Of a DNA stretch of 64,000 bases, positions 1 through 64,000 are shown piece by piece. The DNA is from Oscillospiraceae bacterium (GTDB taxonomy: Bacteria > Bacillota > Clostridia > Oscillospirales > Ruminococcaceae), in assembly GCA_031282245.1 (NCBI GenBank), contig JAITEB010000041.1:1-64000 (forward strand). The letters run 5' to 3'. The notes under the pieces were generated by a model that was not told the origin of the DNA, searched no databases, and worked only from the letters and a program-made list of their open reading frames with translations. Made by a program: the position numbers and the translations under genes. The stretch's first letter is position 1, and each line of letters opens with the position of its first letter.

Positions 1-385
1 TTCCTGAATTTAGCAAGTACAGGCCATCGGTGTACAAGTCTTTTTCAGCGTTCCAGTTTCCCATATATTCCCTCGGCGCGTAAAGCGAAAGCTTATTAAT
101 ATTCAGGTCGAATGTGTAACTTGAGGGAATTTTTGTCAGGAAGGCGTTCTTGAAGAACAGCTCGTCCGGCGGCTGTATGAGCGCGTTCTCGCTTGTGTAT
201 AATTCCCAGTGATGGAAACACTCTCCTTTGTTGACAAAAATATCGCAGATGTGCCAGACCGGGCTGTGCCATAAGTGTGAATTTTCGACAACGTTCGCTG
301 TGACGAAACAGATGTTCTGACGCCTTCAACGACCTGTTTTCCATCCTGAAAACAGACAAAATCTGCCAGATATTTCAGCGCCCGA
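1..385 (-). pseudogene. Frameshifted remnant of an unrecognised protein, running off the left edge
   Basis: Reading the minus strand from about 385 towards 1 gives protein-like sequence in two frames. The first (about 385-320) contains DFVCFQDGKQVVEGV. Near 320 it shifts into a second open frame that continues to the window edge and contains WHSPVWHICDIFVNKGEC and YAPREYMGNWNAEKDLYTDG. The first frame is closed upstream by a TAG near 400, and no credible start is seen. The composition (Trp, His and Tyr rich, no low complexity) looks like real protein rather than a shadow frame. I do not recognise the family. Its position in the accessory patch beside ssrA suggests a decayed mobile-element gene. 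A sequencing error instead of a true frameshift cannot be excluded. Confidence 0.4.
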
Positions 386-534
386 CCATTACCGCGCTAA
401 CGGTTACACACATACTACGCCGACCGAAACCTTCACCGAAAAGCTCCGCGAAGCCGGATATGCGCTGAAAGTCCCGTTCGCAAGGCACACGCTGAAAAAG
501 GGCCTGGCGAAAGCGCGAGGAGCGATACCTTGAA

Positions 535-753
535 GTGATTAAGCAGTACCGGCCTGAAGAACAGGCGGAAGGTTTAACGCTGCACGGACTCGCCAAGAAA
601 TCCGGCGTTAACTACATGAAAATCCATCAGATAGAGAAGGGCAAGATTAAAGCCGAGCATATCATGCTCAGGACAGCTCAAAGTCTTGCCACGGCTTTAA
701 ACTGCGACCCGAAAGACCTATTTACTGCCGACGAACCCACTGAAAAAGAGTAA
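535..753 (+). CDS. Small XRE/Cro-type helix-turn-helix protein, 5' end uncertain
   Basis: The product has 72 residues if translated from the GTG at 535. It contains a Cro/C1-type HTH, LHGLAKKSGVNYMKIHQIEKGK (about residues 17-38, quoted here in two overlapping parts: LHGLAKKSGVNYMKI and YMKIHQIEKGK), followed by helix IMLRTAQSLATALNCD and DLF. This resembles the short HTH proteins common on Firmicutes integrative elements. The open frame extends upstream of 535 (WRKREERYLEV), and protein-like sequence in another frame at about 380-505 (TFTEKLREAGYALKVPF) suggests that a longer gene has been truncated by a frameshift. No convincing ribosome-binding site precedes 535. DNA binding is inferred from the fold; target unknown. 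Confidence 0.55.
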   Translation: MIKQYRPEEQAEGLTLHGLAKKSGVNYMKIHQIEKGKIKAEHIMLRTAQSLATALNCDPKDLFTADEPTEKE

Positions 754-790
754 ACGTCCCCAGACGCGTCCAGGACGGCCCACATCGTGT
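751..790 (+). repeat. 40-bp imperfect direct repeat, copy 1
   Basis: This copy begins at the TAA stop of the HTH gene and ends in CCCACATCGTGT. Copy 2 lies at 1198-1237. By eye about 31 of 40 positions match, including TCCCCAG and the terminal CCCACATCGTGT. Both copies begin with TAAAC. Confidence 0.6.
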
Positions 791-882
791 TTTATCTCAA
801 ACATCAGGGCCTATGTCTCCGGACGCGCGAAAAAAGCACAACCGCAACCGGGCATGGCTTGCGGCGCGCCCCGGGAAAGCGA

Positions 883-1101
883 ATGAAAGATATGTCTAAA
901 ATTACGGTCGTGAAGGCGCGAGACAGCTGCTCGTGTAATTGCTGTAGCCGCTCTAACCATGGAGACAACATGTCGGTCTACGAGATACATGCCTATAACC
1001 ATCTTAGTCAAGGTACCGGCTTGGCTCTTTGTAAAGGGTGTCTTGCGTTTCTTTCTCAAAGTATAGCCGAGGCGCTAGAACCTAAGAACCATCAGAGGTA
1101 A
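883..1101 (+). CDS. Small cysteine-rich, probably zinc-binding protein
   Basis: This predicted protein has 72 residues, starting from MKDMSKITVVKARDSC; a second ATG lies at 892. It has a clustered CSCNCC motif (about residues 16-21) and a CKGC pair near the C-terminal third, the arrangement of a small zinc-binding fold. Similar short proteins of unknown function occur on Firmicutes plasmids and integrative elements. I do not assign a function. The frame is open further upstream to 787, but the residues before 883 look like non-coding arginine-rich translation. It lies in the accessory patch between the HTH gene and ssrA. Confidence 0.5.
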   Translation: MKDMSKITVVKARDSCSCNCCSRSNHGDNMSVYEIHAYNHLSQGTGLALCKGCLAFLSQSIAEALEPKNHQR

Positions 1102-1159
1102 AAGCGGATGAATAGAACGGAATTTAAGCCCTTACTTCCACGCGCACGACCTTGATTTA

Positions 1160-1200
1160 TTAAGGCACTCGACGGGTATTAGTCCCACTGAGTGCCTTAA
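1160..1200 (+). terminator. Perfect 11-bp inverted repeat (possible terminator or operator)
   Basis: TTAAGGCACTC (1160-1170) is exactly complementary to GAGTGCCTTAA (1190-1200) across a 19-nt loop that itself contains a GGG/CCC pair. It follows the small cysteine-rich gene by about 60 bp. There is no T-run after the stem, so intrinsic termination is uncertain. Confidence 0.4.
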
Positions 1201-1237
1201 ACTTCCCCAGGCAAGCCCCGGTCGTCCCACATCGTGT
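1198..1237 (+). repeat. 40-bp imperfect direct repeat, copy 2
   Basis: Second copy of the element at 751-790, again starting TAAAC and ending CCCACATCGTGT. It begins inside the right arm of the 1160-1200 hairpin. The spacing between copies is 447 bp. Confidence 0.6.
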
Positions 1238-1289
1238 CCGAAGGCACAAGCCTTTAGATTTACCCTTTCAAACAGAAGGAGGACACAAT

Positions 1290-1316
1290 ATGGAGCACTT
1301 GGACATACTAAAATAA
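1290..1316 (+). CDS. Mini-ORF MEHLDILK with a strong ribosome-binding site, probably a gene stub
   Basis: AAGGAGG (1276-1282) stands 7 nt before ATG 1290. The frame reads MEHLDILK and stops at TAA 1314-1316. AATAACAAGCA (1313-1323) can pair, with one mismatch, with TGCTCGTTATT, forming a hairpin over the stop. It is either the 5' stub of a deleted gene at an island edge or a leader peptide. Nothing coding follows before ssrA, so a stub is more likely. Confidence 0.3.
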   Translation: MEHLDILK

Positions 1317-1415
1317 CAAGCAAGTCTCACGACCTGCTCGTTATTCTTAAAGCCAGCACAAACCCGTAAGCAAAGACAATTATCATCTCGCCCGGTGTTC
1401 GACCAGCGATGATTT

Positions 1416-1783
1416 TGGTGGAGGCGGCGGGAATTGAACCCGCGTCCGAAAATTAATAATCACGATTTTCTCCGAGTGCAGTTTATCATTTAAGTTCCCG
1501 CAGACAGCCGCCGATAAACAGGCTGCAATCTGTGGTAGCCCTTAATCCATCTCTGAGGTACAGGGCAAAACCCGCGAGATGTTCACCGCCTTAAATTATG
1601 CCCTGTGAAAGCAGCGGTAGGTTTTCACAGAACAAACCGCTTAAACTAAGCGGCGACAGCTAAGCCGTCAAAATTGCTATTGTTATTAGCGTTTATCTTT
1701 AGATGCAGGTTTTTTTAAGAGGTACCCACAGCCTCTACTCGCTTATCGTGCCTCAAAATCCCCGTCGAAGCCTTTACGCCCCC
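1416..1783 (-). ncRNA. ssrA: tmRNA (transfer-messenger RNA)
   Basis: The minus strand begins GGGGGCGTAAAGGCTTCGAC (from 1783), the standard tmRNA 5' end. It ends with the T-arm GGTTCAATTCCCGCC and CCA at 1418-1416. The 5' GGGGGCG pairs with CGCCTCC to form the acceptor stem. The tag-reading frame lies at 1690-1646: GCT then ANNNSNFDGLAVAA and TAG, a 14-residue degradation tag with the expected hydrophobic Ala-Ala end. The length of 368 nt is typical. tmRNA with SmpB rescues stalled ribosomes. The gene's 3' end abuts the accessory patch at 1-1415, which fits the use of ssrA as an island attachment site. Confidence 0.97.
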
Positions 1784-2139
1784 ATATTAAAATTTCTCGT
1801 TTTTGGGGAAGCGAAACCTTTACATGTTTGATATATATTATAATATATAACAGCTGCAATATCAAGCATTATTTAAAAGTGTCTTCTGTTTCTGTTCGAG
1901 AATATACCTGTCATAACGCGACGATTTTTATAGAGCGTAAAGAAATAGAGAAAAGTTTTCTTAAGTTTACGGTGCATTAATTTATTTAATTAATCCAATA
2001 TTAACTTAATATTAATAATTATATATTATATTTTAAGTGTTACGCTTCGACATTGTTTTATAACTGGTGCGGCTGTGCGGGAAGTATGGCGCAATAGAAA
2101 ATTTGCAGCGAAATTTGTTTATTTTTTAGGAGGAAATTT
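1784..2139. other. AT-rich intergenic region upstream of the two-component operon
   Basis: This 356-bp stretch has no supported gene. The segment 1975-2040 is very AT-rich with several ATTAA and TTAAT words. It presumably holds the ssrA promoter (minus strand) and the promoter of the response regulator (plus strand). I could not pick a convincing -35/-10 pair. A purine-rich AGGAGG at 2129-2134 is the ribosome-binding site of the regulator. Confidence 0.4.
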
Positions 2140-2835
2140 ATGTCTCAGGGGAAAATCATGGTTGTGGACGACGACAGAAATATTTGCGAACTTTTGCGCC
2201 TTTATCTGGAAAAAGAGGGCTTTGCGCCTATTCTTGCTTATGACGGCGCGATGGCCATCGAAAAGTTTGAGGAGCAAAAGCCCGACCTCCTGCTTTTGGA
2301 TATTATGATGCCAAAACTGGACGGCTGGCAAGTCTGCCGCGAAATCCGCAAAAAGTCAAACGTGCCGATTATTATGCTCACCGCAAAGGGCGAAACTTTC
2401 GACAAGGTGCTTGGACTGGAACTGGGCGCGGACGACTATGTCGTCAAACCTTTTGAGTCAAAAGAAGTCGTCGCCAGAATCAAGGCGGTTTTGCGCCGCG
2501 CGGGTCAGCAATCCGAGCAGCCCTCTATTAAAGAAGTCAAATACGACAAGCTCTCTGTCAATATGACCAAGTATGAATTAAAAGTTGACGGCAAACAGGT
2601 CGACACCCCGCCGAAAGAACTGGAGCTGCTTTATCACCTGGCAAGCAACCCCAACAGAGTTTATACCCGCGACCAGCTTCTTGACGAGGTTTGGGGCTTT
2701 GAATATTACGGCGACTCGCGTACGGTAGACGTCCATATCAAGCGCCTGCGTGAAAAACTGGAAGGAGTTTCCGCGCTTTGGTCTCTTAAAACTGTCTGGG
2801 GAGTGGGGTACAAGTTTGAAGTTAAGGAGTCCTGA
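2140..2835 (+). CDS. OmpR-family response regulator
   Basis: This DNA-binding response regulator has 231 residues. The N-terminal receiver domain (about 5-118) has the acidic pocket VDDD at 9-12, phospho-acceptor Asp54 in LLLLDIMMPKLDG, switch Thr81 and Lys103 in VVKPF. The C-terminal winged helix (about 130-228) ends with the OmpR signature RTVDVHIKRLREK and VWGVGYKF. AGGAGG precedes the ATG by 5 nt. It is followed after 5 nt by its sensor kinase, so the two are an operon. Sequence type is close to the clostridial ResD/SrrA/WalR-like group, but I cannot fix the regulon; the stimulus and targets are unknown. Confidence 0.93.
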   Translation: MSQGKIMVVDDDRNICELLRLYLEKEGFAPILAYDGAMAIEKFEEQKPDLLLLDIMMPKLDGWQVCREIRKKSNVPIIMLTAKGETFDKVLGLELGADDYVVKPFESKEVVARIKAVLRRAGQQSEQPSIKEVKYDKLSVNMTKYELKVDGKQVDTPPKELELLYHLASNPNRVYTRDQLLDEVWGFEYYGDSRTVDVHIKRLREKLEGVSALWSLKTVWGVGYKFEVKES

Positions 2836-2840
2836 TTGCG

Positions 2841-4337
2841 ATGGCAAGAATGCATGGCGCCCATATGAGCTTTGTCCGTAAATATGTCTTTTTGATTATG
2901 GCTGTCGTTTTTGTCGGGCTTATCATTTTTGGCGTGATATTGCTGCTTGCCTCTAAAGAGTTCTTTACAAGGGAATCACTTAATTCTCTTGATGTTATCG
3001 CGTCGGAATCCGCCGGGCGGACAAGCAAAAATCTTTTCTCCAGCAATAAGGAAGGCGTTGCCGTTTATACTCCGAACATAAGTAAGCTCACTGAAATATA
3101 TCAGCTTATCGCCGTGTCGGACAGGGGCGGTTCGCCTTATACTATTATTCTGACCGACAGGGAAGGGAATATCGTTGTCGGTGTCGGCGATATAACGCCT
3201 TCGGTCAGGGCTGTCGACAAAGCTGTCTGCGCGAATATCCTGCTGGAAAAAAACGCTCAGGGCTATTACGAACAAAGTTCGTTAAACGGACTTCTGAAAG
3301 AAAGATATTATGTTCTCGGCGTGCCGGTATATTCGGAAGGCAGCCGGAAAATCGGCTGCCTTTTTGCCTGCGCGCCGGAGCACGATTTGAACAACTTTCT
3401 TTCTTATGTCTTTAACGTATATATTATAGGTATGGTCGCGGTTCTGGCCTTTACCTTCACCGCGGCGAGCATTTCCACAAACAGGCTTCTGTCGCCCCTT
3501 GCGGACATGTCCGCCGCCGCGAAAAACCTTGCCAAGGGGGATTTTTCAAAGCGCGTTCCAGTTTACAACAACGGCTACGACGAGATGGGCCAGCTTTCGA
3601 TCGCCTTTAACAACATGGTTTCCGCCCTGGCCGCGCACGAGGAGTCCAGCCGCAATTTCGTCGCGAACGTTTCTCATGAATTAAAAACGCCTATGACCAG
3701 CATAGGCGGCTTTATCGACGGGATTCTGGACGGTACAATTCCCGAATCCCAGCGCGAGCAGTATTTGAAAATCGTCTCCGAAGAAGTGAAAAGGCTTGCG
3801 CGCATGGTGGTCTCCATGCTGAACATTTCCCGAATTGAGGCGGGCGAGCAGCAGCTGAAGCCGACGGAATTTGACGTGAACGCCGTAATCATTCAGACGC
3901 TGTTCAACTTTGAGCGCAGAATCGACGAAAAGGGCGTTGATATAATCGGGCTGGACACAGACAGGCAGATGGTCTGCGCGGATCTGGACATGATTCATCA
4001 GGTAGTATATAATCTGATTGACAACGCCGTCAAGTTCGTCAACAGGGGCGGCAGCATTGAATTTAATTATAAAACGGAAGGCAAATTCCGCTTTATCGGC
4101 ATAAAAAACAGCGGCGACGGCATTTCAAAAACAGAAATCCAGCAGGTTTTCGACCGCTTTTACAAAACCGACAAATCCCGCAGTCTTGACAAAAGCGGCG
4201 TGGGCCTTGGGCTTAATATAGTCAAGACTATTATAGCCCTTCACGGCGGCGATATTATAGTAAACAGCGTTCTGGGCGAGTATTGCGAGTTTGTTGTGTC
4301 GCTGCCGATCAGAAAAGAGCCTGGAACGGCTAAATAA
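2841..4337 (+). CDS. Membrane sensor histidine kinase, partner of the preceding regulator
   Basis: The kinase has 498 residues from ATG 2841 (MARMHGAH); ATG 2865 (MSFVRKY) is an equally plausible start. Domains in order: transmembrane helix at about 15-37, an extracellular sensor region of about 150 residues, a second transmembrane helix near 190-213, HAMP at about 214-265, a dimerisation/phospho-acceptor domain with His279 in NVSHELKTP, and an HATPase_c domain with N-box NLIDNAVKF, SGDGIS and GVGLGLNIVK. Family knowledge predicts autophosphorylation on His279 and transfer to Asp54 of the upstream regulator. The extracellular region has a PAS/Cache-like look (TIILTDREGNIV), but the ligand is unknown. 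A strong hairpin terminator follows directly. Confidence 0.93.
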   Translation: MARMHGAHMSFVRKYVFLIMAVVFVGLIIFGVILLLASKEFFTRESLNSLDVIASESAGRTSKNLFSSNKEGVAVYTPNISKLTEIYQLIAVSDRGGSPYTIILTDREGNIVVGVGDITPSVRAVDKAVCANILLEKNAQGYYEQSSLNGLLKERYYVLGVPVYSEGSRKIGCLFACAPEHDLNNFLSYVFNVYIIGMVAVLAFTFTAASISTNRLLSPLADMSAAAKNLAKGDFSKRVPVYNNGYDEMGQLSIAFNNMVSALAAHEESSRNFVANVSHELKTPMTSIGGFIDGILDGTIPESQREQYLKIVSEEVKRLARMVVSMLNISRIEAGEQQLKPTEFDVNAVIIQTLFNFERRIDEKGVDIIGLDTDRQMVCADLDMIHQVVYNLIDNAVKFVNRGGSIEFNYKTEGKFRFIGIKNSGDGISKTEIQQVFDRFYKTDKSRSLDKSGVGLGLNIVKTIIALHGGDIIVNSVLGEYCEFVVSLPIRKEPGTAK

Positions 4338-4340
4338 TTC

Positions 4341-4377
4341 AAAAGGGGGGGACAGCCGCCGCGGCCGCCCCCCTTTA
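4341..4377. terminator. Bidirectional intrinsic terminator between convergent genes
   Basis: AAAAGGGGGG and CCCCCCTTT form a GC-rich stem around a short loop, flanked by A and T runs, 4 bp after the kinase stop. It serves the plus-strand kinase operon and probably the minus-strand Nudix gene. Confidence 0.75.
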
Positions 4378-4387
4378 AAGATTTACG

Positions 4388-4810
4388 TCAGTTTTCGGCA
4401 AGAAACTTTTTCGCCCCGGAAATCAGCCTTTTGTCGTTGTCAAAAGTGACCATGGAGGCCGCCCTGCCTATCCCCACCCAGACGGCGGCGCTCAGTTCCT
4501 CCTGCTGAATTTTTATCTCCCCGCCGTTGTATTTCGCAACAAAGTAGACGACCTCTTTTTCGGTGTTCTGCTTTGGGCGGTATATTACCGTTTTTCTGAA
4601 GCCCTCGACAAGGGTCACGTCCAGGCCGGTTTCTTCTTTGATTTCCCGGAGGGCAGTTTCAAATTCGCTTTCGCCAAACTCGGCGTGCCCCTTGGGAAAA
4701 GACCAGTGACCGCCGTTTTTATGTTTGATAAGAAGGATTTGAATTTCTTCCGGTTTGTTATTATCGTTTCTGCGATAGATAATAGCTCCGCAGGATTTTT
4801 CTTTAAGCGT
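4388..4810 (-). CDS. Nudix hydrolase, Ap4A-hydrolase-like, apparent ACG start
   Basis: The 140-residue frame carries the full Nudix box GX5EX7REUXEEXGU as GHAEFGESEFETALREIKEE followed by TGL, preceded by HWSFPK. The layout (SCGAIIYRR at the N-terminus, about 140 residues) is that of diadenosine-tetraphosphatase-like Nudix enzymes, which cleave Np4N dinucleotides; the substrate is inferred. No ATG, GTG or TTG exists between the in-frame TGA at 4817-4819 and the conserved domain. The best start is ACG 4810-4808, because GGGGTGA lies 6 nt upstream and translation from there gives the expected N-terminus (M)LKEKSCGAII. The ATG at 4842 is out of frame. A point mutation of ATG to ACG, or non-AUG initiation, are the alternatives. 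Confidence 0.8.
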   Translation of the reverse strand, partial: TLKEKSCGAIIYRRNDNNKPEEIQILLIKHKNGGHWSFPKGHAEFGESEFETALREIKEETGLDVTLVEGFRKTVIYRPKQNTEKEVVYFVAKYNGGEIKIQQEELSAAVWVGIGRAASMVTFDNDKRLISGAKKFLAEN

Positions 4811-4936
4811 GGCAGCTCACCCCATTTCTTCTGATAAAACATTTACCGGTTTATTATAGCATTTGCCTTTATAGATATATTTAAAAATTTGTAAACAGAA
4901 TGGCATTTATTTTCAAAAGGCTGAAAAAATAAAAAA

Positions 4937-4968
4937 ACAAACGCGCCGCAAAAATGCGGCGCGTTTGT
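4937..4968 (-). terminator. Intrinsic terminator downstream of the 4985-5929 gene
   Basis: A perfect 14-bp stem (4937-4950 with 4955-4968, core CGCGCCGCA) with an AAAA loop and T-runs on both sides. On the minus strand it lies 17 bp after the stop of the membrane protein gene. Confidence 0.85.
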
Positions 4969-4984
4969 TTTTTTATAGGGGCGG

Positions 4985-5929
4985 TTATTGCGCCGCACTT
5001 TCGTCAGCGTCAACTTCGCCAATGTCGTCAAAAGTCTGAGCTTCTTCCGCGGCGTCAGCCGGACCGTCGCTGAAGATCGGAGGGCTTTCAGGCGTAAAGC
5101 CCGGGGCGTCGGGCAAGCCGGAATTAAGCGGCGGCGCAACAGAAGAATAGTTGAAGGTGTAAGGAGTGACCATGGCCTGGCTGGAACCGGCGTAAGCGCC
5201 GGCCTGCGCCTCCGGCATGTTTTGAATCATGCTGATATACGGCTGGCCGTCGTCGCCGTAATTGATGTAAAAAATCTTGTACATGTCCGGCGCGGGTTTA
5301 TACTTGTCGCCCTGCAGGTTCATCTCCCACGGCGAACTCGGGGGGATATATCCGACGTCAAGAATAAGCTGGCCGGCTTCTTTTTTGATATTCAAAATAG
5401 AAGGGGTGTACAGGTCTATCGAAACGCTGGTTTCGACCATGTATTTCTGGCTGGCCTCGTCGTAGATATAATATGTTCCGTCACCCAGAGGAATGCTGCC
5501 TGTGTGCTCCAGTTTAAGACCGCTGCCAAAAAGCCGCCTGGCCTGAATGTCCAGATCAGAGATAGGAATCATCAGATAATAATTCAGTTCGGGGTCGCGC
5601 TCATATCTGGACATATCGTTGTTGAGGAGCGCCGACCAAAGGCAGACGATTTTAATTTCGTTCGGGTCAATTGCTTCTACATGTTCAAACGGGAGTATGT
5701 TCGCCATTACGACGGGTTGGATATAATTTTCAAGCTCTGTTCTTTCGGCGGTATTGTCAAAAAAAGCCGTTGCCGTTCGGACAATCATAATAATCACAGA
5801 CACAAGGCCGACAAACGCAAATATATTTACCAGTACGCCGAACAGAATCCCGCGCCTGCGCCGCTGCCTGTTGTTTTTCCCCCGGAAGTCAGAGACGTTT
5901 TCGCTTACCAGTAATGTTTCTTTTTTCAT
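4985..5929 (-). CDS. Unknown single-pass membrane protein with an extracytoplasmic domain
   Basis: The predicted product has 314 residues from ATG 5929 (MKKETLLVSE). A basic cytoplasmic N-terminus (RQRRRRG) precedes one transmembrane helix at about 27-50 (GVLVNIFAFVGLVSVIIMIV). About 200 extracytoplasmic residues follow, and then a low-complexity Pro/Ala/Asp/Glu tail. I do not recognise the family. The nearest Shine-Dalgarno (GGGAGG) is 17 nt from this ATG, longer than usual; the frame stays open to 5971, so a start a few codons upstream is possible. It is transcribed alone, with its own promoter (6014-6042) and terminator. A cell-envelope role is only inferred from topology. Confidence 0.75.
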   Translation of the reverse strand: MKKETLLVSENVSDFRGKNNRQRRRRGILFGVLVNIFAFVGLVSVIIMIVRTATAFFDNTAERTELENYIQPVVMANILPFEHVEAIDPNEIKIVCLWSALLNNDMSRYERDPELNYYLMIPISDLDIQARRLFGSGLKLEHTGSIPLGDGTYYIYDEASQKYMVETSVSIDLYTPSILNIKKEAGQLILDVGYIPPSSPWEMNLQGDKYKPAPDMYKIFYINYGDDGQPYISMIQNMPEAQAGAYAGSSQAMVTPYTFNYSSVAPPLNSGLPDAPGFTPESPPIFSDGPADAAEEAQTFDDIGEVDADESAAQ

Positions 5930-6013
5930 TATAGTTTTATATATTTCCTCCCTTTTGCGCTTAGCAATCACATGGAAAGCATAAAGCCCGGCTTCTTCTC
6001 ACGTATGGCAAAT

Positions 6014-6042
6014 ATTATAGCACAGACTTTTCAAAAAGGCAA
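6014..6042 (-). promoter_or_regulatory. Sigma-A-like promoter for the membrane protein gene
   Basis: On the minus strand TTGCCT (6042-6037) and TATAAT (6019-6014) are separated by 17 bp, about 85 bp upstream of the ATG at 5929. Confidence 0.6.
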
Positions 6043-6071
6043 ATATTTTGGCGGAGAACGCGCCATATGTT

Positions 6072-6767
6072 TTATCTAAACGGCAGAAACGTTGAAAAGC
6101 CCCAGTAAACGCAAAAAACAAAAACCGCCGTCAGAACAGAATACACCAGCATTCTGCGCTCTTCTGACGAGAAAAGCCTGCAATAAAAATTCCTGCCGCA
6201 CATAAAGAAAAAGCTGCTGAAAAAGTGCTCGCAGTCCGTGTTTTCCCAGAAAAAGCTCCAGCTTGTCAGGCTGGGCTTTATAACCCGGAGAACGCCGCCG
6301 GAAAAACGCCCGCCGTCTCCAATAAGACGGAAAAACCGCGTTGTAAAGCTTTTGTCGCTGCGCAAATCCAGCACTTCCTGCCGGCTGAAATAATCTCTCC
6401 ACGCGTTCTTGCTCCGGGGCTGCTTCCTGTAAAGATTTTCGGCCTTCCTGAGATTTCCGTTAATTAACTCAAGCCTTTTTGCCTGCTGGCTTCTTATGTA
6501 TTCGTCAAGCTCAATAAAGCTTATCAGCCTGGGACGCGCGGCGGGCTGTTCACCGCTTTCTTGAGGAATAAGGCGATGGTCGTTTATGTCATACACATGC
6601 CGGCTGTTTCTTGAATATGATATGGCGAAGCTATACGCCTTTCTAAGCCTTTGAAACTCCTGCGGGTATTCCTCCGGGTGATAAAGCCTGGTCTGCTGGG
6701 CATAAGCCTGTTTTATCGCGGCCACATTGTCGGTCATGGAAATCCCCAAAATATCCCAATAAGTCAT
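6072..6767 (-). CDS. J-domain co-chaperone with HPE in place of HPD, paired with HscC
   Basis: The product has 231 residues. The N-terminal J-like domain (about 1-55) starts YWDILGI and has helix II followed by YHPEEYP: the HPD tripeptide is HPE at residues 30-32. The middle is basic and helical, and the C-terminus has a hydrophobic segment (MLVYSVLTAVFVFCVYWGF) that would anchor it in the membrane. The gene starts 2 nt after the hscC stop, so the two are co-transcribed. In Escherichia coli HscC works with the J-proteins DjlB/DjlC; this gene is the likely equivalent. HPE variants occur in such specialised J-proteins, so activity is not excluded. Family assignment is good; client proteins are unknown. 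Confidence 0.8.
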   Translation of the reverse strand: MTYWDILGISMTDNVAAIKQAYAQQTRLYHPEEYPQEFQRLRKAYSFAISYSRNSRHVYDINDHRLIPQESGEQPAARPRLISFIELDEYIRSQQAKRLELINGNLRKAENLYRKQPRSKNAWRDYFSRQEVLDLRSDKSFTTRFFRLIGDGGRFSGGVLRVIKPSLTSWSFFWENTDCEHFFSSFFFMCGRNFYCRLFSSEERRMLVYSVLTAVFVFCVYWGFSTFLPFR

Positions 6768-6769
6768 AA

Positions 6770-8506
6770 TTAGACTCCTTCCTGTTTGTGTAAAAATTTG
6801 TATTCGCCCGGTGCGTCTTCTTTTATGCCATCTTCAAAGCGATCAAAAACGTCCAGAAAATCTTCAAATGCCCGTCTTGCCTTAATAATATCTTTTATAT
6901 TTTTGTATGCGTCTATCTGCAGCTCGAACTGCTTTATCTTCTCTGATATAAGCTCTCTGGAAGCGCCGAAGGCTTCCGCATAGATTCTTTCGGCGCGGGC
7001 GATCAGATAGCGGTTTTCTTCTTTCTCGCGCGGGGTAATCTTAATAAGCTCAAGCTCCTGAACCCGCTTTTCTATTTCGTCACGGCTCAAGTTTTTGTTA
7101 TGTATTATAAGTTTGCTGGCGTTGATTTCGTGCTTTTTGCTTTGGACGTTAACTTCAAGAATGCCGTTTATGTCGTATGAGAATCGTACCCCAAGAATTA
7201 TGTCGCCCGCCGGCAGCGGGGGCACTTCTATCACCATTTCACCAAGAAGAAGATTTTTGTCCGCGTCCGGCGACTCGCCCTGGTAAATTTCTATGTTTAT
7301 GCTGTCCTGGTTGTCGGCGGCTGTGCAGTAGTACTTGATTTCGCTGATGGGCAGGGGGGAGTTGCGTTCTATTATCGGCGAAAACGTCGCGTTTTCAACT
7401 TCGGAACGCACTTTCGTCCCCATTGTGAACGGACATATATCGGTCAGCACAAGGTCGTGCAGTTCGCCGTCGCGCTTTTTAATTCCGGCGACAATCCCCG
7501 CGCCGATCGCGATCGCCTTTTCCGGCTCAATTTCAAGGCGCGGGGTTTTCTGGGTCAGGTGCTTGATATATTCCTGGATGATCAGCATGTTGCTGGATCC
7601 GCCGGCCATAATAACCTCGTCGATTTCGTTTATAGATCGCTGGCTGTCTTTCAGGGCTTTTTTCAGCAGGGTTTTGATTTTCAGCAGAACGGACGCGCAG
7701 ATTTTAATCAGCGCATTGTTTGTAAGCTGCATTTTAAAATCCCTGCCGTCGCGGCGCATGTTGAGAATCGCAATATTTGCGCTGCTCAGCATGATTTTGC
7801 ACTGCTCCGCGATTTTGATAAGCTGGGCTTTTTCCCTCTGGGAGAAATTGGCCTCCAGCTCGGGGTATTGTATGTAAAAAGTATCCGCAATGGCGCGGTT
7901 AATATCATCCCCGCCAAGGTGATTGTCGCCCGCCACAGCCACAATATCAACCACATTCTCAAACATGTCCACCACAGAAACGTCAAGCGTGCCCCCGCCG
8001 AAGTCGAAAACCAGGAAAGTCCCCTCACGGCCGACCAGCTGCCTGTAGGCAATAGAGGCCGCCGAAGGCTCGTTTATAATTCGGTCAACCCTAAGCCCCG
8101 CAAGCGCGCCCGCCGATTTTGCGGCCGAACGCTGGCTGTCGTTAAAATAGGCCGGGACGCTGATAACCGCCTCCTTTATCTCAAAGCCCAGATAAGCTTC
8201 CGCATCCTGTTTAAGCCGTTTTATAATAAAAGAAGAAAGATCCTCCGCAAAAAAGCTTTTGTCGCCCAAAAGAAACTTTTTCTCGGTCCCCATAAACTGC
8301 TTGAACCCCGCCGCCGTCATTTCCGGGTGGGAAATCAGACGTTCCCTTGCCGCGCGCCCGACCAATATTTCCCCATTGCTGTCCAGGCTTACGACAGACG
8401 GGGTGAGCAGATCTCCAAACGGGTTTGGAATAAGCGCCGCTTTCCCCTTGCTCCAGACAGACACAAGGCTATAGGTGGTCCCAAGGTCGATCCCGATAAT
8501 TTCCAA
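6770..8506 (-). CDS. hscC: HscC-type Hsp70 chaperone, TTG start
   Basis: This Hsp70 has 578 residues when started at TTG 8506, which has GGAGGTG about 5 nt upstream and gives (M)EIIGIDLGTTYSL, the expected Hsp70 N-terminus. Longer starts lack a site. The ATPase domain has IGIDLGTTYSL, the phosphate-2 loop VFDFGGGTLDVSV and the adenosine motif VIMAGGSSNM. The substrate-binding part is shorter than in DnaK, and the Lys-rich lid and terminal EEVD-like tail are missing; this matches HscC (about 560 residues), a specialised Hsp70. It is followed immediately by a J-protein gene. No grpE, dnaK or hrcA is near, so it is not the general stress operon. It was probably transcribed from the promoter at 8776-8804. 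Confidence 0.9.
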   Translation of the reverse strand: MEIIGIDLGTTYSLVSVWSKGKAALIPNPFGDLLTPSVVSLDSNGEILVGRAARERLISHPEMTAAGFKQFMGTEKKFLLGDKSFFAEDLSSFIIKRLKQDAEAYLGFEIKEAVISVPAYFNDSQRSAAKSAGALAGLRVDRIINEPSAASIAYRQLVGREGTFLVFDFGGGTLDVSVVDMFENVVDIVAVAGDNHLGGDDINRAIADTFYIQYPELEANFSQREKAQLIKIAEQCKIMLSSANIAILNMRRDGRDFKMQLTNNALIKICASVLLKIKTLLKKALKDSQRSINEIDEVIMAGGSSNMLIIQEYIKHLTQKTPRLEIEPEKAIAIGAGIVAGIKKRDGELHDLVLTDICPFTMGTKVRSEVENATFSPIIERNSPLPISEIKYYCTAADNQDSINIEIYQGESPDADKNLLLGEMVIEVPPLPAGDIILGVRFSYDINGILEVNVQSKKHEINASKLIIHNKNLSRDEIEKRVQELELIKITPREKEENRYLIARAERIYAEAFGASRELISEKIKQFELQIDAYKNIKDIIKARRAFEDFLDVFDRFEDGIKEDAPGEYKFLHKQEGV

Positions 8507-8775
8507 TCGAACACCTCCAATATGATATGATTTTTTTATTAAAACTAATTCAAAATCTTTTGCTGCGATTTTCAAAAACAGACATCAGGTAAAAAATTAA
8601 AAAAATACCCGGCGTCATATTTTGTTGATTATTGCTATCTGTACTGGTTAAAATTAATAAAATACGAGACTGAAATTAGCGGCATAATTCGATCAATTTT
8701 TTAATTCTTAAATTATCGAAGTATTTGTTTAGTAATAATCCGGATTTTTGAGCAATAAAGCTTTTGCGCACAGAT

Positions 8776-8804
8776 ATTATAACACATAATCAAGTATTTG
8801 TTAA
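8776..8804 (-). promoter_or_regulatory. Probable hscC promoter
   Basis: On the minus strand TTAACA (8804-8799), 17 bp, TATAAT (8781-8776). It implies a 5' leader of about 260 nt before the TTG at 8506; no riboswitch fold was recognised in that leader. Confidence 0.5.
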
Positions 8805-8872
8805 TAGCAAATAAATAATTTTTTTTGTTTTTTTGTGTTATAAATAAGCATAAGCCTGATTTTTAAAGCATA

Positions 8873-8901
8873 TTGTCATTTTCAAAAAAACAGTATATAA
8901 T
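8873..8901 (+). promoter_or_regulatory. Probable comB promoter
   Basis: TTGTCA (8873-8878), 17 bp, TATAAT (8896-8901), about 78 bp upstream of the ATG at 8979. The 8507-8978 intergenic region (about 470 bp, very AT-rich) contains this and the divergent hscC promoter and no gene I can support. Confidence 0.6.
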
Positions 8902-8978
8902 ATTAAAAAATACAAAAATCTGTGTGGGTAAACCGCGCTCGCTCCTGTGTCCCTGCCAAGACGCGGTTAATAAAATTT

Positions 8979-9701
8979 ATGAGATTAAACCTGATTTTTT
9001 CAGCCGACAAATGCGAAGAAAAGCATGTCGCCGGCCGCGCTGCCATTGTTATAGACGTTCTGAGGGCCACGTCGGTTATTATAAGCGCACTGGCAAACGG
9101 CGCGGAATGCGTCACCCCCTGCAAGACTGTTGAGGAAGCCCGCGCCCTTGCGCTTTCCGGCAGATCGGGCAAAATCCTGGGCGGAGAGCGCCGCGCCGAT
9201 AAAATACCCGGTTTCGACTGCGGCAACTCGCCTCTGGAGTATACACGCGAAAGAGTCGGCGGCAAAGAAATCATTCTGACAAGTTCCAACGGGACAAAGG
9301 CTGTAAAAGCCGCGGCAAAGGCGGACAGGCTTTATATTATGGCTCTTTTGAATCACAGCGCCGTTGCCGAAAAAGTTTTGAGCGAAGGCAAAGACGCCGT
9401 GCTGGTTTGCGCCGGAACGGACGGGGAATTCTCTTTGGAGGACGCGCTGTGCGCTTCCCTGTTTATTAACGCCTGTGCGCGCGAAGCTAAAAATATTATA
9501 TTAGAAGACGCGGCGCTTTTTGCAAAAGCGTTTGGCGGGCATATTATAAATACCAACAATAATATTTACAATTTATTAAGAAATTCTATGCATGTATCCA
9601 AACTTGAGTCGCTGGGATACAAGGCCGATATCGAATTTTGTCTAAAAGAAAATGTTTTTGATATAATTCCGGAGCTTCATGGTGGTAAATTATTCATATA
9701 A
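8979..9701 (+). CDS. comB: ComB-family 2-phosphosulfolactate phosphatase
   Basis: The enzyme has 240 residues from ATG 8979 (MRLNLIFSADKC); the upstream extension to 8922 is not protein-like. ComB family marks are AIVIDVLRATSVI near the N-terminus, GGERRADKIPGFDCGNSPLEY in the middle (shown as GGERRADKIP and GFDCGNSP) and ILTSSNGTKAV. The characterised reaction is dephosphorylation of 2-phosphosulfolactate to sulfolactate, the second step of archaeal coenzyme M synthesis. Many Clostridia carry comB without the rest of that pathway, so the in vivo substrate here is uncertain. It is monocistronic, with its own promoter. The Shine-Dalgarno is weak. Confidence 0.85.
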   Translation: MRLNLIFSADKCEEKHVAGRAAIVIDVLRATSVIISALANGAECVTPCKTVEEARALALSGRSGKILGGERRADKIPGFDCGNSPLEYTRERVGGKEIILTSSNGTKAVKAAAKADRLYIMALLNHSAVAEKVLSEGKDAVLVCAGTDGEFSLEDALCASLFINACAREAKNIILEDAALFAKAFGGHIINTNNNIYNLLRNSMHVSKLESLGYKADIEFCLKENVFDIIPELHGGKLFI

Positions 9702-9797
9702 GCGCAAAAAAGTTCAATAAAAATCCGCCCGTCTTCGTAAATTTAGTTAAAAGCAATAATTTTTTTAAAATTTTATAAGCAAAGCTTTTGAAAACGG

Positions 9798-9826
9798 TTG
9801 ACAAAATTGCTCCTTTAGCGTATTAT
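9798..9826 (+). promoter_or_regulatory. Sigma-A promoter for the HTH-kinase gene
   Basis: TTGACA (9798-9803), 17 bp, TATTAT (9821-9826, continuing TATTATAATA). It lies about 100 bp before the ATG at 9929. Confidence 0.75.
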
Positions 9827-9928
9827 AATAGAGTGTTAGTTTATTAAGTTGGAATTAGGGGACATTTTCGCCGGCTAACTTATTAAATAATAATTCAAAG
9901 TTTGAGACAGCAAAGGTGGAGAAAAAGT

Positions 9929-11065
9929 ATGACCAAGAGAGAGCAGGAAATATTGGGTTATATCCGGGAAAACCCATTTATTTCTCAGGCGGAAATCGCT
10001 GAAAAAGCTAATATCACCCGTTCATCAGTTGCTGTGCACATTACTAATCTCGTTAAGAAAGGTCTCCTTAAAGGCCGCGCCTATGTCCTTGCCGACAACA
10101 TGTATATCGTCGCAATCGGAGGAGTTACTGTCAATATTGAAGGGCGTTCACAGTCTGAACTTATCAGCAATGATGTCAATACCGGCCTTGTTATCCAGAC
10201 TGTGGGCGGGTCGTGCAAAAACATTGTTGATTATCTTAACAAGTTTGAAATTGATGTGGAACTGATTACGGCATTTTCAGACGATTTTTATGGGAACACT
10301 ATTATTGACGCATGCAAAACGCTCAGGATTCCCATTAAAAGCTCGTTGTTCGTCCCCGGAACACAGTCTTCGACTTGCATTTCCGTTTACGACGATTCTC
10401 AGGAAAACAGGTTTGAAGTGTCGGACATGAATATTTTGGACAATATCAGCCCGGACTTTATCGCGTCGCGTTCGGACGTGATAAGCGGCGCAAGCGCGCT
10501 TGTCATAGACGCCAATCTGAGAGAAGACACGATAGACTATATCGCGTCTAATTTTGAAATACCTATATTTGTTGATCCAGTCAGCATATCTAAAAGTCAT
10601 AAGCTTGTCAGCAGTATGGGGCGCTTCTTTGCCGTCAAAGCCACAAAGCGCGAGGCGGAAATACTTACGGAAATTGAGATCAAGAAGTATAAAGATTTGA
10701 AGAGCGCCGCGTATAATCTTATTGAAAGAGGAGTCGATCAGGTATACATTTCGCTTGGATCCGGCGGAGTGTTTTACGCTAACCAGGCAAGCTGCGGACG
10801 CGTGCCAAGCATTGCCGAGCGCACGGACAACGACAGCGGAGCGGAAGACGCGTTTATGGCCGGGATTGTGTACTCTTATCTCAACCGCTTTAACATTAAG
10901 CAGAGCGCCCAGATCGGCGTCGCCGCCGCAAAGCTGAAGGCGTCGGAGTATGATTCCCGCAGTCCGGGCAGCCTGGCGGGTATTCCCGGCGACGGGCGCA
11001 AACCGCGCGATCCAGCAGAGATTTCCAGCGACGCTCTTAACAGGATTGTTTTTGAGGCGTTCTGA
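9929..11065 (+). CDS. HTH-PfkB fusion, pseudouridine-kinase-like, altered anion hole
   Basis: The fusion has 378 residues from ATG 9929 (MTKREQEILGYIREN), preceded by AAAGGTGGAG. The N-terminal winged HTH (about 1-55) has SQAEIAEKANITRSSVAVHI. A PfkB/ribokinase domain follows, with GGVTVNIEG and the glycine pair TVGGSCKNIVD. This HTH-plus-PfkB layout is that of PsuK-like sugar/nucleoside kinases. The C-terminal signature, usually DTxGAGDAF, reads DNDSGAEDAF: the catalytic Asp is kept but the second glycine of the anion hole is Glu. Activity may be reduced or lost, leaving a sugar-sensing regulator; that is inference. No psuG (pseudouridine glycosidase) is adjacent. A terminator follows. Confidence 0.8.
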   Translation: MTKREQEILGYIRENPFISQAEIAEKANITRSSVAVHITNLVKKGLLKGRAYVLADNMYIVAIGGVTVNIEGRSQSELISNDVNTGLVIQTVGGSCKNIVDYLNKFEIDVELITAFSDDFYGNTIIDACKTLRIPIKSSLFVPGTQSSTCISVYDDSQENRFEVSDMNILDNISPDFIASRSDVISGASALVIDANLREDTIDYIASNFEIPIFVDPVSISKSHKLVSSMGRFFAVKATKREAEILTEIEIKKYKDLKSAAYNLIERGVDQVYISLGSGGVFYANQASCGRVPSIAERTDNDSGAEDAFMAGIVYSYLNRFNIKQSAQIGVAAAKLKASEYDSRSPGSLAGIPGDGRKPRDPAEISSDALNRIVFEAF

Positions 11066-11074
11066 ATCAAAAAA

Positions 11075-11117
11075 AGCAAGCGCCCTCCCACGGTTTACGG
11101 GGAGGGCGCTTTTGCTC
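11075..11117. terminator. Intrinsic terminator between convergent genes
   Basis: GCGCCCTCCC and GGGAGGGCGC pair around a 9-nt loop, with A and T runs outside. Shared by the HTH-kinase gene (plus) and cinA (minus). Confidence 0.85.
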
Positions 11118-11126
11118 GCAAATTTT

Positions 11127-12377
11127 TTATTCAAGCCGCAGCAGTTTTAGCGCCAGCGCCAGCGCTTCGGAAGCCGCCAGATACCGTATTAAATTGCGGT
11201 CGTCCGCATAGCCGCGCCCAAGATGCAGCTCCAGCGCGCCGTAATTTTTCTCTGTGCAGTATCCGATATAGACCAGTCCGACGGGTTTTTCCGTCGTGCC
11301 GCCGCCCGGCCCGGCAATGCCGCTTGTCGAAATGCTGATGTCAGCGCCGGAAAGCTCCCGCACGCCCTGCGCCATCTCAATCGCGGTTTGCGCCGAAACC
11401 GCGCCGAATTTTTCCAGCGTTCCCGGGTTTACGCCCAGGAGTTTGCTTTTCATCTCGTTGGAGTAAGCGCACAGCCCGCAGCCAAAAACCTCAGACGCGC
11501 CGGGGACTTCTGTAATACGCCCGGAAATTATACCGCCTGTACAGCTTTCGGCGGCGGCAATTTTGAGTTTTTTCTCTTTGAGCGCATTCACAAGCGCATT
11601 TTGCAGGCTTCCCGCGTCAATGCCGTAGACATAGCCGTCAAGCCTGGATTTAATTTCCTCAAGTACAGGCGCGATTAATTTTTCGGCCTCTTCCGGCGCG
11701 CCAGCCGAAGCCGTGACGCGAACAAGCACCTCGCCGGTCTTGGCATACGGCGCAAGAGTAGGGTTTGAATAATTTTCCATCATGTGTTTCAGCCTGTCCT
11801 CAACTGCCGATTCGCCAAGCCCGAAGATATTTACGCCGTGCGAAACAAGCGTCCCCAATCCGGCCATTTGAGCAAGCCAGGGCAGAACCTGGCCGGAAAA
11901 CATCGGCTCAAGCTCCCGGGGAGGGCCGGGCAGCATGACGATACTTTTGCCGTTTTTTGTTACGGCAAGCCCAGGCGCAGTGCCCCGCAGATTCTCGAAA
12001 ACGTGCGCTCCCTCCGGCATCAGGGCCTGTTTTTCGTTATTGGGGCTCATTTCCCGCCCCATGCGCGCAAAAATTTTCCTAAGATTTTCCAGCAAGTCCG
12101 GCCTAAGCTCCAGCTTGAGACCTAAGCACTTCGCCGCCGTTTCTTTTGTCAGGTCGTCGTATGTTGGGCCAAGGCCGCCGGAAGTTATCACAACATCCGC
12201 GCGGGAAAGCGCCAGGTTAAAACTTTCCAGCAACCGCTTGGAATTGTCGCCCACGACCGACTGCCAAAAAGACTTAATCCCGGCAAAGGCAAGCTCTTTT
12301 GCTATAAAAGCTGCGTTTGTGTTGACAATATCGCCCAAGAGAAGTTCCGTTCCTACGCATAATATTTCAGCGATCAT
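11127..12377 (-). CDS. cinA: CinA, bifunctional NMN amidohydrolase / ADP-ribose pyrophosphatase family
   Basis: The 416-residue protein has both CinA domains. The N-terminal MoaB/MogA-like domain (about 1-170) has AEILCVGTELLLGDIVNTN and TSGGLGPTYDDLTKE. The C-terminal amidase domain (about 255-410) has AAESCTGGIISGRIT and the SGIAGPGGGTTEKPVG loop. The family removes the amide of nicotinamide mononucleotide (PncC activity) and hydrolyses ADP-ribose, recycling pyridine nucleotides; in several Firmicutes it lies upstream of recA and is competence-induced. Here recA is not adjacent: the gene stands alone, convergent with the HTH-kinase gene and divergent from rpoB. Full length and motifs are normal. 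Confidence 0.95.
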   Translation of the reverse strand: MIAEILCVGTELLLGDIVNTNAAFIAKELAFAGIKSFWQSVVGDNSKRLLESFNLALSRADVVITSGGLGPTYDDLTKETAAKCLGLKLELRPDLLENLRKIFARMGREMSPNNEKQALMPEGAHVFENLRGTAPGLAVTKNGKSIVMLPGPPRELEPMFSGQVLPWLAQMAGLGTLVSHGVNIFGLGESAVEDRLKHMMENYSNPTLAPYAKTGEVLVRVTASAGAPEEAEKLIAPVLEEIKSRLDGYVYGIDAGSLQNALVNALKEKKLKIAAAESCTGGIISGRITEVPGASEVFGCGLCAYSNEMKSKLLGVNPGTLEKFGAVSAQTAIEMAQGVRELSGADISISTSGIAGPGGGTTEKPVGLVYIGYCTEKNYGALELHLGRGYADDRNLIRYLAASEALALALKLLRLE

Positions 12378-12503
12378 CTATAATTATCCCCCTGTTTTTT
12401 ACATAATTCCCTTAAAGCAGGAAATTTATTTCCTGCTGACTAAAAAGGGCTTTTTCTGAATTTTAATTATAGCACGTTTTGAAAGAGTTTTCAGCCACAA
12501 TCC

Positions 12504-13113
12504 TGTGGAAAATATTGGAGTTGAGGTTTACATAAAACAGTGTCAAAAAAAACTTTCAACTGAAATATTTTTCTATTTTATAAAAAACCAATTAGTGACA
12601 AAATCTGAAAACCGCACTGTTCCGGGCTTTTTAACAGATGGTATAAGCTGGTATTTTTCTCTTGGATGAATATTAACAGTATAATGCTAATTTTATGTGG
12701 AAAACTCGGTCGGAATTGTTAAAAATTGAGAACTAATTATGTAAACCAATAAAATTTATACTTGCTTTTTTGGGCACACAATATATGCTATTATCTTAAA
12801 ATAAAAATAACAACCAATAGGGCTCTGCTTTTTGCAATAGGCAATTTGCACAAAAAAATTTTTATCGGCTTTGTGGAAAACTTTTTGTTATTCACATTTT
12901 CAACTGGGTTTTCAACAGTTAAATGGCCAGGTTACGCGAAAATATGCGCCCTTGTGGAAAACTTCAAACAGCACTGCCGCGGAGATGTTGAAAAAATTGC
13001 CATATTTGTTCTGTAAAGCCTATTTGCTTTGCAGCATAACAATATATTTATGACACTAATATCCAATAATTAGATATTTATTCTATATGATTCCAATACA
13101 GAATTGTGCATAA
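12504..13113. other. Cluster of six DnaA-box-like nonamers in a gene-free AT-rich region (candidate origin or DnaA-binding locus)
   Basis: The region 12378-13613 (1.2 kb) has no supported gene. Six matches to the relaxed DnaA-box consensus TTWTNCACA are seen: TGTGGAAAA (reverse strand TTTTCCACA) at 12504-12512, 12696-12704, 12872-12880 and 12953-12961; TTATTCACA at 12888-12896; and TGTGCATAA (reverse TTATGCACA) at 13105-13113. The surrounding DNA is AT-rich, with repeated TTTTCAAC words near 12898-12917. The flanking genes cinA and rpoB diverge from it. This is the expected look of a chromosomal origin or a DnaA-titration site, but dnaA and dnaN are not in the window, so the identification as oriC is an inference. 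Confidence 0.5.
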
Positions 13114-13350
13114 AATATAAAAAGAGTCCTGTTGAAAAAATTTTGTAAAATTTGCGAGGGTATTCGCCGCGTTTTATATATTTTTGTGACTGGGATATAA
13201 AAACTTGTTTTTTGGCAATACTATACAGGCACAATGGAATAATTTAGCTTGGAGTAAACTTAAAATTTGCGCTGCAGTCTCAAGAAAGCCGGATAAACGC
13301 TGTTTTTCGCTTTTGCACGACAAAGCGGCGCTTGCAAAACCGGAAAGCAA

Positions 13351-13384
13351 AAATGCGGCGCTTGACAACTCAAACGCCGCATTT
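13351..13384 (+). terminator. Orphan hairpin terminator upstream of the rpoB promoter
   Basis: AAATGCGGCG (13351-13360) pairs perfectly with CGCCGCATTT (13375-13384); AT-rich DNA ending in TTTT follows. No plus-strand gene is seen upstream back to cinA. It may insulate rpoB, end a short untranslated RNA, or be the relic of a lost upstream operon such as rplJ-rplL. Confidence 0.5.
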
Positions 13385-13416
13385 ATTAATAAAATTTTAA
13401 AATCAAAGCAATTTTG

Positions 13417-13445
13417 TTGACACAGACATGGCCTTGTGTTACAAT
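13417..13445 (+). promoter_or_regulatory. rpoBC promoter
   Basis: A consensus -35 TTGACA (13417-13422) and -10 TACAAT (13440-13445) with a 17-bp spacer. Transcription from about 13452 would give a leader of about 160 nt before the rpoB ATG at 13614. Confidence 0.8.
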
Positions 13446-13613
13446 AATTCAATGTACAAAAATATAGGGACACACCATATAGCAATATTATAACACATTA
13501 ATTTAATAAATTCAATAGCAAAACAGCAAAAAAATATAAAAAGTATGTTTACAAATTGTTTTTTTTTGCTGTATATATTAGGATACAGAATAAATGGGAG
13601 TGATCGCCGACCT

Positions 13614-16600
13614 ATGGTAAACGTGAAGTCCGTAAATCTTGGCAAAAACGAAAGAAAAAGCTTTGCCAGGATAAATGAGGTTTTGGACATGCCCAACCTC
13701 ATCGAAGTTCAAAAAAATTCCTACGAGTGGTTTCTAAAGGAGGGATTAAGAGATGTTCTGAATGACGTTTCGTCAATCAGCGACTACACAGGCAATCTGG
13801 TTCTGGATTTTGTTGATTACAGGCTTGACGACAAGCCAAAATACGCCGTGGAGGAATGCAAGGAGAGAGACGCCACTTACGCCAAGCCTATGAGGGTGAA
13901 GGCGCAGCTTTTAAATAAAGAAACGGGAGAAATCAAAGAACAGGAAATTTTTATGGGGGATTTTCCCCTTATGACCGACAGCGGGACTTTTATTATAAAC
14001 GGCGCGGAACGCGTTATCGTTTCCCAGCTTATTCGCTCGCCCGGCGTTTATTTTAACATGTCCTACGACAAGACCGGCAAGAAACTTTTCGCCGCCACAA
14101 TTATCCCCAACAGGGGCGCGTGGCTGGAGTATGAGACGGATTCAAACGACGTTTTTTATGTCAGAATTGATAAAAACCGCAAACTCCCGGTAACTACGTT
14201 TCTGAAAGCCCTTGGGCTTGGAAGCGAAGCGGAAATAACCGCAATGTTCGGGGAGGATGACCGCCTGCTTGCTACTTTTCTGAAAGACCCGGCCAAAAAT
14301 ACCGAAGAAGCCCTTCTGGAAGTCTACCGGAAAGTCAGGCCCGGGGAGCCGCCCACTGTTGAAAGCGCGATAACTCACATCAACGGCCTTTTTTTTGAGC
14401 CGCGGCGCTATGATATTTCCCGCGTCGGGCGCTATAAATATAATAAAAAGCTTGCTTTACTAAATCGTATTGTTGGGCTTAAGCTTTTAGAGCCTGTCGC
14501 CGACCCATTGACCGGGGAGCTTATCGCCGAAGACGGCGAAATCATCAGCCGGGAAAAGGCCGGACGGATTCAGAATGCCGGCGTCAGCCGCGTTCTGGTT
14601 GACGCTGACGGCCGCGCCGTCCGGATCTTTTCCAATGGAATGGTTGACATCAAAAATTATATTAATCTTGATATAAAGACGCTGGAATCTCTGGGCATAA
14701 ACGAAATGGTCAGTTTTGAAGCTCTTTGCAGGATTCTTGAACAGAATCTGGAGGGCGAGGAACTCAAGGAAGAAATCCGCCGCCGCGCCGACGACCTTAT
14801 ACCCAAGAATATCACAAAAGACGATATTTTTGCAAGTATTAACTATCTTTGTAATCTGGGCTATGAAATCGGCGTTACAGACGATATCGACCACCTTGGC
14901 AACAGGCGCATACGTTCAGTCGGGGAGCTTTTGCAAAACCAGTTTAGAATAGGTTTCTCCCGGATGGAGCGCGTTATACGTGAAAGAATGACCCTCCAGG
15001 CCCAGGACATGGAAGTGATTACGCCGCAGGCGCTGATTAATATCCGGCCTGTCGTCGCTTCTATAAAAGAGTTTTTCGGTTCGTCGCCGCTGTCCCAGTT
15101 TATGGATCAGACAAACCCCCTGGCGGAACTTACTCACAAGCGCAGGCTTTCCGCGCTTGGCCCCGGCGGGCTTTCAAGGGATCGCGCGGGCTTTGAAGTC
15201 CGCGACGTGCACTACACCCATTACGGCAGAATGTGCCCTATAGAGACCCCGGAAGGCCCGAATATCGGCCTGATTTCTTATCTTGCAACTTTTGCGAAAA
15301 TCAACGAATACGGCTTTATCGAAGCGCCGTACAGACGCGTTGACCGGCCGCACGGCAAGATTCTTGACGAAGTTGTTTATATGACCGCCGATGTTGAGGA
15401 TAATTATGTCGTCGCCCAGGCAAACGAACCGCTGGACGAAAACGGCCGCTTCGCCAACAGGCGCGTCACAGCCCGCTACCGCGACCAGATTATTGAAATA
15501 AGCCGCGAGATGGTGGACTATATGGACGTTTCCCCCAAAATGGTGGTGTCCGTCGCCACGGCCATGATTCCATTTTTGGAGAACGACGACGCAAACCGCG
15601 CTCTTATGGGCGCGAACATGCAAAGACAGGCCGTGCCGCTCCTCAAGACGGAGTCCCCCATTGTGGGCACCGGCATGGAATACAAGGCCGCTATCGACTC
15701 CGGCGTCGTTGTGCTCAGCAAGCATTCCGGCTATGCCGAAAAAGTGTCCGCCGATAATATCTCAATCCGGACAGACAGGGGCGAGCTTGTCAGCTATAAG
15801 TTAATAAAATTTTTGCGCTCCAATCAGGGCACCTGTATTAACCAGCGCCCGATTGTCAGTCAGGGCGACAGGATAGAAGCCGGCGACGTTATCGCAGACG
15901 GTCCCGCAACCAGCCACGGCGAAATCAGCCTTGGTAAAAATATGCTCATCGGCTTTATGACCTGGGAAGGCTACAACTATGAGGACGCCGTTTTGATTAA
16001 CGAGCGCCTTGTCCGCGACGACGTTTTCACCTCTATTCATATAGAGGAATACGAAACGGAAGCCCGCGACACAAAGCTGGGCGCGGAAGAGATCACCCGC
16101 GATATCCCCAACGTCGGCGACGATATGCTCAAAGATTTGGACGACCACGGCGTTATCAGGATCGGCGCGGAAGTTACGGCGGGCGATATTCTTGTGGGCA
16201 AAGTCACTCCCAAGGGCGAGACTGAGCTGACCGCGGAAGAACGCCTTCTCCGCGCGATTTTCGGCGAAAAAGCCCGCGAAGTCCGCGACACCTCTCTGCG
16301 CGTTCCGCATGGCGAGCGCGGCATTGTGGTCGATGTGAAAGTTTTTACGCGGGAAAATTCCGACGAGTTAAGCCCCGGCGTCAACATGATTGTCCGCTGC
16401 TATATAGCTCAAAGGCGCAAAATCTCCGTCGGCGACAAAATGGCCGGACGCCACGGCAACAAGGGCGTTGTTTCGCGCATTCTTCCGCAGGAGGATATGC
16501 CTTTCCTGCCCGACGGCACGCCGCTGGATATAGTTCTGAATCCGCTGGGCGTTCCTTCCAGAATGAATATCGGGCAGGTGCTGGAAGTGCATCTGGGTTA

Positions 16601-17372
16601 TGCCGCCCGCGCGCTGGGCTGGAAGGTTATGACCCCTGTCTTCGACGGCGCGCACGAAACTGATATAGTGGGCTGTCTTGAAGAGGCGGGTTTGCGTTCT
16701 GACGGCAAAACTGTACTCTACGACGGGCGAACGGGCGAACCTTTTGATAACTTTGTGACTGTGGGCTGCATGTACTTTCTTAAACTGCACCATCTGGTTG
16801 ACGATAAAATTCACGCGCGATCTACCGGACCCTATTCGCTTGTAACGCAGCAGCCGCTGGGCGGCAAGGCGCAATTCGGCGGCCAGCGCTTCGGCGAAAT
16901 GGAAGTCTGGGCGCTGGAGGCTTACGGTTCGGCTTACACTCTGCAGGAAATTCTTACTGTCAAGTCCGACGATATAGTAGGCCGCGTCAAGACTTACGAG
17001 GCGATTGTCAAAGGCCAGAATGTCCCGAAAGCGGGCGTTCCGGAGTCTTTCAAAGTGCTTATAAAAGAGCTGCAGTCGCTGTCGCTGGATATGAAAGTTC
17101 TGGATAAAGAGGGAGAAGAGATTGACCTGAAACAGTCTTTTGATGACGACGATAACGTCGGCATCGGAAAGGTCGACGAGGATTTCCCCGTAGCCGTAGA
17201 GGACGGCAATATGGAGGACGGCGGCTTTTTGATAAGAGAAGCCGGCGAAGATACGGACGAGATTTTCAGCGACGGCATTCTTGGCGCACCCGGCGAAGAA
17301 GAACCGGACAGCTACAGCGACGGCTACGACGCGGGTTTGGATTTTGATTTGGATTACGCTGAGGATATGTGA
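13614..17372 (+). CDS. rpoB: RNA polymerase beta subunit
   Basis: The subunit has 1252 residues from ATG 13614 ([10 protein letters not shown], then [18 protein letters not shown]), which aligns with other Firmicutes RpoB starts; the upstream in-frame ATG at 13545 adds only unrelated residues. The rifampicin pocket is wild type: [20 protein letters not shown] and [17 protein letters not shown]. Downstream [15 protein letters not shown] and [20 protein letters not shown] are the conserved active-centre and C-terminal clamp motifs. After the conserved end comes an acidic Asp/Glu/Gly-rich tail of about 75 residues, longer than usual. It is followed after 66 bp by rpoC. The usual upstream rplJ-rplL genes are absent; a dedicated promoter is present. 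Confidence 0.99.
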
Positions 17373-17438
17373 TTTCTATGCGTTCATGGCCGCCCGGCAT
17401 CCCAGCAACTTTTTTAAAAAGAAGGAAAGAGGCACTGT

Positions 17439-21170
<3,732 letters not shown>

Positions 21171-21178
21171 AAAAGAAC

Positions 21179-21218
21179 CGGCGGGGGAGGGAGCGTGTGC
21201 GGCGCGCCGCCCCCGCCG
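21179..21218 (+). terminator. GC-rich hairpin after rpoC
   Basis: CGGCGGGGG (21179-21187) pairs with CCCCCGCCG (21210-21218). There is no T-run, and the uvrC ribosome-binding site (GAGGTG) follows within 10 bp, so it may be an attenuator or mRNA-stability hairpin between rpoC and uvrC instead of a full terminator. Confidence 0.4.
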
Positions 21219-21240
21219 CATAGTTCGAGGTGATTTTAGT

Positions 21241-23082
21241 ATGATACATAACCCGCGTTTACAGTATCTGCACGAAAAGACGCTGAAGCTTACGCAGGAA
21301 AGCGGCTGCTACCTGATGAAGGACAGCGGCGGGGCTATTATATATGTGGGCAAGGCCAAAAACCTGAAAAACCGTGTGAGCAGCTATTTCAGATACAGCG
21401 GCGTCCACGAAGCGAAAACCGCCAAAATGGTCGAATCTGTTTTTGACTATGACTATATCGTCACAGGCAGTGAGTTTGAGGCCCTTGTGCTGGAGTGCGG
21501 TTTGATAAAACTGCATATGCCCAAATATAATATTCTGCTCAAAGACGACAAAGGCTATCACTATATTAAGATAAGCGCCGAAAAATACCCCCGGATTACC
21601 GCCGCTCCGCACAAGGCAGAGGACGGCGCGCGCTATATTGGGCCTTATACAAGCTCTTTTGCGGTTACCCAGGCGGTGGAAGAGGCAAATAAAGCTTTTT
21701 TGCTGCCAATTTGCACGCGCAGGTTTCCGGATGATTTTGGCAAACAGCGCCCCTGCCTGAATTTTTACATAAAGCAATGCATGGGGCTGTGCCGCGGCTC
21801 GGTCAGCCGCGAGGAATACGCGCAAACTCTTGCGGATTCGATCTCTTTCCTGACCGAGAAAAGCGCGGATACTATTAAAAACCTTGAGAAGCAAATGCTG
21901 GCCGCCTCCGAAAATCTGGAGTTTGAAAAGGCGGCCAGGCTCCGCGACCGCATCCATGCCATACAGAAAATTAACGAAAAGCAGAAAGTGATGTTTACCT
22001 TTGCGGAGGATCAGGACGTTATCGCCCTTGCCATGCGCAAGAACGACGCCTGCGCGCTTATTCTTAAATTCAGAAACGGCCGGCTTGTGGACAAAGTTCA
22101 CTACGAGCTGGGCGAGATAGACAATCTTGAGGAGGCGCGGGAAGAATTCATACAGCTTTATTACTCCAATTCCTCTCACGAGATCCCCGGGGCTATTTCC
22201 CTTGACGGCGAGATCCCCAACTTTGATTTGATAACGGAGCTTCTCAGCGAGCGGCTGGGCAGAAAAGTCCGGCTTTTCGTCCCCATAAAGGGCGAAGCAA
22301 AGCGTTTAAGCGAAATGGCCTCTCAAAACGCCGCGGAAATGCTCAGTTTTGACAAAGACATTTCCGCAAAAGAGCTTTCGGCTCTGGACGAGCTTGCGCG
22401 GCTTCTGGGGCTTAAATCCACGCCCGTCTATATAGAAGCCTATGATATTTCAAACCTGGGCGCGAGCGACATGGTGGCCGGGATGGTCGTTTTTGAGAAC
22501 GGCAGGCCGAACAAAAAATTTTACAGGCGGTTTTCTATAAAGACGCTGGAAGGCCAGAACGACTACGGCGCCATGGCTGAAGTCGTCACACGGCGTTTAA
22601 ATCACTACCGGGAAGAAAAAGAAACGGGCGAAGGCTTTGGCCGCCTGCCTGATTTAATCCTGCTGGACGGCGGCAAAGGGCACGTGTCGACGGTCCGGCC
22701 GATAGTCAGCCGCTTCGGGCTTGATATTCCCGTTTTCGGCATGGTCAAAGACGGCAGGCACAAAACACGAGCCATCGCCGAGAATGGCGGAGAGATCGCA
22801 ATCAAGCCCAGCCGGGCTGTTTTTGGTCTTGTCTACAGGATTCAGGAGGAAGTGCACCGGTTTTCTGTGGAATACCAGCGCAGGCGCCACGGCAGGAGCG
22901 CTTTTGAAAGCAGTCTCACCAAAATAGAAGGCATAGGCGCGGCGCGGGCAAAAAACCTTATGAAAAAGTTTAAGACCGTCAGGGCTATCGGCGAGGCCGG
23001 CCTGGACAGCCTTCGGGAAACGCCGGGCATGACAAGAGCAAGCGCGGAAAAGCTTTATGCCTATTTTCATCACAGCGACTGA
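21241..23082 (+). CDS. uvrC: Excinuclease ABC subunit C
   Basis: The protein has 613 residues, a normal UvrC length. The GIY-YIG nuclease domain at the N-terminus contains SGCYLMKDSGGAIIYVGKAK and NLKNRV; it makes the 3' incision. A UVR motif (LEFEKAARLRDRI, about 220-232) binds UvrB. The RNase-H-like half that makes the 5' incision has YDISNLGASDMVAGMVV and LILLDGGKGHV. A C-terminal helix-hairpin-helix pair (IEGIGAARAKNLMKKF) binds DNA. GAGGTG lies 7-8 nt before the ATG. uvrA and uvrB are not in the window. It lies just after rpoC and may share its transcript. Confidence 0.97.
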   Translation: MIHNPRLQYLHEKTLKLTQESGCYLMKDSGGAIIYVGKAKNLKNRVSSYFRYSGVHEAKTAKMVESVFDYDYIVTGSEFEALVLECGLIKLHMPKYNILLKDDKGYHYIKISAEKYPRITAAPHKAEDGARYIGPYTSSFAVTQAVEEANKAFLLPICTRRFPDDFGKQRPCLNFYIKQCMGLCRGSVSREEYAQTLADSISFLTEKSADTIKNLEKQMLAASENLEFEKAARLRDRIHAIQKINEKQKVMFTFAEDQDVIALAMRKNDACALILKFRNGRLVDKVHYELGEIDNLEEAREEFIQLYYSNSSHEIPGAISLDGEIPNFDLITELLSERLGRKVRLFVPIKGEAKRLSEMASQNAAEMLSFDKDISAKELSALDELARLLGLKSTPVYIEAYDISNLGASDMVAGMVVFENGRPNKKFYRRFSIKTLEGQNDYGAMAEVVTRRLNHYREEKETGEGFGRLPDLILLDGGKGHVSTVRPIVSRFGLDIPVFGMVKDGRHKTRAIAENGGEIAIKPSRAVFGLVYRIQEEVHRFSVEYQRRRHGRSAFESSLTKIEGIGAARAKNLMKKFKTVRAIGEAGLDSLRETPGMTRASAEKLYAYFHHSD

Positions 23083-23217
23083 CTTTGTTCAAATAATCCT
23101 GTTGAATTTTTTTGCTGTATGCTTTACTATGAAGGCGGCTTGTTGTCTGTAATAAATTCATGCCCGGATACAGACACTGTAATAGACGAATAATATATAA
23201 AAAGGGATAATAATTCT

Positions 23218-23766
23218 ATGCGCATTATAACAGGTTTGGCCAAAGGCCGCAAAATCGAAAGCCCGGAGGGTGAAAACACCCGTCCCACAGGCGGCCGCGT
23301 CAAAGAGGGGCTTTTCAGCGCGATACAGTTCGATATCCCCGCCGCGCGGATTCTTGATCTTTTCGCCGGCAGCGGCCAGCTTGGGCTTGAGGCGCTAAGC
23401 CGCGGCGCAAAAAGCTGTGTTTTTGCCGAGAATGACAGAAGCTGCCAGGAGATTCTCCGCAAAAATATCAAAAATACAGGTTTTGAGGAAGTTTCAAAGC
23501 TGATTCCTGGGGATGCTCTGCGCTTTCTCCTGTCCTGCCGGGAGAAATTTGATATAATATTTATTGACCCGCCGTATAAAAGCGGCCTGTATGGGGATAT
23601 TCTTGATAAAATTCAGGACAGGCTCTCGGACAGCGGCCTTGCGGCTTTCGAGAGCGGCATAAAAGAAGACTTCCCGGAGCGGGCGGGCAGGCTTTTTCTT
23701 TCCCGTTCTTACCGCTACGGAAAGACAAAAATCACAATCTACAAGAAGGACGGGCAAAAAGAATGA
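23218..23766 (+). CDS. rsmD: 16S rRNA (guanine-966-N2)-methyltransferase
   Basis: The enzyme has 182 residues. SAM-binding motif I is ILDLFAGSGQLGLEALSRG, and the catalytic N6/N2-methyltransferase motif DPPY is present in IIFIDPPYKSGLY. The start MRIITGLAKGRKIESPEG, with RPTGGRVKEGLFS, is typical of RsmD, which methylates G966 of 16S rRNA in the small-subunit head. Its stop overlaps the coaD start (ATGA), the standard rsmD-coaD pair in Firmicutes. Confidence 0.95.
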   Translation: MRIITGLAKGRKIESPEGENTRPTGGRVKEGLFSAIQFDIPAARILDLFAGSGQLGLEALSRGAKSCVFAENDRSCQEILRKNIKNTGFEEVSKLIPGDALRFLLSCREKFDIIFIDPPYKSGLYGDILDKIQDRLSDSGLAAFESGIKEDFPERAGRLFLSRSYRYGKTKITIYKKDGQKE

Positions 23767-24263
23767 ACGCTGCAATATGTTCGGGAAGCTTTGACCCCGT
23801 CACAGTGGGTCATATAGATATTATAACGCGTTCCAGCAGGCTTTTTAACGAGGTTGTCGTCCTTGTTTTAGTCAACCCAAACAAGACGCCCGCTTTTACC
23901 CTGGAAGAAAGGCTGGAGTTTATCAGGAGAAGCGTCGCCAGCCTTCCGAATGTCCGGGTTGACGTTTTCGAAGGGCTTTTGGCGGACTATGCCAGAAAAA
24001 TCGGAGCAAACACAGTTGTCAGGGGACTGCGGGCAATTACGGACTTTGAGTCGGAGTTCCAGATGGCGCTTATCAACAAGCGGCTGTATCCGGAAATGGA
24101 GACCGTTTATCTCAACACATCGGCCGAAAACATGTACTTAAGCTCCAGCATAGTCAAGCAGATTGCGATGTTCGGCGGCGACATCGCCCCGTTTGTGCCT
24201 GAAGAAATATTCAAAGACGTAAAAGCAAAGCTTATTCCCGAAAGGCAGGCTGAACAAAAATGA
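23763..24263 (+). CDS. coaD: Phosphopantetheine adenylyltransferase
   Basis: This enzyme has 166 residues, the usual length. The nucleotidyltransferase signature is CSGSFDPVTVGHIDII, with the TxGH motif; VVRGLRAITDFESEFQMA and the C-terminal YLSSSIVKQIA (the ISSxxxR-like loop) are also typical. It catalyses 4'-phosphopantetheine plus ATP to dephospho-CoA, the penultimate step of CoA synthesis, as a cytosolic hexamer. It overlaps rsmD by 4 bp upstream and the next gene by 4 bp downstream, indicating translational coupling. Confidence 0.97.
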   Translation: MNAAICSGSFDPVTVGHIDIITRSSRLFNEVVVLVLVNPNKTPAFTLEERLEFIRRSVASLPNVRVDVFEGLLADYARKIGANTVVRGLRAITDFESEFQMALINKRLYPEMETVYLNTSAENMYLSSSIVKQIAMFGGDIAPFVPEEIFKDVKAKLIPERQAEQK

Positions 24264-24712
24264 CAATAGAAGAAATTCTTGACTCAATCGAAGACATGCT
24301 AGAAAAATCCTGGGGACTGCCGCTAAGCGGCGGGCGCGGGCTTATTGACGTCGAACGCCTTCACGATATGGTCTATGATATACGCAAGAATATTCCCGTC
24401 GAGATCAAGCACGCCAAGGCTATTGTTGCCGACAGGGCGGATATTATCCAAGGCGCCAAACACGAGGCCGAGGAGATTATCAAAAAGGCAGAAGACCGCG
24501 CCCGGCGTCTGGTTCACGACGATGAAATCACAAAGCAGGCGCGGGAAAAAGCCACCGAGATACTCAGCGCGGCCCATCTTCAAAGCCATCAGATGAAAAA
24601 AGCCGCTTCCGATTTTGCCGAGAGGATTCTGGGCGATACCGAGCGCGTTCTTGCTTCGTCTTTCAACGAGGTTAAGACGGCTAAGCAGGAACTTAAATCC
24701 AAGAAAAAGTGA
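24260..24712 (+). CDS. Conserved coiled-coil protein translationally coupled to coaD
   Basis: The product has 150 residues, almost entirely charged amphipathic helix: ILDSIEDMLEKSW at the N-terminus, then a long Ala/Glu/Lys-rich stretch (AEEIIKKAEDRARRLV) resembling the b subunit of F-type ATP synthase, ending in Lys. It has no membrane segment, so it is not AtpF. Small helical proteins of this type often follow coaD in Clostridia; the function is unknown to me. The start overlaps the coaD stop (ATGA). A terminator follows. Confidence 0.8.
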   Translation: MTIEEILDSIEDMLEKSWGLPLSGGRGLIDVERLHDMVYDIRKNIPVEIKHAKAIVADRADIIQGAKHEAEEIIKKAEDRARRLVHDDEITKQAREKATEILSAAHLQSHQMKKAASDFAERILGDTERVLASSFNEVKTAKQELKSKKK

Positions 24713-24715
24713 CGC

Positions 24716-24747
24716 AAAAAAAGGCCGCCGGCTCCGGCGGCCTTTTT
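24716..24747. terminator. Intrinsic terminator between convergent operons
   Basis: GGCCGCCGG and CCGGCGGCC form a 9-bp stem with an A-run before and a T-run after (AAAAAAA and TTTTT). Ends the coaD operon and probably the minus-strand GNAT gene. Confidence 0.9.
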
Positions 24748-24752
24748 AATTT

Positions 24753-25202
24753 TTACAGGATTTTGACAAAATGCTTGTGATCTTTCAAGGCTTTATATTG
24801 ACGCGCCTCATAAAAACTATGCGCGCCATGTCTCTCTTCGCCGGAATCCAGCCTGATCCCTTCCGCGCCGGTGTTCCTCGCCCATTTCTCGGCTCTCTCC
24901 AGCAGAAGGGCGGCTATGCCCCGCCTCCTGTAAGTCTCCTCGACGGCCAGCGCGAGTATATTCTTCATGTGCTGAGAATAAAGGCAGTCATAGTCGTTAA
25001 CATGAATATAGCCCACAACTGCGCCGTTTTCGCCTTTGTTTTCGTCAACGGCGGTATAAATCTTGTGGCTGCTCATTTTCAGCAAAAGCTCAAGGCGTTT
25101 TTTGGCGTCGCCGGTATTCGTTTCATAGCCCAGGCAATTTTTATTAAGCTTAGCTATGCATTCATAGTCGCCCAGAACCGCTTCTCTTATTGATATTTTC
25201 AA
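24753..25202 (-). CDS. GNAT-family N-acetyltransferase
   Basis: The product has 149 residues from a TTG start at 25202 (GGGAG 7 nt upstream). It opens with ISIREAVLGDYECIAKLN, typical of GNAT. The acetyl-CoA loop is VEETYRRRGIAALLLERAE (RRxGIG/A motif), and the C-terminus has the usual SFYEARQY segment. The acceptor substrate is unknown. Monocistronic or first of the minus-strand series that follows. Confidence 0.85.
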   Translation of the reverse strand: MKISIREAVLGDYECIAKLNKNCLGYETNTGDAKKRLELLLKMSSHKIYTAVDENKGENGAVVGYIHVNDYDCLYSQHMKNILALAVEETYRRRGIAALLLERAEKWARNTGAEGIRLDSGEERHGAHSFYEARQYKALKDHKHFVKIL

Positions 25203-25245
25203 GTCAATACTCCCTTTTACGCTCTTATGTATAATTATTTTTTTG

Positions 25246-25845
25246 TCAGGCCGAAAGAAATCGGCTGCCTTTTATAGTAAACCTCCACAAAAAATCTTTC
25301 GCCTCTCCGGAGTAGTCTATATTTCTCCTCTTTGATGCACTGATCAGGTCTTCGGGCAAATCCGGCCTGTTTAAAATATACAGCGTTTCGCCGCAAAGGT
25401 CAAGCCCATTTGAAACTTTTGAAAGCCCAAGCGCTTTTGAAAGACAGCCCGGCCCTCTGCAAAGCCTGTGCGGGTCGTCCGTGCCCCGCCTTTTTTTCAT
25501 CAGTTCCAGGCCGTCTATAGGCTCAAGCGAACGTATCAGCGCGCATTCCGGGATATTTTCGCCGTTGGCCGAAACGTTCAGGCAGAAATAAACGCCGTAT
25601 ATCATATAAACATAGGCAAAGCCGCCGCTCCCGTAGAGGATCTCCGTGCGCGGCGTGGGCCTGCCGGAACAGGCGTGCGCAGCTTTGTCCAGCGTCCCCA
25701 TATAGGCTTCGGTTTCGGTTATTATTCCGGAAACATCCCCTTCCGGGCTTTTGCTGACGATAATTTTTCCAAGCAGTTTTTGCGCAAGGCTAAGCCCGTC
25801 GCAAAGATAAAACCGCCTGTCCGGTTTTTGAAGCGTTTCAGACAT
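25246..25845 (-). CDS. 3-methyladenine DNA glycosylase (AAG/MPG family)
   Basis: The glycosylase has 199 residues from ATG 25845; a TTG two codons upstream, closer to GGAGG, is also possible. AAG-family motifs: LGKIIVSK, the catalytic-Glu region GIITETEAYMG with DKAAHA, YGSGGFAYVYMIYGVYFCLN (base-flipping tyrosines) and RCxGPG-like LCRGPGCLSKALG. It excises alkylated bases such as 3-methyladenine and hypoxanthine in base excision repair. Length and motifs are complete. No repair genes adjoin it. Confidence 0.93.
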   Translation of the reverse strand: MSETLQKPDRRFYLCDGLSLAQKLLGKIIVSKSPEGDVSGIITETEAYMGTLDKAAHACSGRPTPRTEILYGSGGFAYVYMIYGVYFCLNVSANGENIPECALIRSLEPIDGLELMKKRRGTDDPHRLCRGPGCLSKALGLSKVSNGLDLCGETLYILNRPDLPEDLISASKRRNIDYSGEAKDFLWRFTIKGSRFLSA

Positions 25846-25969
25846 GGCCAATCAAACCTCCGCCGCATGACTTTTTTATTATAACGCCGCTAAATCAAAA
25901 ATATTGTCTGGAGTTGCGCTGAAGAGCATAAAATTTCCCGAGAACCGACAGGGGATATATTTCGCGTCC

Positions 25970-26470
25970 TTACAGGAGTTTCTCATATAAATTAAATCTG
26001 CCTTTTCTGTAGTCCGCCTCCCCGCATTTCCGGCAGCCCTGTCCCTGATAAAGCCTGTTTGAAGCCGTGTTAAGCGTGTAAGCGTCCAGCCTCAGCGAGA
26101 CAGAACCCAGGCTTTTGGCAATACTTTCCGCCTGCGCGAAAGCCGCCTTGCCAACGCCCTGTCCTTGCAAATCCGGATCGACGCAGAAACGGTGAAGCGC
26201 AATCCAGGCGCCGTCTTTATTCAGCCAGCTGCCCCGCTCATACAGCGGCGCTTCGCGGTTGAGGACGAAAACAGCGGCGATTTCCCCCTTTGCTTCCAGC
26301 ACATGCATCTCGCGGTTTTTTATATCTTTGGCGGCATTTTCGTCATTAGGGTATATCTCATCCCACTGGTACACGCCTTTTGCAATCAGATCCGCGGTCA
26401 CTCTTTTGAATAAATTGCAGACGGCTCTGTAGTCTTTTTCTTCTGCCGGGCGGCAGATATAAGTTCCCAC
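25970..26470 (-). CDS. GNAT-family N-acetyltransferase
   Basis: The protein has 166 residues from a GTG start. GNAT pattern: YICRPAEEKDYRAVCNLF at the N-terminus, DGAWIALHRFCVDPDLQG and QGVGKAAFAQAES (acetyl-CoA pyrophosphate loop), and SNRLYQGQGCRKCG near the C-terminus. It is not closely similar to the GNAT at 24753-25202. Substrate unknown. It lies 23 bp downstream of the transglutaminase lipoprotein gene and probably shares its transcript. Confidence 0.85.
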   Translation of the reverse strand: MGTYICRPAEEKDYRAVCNLFKRVTADLIAKGVYQWDEIYPNDENAAKDIKNREMHVLEAKGEIAAVFVLNREAPLYERGSWLNKDGAWIALHRFCVDPDLQGQGVGKAAFAQAESIAKSLGSVSLRLDAYTLNTASNRLYQGQGCRKCGEADYRKGRFNLYEKLL

Positions 26471-26493
26471 AAATCCCGCCCCTTTCCTGGAAA

Positions 26494-27549
26494 TTATTTC
26501 TCCAATATGCGCGGCCAGCCCTCAAATTTAACCATAATGATATCGGCATAGTCGCGCCGTTCCGCCTCGTCGATATAGTCGCTTGCAAATTCCCGGTTAT
26601 AGCCCAGATAGCGCCCGAAAACAGGCGGCTCCACATTAAGCGCTATCGGCTCCAGTTTGCCATGGACGGCTTCATACGCGCTCAGTTCCGCGGCCAGTTC
26701 CTCCCGCAGGGCGGGAATGTCGGGCTTTGGCTTCTGGGCGACGGTCTGCGGGGGCGGCGTGGGATAATCCTGCGGGCAGGCGGGAGGAGTGTAATAAGCC
26801 GCGATTTCTTCGTTCTGGTCAGGTTTAAGCACGCCGTAATCAATCAGGTTCCGCCCCCAGCGGTGGGAAGCCTGCATGTAGCTGTCGCCGCGCATAAAAT
26901 ATTTATAAACAACAGTGTTGTTCCTGACAATCCCGTCTTCCAGTTCCGGATCAACATGGTACCAAAGCCCGTCTACTTTGACGACGGACCAGGCATGGTC
27001 AACAAAAAAGCCTTCCCTGTGGTAAGTCAGTCCGGTCACAAACTCCGCTTCCATGCCCATTGCGCGCAGAAGCATGACCTGTGTGGCCGCGTAATCCTCA
27101 CAGGTGCCTATGCCGAACAGAATAACGCTTTGCGTCCGGGCTTCCACAAACGAAGGCACAGCGTCGCCCTCGCCTCGTATACGCCATATATCAAGGCCGA
27201 CCGAAAAAGCGTAGCTTGCGTTTTCAATCAGCCAGTCAAAAACGGCTTTAGTTTTATCAAACTCCGTCATTCCGGGCTGTTCTATCCCGGCGGCCGTGCG
27301 GGCGACAAGCCGGCTGATATAACTTTCGCGCGGGACTTCCGGAACTTCTTCCGGAGCGTTTGATTCTTCCGGCGGAGACTCCGCGCTTTCGGGAAACTCT
27401 CCGACGGATGAAACGGGATTGTTCTCAAACTGCGGCAAAGGAAGCTCAGACGCGGTTTCTTCGGACTGCCGCGCGGGCGGGGTGCAGGCGCCCGTCATAA
27501 TAGCGGCCGTCATAATCAGGACTATAAATAATCTTTTAATTTTATGCAT
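26494..27549 (-). CDS. Transglutaminase-like lipoprotein
   Basis: This exported protein has 351 residues. Its lipoprotein signal peptide has a basic start (MHKIKRLF), a hydrophobic core and lipobox MTGAC with Cys22. A Pro/Glu/Ser-rich linker (about 25-75) follows. The transglutaminase-like (papain-fold) core has all three catalytic residues: Cys in GIGTCEDYAATQ, His in VDHAWSVVKV and Asp in WYHVDPELED. In Clostridia such surface proteins are candidate wall or adhesion proteases; the substrate is unknown. GGAGG lies 9-10 nt before the ATG. Confidence 0.88.
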   Translation of the reverse strand: MHKIKRLFIVLIMTAAIMTGACTPPARQSEETASELPLPQFENNPVSSVGEFPESAESPPEESNAPEEVPEVPRESYISRLVARTAAGIEQPGMTEFDKTKAVFDWLIENASYAFSVGLDIWRIRGEGDAVPSFVEARTQSVILFGIGTCEDYAATQVMLLRAMGMEAEFVTGLTYHREGFFVDHAWSVVKVDGLWYHVDPELEDGIVRNNTVVYKYFMRGDSYMQASHRWGRNLIDYGVLKPDQNEEIAAYYTPPACPQDYPTPPPQTVAQKPKPDIPALREELAAELSAYEAVHGKLEPIALNVEPPVFGRYLGYNREFASDYIDEAERRDYADIIMVKFEGWPRILEK

Positions 27550-27595
27550 GTCGGCATTACCTCCGCTGTTTGCGCTTTGTAACTATGCCGGAGAT

Positions 27596-28870
27596 CTAAT
27601 ATTTTTTAATAAGAATTTTCCGCAAATCCGAAACCATGTAGAGCGAACCGCTGGCTATAATACAGCCGTCTTTCCCGCAGAGACTTTCCGCAAGCGCTAT
27701 AGCCCTGTACGGTTCGTCCTCTATAAAAGCTTCGCAGAGCGGCGCGGCCGCCTCCGCCAAAATCGCGCTTTCCGCCGCCCGCGGGTTGTCCGGCTTTGTG
27801 AATATCATCTTGTCAGCAAGCGGCGCGACAAGTTCTATAACATTCCGCCAATCTTTGTCGGCAAGCATACCGAAAATAAATATTTTGGGCCTTTGCTCAA
27901 TTTTTTTCACATATGCCGCCAGCGCCCTGGCCTTATCAATATTGTGAGCGCCGTCCAGTATAATAAGCGGTTTTTTTGAGATAATCTCCAGCCTTGCCGG
28001 GAAACGGACGTTTTCCAGACCGGAGCAAAGCGCCCCGTCGCTGATGCTAAAGCCCTGCCTGCGCAGTTCTTCAACCACAGCCAGAACCGTCAGCGCGTTC
28101 GCCGCCTGATGCTCGCCCGGCAGAGCTATTTTTACAGGCAGACCCCTGTAACTTGTTCTGGTTTCAAACATCCCGGATTCTATTTTGCCCAAATCACCCC
28201 AATCCGGCAGCACAAGCCGGTTATTTTTCTCTTCGCACTGGCTTTTAATCACGCCCAAAGCCTCCGGTTTCTGCGAGGGATAAGAAACGGTCACCCCGCC
28301 CTGCTTGATAATGCCGCATTTTTCCCATGCGATTTTTTCTATCGTGTCGCCCAAAAATTCCGTGTGGTCAAAGCCTATCAGCATAATTACATAAACAAGC
28401 GCGCCGCCGATTATATTTGTGCTGTCCAGCCTGCCGCCAAGACCAACCTCAAGACAGACTATATCGCACTGTTCCCGGAAAAAATAAAGCATGGCGGCGG
28501 CGGTCGTCACTTCATACATGGTCGGGCAGCGACCGGCGTTTTTCATGTGTTCGGCGGCCCCAATGACTGGCCCGGCAATTTCGGCGAATTTATCTTCCGG
28601 AATCATCTCTCCGTTTATTTGAATTCTTTCCCGGAAATCTATAATAAACGGGGAGATGTCCATGCCGGTTTTATACCCGGCCTCTTTCAGGATTGAGGCC
28701 AGCATGGCCGTTGCGGAGCCTTTGCCGCTTGTCCCGGCAACATGCACAAACCGGAGCTTTTCCTGCGGGTTGCCCAAAAGCTCCAGAAGTTCGCGTATAC
28801 GCTCCAGTCCAAGTTTTGAGCCAAGGCCGTAAAGCGAATATATATAATCAAGCGCTTGCTGATAGTTCAC
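27596..28870 (-). CDS. folC: Folylpolyglutamate synthase / dihydrofolate synthase
   Basis: The enzyme has about 424 residues from GTG 28870 (VNYQQALDYIYSLYG), where FolC proteins usually begin; the frame is open to a TTG at 28918 and contains another GTG at 28879, so the start is uncertain. The Mur-ligase-type P-loop is HVAGTSGKGSATAML, followed by TGMDISPFIIDFRERI and C-domain DGAHNIDKA. It adds glutamates to tetrahydrofolates and may also make dihydrofolate; the monofunctional or bifunctional state cannot be told from sequence alone. An intrinsic terminator upstream separates it from the AIM24 gene. Confidence 0.93.
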   Translation of the reverse strand: MNYQQALDYIYSLYGLGSKLGLERIRELLELLGNPQEKLRFVHVAGTSGKGSATAMLASILKEAGYKTGMDISPFIIDFRERIQINGEMIPEDKFAEIAGPVIGAAEHMKNAGRCPTMYEVTTAAAMLYFFREQCDIVCLEVGLGGRLDSTNIIGGALVYVIMLIGFDHTEFLGDTIEKIAWEKCGIIKQGGVTVSYPSQKPEALGVIKSQCEEKNNRLVLPDWGDLGKIESGMFETRTSYRGLPVKIALPGEHQAANALTVLAVVEELRRQGFSISDGALCSGLENVRFPARLEIISKKPLIILDGAHNIDKARALAAYVKKIEQRPKIFIFGMLADKDWRNVIELVAPLADKMIFTKPDNPRAAESAILAEAAAPLCEAFIEDEPYRAIALAESLCGKDGCIIASGSLYMVSDLRKILIKKY

Positions 28871-28914
28871 TCTTTGCACAACCTGTCCGCATATGCGAGT
28901 AATTTTAAAATAAT

Positions 28915-28957
28915 ACAAAAAAGGCCGAGAGAAACCACAAATCTCTTTCAGCCTTAT
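28915..28957 (-). terminator. Intrinsic terminator of the AIM24-family gene
   Basis: On the minus strand AAGGCTGAAAGAGA pairs imperfectly with TCTCTCGGCCTT and is followed by TTTTTT; about 60 bp after the AIM24 gene and just before folC. Confidence 0.75.
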
Positions 28958-29016
28958 TTTTTTTTGCTTTTTGGCTAAATCCAGCCTGTGGCCAAATCCA
29001 AAATTATGCCCGGTAT

Positions 29017-29691
29017 TCAGTTACTGACGGAAATATGAGAAGATATCCTTGCGGCAAACGATGAAATGGGCATACTCTGGACAACAACTTTTCCGGGGCC
29101 CGTGATAATAGTGTCGAACACGCCCTCGCCGCCAAGAAGCAGGTTTTTCACACCTTTGACGGTTTCCACGCTCATTGTGCAGCTTTCTTCATAGATAGCC
29201 ACAACGCCCGTATCCGCCACAAGTCTTTCACCCGCGCGGAGATCTATAGTGGAAGCATATCCGTCAATCTCCAAAAAGACAATGCCGGGACCGGTTATCT
29301 TCTGCATAATAAAGCCTTCGCCGCCGAAAAGACCCGCGCCGAGCTTTTTCTGGAAAGCGGTGGAAAGCGTAACTTTGTCGGTGGAAGCCATAAAAGCGCT
29401 TTTCTGGCATATGATAGATTCCCCGGGGCCAAGCTCTTTTGCGACAATGCTTCCCGGGAAAGAAGAAGCAAAAGCGATCTGCGCCTGGCTTCTTGCTGTG
29501 TAATGGCTGAGGAAAAGGCTTTCGCCGGAGAGCATGCGCCCAAACATTTTGCCAAGCCCGCCGCCCTTCGTCTCTGTCACTATGTCGCCGCGCGACCATG
29601 TCCTGCCGCCGTTTTCGCTGATTATGGCCTCTCCTGGCTCAAGATCGCAGATAACAACCGGAAGGCTGTTACCCTCTATAGTATAACGCAT
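29017..29691 (-). CDS. AIM24 / TIGR00266 family protein
   Basis: The product has 224 residues from ATG 29691 (MRYTIEGNSLPVVICDL). It has the family's repeated beta-rich pattern: LEPGEAIISENGG, an internal LGPGESIICQKSAFM, GAGLFGGEGFIMQKITG and a C-terminal half with LLLGGEGVFDTIITGPG. These proteins (Pfam AIM24) form a trimeric double-barrel fold. Their bacterial role is unclear; the name comes from a yeast mitochondrial protein. A Shine-Dalgarno AAGGAG is 12-13 nt upstream. Monocistronic, with the terminator at 28915-28957. Confidence 0.9.
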   Translation of the reverse strand: MRYTIEGNSLPVVICDLEPGEAIISENGGRTWSRGDIVTETKGGGLGKMFGRMLSGESLFLSHYTARSQAQIAFASSFPGSIVAKELGPGESIICQKSAFMASTDKVTLSTAFQKKLGAGLFGGEGFIMQKITGPGIVFLEIDGYASTIDLRAGERLVADTGVVAIYEESCTMSVETVKGVKNLLLGGEGVFDTIITGPGKVVVQSMPISSFAARISSHISVSN

Positions 29692-29783
29692 AAAAACCCA
29701 ACACTCCTTTAAAAGCACTGTTATATGTCTGTATCAGACAAGTTTATTCTAACATAATGCTTAATTTAATGCAAGAAAAATTA

Positions 29784-29914
29784 TCTTGATTTTAATAAAA
29801 TCAAGACGCGTTTTTTACTAAAGGCTTTTAAACTGCTCAGAAGTAAAGCCTCCTCCTCTTTTTTATTAAGAGGGGGAGGCGATTCCGCATTTCGCAGCGC
29901 GGAAAATTTTTTTT
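29784..29914 (+). other. Gene-free stretch with a palindrome and two consecutive hairpins ending in a T-run
   Basis: The 430-bp gap 29719-30148 has no coding gene. It contains a palindrome with 11-bp arms TCTTGATTTTA / TAAAATCAAGA and a 1-nt centre (29784-29806), a 13-bp stem GCCTCCTCCTCTT / AAGAGGGGGAGGC (29848-29880) and a second stem TTCCGC / GCGGAA followed by TTTTTTTT (about 29884-29914). The last looks like a plus-strand intrinsic terminator with no plus-strand gene before it. A short untranslated RNA or a palindromic repeat relic are possible. The rest of the gap is AT-rich without visible features. Confidence 0.4.
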
Positions 29915-30148
29915 GATTGTTTTTTCCGGCCTGCGCCATACGTGCTTTTTTCAGGCGCGCCGAAAAACATAAGTATCTGAATTATTCAACTGTAAAAATA
30001 TTTTATATTTGTATTAGTGTTTTTTTGATTGAACCAGGCGGTGCTTTATTATATGTTTAAATAAATTTAATCTAGATAAAAAGCGGAATCTGAATCTTAG
30101 ACTATTAAGTAAGAAAAAATAAATGCCTAAAACAAAGTTTACCAAAGT

Positions 30149-30409
30149 TTACCTCGGCTCAATAATAAGCTTTAACGCTGTCCTGTCCTCCCCCTCGATG
30201 GATACGTTTGTGAATGCGGGAACGCAAATAAGATCAATGCCGCTGGGAGCAAGGTATCCTCTTGCAATAGCGATTGATTTCACCGCCTGATTGGCGGCTC
30301 CCGCGCCCACGGCCTGAACTTCGACGATGCCGTTTGTGCGTATAACTCCCGCGATTGCGCCTGCCACTGAGCTTGGTGCGGACTTTGCTGAAACTTTTAG
30401 TATTTCCAT
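30149..30409 (-). CDS. spoVS: Stage V sporulation protein S
   Basis: The 86-residue protein is a full-length SpoVS: MEILKVSAKSAPSSVAGAIA, VQAVGAGAANQAVKSIAIAR and the C-terminal ALKLIIEPR. SpoVS is an Alba-fold protein that affects cortex and coat formation and septation in Bacillus subtilis. AGGAGG lies 9 nt before the ATG. It sits downstream of ymdB on the same strand, the order also found in Bacillus. It supports a spore-forming ancestry, though SpoVS is also kept in some non-sporulating relatives. Confidence 0.96.
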   Translation of the reverse strand: MEILKVSAKSAPSSVAGAIAGVIRTNGIVEVQAVGAGAANQAVKSIAIARGYLAPSGIDLICVPAFTNVSIEGEDRTALKLIIEPR

Positions 30410-30601
30410 GCCAATATACCTCCTAAGAATTAATATCAGATACTTGTATAAAATATAATACTATATCTTTTTACAAATCGCAACATATTTTAATAAAAAT
30501 CTTTAAATTTTTTTCTCGCAGGCTCATTATCGCCATTTATATCCTGTAATTGTTGGGTTATTCCGGAAAGATATAATATACGCAGAAAAAAACATACGGC
30601 T

Positions 30602-31369
30602 TTATTCAATTTGTATGCGTTCAATAGATAAAGCTTTGCCGGTTTTCTCATCGATTTCAATACAAACTCCGCAGAGAATGCAGGCTCCATCAGCTACTGA
30701 ATAGCGCACAGGCATATAATTAATAAACTTTTGTATAATCGGCTCTATGCATAAACCCAGCGAGGAGTTCTTTGGACCTGTCATCCCAAGGTCGGTGATA
30801 AAAGCCGTACCCTTTGGCAAAAGCCTTTCGTCGGCGGTCTGGACATGGGTGTGCGTCCCCACGACAGCCGAAACTCTGCCGTCTATATAGCTTGCCAGGG
30901 CGATTTTTTCGCTTGTCGCCTCGGCGTGGAAATCAACAAGAACAACTTTTGCCTTTATGCCGTTCAGCAGACTGTCTATATATCGGAACGGATTTGCCAG
31001 ATTTTCCATAAAGACGACGCCCATCAGGTTTATCACGCAGACGTCATAACGGCCTTTATCCACTGTGCAGAACCCGCGGCCGGGGGTCGAGTCCGGATAA
31101 TTCGCGGGGCGGAGTATATATGGGTTTTCGTCCAGGTAGTCATAAATTTCCCTTTTTTTGAAAACATGGTTCCCCGTCGTAATCACATCGGCTCCGGCTG
31201 AAAAAATTATATCCGCGCTTTTGGGGGTAATGCCGTTCTGGTTGTTGGAGTTCTCGCCGTTGACGGCCGTAAAATCCGCGTTGTAAAATCGCCGGAGCTT
31301 CGGCAGTTCTGACAAAAGAAATTCGCAGCCGGCCGAGCCAACAACGTCGCCGATGCAAAGAATCCTCAT
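30602..31369 (-). CDS. ymdB: YmdB-family metallophosphoesterase (2',3'-cyclic nucleotide phosphodiesterase)
   Basis: The enzyme has 255 residues from ATG 31369 (MRILCIGDVVGSAGC); the frame extends to 31381, but that start would lie on the Shine-Dalgarno. Metal-ligand motifs of the calcineurin-like fold: GDVVG, VNGENSNNQNGIT, TTGNHVFKK, VLVDFHAEATSEKIA and VGTHTHVQTADER. The Bacillus homologue hydrolyses 2',3'-cAMP and controls biofilm and motility decisions. It lies upstream of spoVS; rny (RNase Y), its usual neighbour, is not here. Confidence 0.94.
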   Translation of the reverse strand: MRILCIGDVVGSAGCEFLLSELPKLRRFYNADFTAVNGENSNNQNGITPKSADIIFSAGADVITTGNHVFKKREIYDYLDENPYILRPANYPDSTPGRGFCTVDKGRYDVCVINLMGVVFMENLANPFRYIDSLLNGIKAKVVLVDFHAEATSEKIALASYIDGRVSAVVGTHTHVQTADERLLPKGTAFITDLGMTGPKNSSLGLCIEPIIQKFINYMPVRYSVADGACILCGVCIEIDEKTGKALSIERIQIE

Positions 31370-31599
31370 TACGATAAACACCCCTTAAGTTAAAAAAAAC
31401 GCAAATATTAATTTAGATTTATTATAGCATATAGTCTTGCCCAATGGAAGCGTTTTTTAAACTTTATTTAGCTATTATATAAATACGCAAAGTATATTTT
31501 GCATTATAAATAGGCGATTTAAAGCTAATGCTTAGTTTTTATAGCGATTTTTGGCGCACGCGCGGATATAAGCCCCGCAGAGAGAATCTTAAATTTTTG

Positions 31600-31628
31600 T
31601 TGACACAACGGCGCGACAGTGCTAAAAT
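31600..31628 (+). promoter_or_regulatory. Promoter of the asd-dapA operon
   Basis: TTGACA (31600-31605), 17 bp, TAAAAT (31623-31628), directly upstream of the lysine riboswitch. Confidence 0.8.
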
Positions 31629-31652
31629 AATATAAAATTTAAATAAGATTCC

Positions 31653-31820
31653 AGATCAGAGGCGCGTTTTTGATGAGTAACCGGCAAAGGGCAGGCCATA
31701 TAATGCCCCGGCGAAAGGTAAAAACGCCGAAGGGACGCGGTTCGGCAGCCGCGTCGCCTGGCCGCAACTCCGAAAGGCTTGCGGCTGTCGCAATTTTTTT
31801 TGTTGCGAAGCGCTGATTTG
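31653..31820 (+). promoter_or_regulatory. Lysine riboswitch (L box)
   Basis: Conserved lysine-aptamer blocks appear in order: AGAGGCGCG, GATGAGTAA, AAAGGGCAG, GCGAAAGG, GCCGAAGGG and the 3' CTTGCGGCTGTCGC. The closing helix P1 can form between CAGATCAG (31653-31660) and CTGATTTG (31813-31820). The downstream genes asd and dapA belong to the lysine/diaminopimelate pathway, as expected. Lysine binding should favour the terminator at 31892-31919. Between them, ATAATATAA near 31834-31842 can pair with TTATATTAT near 31871-31880 as part of the expression platform. Confidence 0.88.
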
Positions 31821-31891
31821 AACTCGTTTGCATATAATATAACAGCAGTGTGAAAAAACCGCTCTCCGCTTTTATATTATTGCAGAAAGAC

Positions 31892-31919
31892 TGCCGGTTT
31901 TTGCGAACCGGTTTTTTTA
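31892..31919 (+). terminator. Riboswitch-controlled terminator before asd
   Basis: CCGGTT (31894-31899) and AACCGG (31906-31911) pair, followed by TTTTTTT. It lies 35 bp before the asd start and is the likely OFF-state terminator of the lysine riboswitch. Confidence 0.8.
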
Positions 31920-31953
31920 TTTTTTAATAAAATTTAAAGAGGAGAAAAGTAAA

Positions 31954-33033
31954 GTGAAAAAATATAAAGCAGGCATAATCGGCGCAACAGGCATGGTCGG
32001 CCAACGCTTTGTCAGCCTTCTGAAAGAACACCCGTGGTTTGAGACGGAGGTTCTGGCCGCATCGGCAAATTCCGCAGGGAAAACATACGCCGAGGCTGTC
32101 GGTTCCCGCTGGGTCATGCAAGAGCCGCTGCCGGAAAAAATCGCCGCCATGACGGTTTTGGACGCGCAGGCCGATATAGAGAGAATCGCAAAACGGGTCG
32201 ATTTTGTTTTTTGCGCCGTTAACCTGCCAAAGGCCGACACAAAAAAACTGGAAGAAGATTACGCAAGGCATGAATGTCCTGTTATATCAAACAATTCCGC
32301 CAACAGACTTGTGCCGGACGTCCCCATGGTGATCCCGGAAATAAACGACGGCCACACTGCTGTAATAAAAGCCCAGCGGAAACGCCTCGGCGCTTCGCGC
32401 GGTTTTATCGCCGTAAAGTCCAACTGTTCTATACAGTGCTATGTCCCCGCGCTGCACCCGCTTTTGAAATACGGGCTGAAGAAAGTCGCCGCCTGCACAT
32501 ATCAGGCAATTTCCGGGGCGGGAAAAACTTTCGGGCGCTGGCCGGAAATGCTTGACAATGTGATCCCGTTTATCGGCGGCGAGGAAGAAAAAAGCGAAGT
32601 CGAGCCGATGAAAATCTGGGGCGACGTTCAAAACGGTGAAATCGTCCCGGCGGCCGAGCCTGCGATCTCCGCGCAGTGCGTGCGCGTTCCCGTGAGCGAC
32701 GGCCATCTTGCGGCGGTCTTCGCCGAATTTGAGAACCCGCCCTCCCTGGAAGAAATTATAAGCGACTGGAGAAATTATAAAGGCGCGGCGCAGCTTCTGG
32801 AACTGCCCAGCGCGCCAAAACAGTTTCTGCGCTATTTCGACGAGCCTGACCGCCCGCAGACAAAACTTGACCGCGACCTGGAGAACGGCATGGGCGTTTC
32901 TATCGGGCGCTTGCGCCGGGACGGCATTTTCTCGGTGAAATTTATTTCGCTTGCGCACAACACGCTCAGGGGCGCGGCGGGCGGCGGGGTGCTGCTTGCG
33001 GAGCTTCTGGCAAAGCAGGGCTATTTGGACTGA
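31954..33033 (+). CDS. asd: Aspartate-semialdehyde dehydrogenase (archaeal/fungal-type subgroup)
   Basis: The enzyme has 359 residues. The NADP-binding start is KAGIIGATGMVGQRFVSLL. The catalytic Cys is in VKSNCSIQCYVPALHPLL, and the catalytic His in VRVPVSDGHLAAVF. The overall sequence type (SNCSIQ rather than the usual bacterial motif, length about 355) matches the archaeal/yeast-type Asd family, which occurs in a subset of Clostridia. It reduces aspartyl-4-phosphate to the semialdehyde for lysine, threonine and methionine. It is the first gene after the lysine riboswitch; dapA follows 55 bp later. Confidence 0.95.
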   Translation: MKKYKAGIIGATGMVGQRFVSLLKEHPWFETEVLAASANSAGKTYAEAVGSRWVMQEPLPEKIAAMTVLDAQADIERIAKRVDFVFCAVNLPKADTKKLEEDYARHECPVISNNSANRLVPDVPMVIPEINDGHTAVIKAQRKRLGASRGFIAVKSNCSIQCYVPALHPLLKYGLKKVAACTYQAISGAGKTFGRWPEMLDNVIPFIGGEEEKSEVEPMKIWGDVQNGEIVPAAEPAISAQCVRVPVSDGHLAAVFAEFENPPSLEEIISDWRNYKGAAQLLELPSAPKQFLRYFDEPDRPQTKLDRDLENGMGVSIGRLRRDGIFSVKFISLAHNTLRGAAGGGVLLAELLAKQGYLD

Positions 33034-33088
33034 CGCGCCTTTTCCCGGCTGTATTGGCGGCGGCAAATACTTATGGAGGCAAATATTT

Positions 33089-33976
33089 ATGAAAAAGACT
33101 GTTTTTAAGGGTTCGGGCTGCGCCATCGCGACCCCGTTTAACTCTGACGGAAGCATAAATTTTGAGGCTTTTGAAAATCTTATTAATTTTCAGATAGAAA
33201 ACAAAACGGACGCGATTGTCGTTATGGGGACCACCGGCGAAGCCTCAACTCTTAATGACGCGGATCATCTCAGGGCTATAGAGTTCTGCGTCGAGAAAGT
33301 CGCGAAGCGCGTTCCCGTGGTGGCCGGCTGCGGGAGCAACGACACCGCTCACGCCGTCGCGCTTTCCAAAAAGGCGCAGGCGCTTGGCGCGGACGCGCTT
33401 CTGCACGTCACGCCCTATTACAACAAGACTTCCCAGAGAGGGCTTGTACGCCATTTTATGATCGTTGCGGAGGCTCTTGACATCCCCGTTATTCTCTACA
33501 ACGTGCCGTCCAGAACCGGACTGAACATCCGGCCCGCAAGCTATCTTGAGCTGAGCGGGCATGAGAACATAGTGGCTGTCAAAGAAGCAAACGGGGATAT
33601 TTCTTCGATTGTGCACACCGCCGCCATTTGCGGCAGCGAGCTGGGGATATATTCCGGAAACGACGATCAGGTTGTACCGGTGCTTTCGATGGGAGGGCTT
33701 GGGGTTATATCCGTTGTTGCAAACGTCGCGCCGAAAGCTATGCACGATCTTTGCGCGCTGTATTTCGAGGGCAAGACCACGGAAAGCTCAAAGGCCCAGG
33801 CCGATATAATAGAGCTGAACGACGCGCTTTTCTGCGATGTCAACCCCATCCCGGTGAAACACGCGCTGAACCTTATGGGTATGAACGCGGGCGCCGTACG
33901 GCTTCCGCTGCTTGAAACGACAGATAAAAACAAAGAACTTATCAAGAACGTCCTGGAGAAATACAAGTTAATCTGA
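33089..33976 (+). CDS. dapA: 4-hydroxy-tetrahydrodipicolinate synthase
   Basis: The enzyme has 295 residues from ATG 33089 with GGAGG about 10 nt upstream. Motifs: KGSGCAIATPFNSDGSINFE, the pyruvate-binding MGTTGEASTL, catalytic Tyr in VTPYYNKTSQRGLVRHF with VILYNVPSRTG, and the Schiff-base Lys in IVAVKEANGD. It condenses pyruvate with aspartate semialdehyde, the committed step of diaminopimelate/lysine synthesis, so it belongs functionally with asd under the riboswitch. A strong terminator follows; the remaining dap genes are elsewhere. Confidence 0.97.
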   Translation: MKKTVFKGSGCAIATPFNSDGSINFEAFENLINFQIENKTDAIVVMGTTGEASTLNDADHLRAIEFCVEKVAKRVPVVAGCGSNDTAHAVALSKKAQALGADALLHVTPYYNKTSQRGLVRHFMIVAEALDIPVILYNVPSRTGLNIRPASYLELSGHENIVAVKEANGDISSIVHTAAICGSELGIYSGNDDQVVPVLSMGGLGVISVVANVAPKAMHDLCALYFEGKTTESSKAQADIIELNDALFCDVNPIPVKHALNLMGMNAGAVRLPLLETTDKNKELIKNVLEKYKLI

Positions 33977-33985
33977 TTTAAGGCT

Positions 33986-34020
33986 TGGCGGGGGCGGCTT
34001 TCGGCTGTCCCCGCTTTTTT
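33986..34020 (+). terminator. Terminator of asd-dapA
   Basis: GCGGGG (33988-33993) pairs with CCCCGC (34009-34014), with an inner GGC / GCC-like helix, followed by TTTTTT. Confidence 0.85.
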
Positions 34021-34081
34021 AAACATATGTTTGACATGCCCTGATTAAAGTGCTATAATATAAATTAAACTGTTTGAACAG
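34021..34081 (+). promoter_or_regulatory. lexA promoter with two flanking palindromes (candidate LexA operators)
   Basis: TTGACA (34031-34036), 17 bp, TATAAT (34054-34059) is a near-perfect promoter. AAACATATGTTT (34021-34032) overlaps the -35 and resembles the Gram-positive SOS box with GAAC/GTTC changed to AAAC/GTTT. CTGTTTGAACAG (34070-34081) is a perfect 5-2-5 palindrome about 11 bp after the -10, and a related reverse copy GTTCAAAACAG follows near 34110-34120. Autoregulation by the LexA homologue is inferred from position. Confidence 0.55.
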
Positions 34082-34142
34082 AGTTTATTTTTTAGCTATA
34101 TAAAACAGGGTTCAAAACAGAAAGGAGCGGAAAAAACAAATC

Positions 34143-34730
34143 ATGAAAGTGCTAAGCCCAAAAGCGCAGGCGACATATGAATTTATTCTGGAACGCTCGG
34201 TTGACGGCATTCCGCCAAGCGTGAGAGAAATATGCGCGCAGCTCGGCTTTAAGTCGACTTCGACGACGCACAAAATCCTGCTGGAGCTTGAGGAATCCGG
34301 CTATATATCGCGGGAATCCGGTTTCAACAGGAACATACGCGTCAACACGGAAAAAGCGCTGCAAGTCCCGCTTGTCAAGGCTGTTCCCGGCGTTAAGCCC
34401 GTCACCGCGCCGGAAAACATCGAAAGCTATATACCTTTCCGCGCAAGGGGATACAACCAGGGGGAGCTGTTCGCTCTGGCGGTAAAGGGTTCCGGAATGA
34501 GCGGCGCGGGGATTCTGGACGGCGACATAGTTATCGCCAAAAAATCTATAGGGGCGAAATCAGGCGAGCTGGTGGCCGCCGTTCTTAACGGGGAAGCAAC
34601 TGTAAGGCGTTTTCTGGAGGATGGGGACAAGCTTGTCTTAAAGGCCGAAGATCCCGGCACAGAGCCTTATATCAGCGATGAGGTGGAAATTCTTGGGCGT
34701 GTTGTGGCTTGCCTGCGATTTTATGAATGA
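34143..34730 (+). CDS. lexA: LexA-family repressor predicted to be non-cleavable
   Basis: The protein has 195 residues with the LexA architecture. The N-terminal winged HTH (1-65) is intact: GIPPSVREICAQLGFKSTST with THKILLELEESGYI. The C-terminal S24 domain is aligned without gaps to known LexA (PLV..V....P..A, then GILDGD). There the scissile Ala-Gly position reads V81-PGVK, the catalytic Ser position is Gly118 (KGSGMSGAGILDGD versus KGDSM) and the catalytic Lys is Arg155 (ATVRRF versus ATVKRF). Both dyad residues and the cleavage site are therefore changed, so RecA-stimulated self-cleavage should not occur. It may be a constitutive or differently induced repressor, or a paralogue of a functional LexA elsewhere. 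A Shine-Dalgarno AAAGGAG is 17 nt upstream of the ATG (34143), fairly distant. Confidence 0.9.
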   Translation: MKVLSPKAQATYEFILERSVDGIPPSVREICAQLGFKSTSTTHKILLELEESGYISRESGFNRNIRVNTEKALQVPLVKAVPGVKPVTAPENIESYIPFRARGYNQGELFALAVKGSGMSGAGILDGDIVIAKKSIGAKSGELVAAVLNGEATVRRFLEDGDKLVLKAEDPGTEPYISDEVEILGRVVACLRFYE

Positions 34731-34781
34731 CGCGCAATGCAAGTTCAATCACAAATATAAATAAAACCGGGGGAAGGCCAA

Positions 34782-35870
34782 GTGGAGTTTTTGAAAGAAA
34801 ACGGCGAGCGGGAATACGAAGATTTTATATGGAAGCACCCGAACGGGCATTTCATGCAGTCGCTGGAATGGGCAAAAGTTAAACCCGGCTGGAGCAGCGA
34901 CGCTATAATCTCAAGGGGAAAAGACGGCGAAATAAAAGGTTCCCTATTCGTGCTCAAAAAGAAAACGCCCGTTTTTAATATTCACTATCTCTATGCGCCC
35001 AGAGGTCCTGTCTGCGGCTGTTCTGACAAAGAAACTTTCGCGGATCTTCTGGAGGGCGTTAAAGCGCTTGCCAAAAAATGCGGCGGCTATAAATTCACCT
35101 GCGACCCCATTGTACCCGCTTCGGATTCTAATTTTCTCGCCCTGATGAAAGAGTTTGGCTTCAGCCTTAATAAAGGCCGGCTTGAGATAGGATATACTAT
35201 ACAGCCGCGTTTTCACTACAGACTGGATATAAACGGCAGAAGCGCCGATGAGCTTTTCAAAAGCTTTAACGAAAGCACCCGGCGCAATATCCGAAAGGCC
35301 ATAAAATTCGGCGTTGAGGTGAAAGTCTGCGGACTTGAAATGGTGGACGAGTTCGCCCGGATGATGGCCGTAACCGGCCAGCGCGACGGGTTTATGACCC
35401 GCCCGGCGAATTATTTTAAAAACATGTTTGAGGTGATGGGTGAAAATTTCAGGCTGTATATAGCTTTTTTCGGGGGCAGGCCCATATCCGGCGCGGTCTG
35501 CGCGCATTTCGGGCATGTGACTTATTATATTTACGGCGCTTCGGACAACGTGTACAGGAACGTCATGCCCAATTACCTGATGCAGTGGGAAATGATAAAG
35601 TGGGCTGCGGAAAACGGCTCGGATATATATGATTTTATGGGCATTTCCGGAGATCTGGAAAACAAGAACGGCCCCGCCTATGGTCTTTACAGGTTCAAAA
35701 GAGGCTTCAACGGCTATGTCGCCGAGTTTCCCGGGGAGTTCAGCATCGTCTACAACAAATTTATAGACAGGCTGATAAACACGGCGACTGATATTCAGGT
35801 CAGCATAATCCGCAGGAAAAAGGGGCTTTATAAAAAAAATGCGCAGCATGTCTCTGCTGAAACGGATTGA
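34782..35870 (+). CDS. FemAB/FemX-family peptidoglycan aminoacyltransferase
   Basis: The product has 362 residues from GTG 34782 (GGGGGAAGG upstream). It has the two tandem GNAT-like halves of the family: N-terminal FMQSLEWAKVKPGW and YLYAPRGPVCG, then C-terminal STRRNIRKAIKFGVEVK, FGGRPISGAVCAHFG and YGLYRFKRGFNG. FemX-type enzymes add the first residue of the interpeptide bridge to lipid II using aminoacyl-tRNA. The classical coiled-coil insertion of staphylococcal FemA/B is absent. The bridge amino acid cannot be predicted. The next gene begins 32 bp before this one stops. Confidence 0.9.
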   Translation: MEFLKENGEREYEDFIWKHPNGHFMQSLEWAKVKPGWSSDAIISRGKDGEIKGSLFVLKKKTPVFNIHYLYAPRGPVCGCSDKETFADLLEGVKALAKKCGGYKFTCDPIVPASDSNFLALMKEFGFSLNKGRLEIGYTIQPRFHYRLDINGRSADELFKSFNESTRRNIRKAIKFGVEVKVCGLEMVDEFARMMAVTGQRDGFMTRPANYFKNMFEVMGENFRLYIAFFGGRPISGAVCAHFGHVTYYIYGASDNVYRNVMPNYLMQWEMIKWAAENGSDIYDFMGISGDLENKNGPAYGLYRFKRGFNGYVAEFPGEFSIVYNKFIDRLINTATDIQVSIIRRKKGLYKKNAQHVSAETD

Positions 35871-37170
35871 GGAAATAATCTCTGGGGGCGCTTCGCGATT
35901 TTATGTCCCCGGGCACAAGGGAAGGTTGGGCGCTTTTGGCGGGGATTTCTCAAAGTATGATATAACGGAAATTCCCGGCGCGGACAGCCTTTACTCGCCC
36001 TCCGGCGCAATCGCCGAGCTTGAGGGGCTTGTCTCACAGGCATATAAAAGCGGCGCAAGCCTGATCAGCTGCGGAGGCTCAACGCTTGCGGTTCAGGCTA
36101 TGCTCGCCCATTACGCAAAGCCGGGCAGTGTTGTTATTATGGCGCGCAACGCTCATATTTCCGCTGTAAACGCAGCGGCGCTGCTTGGTTTTGAGCCTTT
36201 CTGGGTTTATCCGGACGGGGACGCCGGGGAAGCCCTTCCCGGGAGAATAAGCCCCCCGGCTATAGAAAAGGCGCTTGAAAAAAATCCGGGCGCGGCGGCC
36301 GTTTATATCACCTCGCCGGACTATTTCGGCGTACTGTCCGACGTGAAGGCCATAGCGGGGATTTGCGGAAAACACGGCGCGCCGCTTTTGATTGACAATG
36401 CCCACGGAGCGCACCTGTCCTTTTCCGGCCAGGCGCATCCAATACGGGAGGGCGCAGACATGTGCGCCGATTCCGCGCACAAAACGCTGCCGGCTTTAAC
36501 CGGCGCGGCTTTCCTGCACATACGCAACGGGGATTTAAAAAGCGCCATGAAGTCCCGTATGGCGCTTTTCGGCTCCACAAGCCCAAGTTATCTTGTGATG
36601 GGTTCTATTGATTATTGCATGGCCTGGCTTGCGGAAAACGGCGGGGACGATTATATCAAGCTTGCGGGCAGGGTTGAGCGCCTTGCTTTGATGGCGAAAG
36701 AAAAAGGCTTTGCGCTTCCGGAAGGCCTGCGCGACAAAACGCGCCTGACGCTCGGCGCCTGCGCGCTTGGGTATAGCGCTCCGGAACTTGCCGGATGGCT
36801 CCGCGAAAACAAAATTGAGCCGGAATATGTCGGGAACTCTTATCTTGTGCTTGTGCCAGGCCCGTTTAACGCGGAGCGGGACTTTGCCCGGCTCGAAAAC
36901 GCGATTGACAAGATAAAGCCCCGGAAACCCGCGCCGTTCTTGCGGGAGATGGAATTTTACTCTCCCAAAAGAATCTTGTCTATAAGAGAAGCGTATTTCA
37001 GCGAAATTGAGGAAATTCCTGTAGAAAAAGCTGCCGGGCGCATTCTTGCGGAGAACGTAAGCGCCTGTCCGCCGGGCGTGCCTGTTGCGCTGGGCGGCGA
37101 TAAGATTGACGGAATTTTAGAAAAAATGTTGATTTCTTATGGCGTTTTGCAAGTAAAAGTGGTAAAATAA
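35839..37170 (+). CDS. Orn/Lys/Arg decarboxylase-family PLP enzyme (YaaO-like)
   Basis: The product has 443 residues from ATG 35839 (MRSMSLLKRI); ATG 35848 is an alternative. Family motifs: FYVPGHKGRLG, GGSTLAVQAMLAHY, the PLP-lysine in DSAHKTLPALTGAAF and LLIDNAHGAHL. The short C-terminal domain and lack of a wing domain match the YaaO/SpeA-like subgroup that precedes tmk-yaaQ-yaaR-holB in many Firmicutes. The substrate (arginine or lysine) is not decidable. It overlaps femX by 32 bp and precedes darA by 48 bp. tmk and yaaR are missing from the expected order. Confidence 0.9.
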   Translation: MRSMSLLKRIEEIISGGASRFYVPGHKGRLGAFGGDFSKYDITEIPGADSLYSPSGAIAELEGLVSQAYKSGASLISCGGSTLAVQAMLAHYAKPGSVVIMARNAHISAVNAAALLGFEPFWVYPDGDAGEALPGRISPPAIEKALEKNPGAAAVYITSPDYFGVLSDVKAIAGICGKHGAPLLIDNAHGAHLSFSGQAHPIREGADMCADSAHKTLPALTGAAFLHIRNGDLKSAMKSRMALFGSTSPSYLVMGSIDYCMAWLAENGGDDYIKLAGRVERLALMAKEKGFALPEGLRDKTRLTLGACALGYSAPELAGWLRENKIEPEYVGNSYLVLVPGPFNAERDFARLENAIDKIKPRKPAPFLREMEFYSPKRILSIREAYFSEIEEIPVEKAAGRILAENVSACPPGVPVALGGDKIDGILEKMLISYGVLQVKVVK

Positions 37171-37218
37171 AATTGCGTTTTGTCTTGAAATAAATTACCC
37201 AGGGAGGTTTCTGTCTTT

Positions 37219-37542
37219 ATGAAACTGATATTTGCAATAGTAAACAACGACGACAGTAATTTTGTTCAGTCCGCGCTGACGCAGGAAGGTTTTTCCGCGA
37301 CAAAGCTCTCCACAACCGGGGGCTTTCTCAAATCCGGAAATACTACTTTTATAATCGGCGTTGACGACGACAAAGTTGACGATATAATTTCTATTATCGC
37401 AAAGCATTCCAAAAAGCGCCAGCACATTGTACCCACAGCCGCTACATACGGCACGGGAATGTACAGTTCCATCCCGATAGAAGTCACCGTCGGCGGCGCC
37501 ACCGTTTTTGTGACGGATGTGACGCGCTTTGAAAAGCTGTAA
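37219..37542 (+). CDS. darA: DarA/PstA cyclic-di-AMP receptor (PII-like, YaaQ)
   Basis: The 107-residue protein starts MKLIFAIVNNDD and contains SALTQEGFSATKLSTTGGFL, GNTTFIIGVDDDKVDDII and a C-terminal EVTVGGATVFVTDV. This is the YaaQ/DarA family, a trimeric PII-like protein that binds cyclic di-AMP; its downstream partners are largely unknown. GGGAGG is 9 nt before the ATG. The next gene (holB) starts 8 bp after its stop, the conserved Firmicutes order. Confidence 0.96.
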   Translation: MKLIFAIVNNDDSNFVQSALTQEGFSATKLSTTGGFLKSGNTTFIIGVDDDKVDDIISIIAKHSKKRQHIVPTAATYGTGMYSSIPIEVTVGGATVFVTDVTRFEKL

Positions 37543-37550
37543 AGGCTTTT

Positions 37551-38516
37551 ATGTTTGAGCAGTATTTCGCCGGGAACCCGGAAGCAAAATCCGAGCTTTT
37601 GGAAAAAAGCTCCGCCCGTCTTCCCCATGCCGTACTGATTTACGGCGAAACAGGGCTTGGCAAAAAAACTTTTGCCGGTCTTGTCGCCTGCCGCTATATT
37701 ATGGGGGAAGAAAAATTCTTCTCCGGAGGCAATCCCTTTGATACGCGGGAAAGCCGGCTTGTTTTAAATAAGCTTCACCCTGATCTGTATATCCAGGACG
37801 GCGGCGAAAGCATAAAGGTTGACGACGTCCGAAAAATCGCGTCGGAGCTTTATATAAGGCCCAATCAGGCGGCGCGGAAAGTTTATGTTCTGGCGGACTG
37901 CCAGAACATGACTGTTCAGGCGCAGAACGCCCTGTTAAAGAGCCTGGAGGAGCCTCCGCAGACAGCGGCCTTTATCCTCACGGCCGAAAGCAAAAGCCGG
38001 CTTCTGGAGACAATAATTTCTCGCGTACGTTCTGTGCGTCTTTTCCCGGTCAAGCCGGATGAAGGTCTCGGCTATATTAAAAAAATCCTTCCGGAAGCAG
38101 ATATTCCGGAAGCCGGGAACTTTTTGAGAACTTTTGGGGGAAATATCGGCAAAACGCTTGCCGCGCTGGACAAAAGCGAAAAAAGTCCGGCGTATCAGAT
38201 TTTCGGCGAGCTTTCCAATGCGATTGAATCCGGGGATATTTACGGGGCGGCGCTTGCTTTGACTAAAGCCTCCGCAAAACGCCCGGTGTTCAAAGAAGTC
38301 TGCGATTTGCTTTCGCGCTTTATGGGGGAGCTTCTTGCGGCGAAGGCCAGGGCGGAAAGCCCGCGCGGAGCGCTTGCGGCAAAGCTTGAATACAGGCGGA
38401 TAGTCAGGATTGTAAGCTTTCTGGACGAAATCCGGCAGCGGGACGTGTATAATCTAAATTTGCCGCTGATGTCGGCGCGGCTTGCGCTTTGCGTCCTGGG
38501 GAACCGGATGTGCTGA
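37551..38516 (+). CDS. holB: DNA polymerase III delta' subunit
   Basis: The subunit has 321 residues. The AAA+ P-loop is YGETGLGKKTFA, and the sensor/SRC region is LADCQNMTVQAQNALLKSLE followed by EPPQTAAFIL and SRVRSVRLFPVK. The zinc-binding cysteines common between Walker A and B in clamp-loader subunits are missing (the segment reads GNPFDTRESRLVLNKLHPDL). The C-terminal collar domain is helical. It is part of the clamp loader that places the beta clamp on DNA. Position between darA and ricT is conserved in Firmicutes. Confidence 0.93.
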   Translation: MFEQYFAGNPEAKSELLEKSSARLPHAVLIYGETGLGKKTFAGLVACRYIMGEEKFFSGGNPFDTRESRLVLNKLHPDLYIQDGGESIKVDDVRKIASELYIRPNQAARKVYVLADCQNMTVQAQNALLKSLEEPPQTAAFILTAESKSRLLETIISRVRSVRLFPVKPDEGLGYIKKILPEADIPEAGNFLRTFGGNIGKTLAALDKSEKSPAYQIFGELSNAIESGDIYGAALALTKASAKRPVFKEVCDLLSRFMGELLAAKARAESPRGALAAKLEYRRIVRIVSFLDEIRQRDVYNLNLPLMSARLALCVLGNRMC

Positions 38517-38596
38517 AAAACGCTTTTATTTTCGCGCCGGCTTTTGGTATTATTTTATAAAAGCAATATTTTTCCCTCAAGCAAAAAGGAGCATAT

Positions 38597-39463
38597 ATGA
38601 TAGAAGTTATTGGCGTAAAATTTAAGCCGGCTGGCAAAATGTATTATTTTGACCCCATCGACAGCGCAATAGAAGCCGGAACAAAAGTGATAGTCGAGAC
38701 GGCCAGGGGCGTGGAGTGCGGAGAAGCGATCATGCCAAACACTATGGTCTCCGAAGAAAGCATTGTGGGCGCTTTAAAACCTATCCTGCGCCTTGCCAGC
38801 GAGTCCGACATGGAAATTTACTATGCCAACCGCGAAAAAGAAAAAGAAGCTCTGGAAATCTGCGCAAAAAAAATAGAAAAACACAAGCTCCTTATGAAGC
38901 TTGTCGACGTCGAATATACGTTCGACGGAAATAAAATCTTGTTTTATTTCACAGCCGACGGGCGGATTGATTTCCGGGAGCTTGTCAAAGACTTGGCTTC
39001 TGTTTTTCGCACGAGGATAGAACTGCGCCAGATCGGAGTGCGGGACGAGGCAAAAATGCTCGGCGGTTTGGGTATATGCGGGCGGCCTTTCTGCTGCTCA
39101 AGTTTTTTGGGGGACTTTCAGCCGGTTTCGATTAAGATGGCAAAAGAACAGGGGCTTTCCCTCAATCCGACAAAAATTTCCGGTTCCTGCGGGCGGCTTA
39201 TGTGCTGCCTCAAATACGAGCAGGACGTCTACGAAGAACTGTTGAAAATAACGCCCAAAGTCGGCGCGCTGGTTCGCTATGGCAAAGAACGCGCAGTAGT
39301 GACCGAAGCGAATATTTTCACGGGAAAGCTTTCCATCCGGCCGGAAAAAGAGCCGGACGCGGCGGTAAAAGCCGTCAACCGCTCGGAAGTGCGGCTTATT
39401 AAAGACGCAAAAATCACGCTCAGCGATTCTGAATTAAAAGAGCTGAAAAATCTGGAGGAATAA
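38597..39463 (+). CDS. ricT: RicT / YaaT PSP1-domain protein
   Basis: The protein has 288 residues with the PSP1 domain: GVKFKPAGKMYYFDP at the start, KLVDVEYTFDGNKILFYFTA, RIDFRELVKDLASVFRTRIE, LRQIGVRDEAK and two cysteine clusters, GICGRPFCCSSFL and GSCGRLMCCLKYE. In Bacillus, RicT forms the Y-complex with RicA and RicF, carries Fe-S clusters and modulates RNase Y-dependent mRNA maturation, sporulation and competence. holB lies upstream, as in Bacillus. The C-terminus is charged and variable. A hairpin follows 35 bp after the stop. Confidence 0.95.
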   Translation: MIEVIGVKFKPAGKMYYFDPIDSAIEAGTKVIVETARGVECGEAIMPNTMVSEESIVGALKPILRLASESDMEIYYANREKEKEALEICAKKIEKHKLLMKLVDVEYTFDGNKILFYFTADGRIDFRELVKDLASVFRTRIELRQIGVRDEAKMLGGLGICGRPFCCSSFLGDFQPVSIKMAKEQGLSLNPTKISGSCGRLMCCLKYEQDVYEELLKITPKVGALVRYGKERAVVTEANIFTGKLSIRPEKEPDAAVKAVNRSEVRLIKDAKITLSDSELKELKNLEE

Positions 39464-39498
39464 TCTGAATAATCCAGGTCTTGTTTGTATATAAAATA

Positions 39499-39550
39499 AT
39501 GCCCTGCTAAAAATATATTTGTCTCTAAATATATTTTTAGTCGGGGCGTT
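39499..39550 (+). terminator. Long hairpin abutting the start of the next gene
   Basis: ATGCCC-TG-CTAAAAATATATTT pairs with AAATATATTTTTAG-TC-GGGGCGT around a 6-nt loop; TTTTT follows, and ATG 39554 begins immediately. It looks like a ricT terminator, but its 3' arm (CGGGGCG) occupies the only place where a ribosome-binding site for the next gene could be. Confidence 0.65.
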
Positions 39551-39553
39551 TTT

Positions 39554-40126
39554 ATGCTTTATACGATTGTTGTCTGGGGCGACAAAAAAGAAAATCTGTT
39601 TTCAAAAAATTTGGCGAGGGCGCTGGCCTTGCTGGGGAAAACTGTGCTGATAAACGACGCTGTGACGGAGCTTGGCGCGGAAAACGCCGCCGGAACAGAA
39701 TTTGTCATATTTGACACGGACAACATAAGCGCAATAAACTCAAGCTCGGCTATCGTCGCCGTCAAGGACAGGACGGACGAAAGCTTTGCGAACTGGAAGG
39801 GACTCGCTTCGCCGCTACTGATCAATTCCGAAAACACAAACGGTCTTTCGTTGCTGGTCAATCATGAAATCGCGGCGATAACCTGCGGCCTTTCCACAAA
39901 AGACAGCATAACCCTTTCGAGCTGCGCCGAAGGGAGGGCTGTGATAAGCGTCCAACGGTTTATCAAGAAGCTGAACGGCGAAATTTTTGAACCCATGGAG
40001 TATCCGCTTGCTTTGGGCGGAATTCCCATATATCACAGCCTGGCGCTTTTTGGGATTCTGCTCCTGTGCGGCATCGAACAGGAATTCGGCCGGCCGGAGC
40101 TGGTTTTCCGGGCCAAAATTTTGTGA
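39554..40126 (+). CDS. Unknown protein with a Rossmann-like N-terminus
   Basis: The predicted product has 190 residues. It begins with beta-strand TIVVWGDKKENLFSKNL, followed by RALALLGKTVLIND, which resembles a nucleotide-binding Rossmann start. A later ITCGLSTKDSITLSS and the C-terminal PLALGGIPIYHSLALFGIL segment vaguely recall Mur-ligase-like domains, but no ATP-binding P-loop or catalytic motif is complete. I do not assign a function. No Shine-Dalgarno is visible, because a long hairpin ends 3 bp before the ATG; starts further in (for example an internal ATG) are not obviously better. Confidence 0.7.
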   Translation: MLYTIVVWGDKKENLFSKNLARALALLGKTVLINDAVTELGAENAAGTEFVIFDTDNISAINSSSAIVAVKDRTDESFANWKGLASPLLINSENTNGLSLLVNHEIAAITCGLSTKDSITLSSCAEGRAVISVQRFIKKLNGEIFEPMEYPLALGGIPIYHSLALFGILLLCGIEQEFGRPELVFRAKIL

Positions 40127-40155
40127 CCGGCGGGAATATCAACGCGTGCGAATAG

Positions 40156-40611
40156 TTATTCTCCTCCGCCTTCAAAACCCGAAATCATGCGAAGGCGGAT
40201 TTCGTGCCTGGCGCCCGAAAACTCCGCGCCAAGCCAGGCGCCGACAATCGCTTTCGCCATATCCGCGCCGATTATCCGCGCGCCAAGCGCAAGGACATTG
40301 GCATTGTTGTGCTGTTTGGCCAGAACCGCCGAAACCGGTTCCGAGCAGAGAGCGCAGCGGATGCCCTTAAATTTGTTTGCGGCAATCGACATTCCCAGCC
40401 CTGTGCCGCAGACAAGAATCCCGCAGTCAAATTCGCAGTTCTGGATATTTATACACAGCTTTTTGGCATAAATCGGATAGTCGGCGCTTTCAGCGCTGAA
40501 AGCGCCAAAATTTCCGGGCGTTAAGCCTTTTCCTGTAAGAAACAGAACAAGCTCTTCTTTCAGAGAAAAACCGGCGTGGTCGGACGCTATCGCTATTTTT
40601 ATATTACTCAT
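40156..40611 (-). CDS. rpiB: Ribose-5-phosphate isomerase B (RpiB/LacA/LacB family)
   Basis: The enzyme has 151 residues from ATG 40611 (MSNIKIAIASDHAGF). Catalytic Cys is in GILVCGTGLGMSIAANK, and the conserved His in VLAKQHNNANVLALGARII. It interconverts ribose-5-phosphate and ribulose-5-phosphate in the pentose-phosphate pathway; allose- and galactose-6-phosphate isomerases share the fold but usually sit in sugar operons. Its start overlaps the end of the upstream DUF1858 gene by 8 bp, so the two are coupled. The C-terminal tail ends in GFEGGGE. Confidence 0.95.
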   Translation of the reverse strand: MSNIKIAIASDHAGFSLKEELVLFLTGKGLTPGNFGAFSAESADYPIYAKKLCINIQNCEFDCGILVCGTGLGMSIAANKFKGIRCALCSEPVSAVLAKQHNNANVLALGARIIGADMAKAIVGAWLGAEFSGARHEIRLRMISGFEGGGE

Positions 40612-40843
40612 CAAAATTAAACCCGTCTTGTTTTTCTTCTTCGTTTATTATGTCAAAATAATCATTGAGCTGGGCGGCAAGATCGTCCGCGTCCAGGCCG
40701 TGAACCATGCAGGCCTCCTCAAGCGTTTCCGTCAGGGCGACGGCGCAGCCGACGCAGGGCATTCCGTTTTCCATCAGGATATACGCGGCCTCACGGCTGC
40801 TTTTGAGAATATCGCCTATGGCGGTTTCTTTTGTTACGGTCAT
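40604..40843 (-). CDS. DUF1858-domain small protein
   Basis: This small protein has 79 residues. It carries the DUF1858 pattern IGDILKSSREAAYILMENGM and PCVGCAVALTETLEEACMVH, with the redox-type CxxC pair (CVGC). Such domains occur near hybrid-cluster and Fe-S proteins; function is unknown, with a redox role inferred from the CxxC. The C-terminus is acidic. It is immediately upstream of rpiB, overlapping by 8 bp. Ribosome-binding site GGAGC lies upstream. Confidence 0.85.
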   Translation of the reverse strand: MTVTKETAIGDILKSSREAAYILMENGMPCVGCAVALTETLEEACMVHGLDADDLAAQLNDYFDIINEEEKQDGFNFDE

Positions 40844-40962
40844 AATTTTTTCTGCTCCTTTGAATTAAAATTTATATGTTATTTTAAACGGGTGAAAACA
40901 ATTCGCGCCTGCGGCTTAAAAATCCGGAAGAATTTATTCGGCTTCGCAGTTTGAGTAAACAG

Positions 40963-40996
40963 CAAAAACAGCAGGGACAGAACGTTCCTCCCTGCC
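40963..40996 (-). terminator. Terminator of the 41035-41271 gene
   Basis: GCAGGGA (40971-40977) pairs with TCCCTGC (40989-40995). On the minus strand the stem is followed by TGTTTTTG. Confidence 0.55.
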
Positions 40997-41034
40997 CCTG
41001 AGTTTTTTAGCGTTTTGTATTCACTTTTGGGGAA

Positions 41035-41271
41035 TCATACGTCCGCCGACGGGGCGTCCGGTTCCGGGAAAGTTTCGGCGGCGGCGGGTTCTTCTATAGG
41101 AGTTTCGTCAAGTATGTCCTCCACGCTGTCGACGATTACATCCTCTTCAAGATAGGAGTCGTCCTCATCAAGAATTTCGCTGTCCTTTTTCCTGGTGAGG
41201 TACAGAGCGGCTGCGGCGGCTCCTGCCGCGACAACTGCGAGAGCAAAAAGACCGAGTAATGCGCTTTTCAT
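41035..41271 (-). CDS. Small single-pass membrane protein with an acidic tail
   Basis: The product has 78 residues: an N-terminal transmembrane helix rich in Ala and Gly (ALLGLFALAVVAAGAAAAA), a TRKK stop-transfer, then a very acidic C-terminal half (EDDSYLEEDVIVDSVEDI). AAGGAGG lies about 14 nt before the ATG. No family is recognised. The layout is an N-out or N-in anchor with a cytoplasmic acidic tail, by the positive-inside rule. Monocistronic. Confidence 0.65.
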   Translation of the reverse strand: MKSALLGLFALAVVAAGAAAAALYLTRKKDSEILDEDDSYLEEDVIVDSVEDILDETPIEEPAAAETFPEPDAPSADV

Positions 41272-41483
41272 AATACTGCCAATGACCTCCTTGTTATTTT
41301 TTTGTTTTTTTTAAGTCTCTATCTAATATATTATACCACAAAAAGAGCTTTAAAACCGGAAAATAACTATAATGCTTTTATTTATATTAGACCAGCTTTG
41401 TTTAACTTGCAAGATATTTTTGTTGATTTTCTATTAATTAATTATAAATACAGATTTTCGATAAAATACGCGGAGTCTCTTAG

Positions 41484-42293
41484 TCAGATAAGCTGTTGAA
41501 ATTTCTGCGAATATCTCTTTTCAAGCAGAATATCAACGGCTTCCGCAAAGCCCTCCCCGCCGCGCTTCCCGATAATATAGGCAGGGAGCGCTTTTATTTT
41601 CCCTTCAAAATCCCGGATATTTGCGACCCCGCAGCTCTTCGGAAAAAAATAAAACATAGGTTCATCGTTGGGCGAATCCCCGAAAAATATAACGCTGTCC
41701 CTGATATTTTCTTCCCCGCAGATGTCCCCCAGAAAAAGCCGCGCCATAGAAAGCTTATCGTAATGCCCGAACCAGGCGTTGACATGAATTGAGCTTATCT
41801 TTGCTTCCGCGCCGAAGCCAAGGCAAACGTCCCGGATTCTTTCGGCGGCGGCAAATCCCAGCTTCGGTTCGTCCTCCCCAAAGTCAATGGCAAGGTCAAA
41901 TCGGCGCGAAAACTGGTCTTTCGCGCCGCGGCACCCGGGAACGGCTTTCAGACAGGCAGCCTGGACTTCCTCCAGCTTGCGTCGCGTCTCTTCTTCCTGC
42001 GCAACAGAAGGATGCAGAAATTCCCGGAGCTTGCCGTATTCAAAATAATTGACAAAAGCGCCGTTTTCGCCTATCACGGCAAAAACAGGCCATTCTCGCA
42101 CAATAAGATCGCACCAGCCCGCCGGGCGGCCTGTCGCAGGGATAACTTTTATCCCTGCGCGGAAAAGCTTCCACAGCGCGGAATAAGCCGCTTCGCCAAG
42201 CTTTCCGCCGTCGGTAATGGTGTCGTCAATGTCGTGCAAAATATATTTAACCCTGCGGCAGTCCCCGGCGGGAATCTCGCGGAAATCTCTCAT
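41484..42293 (-). CDS. HAD-superfamily (Cof/IIB-type) phosphatase
   Basis: The enzyme has 269 residues. HAD motif I is HDIDDTITDGGKL (Asp-x-Asp with the nucleophile Asp), motif II is IPATGRPAG, and motifs III and IV follow with KLSMARLF and FFGDSPNDEPMF. The cap between motifs II and III is the IIB type, as in Cof and sucrose- or mannosyl-phosphoglycerate phosphatases. The substrate is unknown. It lies 24 bp downstream of the NCS2 permease gene and is probably co-transcribed with it, hinting at but not proving a purine-related phosphate substrate. Confidence 0.88.
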   Translation of the reverse strand: MRDFREIPAGDCRRVKYILHDIDDTITDGGKLGEAAYSALWKLFRAGIKVIPATGRPAGWCDLIVREWPVFAVIGENGAFVNYFEYGKLREFLHPSVAQEEETRRKLEEVQAACLKAVPGCRGAKDQFSRRFDLAIDFGEDEPKLGFAAAERIRDVCLGFGAEAKISSIHVNAWFGHYDKLSMARLFLGDICGEENIRDSVIFFGDSPNDEPMFYFFPKSCGVANIRDFEGKIKALPAYIIGKRGGEGFAEAVDILLEKRYSQKFQQLI

Positions 42294-42317
42294 TTGCGCT
42301 CCTCTGAAAAAAAGCGA

Positions 42318-43769
42318 TTATAATTTATAAACCGCTGAAACGATATAGTTGACCAGGAACAGCGCCGTCGCTATACCCAGAATCGGGTGGATCTCCTTTA
42401 TCTTGCCGCGCAGGATTTTTATAATGCAGTAAGTGATGAAACCCATCGCAATGCCCTGGCTGATAGAGTATGTGAACGGCATTGCGACAAGCGCAAAGAA
42501 CGCCGGAACAGCTTCCTCAAAATCAGACCAGTTTATGCCCCTGATAGAACTCATCATCAATATGCCGACGACGATAAAGGCCGGAGCGGTCGCCGCCGAG
42601 GGAATCGCCCCAAAAAGCGGCGCAAACGGCAGACACAGCAGGAATAAAACGGCCACTACCAGAGAGGTCAGTCCGGTTCTGCCGCCGGAGGCAATGCCCG
42701 CGGAGCTTTCAACATAGGTGGTGACGTTCGACGTGCCCAGAATGGCGCCGACAGGCGTCGCGACAGCGTCGGCAAAAAGCGCCTTGTCCAGTCGCGTTGT
42801 AAGCTTGCTTGTCTTTGTAAACTCGTCAAGCTCTTTCTTGCTGAACAGACCGCTGACGCTGCCCGTTCCGATAAAAGTGCCGATAGTGTCGAAAGTGTCG
42901 GAAAGCGAGAACGCAAAAGAAGTCAGAAGCACAAGCAGTATCTTGCTCGGGTCGGCAAAGATGGAGCCAAAGCCCTCTTTGGTGAAAATAACTCCCGCCG
43001 TCTCCGCAACGCCGCCGATTGCGCTTACGCTGAAAAAACCGTCGAATTTGGTGATTCCCATCGGTATGCCGATAACAGTGGCCGCAATAATAGAGATAAA
43101 AATCGCGCCTTTAACTTTCAGCACAATAAGGGCAATCATGAGCGCCAGACCGATAAGCGCAAGAATCGTGGCTTTGTCGGTCAGGTTTGTCAAAGCGGGA
43201 ACAATGCTGCCATTGGCCACTATAACGCCGTCAAAATTGTTGTAAGTGCCCGGGTCGGCCGTGAATTTGAGCAGCCCGGCGTTCTTGAAGCCCATGTAAG
43301 CGATAAATAAGCCAATGCCGCCGCCGATAGCCTTCTGGATTGAATCCGGGACTGAATTAATAAGCGCTTTGCGGATTTTTGTCATTGTGATCACAACGTT
43401 GAAAATGCCGCAGATAAAGACCATTGTGAGCGCCTGCTGCCATGTAAAGCCCAGCGCGAACACGACCGTGTATGTGAAAAAAGCGTTCATTCCCATACCG
43501 GAAGCCTGAGCGTAGGGGACATTTGCAAAAAGCGCCATTACCAGAGTCGCGACAGCCGCCGCAATAATCGTTGCGACAAATACTCCGTTGAAGGGCATTC
43601 CCGTTGCGGAAAGCATACCCGGGTTAACGGCGATAATATACGCCATTGTGAAAAACGTCGTTAAACCCGCGACGATCTCTGTGCCAATAGTGCTTTTGTT
43701 TTCTCTGAGCTTGAAGAACCTTTCGATAAAGGACCCGTTTTGCGCCGCTGCTCCTGAATTTTTCGACAT
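42318..43769 (-). CDS. NCS2-family purine permease (AzgA/PbuG-like)
   Basis: The transporter has 483 residues from ATG 43769, with AGGAGGAG just upstream. It is polytopic (12-14 helices). Family marks include TEIVAGLTTFFTMAYIIAVN, YAQASGMGMNAFFTYTVVF, LLTSFAFSLSDTFDTIGTFI and TPVGAILGTSNVTTYVESSA followed by GIASGGRTGL. This is the AzgA-like branch, importing adenine, guanine or hypoxanthine by proton symport. A purine riboswitch was sought in the leader and not found; a 14-bp palindrome is there instead. Confidence 0.94.
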   Translation of the reverse strand: MSKNSGAAAQNGSFIERFFKLRENKSTIGTEIVAGLTTFFTMAYIIAVNPGMLSATGMPFNGVFVATIIAAAVATLVMALFANVPYAQASGMGMNAFFTYTVVFALGFTWQQALTMVFICGIFNVVITMTKIRKALINSVPDSIQKAIGGGIGLFIAYMGFKNAGLLKFTADPGTYNNFDGVIVANGSIVPALTNLTDKATILALIGLALMIALIVLKVKGAIFISIIAATVIGIPMGITKFDGFFSVSAIGGVAETAGVIFTKEGFGSIFADPSKILLVLLTSFAFSLSDTFDTIGTFIGTGSVSGLFSKKELDEFTKTSKLTTRLDKALFADAVATPVGAILGTSNVTTYVESSAGIASGGRTGLTSLVVAVLFLLCLPFAPLFGAIPSAATAPAFIVVGILMMSSIRGINWSDFEEAVPAFFALVAMPFTYSISQGIAMGFITYCIIKILRGKIKEIHPILGIATALFLVNYIVSAVYKL

Positions 43770-43804
43770 ACCGTCTCCTCCTGAATAAAAAATAATATCC
43801 GGAA

Positions 43805-43818
43805 TTTCCCGCGGGAAA
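43805..43818. promoter_or_regulatory. Perfect 14-bp palindrome in the permease leader
   Basis: TTTCCCGCGGGAAA lies about 35 bp upstream of the permease ATG, between it and a likely minus-strand promoter (TTGTAA and TATAAT, spacing about 18 bp, near 43837-43866). Its place downstream of the -10 suits a repressor operator. Regulator unknown. Confidence 0.5.
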
Positions 43819-43957
43819 CTCTTTCGCTTTTTTATTATACTCCCTGTGCGCGGCAAATTACAAGAAGCGCGGCGGCCTAAAATACAGGCTGCCGCAATTT
43901 CGTAAAGGTGCACTGAAAATTAATCTTTTATATATTAATTTTTAACAAATCTTTTTT

Positions 43958-44266
43958 TCAGCCCAGAACGCTGAAAAAGAGTAAAGCCGCCGCGATCACC
44001 GCCCCTGCGCAGGCGCTGGCAAGATATTTGCATATTTCAAGCGAAATTTTCCTCCGGCGCAGTTTTTTCAGCCACTCGGCATTATTGCGCTGCCGGCCGC
44101 CTTTCATGCCCGCCGTCTCCCTTTCGGCATAGGCCGAGGCTTCCTTGCGCAGAAAGCCGTCGTCATAAGCCGCTTTATCTGTGCTGATAAAAAAAATAAT
44201 TTTTTCAAAATACTCGTTTTCGGTGTTTAAAACTTCTATAACCCGCTTCTTTGCGCCTTTCAGCAT
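43958..44266 (-). CDS. Unknown small protein with a C-terminal membrane anchor
   Basis: This product has 102 residues. It is basic and helical, with one transmembrane helix at the extreme C-terminus (YLASACAGAVIAAALLFFSVL). That gives a tail-anchored topology with a cytoplasmic N-terminal domain. GGGGGAAA lies upstream of the ATG. No family is recognised. It is flanked by the permease and a divergent signal-peptidase-like gene. Confidence 0.6.
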   Translation of the reverse strand: MLKGAKKRVIEVLNTENEYFEKIIFFISTDKAAYDDGFLRKEASAYAERETAGMKGGRQRNNAEWLKKLRRRKISLEICKYLASACAGAVIAAALLFFSVLG

Positions 44267-44507
44267 TAGAAAATTTCCCCCTGTGGATTAATGCAGCGCC
44301 GTTTTTATTATAATATATATGATTGGGGTTTTGATACAAGACTATTCAATTTTTTAGTTATGTCCGAGATTTTAATAAAAAAACAAAGTTTGTTAAAATT
44401 TTCAAGCTATTTTATGCTATACTGAGGATGAGGTATATTATAAACTGCGTTGCGCCCGCTCTGGCGTCCTATGCTTTCCCTTCGCCGCAAAAACGGAGGA
44501 AAGTACT

Positions 44508-45260
44508 ATGAACGTCATCACGCTAAAAGAATTTATAACCGTAATAATCAAGGCCGTAAAAAAACTTCTAAGCAAAAAAGACTGCTCCTGGCGCGAACGC
44601 CGCGTAAGGCTGACCGTCTTTGCCGCCCTCACAACTATTTTTATAATAAGCTCTTATATGTCGCATGAAGGGAAATCGTTTTTCGGTCTCAGCATGGCTT
44701 TTGTGGAAAGCCCGGGCATGGAACCGAAATTCGGCGCCGGCAGCTGGATTGTAATACAGAAAAAAAATATCCTCAAGATAAAACAAGGCGACATAGTGGC
44801 CTATATCCCCAGCTATGACAAAAGCGGGATGGTGGTTGCCCGGCGGGTGATCGATATTTTCGACGACGACACCCTGCAGCTTGTCACGCAGGGGGACAAA
44901 GCCGGCGCGCCCGACCCGAAGCCCGTGGAAAAAAGCGAGCTTCTGGGCAAAGCGGTCATGTTCTTTGACGGCCGGGGAAAATTTTTCAGGTTTTTGTTCA
45001 CAAGCGCGTCCGGTTTTTTCCTGATTGAATTCATACTGGCCTACGCTTTTTTGCTGCCCTTGCTTTACTATGGCGACATGCTGGAGAAACACCTGCTGGA
45101 ACTGGCGAAAATCAATACTGCGCTTTTTGCGAGGAAAGCAATCCGGATTGGCCGCGCGGCAAGCGCCTATCTAATTGAAAAGGCTCTGGATATCCGGCGC
45201 TATGTAAAAATAAGGCTCTCCCTGCCGGGGAAAATTCAAACGGGGAAAATTCAAAAATGA
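44508..45260 (+). CDS. SipW-type signal-peptidase homologue lacking catalytic Ser and His
   Basis: The product has 250 residues. A membrane helix (about 36-50) precedes an S26B-like domain: VESPGMEPKFGAGSW aligns with the canonical VxSGSMEPxxxxGS, KQGDIVAYIPS with KxGDIVxF, VVARRVIDI with VVTHRVxxI, and GDKAGAPDPKPV with GDAN..PDP..V. The fold is kept, but the nucleophile Ser position is Gly70 and the general-base His position is Arg112. A second hydrophobic segment (about 163-190) and a basic C-terminal tail follow. Peptidase activity is therefore unlikely; a binding or scaffolding role is inference. GGAGG precedes the ATG by 8 nt. Monocistronic. Confidence 0.85.
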   Translation: MNVITLKEFITVIIKAVKKLLSKKDCSWRERRVRLTVFAALTTIFIISSYMSHEGKSFFGLSMAFVESPGMEPKFGAGSWIVIQKKNILKIKQGDIVAYIPSYDKSGMVVARRVIDIFDDDTLQLVTQGDKAGAPDPKPVEKSELLGKAVMFFDGRGKFFRFLFTSASGFFLIEFILAYAFLLPLLYYGDMLEKHLLELAKINTALFARKAIRIGRAASAYLIEKALDIRRYVKIRLSLPGKIQTGKIQK

Positions 45261-45336
45261 TATATGCCATATTGCGGGGGCGAGTAATTTTTCGCCCCAT
45301 GTATTTATTTTTGGCTATTTTCTATATGTTTGGCAT

Positions 45337-45370
45337 AAAAAAATCCCCGGTTTTTTTATCCGGAGATTCT
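45337..45370 (-). terminator. Terminator of pnp
   Basis: On the minus strand AATCTCCGG pairs with CCGGGGATT around ATAAAAAAA, followed by TTTTTTT; it begins 13 bp after the pnp stop. Confidence 0.85.
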
Positions 45371-45382
45371 TTTTGCGGCCTG

Positions 45383-47503
45383 TTATTTCTTCCCGTCACG
45401 CTTTTTGCTGTTGTAAGCCGAAATCGCGTCTTTTCTGGAAAGGTTAATCCTGCCCTGGCCGTCAATCTCGGTCACTTTGACAAGCAGTTCGTCGCCGACG
45501 CTGACGACATCCTCGACTTTTTCAACGCGCTTTGTATCCAGCTTGGAGATATGAACAAGCCCCTCTTTGCCTGGAGCAATCTCAACAAAGCAGCCGAAGG
45601 CCATCAGGCGCGTGACTTTGCCCTTGTAGATCGCGCCAACCTCGGGGTCGTTGACAATCGTGTTGATAATGTCAACCGCGCTGTTTGCGTCCTCAATGCT
45701 GGCGGACGAAACAAATACGCTGCCGTCATCCTCTATATCAATTTTGACCTTGCACTCTTCGCAGATTTTTTGTATGACCTTGCCGCCGCTGCCGATTACC
45801 TCGCGGATTTTATCAACGGGGATTTTCAGCGTGAGTGTCTTCGGCGCGTATTTAGAAAGCTCCTTGCGCGGCTCGGCAATGGCCCTGGCCATAATCTCGT
45901 CAAGAATATAAATCCGGGCTTTGCGGGTCTTCTCAAAAGCTTCTTTTATTATTTCAAGCGTCAGACCGTCGTTTTTAATATCGACCTGTATCGCGGTTAT
46001 GCCCTTGCGAGAACCGCCGACTTTAAAGTCCATGTCCCCGAAAAAGTCCTCAACGCCCTGAATGTCAAGCATTGTCATCCAGCGCTCGCCCTCGGTGATA
46101 AGCCCACAGGAAATGCCCGCTACCGGCGTTTTTATCGGCACGCCCGCATCCATCAGCGCAAGCGCGGAGGCGCAGATCGCGCCCTGGGAAGTCGAACCGT
46201 TGGAAGAAAGAACTTCCGAAACCAGCCTGAAAGCGTAGGGGAATTCCTCAACGCTGGGGATAACCGGGAGCAGCGCTCGCTCGGCAAGAGCGCCATGGCC
46301 GATTTCGCGCCGGCCGGGGCCGCGGTTGGGGCGGGTCTCTCCCACTGAGTAAGACGGGAAATTATACTGGTGCATATAGCGCTTTTCTTCTTCGTCGTCA
46401 ATGCCGTCCAGAAGCTGCGCTTCGCGGACAGGGCCAAGCGTCGCCACCGTGAGCACCTGCGTCTGGCCGCGCGTAAACAGTCCGGAACCGTGAACGCGCG
46501 GCAGAAGCGCCACTTCCGCGGCCAGCGGCCGGATTTCGTCAAGGCCGCGCCCGTCAACGCGTTTGCCGTCGTCCAGGAGCCAGCGGCGAACTATATATTT
46601 TTGCAGCTTGTACACAGCTTCATCAATCAGCGCTCCCTGTTCGGGATAATCCGGGTCGAACCTTGCGTGAATCTCATCTTTGATCGGATTCAGGCGCTCA
46701 TCCCTGATATTTTTGTCGTCTGTGTCAAGGGCAAAGCGCACTTTCTCTATAGCGAATTCTTTGACGCTTTCATAAAGATCCGCCGGGACTTCGCGGGATT
46801 CATAAACGAATTTCCCGCGGCCAATTTCAGCCTTGATTCTTTCTATAAATTTGATGATTTGTTTAATCTGCTCATGTCCCTGCGCGATAGCCTCAAGCAT
46901 TCTGTCTTCTTCGACTTCGTTCGCCCCGGCCTCAATCATGATGATTTTATCCGCCGTGGCCGCCAGCGTAACCTGCATCTCGCTCCTGGCGCGCTCGTCG
47001 GATTTGGGATTAAAAACGGGCTTGCCGTCCACTATCCCAAGAGAAACGCTGCCAATCGGACCGTTCCATGGAATATCAGAAATGGAAAGCGCCACAGAAG
47101 CGCCTATCATCCCGGCGATTTCGGCCGAATAGTCCGGGTCGACGCTGAGCACAGTCACAACGACAGAAACGTCGTTGCGCATTGCGGACGGGAAAAGCGG
47201 CCTGATCTGGCGGTCAATCGCCCTTGAAGAAAGGACGGCCTTCTCGCTGGGGCGGCCTTCCCGCTTGAGATAACTTCCGGGGATTTTTCCCACAGCATAT
47301 AATTTTTCTTCATAATCGACCGAAAGGGGGAAAAAGTCTATTCCCTCCCGGGGTTTGGCCGAAGCGGTCGCGTTGCAGAGAACAACCGTTTCGCCATAGC
47401 GCACAAGGCAGGAACCGCCCGCAAGCTCGCAGAGCTTGCCTGTTTCAACAGTAAGCTTGTCGCCGCAGTAGTTTGTTTCCCATATCCTGTAATTTTTAAA
47501 CAT
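45383..47503 (-). CDS. pnp: Polyribonucleotide nucleotidyltransferase (PNPase)
   Basis: The enzyme has 706 residues from ATG 47503 (MFKNYRIWETNYCGDKL); the upstream frame to 47626 is not conserved-looking. Two RNase PH domains are present: FPLSVDYEEKLYAVGKIPGS and FNFPSYSVGETRPNRGPGRR, with catalytic-site MDFKVGGSRKGITAIQVDIK. They are followed by KH (VIGSGGKVIQKICEE) and S1 (YKGKVTRLMAFGCFVEI) domains. It degrades RNA phosphorolytically from the 3' end. rpsO lies upstream on the same strand, the universal rpsO-pnp order. Ribosome-binding site is weak. Confidence 0.98.
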   Translation of the reverse strand: MFKNYRIWETNYCGDKLTVETGKLCELAGGSCLVRYGETVVLCNATASAKPREGIDFFPLSVDYEEKLYAVGKIPGSYLKREGRPSEKAVLSSRAIDRQIRPLFPSAMRNDVSVVVTVLSVDPDYSAEIAGMIGASVALSISDIPWNGPIGSVSLGIVDGKPVFNPKSDERARSEMQVTLAATADKIIMIEAGANEVEEDRMLEAIAQGHEQIKQIIKFIERIKAEIGRGKFVYESREVPADLYESVKEFAIEKVRFALDTDDKNIRDERLNPIKDEIHARFDPDYPEQGALIDEAVYKLQKYIVRRWLLDDGKRVDGRGLDEIRPLAAEVALLPRVHGSGLFTRGQTQVLTVATLGPVREAQLLDGIDDEEEKRYMHQYNFPSYSVGETRPNRGPGRREIGHGALAERALLPVIPSVEEFPYAFRLVSEVLSSNGSTSQGAICASALALMDAGVPIKTPVAGISCGLITEGERWMTMLDIQGVEDFFGDMDFKVGGSRKGITAIQVDIKNDGLTLEIIKEAFEKTRKARIYILDEIMARAIAEPRKELSKYAPKTLTLKIPVDKIREVIGSGGKVIQKICEECKVKIDIEDDGSVFVSSASIEDANSAVDIINTIVNDPEVGAIYKGKVTRLMAFGCFVEIAPGKEGLVHISKLDTKRVEKVEDVVSVGDELLVKVTEIDGQGRINLSRKDAISAYNSKKRDGKK

Positions 47504-47720
47504 TAATTTATAACCCGCTTTCTTAAAAATAATATATTCACAACGGCGGCGCGCATGTTGCTTTAGCAGTAAATCCGGCAGTCCCCATAAACCGCGGATT
47601 GCTCGATTTGCCGCTAAACAGCACACCGCCAGCCGTTATCGTCAAATTTTTCTTAGACACAATCCCCAAAAAGCGGCAGACGGAATAAAAAACCGCCTGC
47701 CACCTTGAACGGCCTGTCTA

Positions 47721-47987
47721 TTACTTTCTGATTCCGTGCCTGGAGATAATTGTGCGGTATCTTTCAACGTCTTTATTTTTCACATAATTGAGAAGATTGC
47801 GCCTTTTGCCGACCATTTTGAGAAGACCGCGCCGTGAATGGTGATCTTTCTTGTGGATTTTGAGATGTTCGGTCAAATCGTTGATTCTCTTTGTAAGAAT
47901 AGCGATCTGAACCTCCGGGGAACCGGTGTCGGTCTCATGGGTTCTGTTCTCGGCTATTACAGTTTGTTTTTCCTCTTTCAGAAGCAT
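47721..47987 (-). CDS. rpsO: 30S ribosomal protein S15
   Basis: The protein has 88 residues from ATG 47987 ([20 protein letters not shown]). S15 signature: [35 protein letters not shown] and [19 protein letters not shown]. It binds 16S rRNA helices 20-22 early in small-subunit assembly. AGAGGTG is 10 nt upstream. The longer upstream frame (to 48119) is not S15-like. The 217-bp gap to pnp may contain processing sites; I see no clear terminator. Confidence 0.97.
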
Positions 47988-48199
47988 AAAAGCTTTAGCA
48001 CCTCTTTTAAATAAAATAATATTTGTTTTTGCCGCCCGGATAATCATAGTAAAAGGTAATCGGCGCTCTCCCACAGCAAAAACGGGCATTCGCCTTAAAC
48101 CATGAAAACCAGTGTTCAAAAATCCTAGATATTATAACACGCTGGACAGCAAATGTAAAGCAAATTTTAGATTTTCGCGCCCATCTCTCACTAACAGCT

Positions 48200-48922
48200 T
48201 CACGCCGAAACCGTCTCTCCGTATCTTGTCCATTTTTTATAGACAAAACCTTCCGGCCTGTCCTCCACCGCAAGAAGATAAATCCCCTCGGTTTTGCTCT
48301 TGTCAAGTTTCACAAAATCGCAGACTTTATATAACTCAAGCGTAAAAAGCTTCTCACCGTTTTTGACTTCTATTTTTTTTATAACAGGAAGAACAGCCTC
48401 CCGCATGTCGAAAACCTCCAGCCGGTAGCCGCCGGAACCCGCGTCAAAACACCTGGCCGTGCGCAGATATTCCGCATCCACGTCAAAATAGGACCGCACC
48501 AGCGCTTCGACCTCAGCCATGGGAAAAATCACGCTGCCGTCATCCTCCTGGGCAAAATCGTCCGGGATGATTTTCTGCGAACAGCTGTCGCCATAAACAG
48601 CTTCGTAATCTACTTCTGTGAAATATGTCCCGAAAGAAACCTGCAAGTAAAATTCAAAAAGACTGTCCGGGTCGATACTGTGCGGGTCGTCCCAGCTTTC
48701 TTCGTTCAGGAGCACGCCCAATGGAGCCATATATTTCAAGCGCTCCGCCATATAAAAACTCTCGCTATCTGTCAAACCGCTTTCCGGACGCTCAGAAACG
48801 AGCGCGCCGGGAGCGCTGAAATCCGAAGCCGGCGCTTCGCCGCCGCAGCCGGAAAGCGCCAGAACAAGAGCCGCCAGAGCTAAACAAAGCGGATATTTAA
48901 TTTTTGTATATATAAAAGCCAA
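48200..48922 (-). CDS. Unknown lipoprotein
   Basis: The product has about 240 residues. It has a lipoprotein signal: KIKYPLCLALAALVLALSGC with the lipobox LSGC, then an acidic exported domain. No family is recognised. The only standard start upstream of the signal peptide is TTG 48922, which lies directly on the Shine-Dalgarno (AAGGGG) and so is doubtful. In-frame ATA at about 48913 would have proper spacing, so the true start is uncertain by a few codons. A terminator is not evident. Envelope localisation is inferred from the lipobox. Confidence 0.75.
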   Translation of the reverse strand: MAFIYTKIKYPLCLALAALVLALSGCGGEAPASDFSAPGALVSERPESGLTDSESFYMAERLKYMAPLGVLLNEESWDDPHSIDPDSLFEFYLQVSFGTYFTEVDYEAVYGDSCSQKIIPDDFAQEDDGSVIFPMAEVEALVRSYFDVDAEYLRTARCFDAGSGGYRLEVFDMREAVLPVIKKIEVKNGEKLFTLELYKVCDFVKLDKSKTEGIYLLAVEDRPEGFVYKKWTRYGETVSA

Positions 48923-49061
48923 CCCCTTAGCAAAATCAAAAAGGGCATTAAAGCGAAATACGCTTTGTTATAACAATAACAGAAAAATTACAGCTTTATT
49001 ATAGCATTAATATATAAGCTTATACAAGCCTTTTTTGCCAGCTTTTACAATCTGTCCACAC

Positions 49062-49097
49062 AAAAAAGCAGAACCCCCCGTGCAGAGAGGTTCCGCT
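49062..49097 (-). terminator. Terminator of secG
   Basis: On the minus strand AGCGGAACC pairs with GGTTCTGCT, followed by TTTTTTG; about 25 bp after the secG stop. Confidence 0.8.
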
Positions 49098-49121
49098 CAA
49101 AAAGCAATGGCAAAAAGCGAA

Positions 49122-49370
49122 TTATTTCAAGATAATCGCAATGACGTTGGCCGCAATGGTAACAATCACAAAAGCGACGCCCAGAATTTTTGTCCATCTG
49201 CTCAAGGCCATATCTGTGGTCTGGCCGCGGCGGCCTTCAAAGCCGCTTCCCGCGTTTCCAAAACTTCCGTCAAGACCGCGGCCGCGGTTCTTTTGAAGCA
49301 TTATGACTGCTATGAGCAAAACACTGACGACAAGCAGGACTATAGCGCTTACTATTTCAATAACTTGCAC
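49122..49370 (-). CDS. secG: SecG preprotein translocase subunit
   Basis: The subunit has 82 residues from a GTG start with GGAGG 7 nt upstream. Two transmembrane helices (IVSAIVLLVVSVLLIAVIML and ILGVAFVIVTIAANVIAIIL) flank the conserved loop LQKNRGRGLDGSFGNAGS. SecG assists SecYE in protein export. It stands after the his operon on the same strand but is separated by about 100 bp and has its own terminator. secY and secE are elsewhere. Confidence 0.95.
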   Translation of the reverse strand: MQVIEIVSAIVLLVVSVLLIAVIMLQKNRGRGLDGSFGNAGSGFEGRRGQTTDMALSRWTKILGVAFVIVTIAANVIAIILK

Positions 49371-49474
49371 AAAAAGACCTCCAGAAACAAAATTTCATAC
49401 CCTGTTATCGTATCACAAATAGTTTTATTTTGCAAGCGGGGAATCAAACTGTAATATTTTGCCTGTCAGCTTTT

Positions 49475-50077
49475 TTAAAACGCCCGCAGCAAATCAAGCC
49501 CAACCTGCCCGCTCTTCTCGGGATGAAACTGCGTCCCGAAAATATTCCCGCTCTGCACAACGGCGGAGACTTTCACGCCATAGTCGGCGTAAGCCGCAAG
49601 ATTCTCGTCGTTTTCGGCGGCATAAAACGAGTGCACAAAATAGACAAACGCGCCCTCGGGCGTGTTTTTGAGAAGAGAGCTTTCCCGCACGAACCTGAGG
49701 CTGTTCCAGCCCATATGCGGCGCCTTCAGATCAGCGCCGCCCATATTGCCAGACAGCGGTATGACCTTGCCGCGCAAAAGCCCTAAACCCTCGTGCTCGC
49801 CGTATTCATAGCCTTTTTCAAACAGAATCTGCATACCAAGGCAAATGCCCAAAAAAGGCTTGCCCTTCCCGGCTTCTTTTTTCAGGAAAACGTCAAGGCC
49901 GTTTTCGCGGAGCTTTTGCATGGCGTCCCCAAAAGCCCCAACCCCCGGCAGGATAATCTTGTCAGCCGCGCTTATTTTTGCGCGGTCGTTTGTGACGACG
50001 CTCTCCCGACCTATATAGTCCAGAGAGGACTTGAGCGAAAACAGATTCCCCAGACCGTAATCTATAATAGCAATCAC
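49475..50077 (-). CDS. hisH: Imidazole glycerol phosphate synthase, glutaminase subunit
   Basis: The subunit has 200 residues from GTG 50077, overlapping the hisB stop (GTGA). Class-I glutamine amidotransferase triad: Cys in PFLGICLGMQILFE, and His and Glu in FGTQFHPEKSG. N-terminus IAIIDYGLGNLFSLKSSLDY is typical. It supplies ammonia to HisF; however, hisF, hisA and hisI do not follow here, so they must be elsewhere. It is the last gene of the cluster. Confidence 0.97.
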   Translation of the reverse strand: MIAIIDYGLGNLFSLKSSLDYIGRESVVTNDRAKISAADKIILPGVGAFGDAMQKLRENGLDVFLKKEAGKGKPFLGICLGMQILFEKGYEYGEHEGLGLLRGKVIPLSGNMGGADLKAPHMGWNSLRFVRESSLLKNTPEGAFVYFVHSFYAAENDENLAAYADYGVKVSAVVQSGNIFGTQFHPEKSGQVGLDLLRAF

Positions 50078-50664
50078 AGCAGCAGCCCCTTTGTGGAAGG
50101 AATTTCATCAGCGTGTTTTCCGTCAATTGAGACCGCCCGCGCGAGCGCCCTTGCCAGCGCTTTAAAAATAGCCTCTATAATATGATGTGAATTTTCGCCG
50201 GCGATTTTTTTTATATGCACAGCCGCCCTGATATTTCCGGAAAAAGCCAGCAGAAATTCTTTTACAAGCTCCGTGTCAAAATCTCCGACCTTCTGCGCGG
50301 GGATCTCCGCGTCAAAGCCAAGATACGCCCTGCCGCTTAAATCAACAGCCGCAAGCATCAGGGCTTCGTCCATCGGCAGGATGCAACTGCCATAGCGCGT
50401 TATGCCCCGCATGCCGCCCAAAGCTTCCGCAAACGCTTTGCCAAGACAAATTCCCACATCCTCGACAGAATGGTGAAAATCAACATCTGTGTCGCCCTTG
50501 CAGGAAAGTTCAAGATCAAAGCGCCCGTGACGCGCGAAAAGTTCCAGCATATGGTTCAAAAAGCCAATGCCGGAATCAATATTATATTTGCCGCCGCCAT
50601 CCAGATCCAGGCGCAGAGATATTTGCGTCTCCGTAGTATTTCTTGTTATTTCAGCGGTTCTCAC
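50074..50664 (-). CDS. hisB: Imidazoleglycerol-phosphate dehydratase
   Basis: The enzyme has 196 residues from GTG 50664 (GGAGG upstream). It is monofunctional, without the phosphatase domain of enterobacterial HisB. Metal-binding motifs DVDFHHSVEDVGICLG and NSHHIIEAIFKALARAL are present, with SGIGFLNHMLELFARHG. It dehydrates imidazoleglycerol phosphate (step 6 of histidine synthesis). It follows hisC by 54 bp and overlaps hisH. Confidence 0.97.
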   Translation of the reverse strand: MRTAEITRNTTETQISLRLDLDGGGKYNIDSGIGFLNHMLELFARHGRFDLELSCKGDTDVDFHHSVEDVGICLGKAFAEALGGMRGITRYGSCILPMDEALMLAAVDLSGRAYLGFDAEIPAQKVGDFDTELVKEFLLAFSGNIRAAVHIKKIAGENSHHIIEAIFKALARALARAVSIDGKHADEIPSTKGLLL

Positions 50665-50718
50665 TTTGTACGATACCTCCCCGGCAATTTTTTTACTGAC
50701 TTCCGCCTTTTATTTGTT

Positions 50719-51774
50719 TCACGCTCTCAGCTCGTCCAGCGCGCTTAAAAGCGCGGCGATTTCGCCCTCGCTTCCCACAGTTATCCTCAAATAGTCCCTT
50801 ATGCGCGGCAGGTCGAAGCGCCGCACAAGAACCCTTTTTTCTTTCAGTTTTAAATACAGCTCCCCGCCGCCTGTTTTACAGGACTTTGCGAAAACAAAAT
50901 TGCTCTGCGAATCGGTCAGCGAAAAGCCGCGCTCCCGGAGAGCCGATTTCAAGCCCTCCCGCAGGGAAATAATTTTCGCCGTGGTTTTCTCAAAATACTT
51001 CCTGTCTTCCAAAGCCTCTGCCGCCGCAATCAGCGACAGCCGGTTTATATTATACGGGTGAAACGAAAACTTTACCCTGTTCAAGTCCTCTATCAGAGCC
51101 GGACTCCCGACTGCCAGCCCGACCCTCATCCCGGCCAGCGCCCGCGATTTGGAAAGCGTCTGCACCACCAGCAGATTATCATACTTTTCTGTCAGCGGCA
51201 CACAGCTTTGCCCCCAGAAATCGCCGTAGGCTTCGTCAATAATGACAAGCCTGTCCTGCCTTGCGGCGGCAAGCTTTTCTATATCCTCCACAGGGACGGC
51301 AAGCCCCGTCGGAGCGTTTGGGTTCGCTATGACAATATTCCCGTGAACTTTCATATAATCATCAACAGAAAGCGATAAATCTTCCCGAAGCGGCATTTCC
51401 TGATAATCAGCGTCAAAAAGCCGCGCATAAACTGGGTAAAACCCATAGCTTATATCCGGCGCGAAAAGCCTCCGTCTCTCCAAAAAGGCCATGAAAGCAA
51501 AAGCCAGAACCTCGTCGGAACCGTTTCCCGCATAGACCATCGAAGGCGCAACGCCGTAAAAATCCGCCGCGGCCTTGATTAGAACCGACACTTCCGGGTC
51601 GGGGTAAAGCCGCATGTCTCTCAGAACTTCCCGGTTAATAGCCTCAATCGCCTTTGGCGAAGGCGGGAAGGGCAGCTCGTTTGTGTTCAGCTTTATATAT
51701 TGTCCGCCCCGCGGCTGTTCCCCGGGGATATATGGCGACATCCGGCTGATTCTGCCGCTTAGAAAGCGGCTCAT
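50719..51774 (-). CDS. hisC: Histidinol-phosphate aminotransferase
   Basis: The enzyme has 351 residues. Class-II fold-I aminotransferase motifs: YAGNGSDEVLAFAFMAFLE, NPNAPTGLAVP, LVIIDEAYGDFWG and the PLP-lysine in VVQTLSKSRALAGMRVGLAV. It starts at ATG 51774, overlapping the hisD stop by 4 bp. It transfers the amino group from glutamate to imidazole acetol phosphate. Confidence 0.96.
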   Translation of the reverse strand: MSRFLSGRISRMSPYIPGEQPRGGQYIKLNTNELPFPPSPKAIEAINREVLRDMRLYPDPEVSVLIKAAADFYGVAPSMVYAGNGSDEVLAFAFMAFLERRRLFAPDISYGFYPVYARLFDADYQEMPLREDLSLSVDDYMKVHGNIVIANPNAPTGLAVPVEDIEKLAAARQDRLVIIDEAYGDFWGQSCVPLTEKYDNLLVVQTLSKSRALAGMRVGLAVGSPALIEDLNRVKFSFHPYNINRLSLIAAAEALEDRKYFEKTTAKIISLREGLKSALRERGFSLTDSQSNFVFAKSCKTGGGELYLKLKEKRVLVRRFDLPRIRDYLRITVGSEGEIAALLSALDELRA

Positions 51775-53042
51775 ATTTCTTCACCCTCAAAACGTATTGT
51801 GACGGATTTCGCGTGACCGTCCAGCCCTTCTCGGGCGGCAAACCCGGCTATGCGGTCCTTCACTGCGCCAAGGGCCTCTTTTGTATAATAAGTAAAAGAC
51901 GACTTTTTTACAAAGTCATCCACAGAAAGCGGCGAAGCGAAGCGCGCCGTGCCGCTTGTGGGAAGCGTGTGATTGGGACCCGCGAAGTAGTCGCCCAGGG
52001 CTTCCGGCGCGTATCTCCCCAGGAAAACAGAACCCGCGTTTTTCACCAGCGAAAACAGATCAAACGGGTTCTCAACGCAAAGCTCCAGATGCTCCGGCGC
52101 GACGATATTGCTGATATGCACAGCCTGAGCCAAATCCTCCGCAATAATAATAAAGCCGTAATCACGCACAGAAGCCCCCGCGATCTCTTTTCTGGGGAGA
52201 AGCTCAAGCTGGCGCAAAACTTCTGTCCGCACGCTTTCGGCAAGCGCGGAATCCGGCGTGACAAAAACAGCCGAAGCAAGCCGGTCGTGCTCGGCCTGTG
52301 AAAGCAGATCCGCCGCGACATAAACAGGGTTGGCCAGGCTGTCTCCAATAACCAGGATTTCGCTTGGCCCGGCGATCGTATCGATGCCTGCGACGCCCTG
52401 CACAAGCTGCTTTGCCGTCGCGACATATATATTGCCGGGGCCGACGATTTTGTCAACGGCGGGAATAGTTTCGGTTCCATACGCAAGCGCGGCGACGGCC
52501 TGCGCCCCGCCCGCGGCAAAAACCCGGTCCGCCCCGGCGATTTTGGCCGCCGCAAGGATTTCCGGCCTCGGGTTCGGCGGAGTAGCCATCACAATTTCGC
52601 CGACGCCCGCAATTTTGGCGGGGACAATATCCATCAGCACCGTCGAGCAATAGCTGGCGGTGCCTCCGGGGACGTAAACCCCCGCCCGCTCAAGCGGGCG
52701 CACAGTCTGTCCCAGAATCGCGCCGGCGCCGCTTTCAAAAATAAAGCCGCTGCGCGCCTGGCGGCGATGGAAAGCTTCGATGCGCTCCTTCGCCATCTCC
52801 AAAGTTTCTATAAAATATTTATCGACAGAATCATAGGCGGCGTTGATTTCCTCCCGCGAAAACTCAAGGCTTGCGGGCTTTATTTTGTCGAATTTCAGGC
52901 TGTACTCAAACAGGGCTTTGTCGCCGTTCTGACGGACGTTTTCTATAATTTCGCGCACTGCCGAAACAACGTCGGAGCTTTCTCCGCGGCCCGCAAAAAG
53001 CGCTTTTATCTGTGCGTCGCTTTCGTATTTTATAATTTTCAT
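51771..53042 (-). CDS. hisD: Histidinol dehydrogenase
   Basis: The enzyme has 423 residues with complete family motifs: RRQARSGFIFE, PGGTASYCSTVLMDIVPAKI, VDKIVGPGNIYVATAKQLVQ, GVAGIDTIAGPSEILVI, the zinc/catalytic His in SQAEHDRLASAVFVT and GPNHTLPTSGTARF. It oxidises histidinol to histidine in two NAD-dependent steps. AAGGAAAA lies before the ATG. Between hisG (43 bp upstream) and hisC (overlap). Confidence 0.97.
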   Translation of the reverse strand: MKIIKYESDAQIKALFAGRGESSDVVSAVREIIENVRQNGDKALFEYSLKFDKIKPASLEFSREEINAAYDSVDKYFIETLEMAKERIEAFHRRQARSGFIFESGAGAILGQTVRPLERAGVYVPGGTASYCSTVLMDIVPAKIAGVGEIVMATPPNPRPEILAAAKIAGADRVFAAGGAQAVAALAYGTETIPAVDKIVGPGNIYVATAKQLVQGVAGIDTIAGPSEILVIGDSLANPVYVAADLLSQAEHDRLASAVFVTPDSALAESVRTEVLRQLELLPRKEIAGASVRDYGFIIIAEDLAQAVHISNIVAPEHLELCVENPFDLFSLVKNAGSVFLGRYAPEALGDYFAGPNHTLPTSGTARFASPLSVDDFVKKSSFTYYTKEALGAVKDRIAGFAAREGLDGHAKSVTIRFEGEEI

Positions 53043-53085
53043 ATAAATATTTTCCTTCCAGATTTAGATACGCGCAAATCTATCC

Positions 53086-53727
53086 CTAACAATTGCCATC
53101 ACCCCGCGCTAATCCGACTTTCGCCAGTTTTTCCGCGATATTGCGTATAAGCCCGCCTTTGAACTGATAGCTGGATTTGTTCGCAACAAGGCGCGCGCTT
53201 ATATCCGTCACAGTTTCAATAACTTTAAGCCCGTTTTCTTTGAGCGTGTCCCCGCTCTCCACTATATCGACAATCACATCGGAAAGATTGACTTTCGGGG
53301 CAAGCTCAATAGAACCGTTGAGCTTGATAATGCGAATCTTGCGACTTTTGGAGGCGTAGAACCCGTTCGCTGTATTTGGGAATTTTGTGGCGACCCGCAG
53401 TATGGAGCCGCTCTTTTCGATGTAGTCCTCGGGCGCGGCGACAACCATACGGCATTTGCCAAAGCCCATGTCCGCCAGCTCGTAAACGTCGGACGCATTC
53501 TCAATCAAAACGTCCTTCCCGGCGACGCCTATATCAGCCGCGCCGTTCTCAACATATATTGGCACATCCGACGGCTTGACAAGAAAAAATCTTACTTCTT
53601 TTTCCTCATTGACAAAAATAAGCTTTCTGTTGTTTTCTTTGATTTCCGGGCAGGCATAACCGATTTTTTCAAAAGCTTCATAGGCCATAAGACCAAGGCG
53701 GCCTTTTGGCAGAGCAATATTAAGCAT
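53086..53727 (-). CDS. hisG: ATP phosphoribosyltransferase catalytic subunit (short form)
   Basis: This subunit has 213 residues, the short HisG form lacking the C-terminal regulatory domain. Motifs: NIALPKGRLGLMAYEAFEKI, VPIYVENGAADIGVAGKDVL and the PRPP loop VDIVESGDTLKENGLKVIE. Short HisG needs HisZ, which lies 4 bp upstream. It starts histidine synthesis from ATP and PRPP; feedback by histidine works through HisZ. Confidence 0.97.
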   Translation of the reverse strand: MLNIALPKGRLGLMAYEAFEKIGYACPEIKENNRKLIFVNEEKEVRFFLVKPSDVPIYVENGAADIGVAGKDVLIENASDVYELADMGFGKCRMVVAAPEDYIEKSGSILRVATKFPNTANGFYASKSRKIRIIKLNGSIELAPKVNLSDVIVDIVESGDTLKENGLKVIETVTDISARLVANKSSYQFKGGLIRNIAEKLAKVGLARGDGNC

Positions 53728-53731
53728 AGCG

Positions 53732-54868
53732 CTAAACCTCCCTTATAAGATGCCCGCTGCTGAACCGGTAGGTTTCCCGGAAACGGAAGGGGAGACTCGC
53801 CGAACTTCCGACGTCCTCCACCCGCACCCTCCGCCCCTGTGCGGCGTATTCCCTCACAAGGGACAGCAGCCGGCTCATATTATCTCCCTGTCTGTATAAA
53901 ATCAAAATATCATAGTCGTACTGGCGCTGATTTCCGCAATAGTGAGAAAGCTCGTCAAGAGAGACGGCAAAGCCTGTCCCGCGGCGCTGTTTGCCCAGTT
54001 TGGCCATCATGCTGTCATATCGCCCGCCCGAAAGCAGAACTTTCGGCAGATTCTCGACATAGCCCCGGAAAATAAGGCCATTGTAATAATCCAGATCGTT
54101 CGCGATTGAAAAATCCAGAATCATGCCAGGCAGGTATTTTGAGCAGCCCGCATAATTCAAAAGCCTGTGTATATTTTCAAGCTCGTCCAGCGCCTGTATG
54201 GCCTGCTCGCTGGAAGACAACTTCCGCGCCGCCTGAAGTGTGGAGACAAATTCCCCGCACAGCCCGAAAACTGAAAGAATGTTTTCTCTCAACTCCTGCG
54301 GAAGCTCGGCGGTCTCTAAAATTTTTGACAGGTCGTGCATATTTTTGCTCTTGAAGTTGTCCAGAATACGAGCGCGGAGCTCTTCTGTGATTTCCGGAGC
54401 GGAAAGCATACCGGAAACAAAACCCATATGCGACACACTCAGGACAAATTTTTCGTTGATAGCATTCAGGCTGTCCAAAGCCATGCTCAGCACTTCGGCA
54501 TTGCCGTAGTCGGCGCTGTCCCCGATATATTCAATGCCTATCTGGTCAATTTTTTTATAGACATGGCTTTCTTTGATATACCTGTAGACGCTTTCTATAT
54601 AATAGAGCTTTTCGGCATAGCCGGGATCCTCCGGCGGAAGACTTTTAATCAGCGAAAGCGTTACGTCCGGCCGCAGAGCCATAAGCTTGCCGTCAGTGTT
54701 CATAAAGCTGATAATATTGCCCTCGCCGAAAAAACTCCGGTTTTCTACAAGAAAATCATATTCTTCAAAATCGGCGGCGCCGGCCTTGCGATAGCCGAAA
54801 CTCTCGTAAAGCTCTCTCAGGCGCAGCGCGATGCGCTCGTCTTCGTTAATATATTTCAGTATTCCCAT
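53732..54868 (-). CDS. hisZ: ATP phosphoribosyltransferase regulatory subunit
   Basis: The subunit has 378 residues, homologous to the catalytic core of histidyl-tRNA synthetase but without the anticodon-binding domain. Class II motif 2-like region: FMNTDGKLMALRPDVTLSLI with LYYIESVYRY, then SGGRYDSMMAKLG and RRGTGFAVSLDELS. It forms a hetero-octamer with short HisG and confers histidine feedback. It is the first gene of the operon, preceded by a 235-nt leader. Confidence 0.95.
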   Translation of the reverse strand: MGILKYINEDERIALRLRELYESFGYRKAGAADFEEYDFLVENRSFFGEGNIISFMNTDGKLMALRPDVTLSLIKSLPPEDPGYAEKLYYIESVYRYIKESHVYKKIDQIGIEYIGDSADYGNAEVLSMALDSLNAINEKFVLSVSHMGFVSGMLSAPEITEELRARILDNFKSKNMHDLSKILETAELPQELRENILSVFGLCGEFVSTLQAARKLSSSEQAIQALDELENIHRLLNYAGCSKYLPGMILDFSIANDLDYYNGLIFRGYVENLPKVLLSGGRYDSMMAKLGKQRRGTGFAVSLDELSHYCGNQRQYDYDILILYRQGDNMSRLLSLVREYAAQGRRVRVEDVGSSASLPFRFRETYRFSSGHLIREV

Positions 54869-55012
54869 GATTAATTAAAAGCCTCTCTCTAATGATTTCT
54901 GTATATTGCGCGAATCACCGGCTTGAAACAACAGTATGCAGGGAATCTTGCTCGCTATGGTCTTGCGGCATAGAGCAAAAACGAATGAGGGCACAGGGGT
55001 GTTATTTTTGGA

Positions 55013-55076
55013 AAACGCGCCAGGCGGCAATTCACCTCCTGCGGAGAGACGAGCAAAGGGCGGGGGCGGTCCGCAC
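55013..55076 (-). repeat. Diverged copy of the CCCCGCCCTTTG...GGAGG...GGCGCGTTT repeat in the his leader
   Basis: The minus strand from about 55076 reads TGCGGACCGCCCCCGCCC, then TTTGCTCGTCTC, TCCGCAGGAGGTGAATTG, CCGCCTGGCGCGTTT. This matches, at roughly three quarters of positions, the end of the left arm and start of the spacer of the palindrome at 61455-61781 (TGCGAACCACCCCGCCCTTT, CTCCACAGGAGGGGAATTG, TCGCTTGGCGCGTTT). It lies within the transcribed leader of hisZ. The rest of the 54869-55247 gap shows no gene I can support and no T-box. Confidence 0.6.
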
Positions 55077-55109
55077 ACGCGGAGTTTCAAAAGGTGTTTC
55101 TTTTTATCA

Positions 55110-55138
55110 ATTTTAACACAATTTCGGTTTTTAGTCAA
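55110..55138 (-). promoter_or_regulatory. Promoter of the hisZGDCBH operon
   Basis: On the minus strand TTGACT (55138-55133), 17 bp, TAAAAT (55115-55110). It predicts a leader of about 235 nt before hisZ. Confidence 0.7.
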
Positions 55139-55247
55139 ACAAAGCGGGCGGCAAAATGCCGTCCGCCAATGTTTTTTTTGAAATTTTTAAAATTTTGCAA
55201 AATTTTGCGCGTCTGTCTCCAGGACTTAAAAATCCGCGCTCTGCCCG

Positions 55248-56147
55248 TTATTCGTCGTCGGAAAAATTAAAGAAATCCGAATAGTTCCCCACCGAAAAGT
55301 CATTGTTGAATTTTGGCTCTTCGCTGTTGCCGGGGATTTCTTCCTCCCATGCGGCGGTTTTGGCTTCTTTCTCAAGAGTATACACAGCTTTGACAGCTTC
55401 GTTCTGCTTTTTCATGCTGTCGCGCATATAGGACTGCTGCTTCGTCACTGTCGAGCTGACGTTCCTGATAATGCCGTTTGTAACTTCTTCGGAGTCATAC
55501 TGCAAATGCCGCGCGGTCGCGCTGATAATACTTTCGGCTTCTTCAATGCGCCGCGAAAATTCCCGGCAGAAGTCCCCAAGGTTTTTTTTGAGAGAATCCA
55601 GGTCGCTTTGAAAGGCGCTTAAGCTTTCCGCCGCCGAATTGACGGAGGTTTTTGCCTCTTCAATCAGAGTTTTTGTATAACTGCGCGCATAGCCGAGCAT
55701 CATCTCGGCCTGTCTCTTTGCTTCGGAAACGGTCTCGCCGATTTTTTCGTTCAGCGCGTCGTACTTGTAGCTCTTGAACGTGAAATTTTCTATCTTATAG
55801 CTGAGCTGTTTGTTCTTTTCGGCCAGAATTGCGTTTTCAAGCTCTTTCTGGCGCAGAGCGCTTTTTGAGCGGGTGATCTCGTTGTGCATGAGTACAATTC
55901 TTTTTTTCAGCTCGTCCGTTTCTTTGTCCTGCCCGGCAATAGTCTCCCGAAGCTTCGCTAATTCTTCATCTCTTTGATAGAGCTGTTCTTCAAGGGCGCT
56001 TCTGGCGTCCTCCGCCTCTTTTACCTGTTTTGTGACGTTGTTAATTTCCTTGGTGTATTTGCCGCTTAGTTCGTCCACATATTTCAGCACGTCGTTTCGA
56101 TTGAAGCCGCCGAAGACGGATGCTTTGAATATTCCAGAATCCCGCAA
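55248..56147 (-). CDS. DivIVA-like coiled-coil protein
   Basis: The product has 299 residues. The N-terminus FKASVFGGFNRNDVLKYVDE resembles the membrane-targeting and first coiled-coil segment of DivIVA/GpsB-like proteins in Clostridia. Then follows a long coiled coil (about 25-135 and 145-265) and an acidic, Asn/Phe-rich tail ending NFSDDE. DivIVA proteins recognise curved membrane at poles and septa and recruit division or wall factors. Assignment is by N-terminal pattern and architecture, so a different coiled-coil protein is possible. Confidence 0.75.
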   Translation of the reverse strand: MRDSGIFKASVFGGFNRNDVLKYVDELSGKYTKEINNVTKQVKEAEDARSALEEQLYQRDEELAKLRETIAGQDKETDELKKRIVLMHNEITRSKSALRQKELENAILAEKNKQLSYKIENFTFKSYKYDALNEKIGETVSEAKRQAEMMLGYARSYTKTLIEEAKTSVNSAAESLSAFQSDLDSLKKNLGDFCREFSRRIEEAESIISATARHLQYDSEEVTNGIIRNVSSTVTKQQSYMRDSMKKQNEAVKAVYTLEKEAKTAAWEEEIPGNSEEPKFNNDFSVGNYSDFFNFSDDE

Positions 56148-56349
56148 GGTCGCCCTCTCCTTCGTTGTCCGTCAAAAAATTTTTATGTCCCAGTTAATTT
56201 GGAATATATGGTTAATTCAGGATAATTTTTTGCATATTAAATTATATAACATAAAAAACGGAAAAATAAAATATATTATGTAAGTTGCAAAAAAATATGT
56301 TATACTATATTGAAAATGCGGAAAGCGCAGCCGCTTTAAGACGCGATGT

Positions 56350-56375
56350 GCGCAGATCCGGGCGGGTCTCTGCGC
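56350..56375 (+). terminator. Hairpin in the gltX leader
   Basis: GCGCAGA (56350-56356) pairs with TCTGCGC (56369-56375), with inner GATCC / GGGTC pairs; GGATTTTGTT follows. An attenuator is possible, but no T-box sequence (GGTGGNACC) is visible. A -10-like TATACT lies at 56300-56305. Confidence 0.35.
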
Positions 56376-56417
56376 GGATTTTGTTCCGCAAAAACCAGAA
56401 AGGAAGAAGCAGCCGCC

Positions 56418-57881
56418 ATGAAAGAAGTGAGAACCCGTTTTGCGCCAAGCCCGACGGGGTATATGCACGTTGGAAATTTAAGAACCGCCCTTTACACCTA
56501 TCTGCTGGCAAAAAAAATGGGCGGAAAATTTATCCTGCGGATAGAGGACACCGACCAGGAACGCAAGGTCGACGGCGCCGTCGGGATTATATACGGCACT
56601 CTGCGCGAAACCGGCCTTAACTGGGATGAAGGCCCGGACGTGGGAGGGGATTTTGGGCCTTATATCCAGAGTGAGAGAAAGGACATATATTTCTCTTTTG
56701 CCGAAAAATTGATTGAAAGCGGACATGCTTATCGCTGCTTCTGCGGCAGGGAGCGCCTTGAGGAAGTTCGGAGAATTCAGGCCGCATCCGGCGTGCCGCA
56801 GAAATACGACAGTCACTGCTCGCGCCTTGGCGCGGAGGAAATCCGGGAAAAGCTGGCGCAGGGGCGGCCCTGTGTTATACGGCAGAAAATCCCGGAAACG
56901 GGAACAAGTTCTTTCCATGACGAGGTTTTCGGCGACATAAGCGTTGACAACGCGATTCTTGACGACCAAATTTTAATCAAAGGCGACGGAATGCCGACTT
57001 ATAATTTTGCAAACGTGATTGACGATCACACAATGCGTATAAGCCATGTTGTGCGGGGAAGCGAATATCTGTCCTCCACGCCGAAATACAATCTGCTTTA
57101 TCAGGCTTTCGGCTGGGAAATACCGGTTTATATCCACTGTTCACCCATCATGAAAAACGCCGCTGAAAAGCTCTCCAAGCGCAACGGCGACGCTTCTTAT
57201 CAGGATTTGGCCGCAAGAGGATATCTGACGGAGGCGATTATAAATTATATCGCTCTGCTGGGCTGGTCTCCCAAAAGCGAGCGCGAAATTTTTTCATTGG
57301 ACGAGCTTATTGAGAGTTTTGATATATCAGGCATTTCAAAATCACCCGCTATTTTTGATATTGCAAAGCTCAATCATATCAACGGCGAATATATCCGCGC
57401 GCTTTCGCCGGAAGCCTTCGCGGAAAAAGCCTTGCCGTGGATAAGGCGGGCTGTCCGCAGGGAAGGCGCCGACACCGCGCTTATCGCGAAAGTTTTGCAG
57501 CCGCGCTGCGAAATTTTTTCGGATATCCCCGAACAAATTGATTTTATAGACAAACTGCCCGAATATGATCTTGAGCTTTACAGAAGCAAAAAAATGAAAA
57601 CCAGCCCTGAAACCGCTTTGAGCGCTTTGAAAGAGATTTTGCCCCTGCTTGAAGCTGTCCCCGCAGAGGGATTTTCGGCGGAGCGCATCCACAGCGAGCT
57701 TTTTGCGCTTATAGAGAGGCTTGGCGTAAAAAACGGCTTTATGCTCTGGCCTTTGCGCGTCGCGCTCAGCGGAAAGCGCTTCACGCCCGGCGGCGGGATT
57801 GAGATTGCGGCCATTCTGGGCAAAGAAGAAAGCCTTCAACGTATTAAGCTTGGCATCAAACAGCTGGAACAGCAAGCTTGA
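56418..57881 (+). CDS. gltX: Glutamyl-tRNA synthetase
   Basis: The synthetase has 487 residues from ATG 56418 (MKEVRTRFAPSPTGYMHVGN), AAAGGAAG upstream. The class I HIGH motif appears as PSPTGYMHVGN, and KMSKS as EKLSKRNGD. Normal bacterial GluRS with a C-terminal anticodon-binding domain (FTPGGGIEIAAILGKEESL near the end). Many Clostridia use a non-discriminating GluRS plus GatCAB; which type this is cannot be told without structure-based comparison. A gap of about 100 bp separates it from ruvC. Confidence 0.96.
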   Translation: MKEVRTRFAPSPTGYMHVGNLRTALYTYLLAKKMGGKFILRIEDTDQERKVDGAVGIIYGTLRETGLNWDEGPDVGGDFGPYIQSERKDIYFSFAEKLIESGHAYRCFCGRERLEEVRRIQAASGVPQKYDSHCSRLGAEEIREKLAQGRPCVIRQKIPETGTSSFHDEVFGDISVDNAILDDQILIKGDGMPTYNFANVIDDHTMRISHVVRGSEYLSSTPKYNLLYQAFGWEIPVYIHCSPIMKNAAEKLSKRNGDASYQDLAARGYLTEAIINYIALLGWSPKSEREIFSLDELIESFDISGISKSPAIFDIAKLNHINGEYIRALSPEAFAEKALPWIRRAVRREGADTALIAKVLQPRCEIFSDIPEQIDFIDKLPEYDLELYRSKKMKTSPETALSALKEILPLLEAVPAEGFSAERIHSELFALIERLGVKNGFMLWPLRVALSGKRFTPGGGIEIAAILGKEESLQRIKLGIKQLEQQA

Positions 57882-57979
57882 CTTTGGTCTGTCAACGAGC
57901 TGTGCGGCGCTAATTATAGACATTAAATTAATAAAATACCCAAAATTGACGCCTGTAACTAAAAAGGACTGTAAACACA

Positions 57980-58492
57980 ATGCTTATATTAGGAGTAGAC
58001 CCCGGCTATGCGACTATTGGCTGTGGGATTGTCGATTATAAAAGCGCAAGATTCAAGGTCGTTGATTACCGCCCGGTGCTTACATCCGCCGGAACGCCTT
58101 TCCCGGAACGCCTTAGAATAATTTACGAAGAAATGGATTTTATAATCAAAAAATACCGCCCGGAGTCCATAGCGATAGAGAAAGTTTTTTTTAATACAAA
58201 CTCGAAAACGGCGATAGACGTAAGCCAGGCAAGGGGCGTGATTATCCTTGCGGCGGCGCAAAACGGCCTCTCTGTCAATGAATACACGCCGCTGCAGGTC
58301 AAACAGTCGGTCGTGGGCTATGGCCAGGCGGACAAAAACCAAGTGATGGAAATGACGCGCATTATATTAAACCTTTCGGATATCCCAAAGCCGGACGACG
58401 TGGCCGACGCGCTTGCTTTGGCAATATGTCACGCGCACAACAGCGGTTCGGGGCTTGACCCGGCAAATTTGAAAATCAGGCGGGGGATATAA
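57980..58492 (+). CDS. ruvC: Crossover junction endodeoxyribonuclease RuvC
   Basis: The nuclease has 170 residues. Acidic catalytic residues of the RNase-H-like fold: Asp in LILGVDPGYATIGCG, Glu in AIEKVFFNTNSKTAIDVSQA (with ARGV), and the C-terminal Asp pair in PKPDDVADALALAICHAH. It resolves Holliday junctions. It is followed after 3 bp by ruvA; ruvB, which usually follows, is not here. Confidence 0.97.
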   Translation: MLILGVDPGYATIGCGIVDYKSARFKVVDYRPVLTSAGTPFPERLRIIYEEMDFIIKKYRPESIAIEKVFFNTNSKTAIDVSQARGVIILAAAQNGLSVNEYTPLQVKQSVVGYGQADKNQVMEMTRIILNLSDIPKPDDVADALALAICHAHNSGSGLDPANLKIRRGI

Positions 58493-58495
58493 AAT

Positions 58496-59095
58496 ATGTT
58501 TTACAGCATAAAGGGGCAGGTTCTGCATATATCAAAAAATTTCCTGGTGCTGGATTGCGGCGGAGTCGGCTTTAAAATTATGACCAGCATGAACACTTTG
58601 GGCAAAATTGGCCGGACTGAACAGGAAGTCATGCTGTATACGCACTTATACGTAAAAGAAGACGCGCTGGATTTGTTCGGATTTTATGACGAGGGAGAAC
58701 TGAACTGTTTCCGGCTTCTGATTTCGGTTTCGGGCGTGGGGCCAAAGGCGGCGCTTTCGGTGCTTTCGGTGCTGAGCCCGGAGAAATTCGCCCTGTCGGT
58801 TGCGGCCGAGGATTCAAAAGCAATCAAACAGGCGCAGGGAATTGGACCGAAAATTGCGCAGCGGATTGTACTTGAGCTTAAAGATAAACTGAAAACCAGC
58901 GACGTCGCGCAGGGCTTTACCGCCGGCATTGTTCCGCTGGCCTACGGAGGGAACGCCTCCGAGGCGGTCAGCGCGCTTCTTGTGCTGGGGTACAGTGCGG
59001 GGGAAGCCGCGGGGGCAATCGCGCCGCTTCCCCCGGAAACGCCTGTCGCCGATATGATAAAAAGCGCTTTAAAAACGCTGGTTTCAAGAAATTAG
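58496..59095 (+). CDS. ruvA: Holliday junction DNA helicase subunit RuvA
   Basis: The subunit has 199 residues, normal length. Domain I (OB fold): MFYSIKGQVLHISKNFLVLD; helix-hairpin-helix pair: LISVSGVGPKAALSVLSVLS and GIGPKIAQRIVLELKDKL; domain III, which contacts RuvB, at the C-terminus (ASEAVSALLVLGYSAGEA). It binds four-way junctions as a tetramer and recruits RuvB. The gene after it is metE, not ruvB. Confidence 0.97.
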   Translation: MFYSIKGQVLHISKNFLVLDCGGVGFKIMTSMNTLGKIGRTEQEVMLYTHLYVKEDALDLFGFYDEGELNCFRLLISVSGVGPKAALSVLSVLSPEKFALSVAAEDSKAIKQAQGIGPKIAQRIVLELKDKLKTSDVAQGFTAGIVPLAYGGNASEAVSALLVLGYSAGEAAGAIAPLPPETPVADMIKSALKTLVSRN

Positions 59096-59145
59096 CGCAA
59101 TATATAAAAAATATATTTTAAATTTATTCGGGAGGAAAATATTAA

Positions 59146-61425
59146 ATGACAAAAACTTCTGTGGTTGGCTTTCCAAGGATAGGCGCCCAGCGCGAACTCA
59201 AATTCTGGACAGAGAGTTATTTCAAGGGCAGAATCGGCGCGGAGGAGCTTTTGGAAAACGCAAAATCCCTGCGCAAAGACCAGTGGCTTTTGCAGAAAAA
59301 AAGCGGTCTTGACTTCATTCCGTCAAATGACTTTTCTTTTTATGACGGGGTTTTGGACACGGCGGCGCTTGTCGGGGCCGTTCCCGCTGAATACAGGGCC
59401 TTGGGGCTTTCCGCGCTGGACACGTACTTTGCGATGGCGCGGGGTTATCAGGGCGAAAACGGCGACGTTAAAGCGCTCTCGATGAAAAAATGGTTCAACA
59501 CGAATTATCACTATATTGTCCCTGTTTTGGAAGACGACGCAGAGATAAAAATAAGCGGCGGAAAGCCGTTTGAACTTTTCGCCGAAGCGCTGGAACTTGG
59601 CATAAAAACAAAGCCGATTATAGTCGGGCCTTTCACTTTCCTGAAATTGGCCGTGTACAGGGGCGCTAAAACCAAAGAAGATTTCGCGCAGGAATTTATC
59701 GCCGCTTATTCGGACATTCTCGCAAAACTGGGCGAAATGGGCGCGGAATGGGTTCAGCTTGACGAGCCGTATCTTGTGACTGATTTGGACAAAGCTGATA
59801 TAGAATTTTTTACCGGGCTTTATAAAAAGCTTCTGGCAAAAAAAGACGGCGTGAAAATATTGCTGCAAACTTATTTCGGCGACGTCCGCGATATTTACAG
59901 CGAGCTTGCCGCGCTTGACTTTGACGGAATCGGCCTTGACTTTACCGAAGGCAAAAAAAGCCTTGAGTTTTTGCGGGCAAACGGCCTGCCGGGAGAAAAA
60001 CTTCTTTTTGCCGGGGTTTTGAACGGGAAGAATATCTGGCGCAACGACTACTCAAAAACGCTTGCTTTGCTTGATGAAATCAAAAAATATGTCCCGGAAG
60101 AAAATATAGTAATTTCAAGTTCCTGTTCGCTCCTGCATGTGCCTTACTCGCTGGACAGCGAAACAAAGCTTGACGAGAAATATAAGCGGCATTTTGCTTT
60201 CGCCCGCGAAAAACTCGGCGAGCTTGAGGACTTAAAAAAACTGTTTGAAAGCGGCGTCCGGAGTGAAGAAAAAAAATTGCGCGATAATATTAATTTGCTT
60301 GATGCAAAAAAACAATTCGCCGACAGAGAAATAAGCGGTAAAATCGCCGCGCTCACAGAAAAAGATTTCATCCGCCTGCCCGCCTTCGCGGAGCGGGAAA
60401 AAATCCAGAAAGAAGCCCTTGCTCTGCCCCCGCTCCCCACGACGACGATCGGCTCTTTCCCGCAAACCGGCGAGGTTCAGACGCTGCGGACAAAACTTCG
60501 CAAAAAAGAAATCACGCCTGAAGAATATAAAAACGGCGTGAAGGCTAAAATTGCCGAATGGATTGAAATTCAGGAAAATTTGGGCATTGATGTTCTTGTT
60601 CACGGAGAATTCGAGCGCAACGACATGGTGGAGTATTTCGGCGAGAATTTCTCCGGCTGCCTGTTTACGCAGAAAGCCTGGGTTCAGTCCTATGGGACGC
60701 GCTGCGTCAAGCCGCCCATTATCTGGGGCGACATCCGCCGCGAAAGACCGATCACCGTCGAGTACGGTGCCTATGCGCAGAGCCTGACGGACAGGCCCGT
60801 TAAGGGGATGCTGACGGGGCCGGTCACTATTCTTAACTGGTCGTTTCCGCGCGAGGACGTGAGCAGCAAAGAAATGGCCTTCCAGATAGCGCTTGCCATC
60901 CGCGATGAAGTTCTTGACCTTGAAGCGAACGGGATCCGGGTTATTCAAATCGACGAGGCCGCCTTGAAAGAAAAGCTTCCCATCCGCCGAGCTGACTGGC
61001 ACAGCGAATATCTCGACTGGGCAATCCCGGCTTTCCGGCTGGCGCATTCCGGCGTCGGCCCCAGGACGCAGATTCACACGCACATGTGTTACAGTGAATT
61101 TGCCGAAATTGTGAAAGATATTGACGCTATGGACGCGGATGTCATTTCGTTTGAGGCTTCGCGCTCCAACCTGGAGATTGTGGATGTGCTCCGGCGCGAG
61201 GGCTTCCGGACGGAGGTCGGCCCCGGGATTTATGACATTCATTCGCCTCGAATTCCCTCCGAAGGCGAATTCGAGGGGGCGATCCGGCGGATTTTGGAGA
61301 AACTGAGCGCGGACAAAGTTTGGATAAACCCGGACTGCGGACTGAAAACGCGCGCGGTTGCGGAAGTTTTGGAGAGCCTGAAAAATATGGTTGCGGCCGC
61401 GAAAGCTGTGCGCAAAACGCTGTAG
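59146..61425 (+). CDS. metE: Cobalamin-independent methionine synthase
   Basis: The enzyme has 759 residues with both (beta-alpha)8 barrels. N-terminal: VVGFPRIGAQRELKFWTESY. C-terminal catalytic: TTTIGSFPQTGEV, VLVHGEFERNDMVEYFGE, zinc ligands His and Cys in THMCYSEF and Cys in WINPDCGLKTR, and IQIDEAALKEKLP. It methylates homocysteine with 5-methyltetrahydropteroyl-triglutamate. This fits folC in the window, since MetE needs polyglutamylated folate. GGGAGG is 11 nt before the ATG. No SAM or cobalamin riboswitch fits in the 50-bp upstream gap. The large palindrome starts 30 bp after the stop. Confidence 0.97.
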   Translation: MTKTSVVGFPRIGAQRELKFWTESYFKGRIGAEELLENAKSLRKDQWLLQKKSGLDFIPSNDFSFYDGVLDTAALVGAVPAEYRALGLSALDTYFAMARGYQGENGDVKALSMKKWFNTNYHYIVPVLEDDAEIKISGGKPFELFAEALELGIKTKPIIVGPFTFLKLAVYRGAKTKEDFAQEFIAAYSDILAKLGEMGAEWVQLDEPYLVTDLDKADIEFFTGLYKKLLAKKDGVKILLQTYFGDVRDIYSELAALDFDGIGLDFTEGKKSLEFLRANGLPGEKLLFAGVLNGKNIWRNDYSKTLALLDEIKKYVPEENIVISSSCSLLHVPYSLDSETKLDEKYKRHFAFAREKLGELEDLKKLFESGVRSEEKKLRDNINLLDAKKQFADREISGKIAALTEKDFIRLPAFAEREKIQKEALALPPLPTTTIGSFPQTGEVQTLRTKLRKKEITPEEYKNGVKAKIAEWIEIQENLGIDVLVHGEFERNDMVEYFGENFSGCLFTQKAWVQSYGTRCVKPPIIWGDIRRERPITVEYGAYAQSLTDRPVKGMLTGPVTILNWSFPREDVSSKEMAFQIALAIRDEVLDLEANGIRVIQIDEAALKEKLPIRRADWHSEYLDWAIPAFRLAHSGVGPRTQIHTHMCYSEFAEIVKDIDAMDADVISFEASRSNLEIVDVLRREGFRTEVGPGIYDIHSPRIPSEGEFEGAIRRILEKLSADKVWINPDCGLKTRAVAEVLESLKNMVAAAKAVRKTL

Positions 61426-61454
61426 CCCCCGTTTTGCTTGCAATATAAATCATT

Positions 61455-61781
61455 GCTGGGATTCTGCCAATGCGAAGGGCTTATTAAATTCTGCCAATGC
61501 AAAGTAGCCCCTTAAATTCTGCCAATGCGAACCACCCCGCCCTTTGGGCACCCCTCCACAGGAGGGGAATTGTCGCTTGGCGCGTTTGTTTAAAGAATTT
61601 ACCCCATGCATAGAATTTTTATTCTACGCATGGGGTATAAGTTTTGCATAGCGCACAGTTCTGCAATTCCCCTCCTGTGGAGGGGTGCCCAAAGGGCGGG
61701 GTGGTTCGCATTGGCAGAATTTAAGGGGCTACTTTGCATTGGCAGAATTTAATAAGCCCTTCGCATTGGCAGAATCCCAGC
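61455..61781. repeat. Perfect 118-bp inverted repeat with tandem 16-mers (palindromic or MITE-like element)
   Basis: The left arm 61455-61572 and right arm 61664-61781 are exactly complementary over 118 bp, checked base by base, around a 91-bp spacer. Each arm carries three copies of ATTCTGCCAATGC(G/A)AA at 61461, 61488 and 61516 (spacing 27 and 28 bp; the right arm has the complements), then a CCACCCCGCCCTTTGGGC block and CCTCCACAGGAGGGG hairpin. The spacer contains its own stem ACCCCATGCATAGAAT / ATTCTACGCATGGGGT (61601-61636, one mismatch). No ORF of note is inside. It lies between convergent metE and the ATPase gene, ending 2 bp before the ATPase stop. Confidence 0.95.
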
Positions 61782-61783
61782 GC

Positions 61784-64000
61784 TTATTTTTTCAGCTCAA
61801 AAAAACGCTTAACTGAATAATTTTCTTTCGAGGGTTTCACGCGCTTGAAGTTAATCCCATTGACAAGTCCGCCGATAATCGGGTTTATCGCCACATAAGC
61901 AGCCACAGTGAGAAGCTCTTTTGCGCCAAGCGGAACAGTGTTGAATATTGCCCGCATTTGCGGTATATAAATGCTTGCCAGCGCCACCGCCGCCGAAATT
62001 GCCGCCGCGCCGATAAGCTGCGGGTTATCACGGATTTTTATTTTCAGAAGGTTTTTTTCTTCGGATTTGCACTCAAAGACATGCACAAGCTGGCAGAAAA
62101 TAAGCGCAGTAAGCGCGCCTGTCTGCGCGGTTCCGTAAGAGCCGGTCAAGCTGTACAGCCCGGCATAAGCCCCCAGTGTGCTGAGACCAATCAACATTCC
62201 GCGGAAAACAATAGCGCTCATCAGGCCGTTTGAAAAAACGCTTTCGTTTCTGCCGCGCGGCCTTGCGGACATCTCGGAGCCGTCGCCTTTCTCCAGCCCC
62301 AGCGCCACGGCGGGAAGACCGTCCGTCACCAGGTTTACGAGCAGTATCTGGATAGGCTGCAGAATAACGGGCAGACCCATCAGCATACCGACAAACATGG
62401 TCATAACTTCGCCGATGTTGCACGAAAGCAGGTATCTTATAAATTTGCGGATATTTTTGTATATAATCCTGCCTTCTTCAATAGAGGAGACAAGCGTCGC
62501 AAAATTGTCGTCCGTAAGTATTATAGAAGCCGCTTCTTTTGTGACGTCGGTTCCGTTAAGCCCCATAGCCGCGCCTATATCTGCCTCTTTGACGGCGGGG
62601 GCGTCGTTCACGCCGTCGCCGGTCATAGCGACTATATGACCGTTTTTCCTGAGCGCCCTCACTATGCGGAGCTTGTGGCCGGGGTTCACCCTTGCGAAAA
62701 CAACCGTTTTATCGACCGCCCGCGCCAGCTGCTCGTCCGAACAGGCGTCTATATCGGCCCCGGTCATAGTCAGGTCGCCGTCGCATAAAAGCCTGATTTC
62801 CCGCGCTATCGCCTCCGCTGTAATTTTGTGGTCGCCTGTTATCATAACAGGACGTATCCCGGCCCGCCGGCAGGCTTTCACTGCGGCGCAGACTTCTTTT
62901 CGCGGGGGATCCATCATCCCGGCAAGCCCGGCGAAAATCATTTCTTCTTCTTTTGCGGCGGCCGAAACCGGCACGATTCCGCAATCCCTGTAGCAAAAAC
63001 CCAGCACCCGCAGACCGGTCGCGGCAAGCTCGTCGTTTTTCCGCATGATCCTGGCGCGAAGCCGGTTATCAAGCAGGACTTTTTTACCGCAGTCAATCGC
63101 GTAAAGACATTTTTTCAGAATAACGTCGCAGGCTCCTTTAGTCATAATCCTGTATGAATTGCCCGTCCGGCAGACGACGCTCATGCACTTTCTTTCGGAA
63201 TCAAAAGGAATTTCGTCCGTTTTCTCGTATCTTGCAGAAAGCGCGGCAGAAGTGACCCCGCCTTTTGCCGCCGCTATGACAAGAGCGATTTCCGTCGCTT
63301 CGCCGCTGGCGCAGTAAGCGCCTTTTTCCGCCGCGACGGAAGCGCGCTCGGCTTCTTCGTCCGTATATATCCTGGCGTTGCCGCACATGACAGATATTTC
63401 CAGCGCCGCCCGCAAAGCGGGATATTCCAGCGCCCTGACCAGCCGCTCTTCCAGATAAAAGCCGCCGTTTTTCTCAAAGCCGCTGCCGCTTACGTCAAAA
63501 TCCTCGTTAAGCGTCGCCACCCTCTTGACGGTCATTTTGTTCTCTGTGAGCGTTCCGGTTTTGTCGGAGCAAATCACATCCGCGCAGCCCAGAGTTTCGA
63601 CGGCGCCAAGTTTGCGGACAAGCGCGCGCCTTTTCAGCATCCTGGAGACAGCCAGCGCAAGCGAAATCGTCACCACTGCCGAAAGCCCTTCCGGAACTGC
63701 GGCAACGGCCAGTGACACACCGGTGACAATCATATTAAAGATATTTTCCCCGCGCAGAATCCCCGTGACGGAGACAATCAGGCAAATGCCGACGCAGCCT
63801 GCCGCGATATATTTGGCAAGCTCGTCCAGCCGCTTTTGAAGCGGCGTTTTTTCTTCTTCGATTGAGCCGAGCATATCCGAGATTTTGCCCATCTCGCTGT
63901 CGGCGCCGGTGCGGATAATCAGCATTAAACCGTGCCCGCGGGTAATTACGGTTCCCATGTAAACCAGCGAGGACTGAGAGAAGCCGTCAAGCTCCCGGAC
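61784..64000 (-). CDS. P-type Ca2+-transporting ATPase (P2 family), N-terminus beyond the right edge
   Basis: The visible part is 738 residues, open to the window edge; the apparent start at 63958 is internal. Motifs: PEGLSAVVTISLALAVSRML with the M4 PEGL ion-binding motif, phosphorylated Asp in CSDKTGTLTENKMT, TGDHKITAEAIA, and MTGDGVNDAPAVKEADIGAA. The C-terminal cation-ATPase domain has six further helices, including NLVTDGLPAVALGLE. This pattern (PEGL, ND..D in M6) fits P2A/P2B calcium pumps. The missing part includes the A-domain start and M1-M2. A sigma factor or regulator is not visible. Confidence 0.95.
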   Translation of the reverse strand, partial: VRELDGFSQSSLVYMGTVITRGHGLMLIIRTGADSEMGKISDMLGSIEEEKTPLQKRLDELAKYIAAGCVGICLIVSVTGILRGENIFNMIVTGVSLAVAAVPEGLSAVVTISLALAVSRMLKRRALVRKLGAVETLGCADVICSDKTGTLTENKMTVKRVATLNEDFDVSGSGFEKNGGFYLEERLVRALEYPALRAALEISVMCGNARIYTDEEAERASVAAEKGAYCASGEATEIALVIAAAKGGVTSAALSARYEKTDEIPFDSERKCMSVVCRTGNSYRIMTKGACDVILKKCLYAIDCGKKVLLDNRLRARIMRKNDELAATGLRVLGFCYRDCGIVPVSAAAKEEEMIFAGLAGMMDPPRKEVCAAVKACRRAGIRPVMITGDHKITAEAIAREIRLLCDGDLTMTGADIDACSDEQLARAVDKTVVFARVNPGHKLRIVRALRKNGHIVAMTGDGVNDAPAVKEADIGAAMGLNGTDVTKEAASIILTDDNFATLVSSIEEGRIIYKNIRKFIRYLLSCNIGEVMTMFVGMLMGLPVILQPIQILLVNLVTDGLPAVALGLEKGDGSEMSARPRGRNESVFSNGLMSAIVFRGMLIGLSTLGAYAGLYSLTGSYGTAQTGALTALIFCQLVHVFECKSEEKNLLKIKIRDNPQLIGAAAISAAVALASIYIPQMRAIFNTVPLGAKELLTVAAYVAINPIIGGLVNGINFKRVKPSKENYSVKRFFELKK

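Follow-up and report, generated by a model that had tools for sequence, protein, structure and literature searches.

Introduction

Autoproteolysis of LexA is among the most conserved of bacterial switches. The closest described departure from it is the LexA of Synechocystis sp. PCC 6803 (sll1626), in which the Ala-Gly bond has become Gly-Gly and the nucleophilic Ser has become Asp; neither lexA nor recA is induced by UV in this organism, its LexA has been reported not to govern SOS genes, and the protein may instead be tuned by phosphorylation (PMC3091678, PMC4759255, PMC7567884). For other natural non-cleavable LexAs, the open-licence literature gave this cyanobacterial case only. Here we describe a LexA homologue encoded in a DNA window of 64,000 nucleotides (the whole stretch that was analysed), in which not only the scissile bond and the nucleophile but also the general base are replaced.

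Replacement of the scissile bond and both catalytic residues

The gene and its product are laid out as follows.

34143..34730, plus strand: lexA ORF, 195 aa, with an ATG start and intact; catalytically dead as judged by sequence
34143..34352, plus strand: winged-HTH DNA-binding domain, residues 1-70; 9 of 9 near-invariant columns kept
34353..34727, plus strand: linker and S24-fold C-terminal domain, residues 71-195; fast-evolving, fold predicted
34389..34394, plus strand: former Ala-Gly scissile bond, now Gly83-Val84 (GGC GTT), by alignment and codons
34494..34496, plus strand: former nucleophile Ser, now Gly118 (GGA), by alignment and codons
34605..34607, plus strand: former general-base Lys, now Arg155 (AGG), by alignment and codons

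The protein matched the TIGR00498 lexA model with 134.7 bits over residues 2-192 (cut-off, 110.95), PF01726 (LexA DNA-binding domain) with 37.8 bits (cut-off, 23.7), and PF00717 (S24 domain) with 71.7 bits, above the Pfam cut-off; the intact winged-HTH and full S24 domain described in the initial annotation of this DNA are thus borne out. In the LexA tree it is the sister of the LexA of a relative designated G033 (support, 0.92; 54% identity). As far as its sequence tells, the window protein is a LexA by descent and by family membership, and lacks what defines an autoproteolytic one.

The window LexA was aligned by MAFFT with E. coli LexA and with 103 LexAs encoded in other genomes of the host's family. 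In this alignment, the columns of E. coli Ala84, Gly85, Ser119, and Lys156 are occupied by Gly83, Val84, Gly118, and Arg155, so that Gly83-Val84 stands in place of an Ala-Gly (or Cys-Gly) bond, and Gly118 and Arg155 in place of the Ser-Lys dyad. A, G, S, and K fill these columns in every one of the 103 family relatives, so that the window LexA is the sole exception, and Ser-Lys is also kept by 78 of the 79 alignable LexA-like loci on viral contigs. The initial annotation had proposed each of these three replacements, and the comparison upholds all of them; the codons it had read at positions 118 and 155 (GGA and AGG) were confirmed, as were GGC and GTT at the bond. Loss of catalytic residues in LexA is highly unusual for the host family. 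With all three elements replaced, the sequence lends good support to the earlier proposal that RecA-stimulated self-cleavage has been lost. In a separate phmmer alignment, the T. maritima LexA (3k2z) has Ala in the column of the catalytic Lys, and a Lys follows at the next position (TLAKF); this may reflect a quirk of register or a shifted base.

Conserved DNA-binding domain and fast-evolving C-terminal domain

Columns conserved in at least 97% of the 103 relatives were taken as near-invariant, giving 36 columns, of which 9 lie in the DNA-binding domain and 27 in the C-terminal domain. The window LexA departs at eight of them (G79K, A83G, G84V, I87V, S118G, K155R, N170D, and I176Y), all within residues 79-176, whereas any relative departs at two at most. 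The division between the domains (0 of 9 versus 8 of 27) is not significant alone (Fisher P, 0.16). When branch lengths were fitted separately for the two domains on one shared topology, the terminal branch for the C-terminal domain (0.91) was the longest of all (rank 1 of 104), whereas that for the DNA-binding domain (0.32) ranked 30th; the C/N branch ratio of 2.89 was the highest of 55 (median, 0.65). Position 42 in the recognition helix is Thr, where the relatives have Val, Ala, or Gly, and the DNA specificity of LexA might therefore have drifted.

The fast-evolving domain is nevertheless predicted to fold as in canonical LexA. An AlphaFold model, computed with an input alignment of viral-contig relatives, had a mean pLDDT of 90, with values of about 95 across most blocks of the C-terminal domain. 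The modelled C-terminal domain (74-195) superposed on that of E. coli LexA (7zra; 75-200) with Z 17.5 and an rmsd of 2.3 over 122 residues, which agrees with the PF00717 match in pointing to an S24 fold, and the modelled N-terminal domain superposed on 1lea with Z 12.7. The high-confidence model, the conserved C-terminal strand, and the codon-position G+C of lexA, which is normal and like that of neighbouring genes, together support the continued selection on the fold that had been suggested at the outset. Presumably, given the predicted fold and the normal codon-position composition, the C-terminal domain has been kept for dimerisation.

An SOS box over the promoter of lexA itself

The surroundings of lexA contain the following elements.

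33987..34015, plus strand: terminator-like hairpin downstream of dapA, which sets lexA apart from the preceding genes
34021..34032, no strand assigned: SOS box AAACATATGTTT, a perfect palindrome overlapping the -35 element, with a motif match as at the lexA genes of relatives
34031..34059, plus strand: promoter TTGACA-17-TATAAT (12/12), with TG before the -10 element
34782..35870, plus strand: FemAB-family gene (femX), 51 bp after lexA
35839..39463, plus strand: Orn/Lys/Arg decarboxylase-like, darA (c-di-AMP receptor), holB, and PSP1/ricT genes, co-directional; a presumptive operon only

The gene thus carries an SOS box over the -35 element of its own promoter. An identical box at the same distance to the -10 element precedes lexA in G033, and family-type boxes with zero mismatches were found before lexA in 34 of 104 genomes, as against 0.2% of shuffled sequences. 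Another inverted repeat, CTGTTTGAACAG, occurs at 34070-34081, just past the -10 element and close to where lexA transcription presumably starts; it was not seen before the relatives' lexA genes that were inspected and could be a second operator or a chance occurrence.

Since no terminator-like site was found in the gap between lexA and the FemAB gene, co-transcription of lexA with femX and the later genes is possible. Conserved lexA-femX synteny was looked for in relatives and was not found in those checked. The decarboxylase-like/darA/holB/ricT cluster is typical of Firmicutes, and lies beside lexA in no relative checked. Farther along the same contig, past the window end (L127:9500-18700, about C19:69500-78700), minus-strand genes resembling those for a DNA methyltransferase, a helicase, and a three-Cys-motif partner protein form a run that, judged by eye, is possibly a restriction or defence island.

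Apparent loss of the SOS regulon from the host genome

In G033, SOS boxes precede dinB, uvrA, the rSAM_link_UDG gene, and lexA (uvrA and dinB having been identified by protein sequence, and dinB also by a PF00817 hit). Genome-wide counts of the degenerate SOS motif were discarded as evidence, with 13 matches versus 8 for the reversed control in the host genome and 10 versus 27 in G033; since such counts are uninformative, promoter position alone was used. The box of lexA is the only one in promoter position found in the host genome with the degenerate motif of the G033 scan, the other matches lying mostly within genes or distant from a start. Both recA and uvrB are present. The initial annotation had proposed a search for SOS boxes upstream of recA and the uvr genes; in the upstream regions of recA and uvrB, the genes to which this search extended, no match to the box motif was found.

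The host genome (1.9 Mb; 95.5% complete) gave no hit to a Y-family polymerase (PF00817) and none to the radical-SAM repair protein TIGR03916, whereas the five close relatives tested each have 1-3 Y-family polymerases. As error-prone polymerases have been described as the conserved core of SOS regulons (PMC8565304), the absence of a Y-family member is consistent with a circuit that has been dismantled. Alone, however, this absence is not a sufficient cause of the loss of cleavage: of the 44 family genomes that are near-complete and encode a full-length LexA, 6 lack PF00817, and the five besides the host (G011, G030, G061, G077, and G089; completeness of 96% or more) keep the canonical LexA residues. 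A PF00717 search of the host genome found no S24 protein beyond LexA itself, and hence neither a second canonical lexA nor a phage-type S24 repressor.

With LexA as the single S24 protein detected in a genome 95.5% complete, the dedicated paralogue that had been offered as one way in which the SOS response might be controlled differently here is unlikely. Such altered control is not the best reading, as neither a second LexA or other S24 protein, nor a Y-family polymerase, nor a box at recA or uvrB was found. With the sole promoter box found being that of lexA, the SOS regulon seems from these sequence comparisons to have been lost rather than re-wired. The only LexA has neither a cut site nor catalytic residues and yet keeps its DNA-binding half and its operator, so that in the host lineage the customary response to DNA damage seems to have been taken apart.

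Absences of this kind were also seen elsewhere in the host family. LexA was undetected in 172 of 397 family genomes (E 1e-20) and a Y-family polymerase in 24 of 100, which makes it look as if components of the SOS system are often lost in the family. In two relatives, the promoters of the putative radical-SAM repair gene carry a perfect box, GAACGTATGTTC (L101:590-2012 in G033, where the gene was recognised by its TIGR03916 match, and L107:652-2012 in G029, where a similar protein was recognised by sequence), which suggests that this gene is a LexA target in the family.

Proposed function and competing explanations

The explanation that we prefer is that the window LexA is a damage-blind negative autoregulator, left over from an SOS circuit that has lost its regulon. 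Loss of self-cleavage would remove the response of LexA to RecA-ssDNA; indeed, a non-cleavable repressor blocks SOS induction (PMC3091678). The protein would still dimerise and bind AAACATATGTTT over its own -35 element, and such binding by a dimer that cannot be cleaved would therefore amount to negative autoregulation blind to damage, LexA repressing its own promoter with no damage-triggered release. Autorepression would fix the level of the lexA transcript, and perhaps that of the genes behind it, and would be what remains of the SOS regulon in the host lineage. DNA binding, dimerisation, and autorepression by this protein are all inferred from the features described above. To this reading, taken jointly with vertical inheritance of LexA in a Clostridia-like bacterium (the host class being deduced from gene content), we assign a probability of roughly 0.52.

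Among the competing explanations, a repurposed regulator is rather unlikely but deserves the most weight: LexA would have acquired a new switch (phosphorylation, a ligand or protein partner, or regulated proteolysis) and would control non-SOS genes, as has been proposed for Synechocystis 6803. The precedent itself (PMC7567884, PMC4759255) speaks for it, as do a DNA-binding domain and a fold that are constrained around fast-changing active-site surroundings, and the position of lexA at the head of the co-directional FemAB/decarboxylase/darA/holB/ricT genes, no terminator-like site having been found ahead of femX. On the other hand, the motif search, whose other matches in the host lie mostly inside genes, turned up no new target promoter; nor did a site for a new switch come to light; and the arrangement of the downstream genes is absent from every relative checked. 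A more specific form is more speculative still: in a Gram-positive lineage that has lost its SOS regulon, LexA would have come to regulate, blind to damage and under a new input in place of RecA, a housekeeping operon composed of its own gene and those for the FemAB cell-wall transferase, the decarboxylase, and the c-di-AMP receptor, together with holB and ricT.

It is also doubtful, at nearly the same level as repurposing in general, that the gene is in decay, with selection relaxed across the C-terminal domain and lexA heading for loss. The branch of this domain is more than four times as long as the DNA-binding branch would predict, and 41% of its sites with 80-97% conservation are changed in the window LexA; decay has to be taken seriously because loss of LexA is ordinary in the family, as the 172 of 397 genomes without a detected copy indicate. 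The reading frame is nevertheless intact, codon-position composition is normal, and the near-invariant sites of the DNA-binding domain are all conserved; most C-terminal blocks are modelled with high confidence, and the strong promoter and perfect box have been kept.

It is very improbable that cleavage persists, whether at a different site or by means of Ser117 or Ser120 paired with a different base. Ser117 is indeed adjacent to Gly118, and the initial annotation had named either serine in cleavage geometry as grounds for abandoning its own reading. These residues, however, align with E. coli Met118 and Lys121, which are non-catalytic positions, and the modelled C-terminal domain keeps the LexA register, so that neither alignment nor model supports such a nucleophile; beyond the nucleophile, the scissile bond, the Lys, and the conserved Gly79 and Asn170 are changed as well. 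Lastly, wrong read data, the other ground named there, or an assembly error are scarcely credible even for one draft genome that is the sole representative of its genus in the comparison, because no Ser codon can give the Gly118 codon with fewer than two base changes, several separate codons are altered, 22 residues of the window LexA are absent from all 103 relatives, and the frame is intact with no frameshift.

Comparison with known LexA systems

In the window LexA, the repressor function is uncoupled from that of the protease: the bond, nucleophile, and base are replaced, and the operator and DNA-binding domain are kept. Its damage-blind autoregulation, if correct, would add a Gram-positive case to that of Synechocystis, as a second instance of what remains after an SOS circuit is dismantled, and it offers a testable order of events, in which the regulon and polymerase were lost, cleavage was lost afterwards, and autorepression was kept.

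Canonical LexAs (G033 and E. coli) have the winged-HTH, the S24 fold, and the TIGR00498 match in common with the window LexA, and that of G033 also has an SOS box over the -35 element of its own promoter. They differ in keeping AG, S, and K, and the G033 regulon takes in dinB, uvrA, and rSAM_link_UDG. Two other systems resemble it in part. IrvR of Streptococcus mutans likewise resembles LexA and stands apart from the RecA paradigm (PMC7101444); however, it keeps the Ser-Lys dyad and autocleaves, whereas the window LexA has neither residue. Francisella, with a diverged LexA-family protein as well as FddR, is a lineage without damage induction of canonical SOS genes (PMC13148647), but FddR is a phage-type S24 repressor with the dyad kept, and the host genome yielded no second S24 protein.

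The closest counterpart is the LexA of Synechocystis 6803, which, like the window LexA, is a natural orthologue without the Ala-Gly bond and the catalytic Ser. Of the dyad, only the Ser has been reported lost there, whereas in the window LexA the Lys is replaced too and the bond is Gly-Val; the host, moreover, is by inference a Clostridia-like heterotroph, and the box in the lexA promoter is of the Gram-positive type. A non-cleavable LexA is thus precedented by Synechocystis 6803, and the additional replacement of the Lys and the Clostridia-like host set the present case apart.
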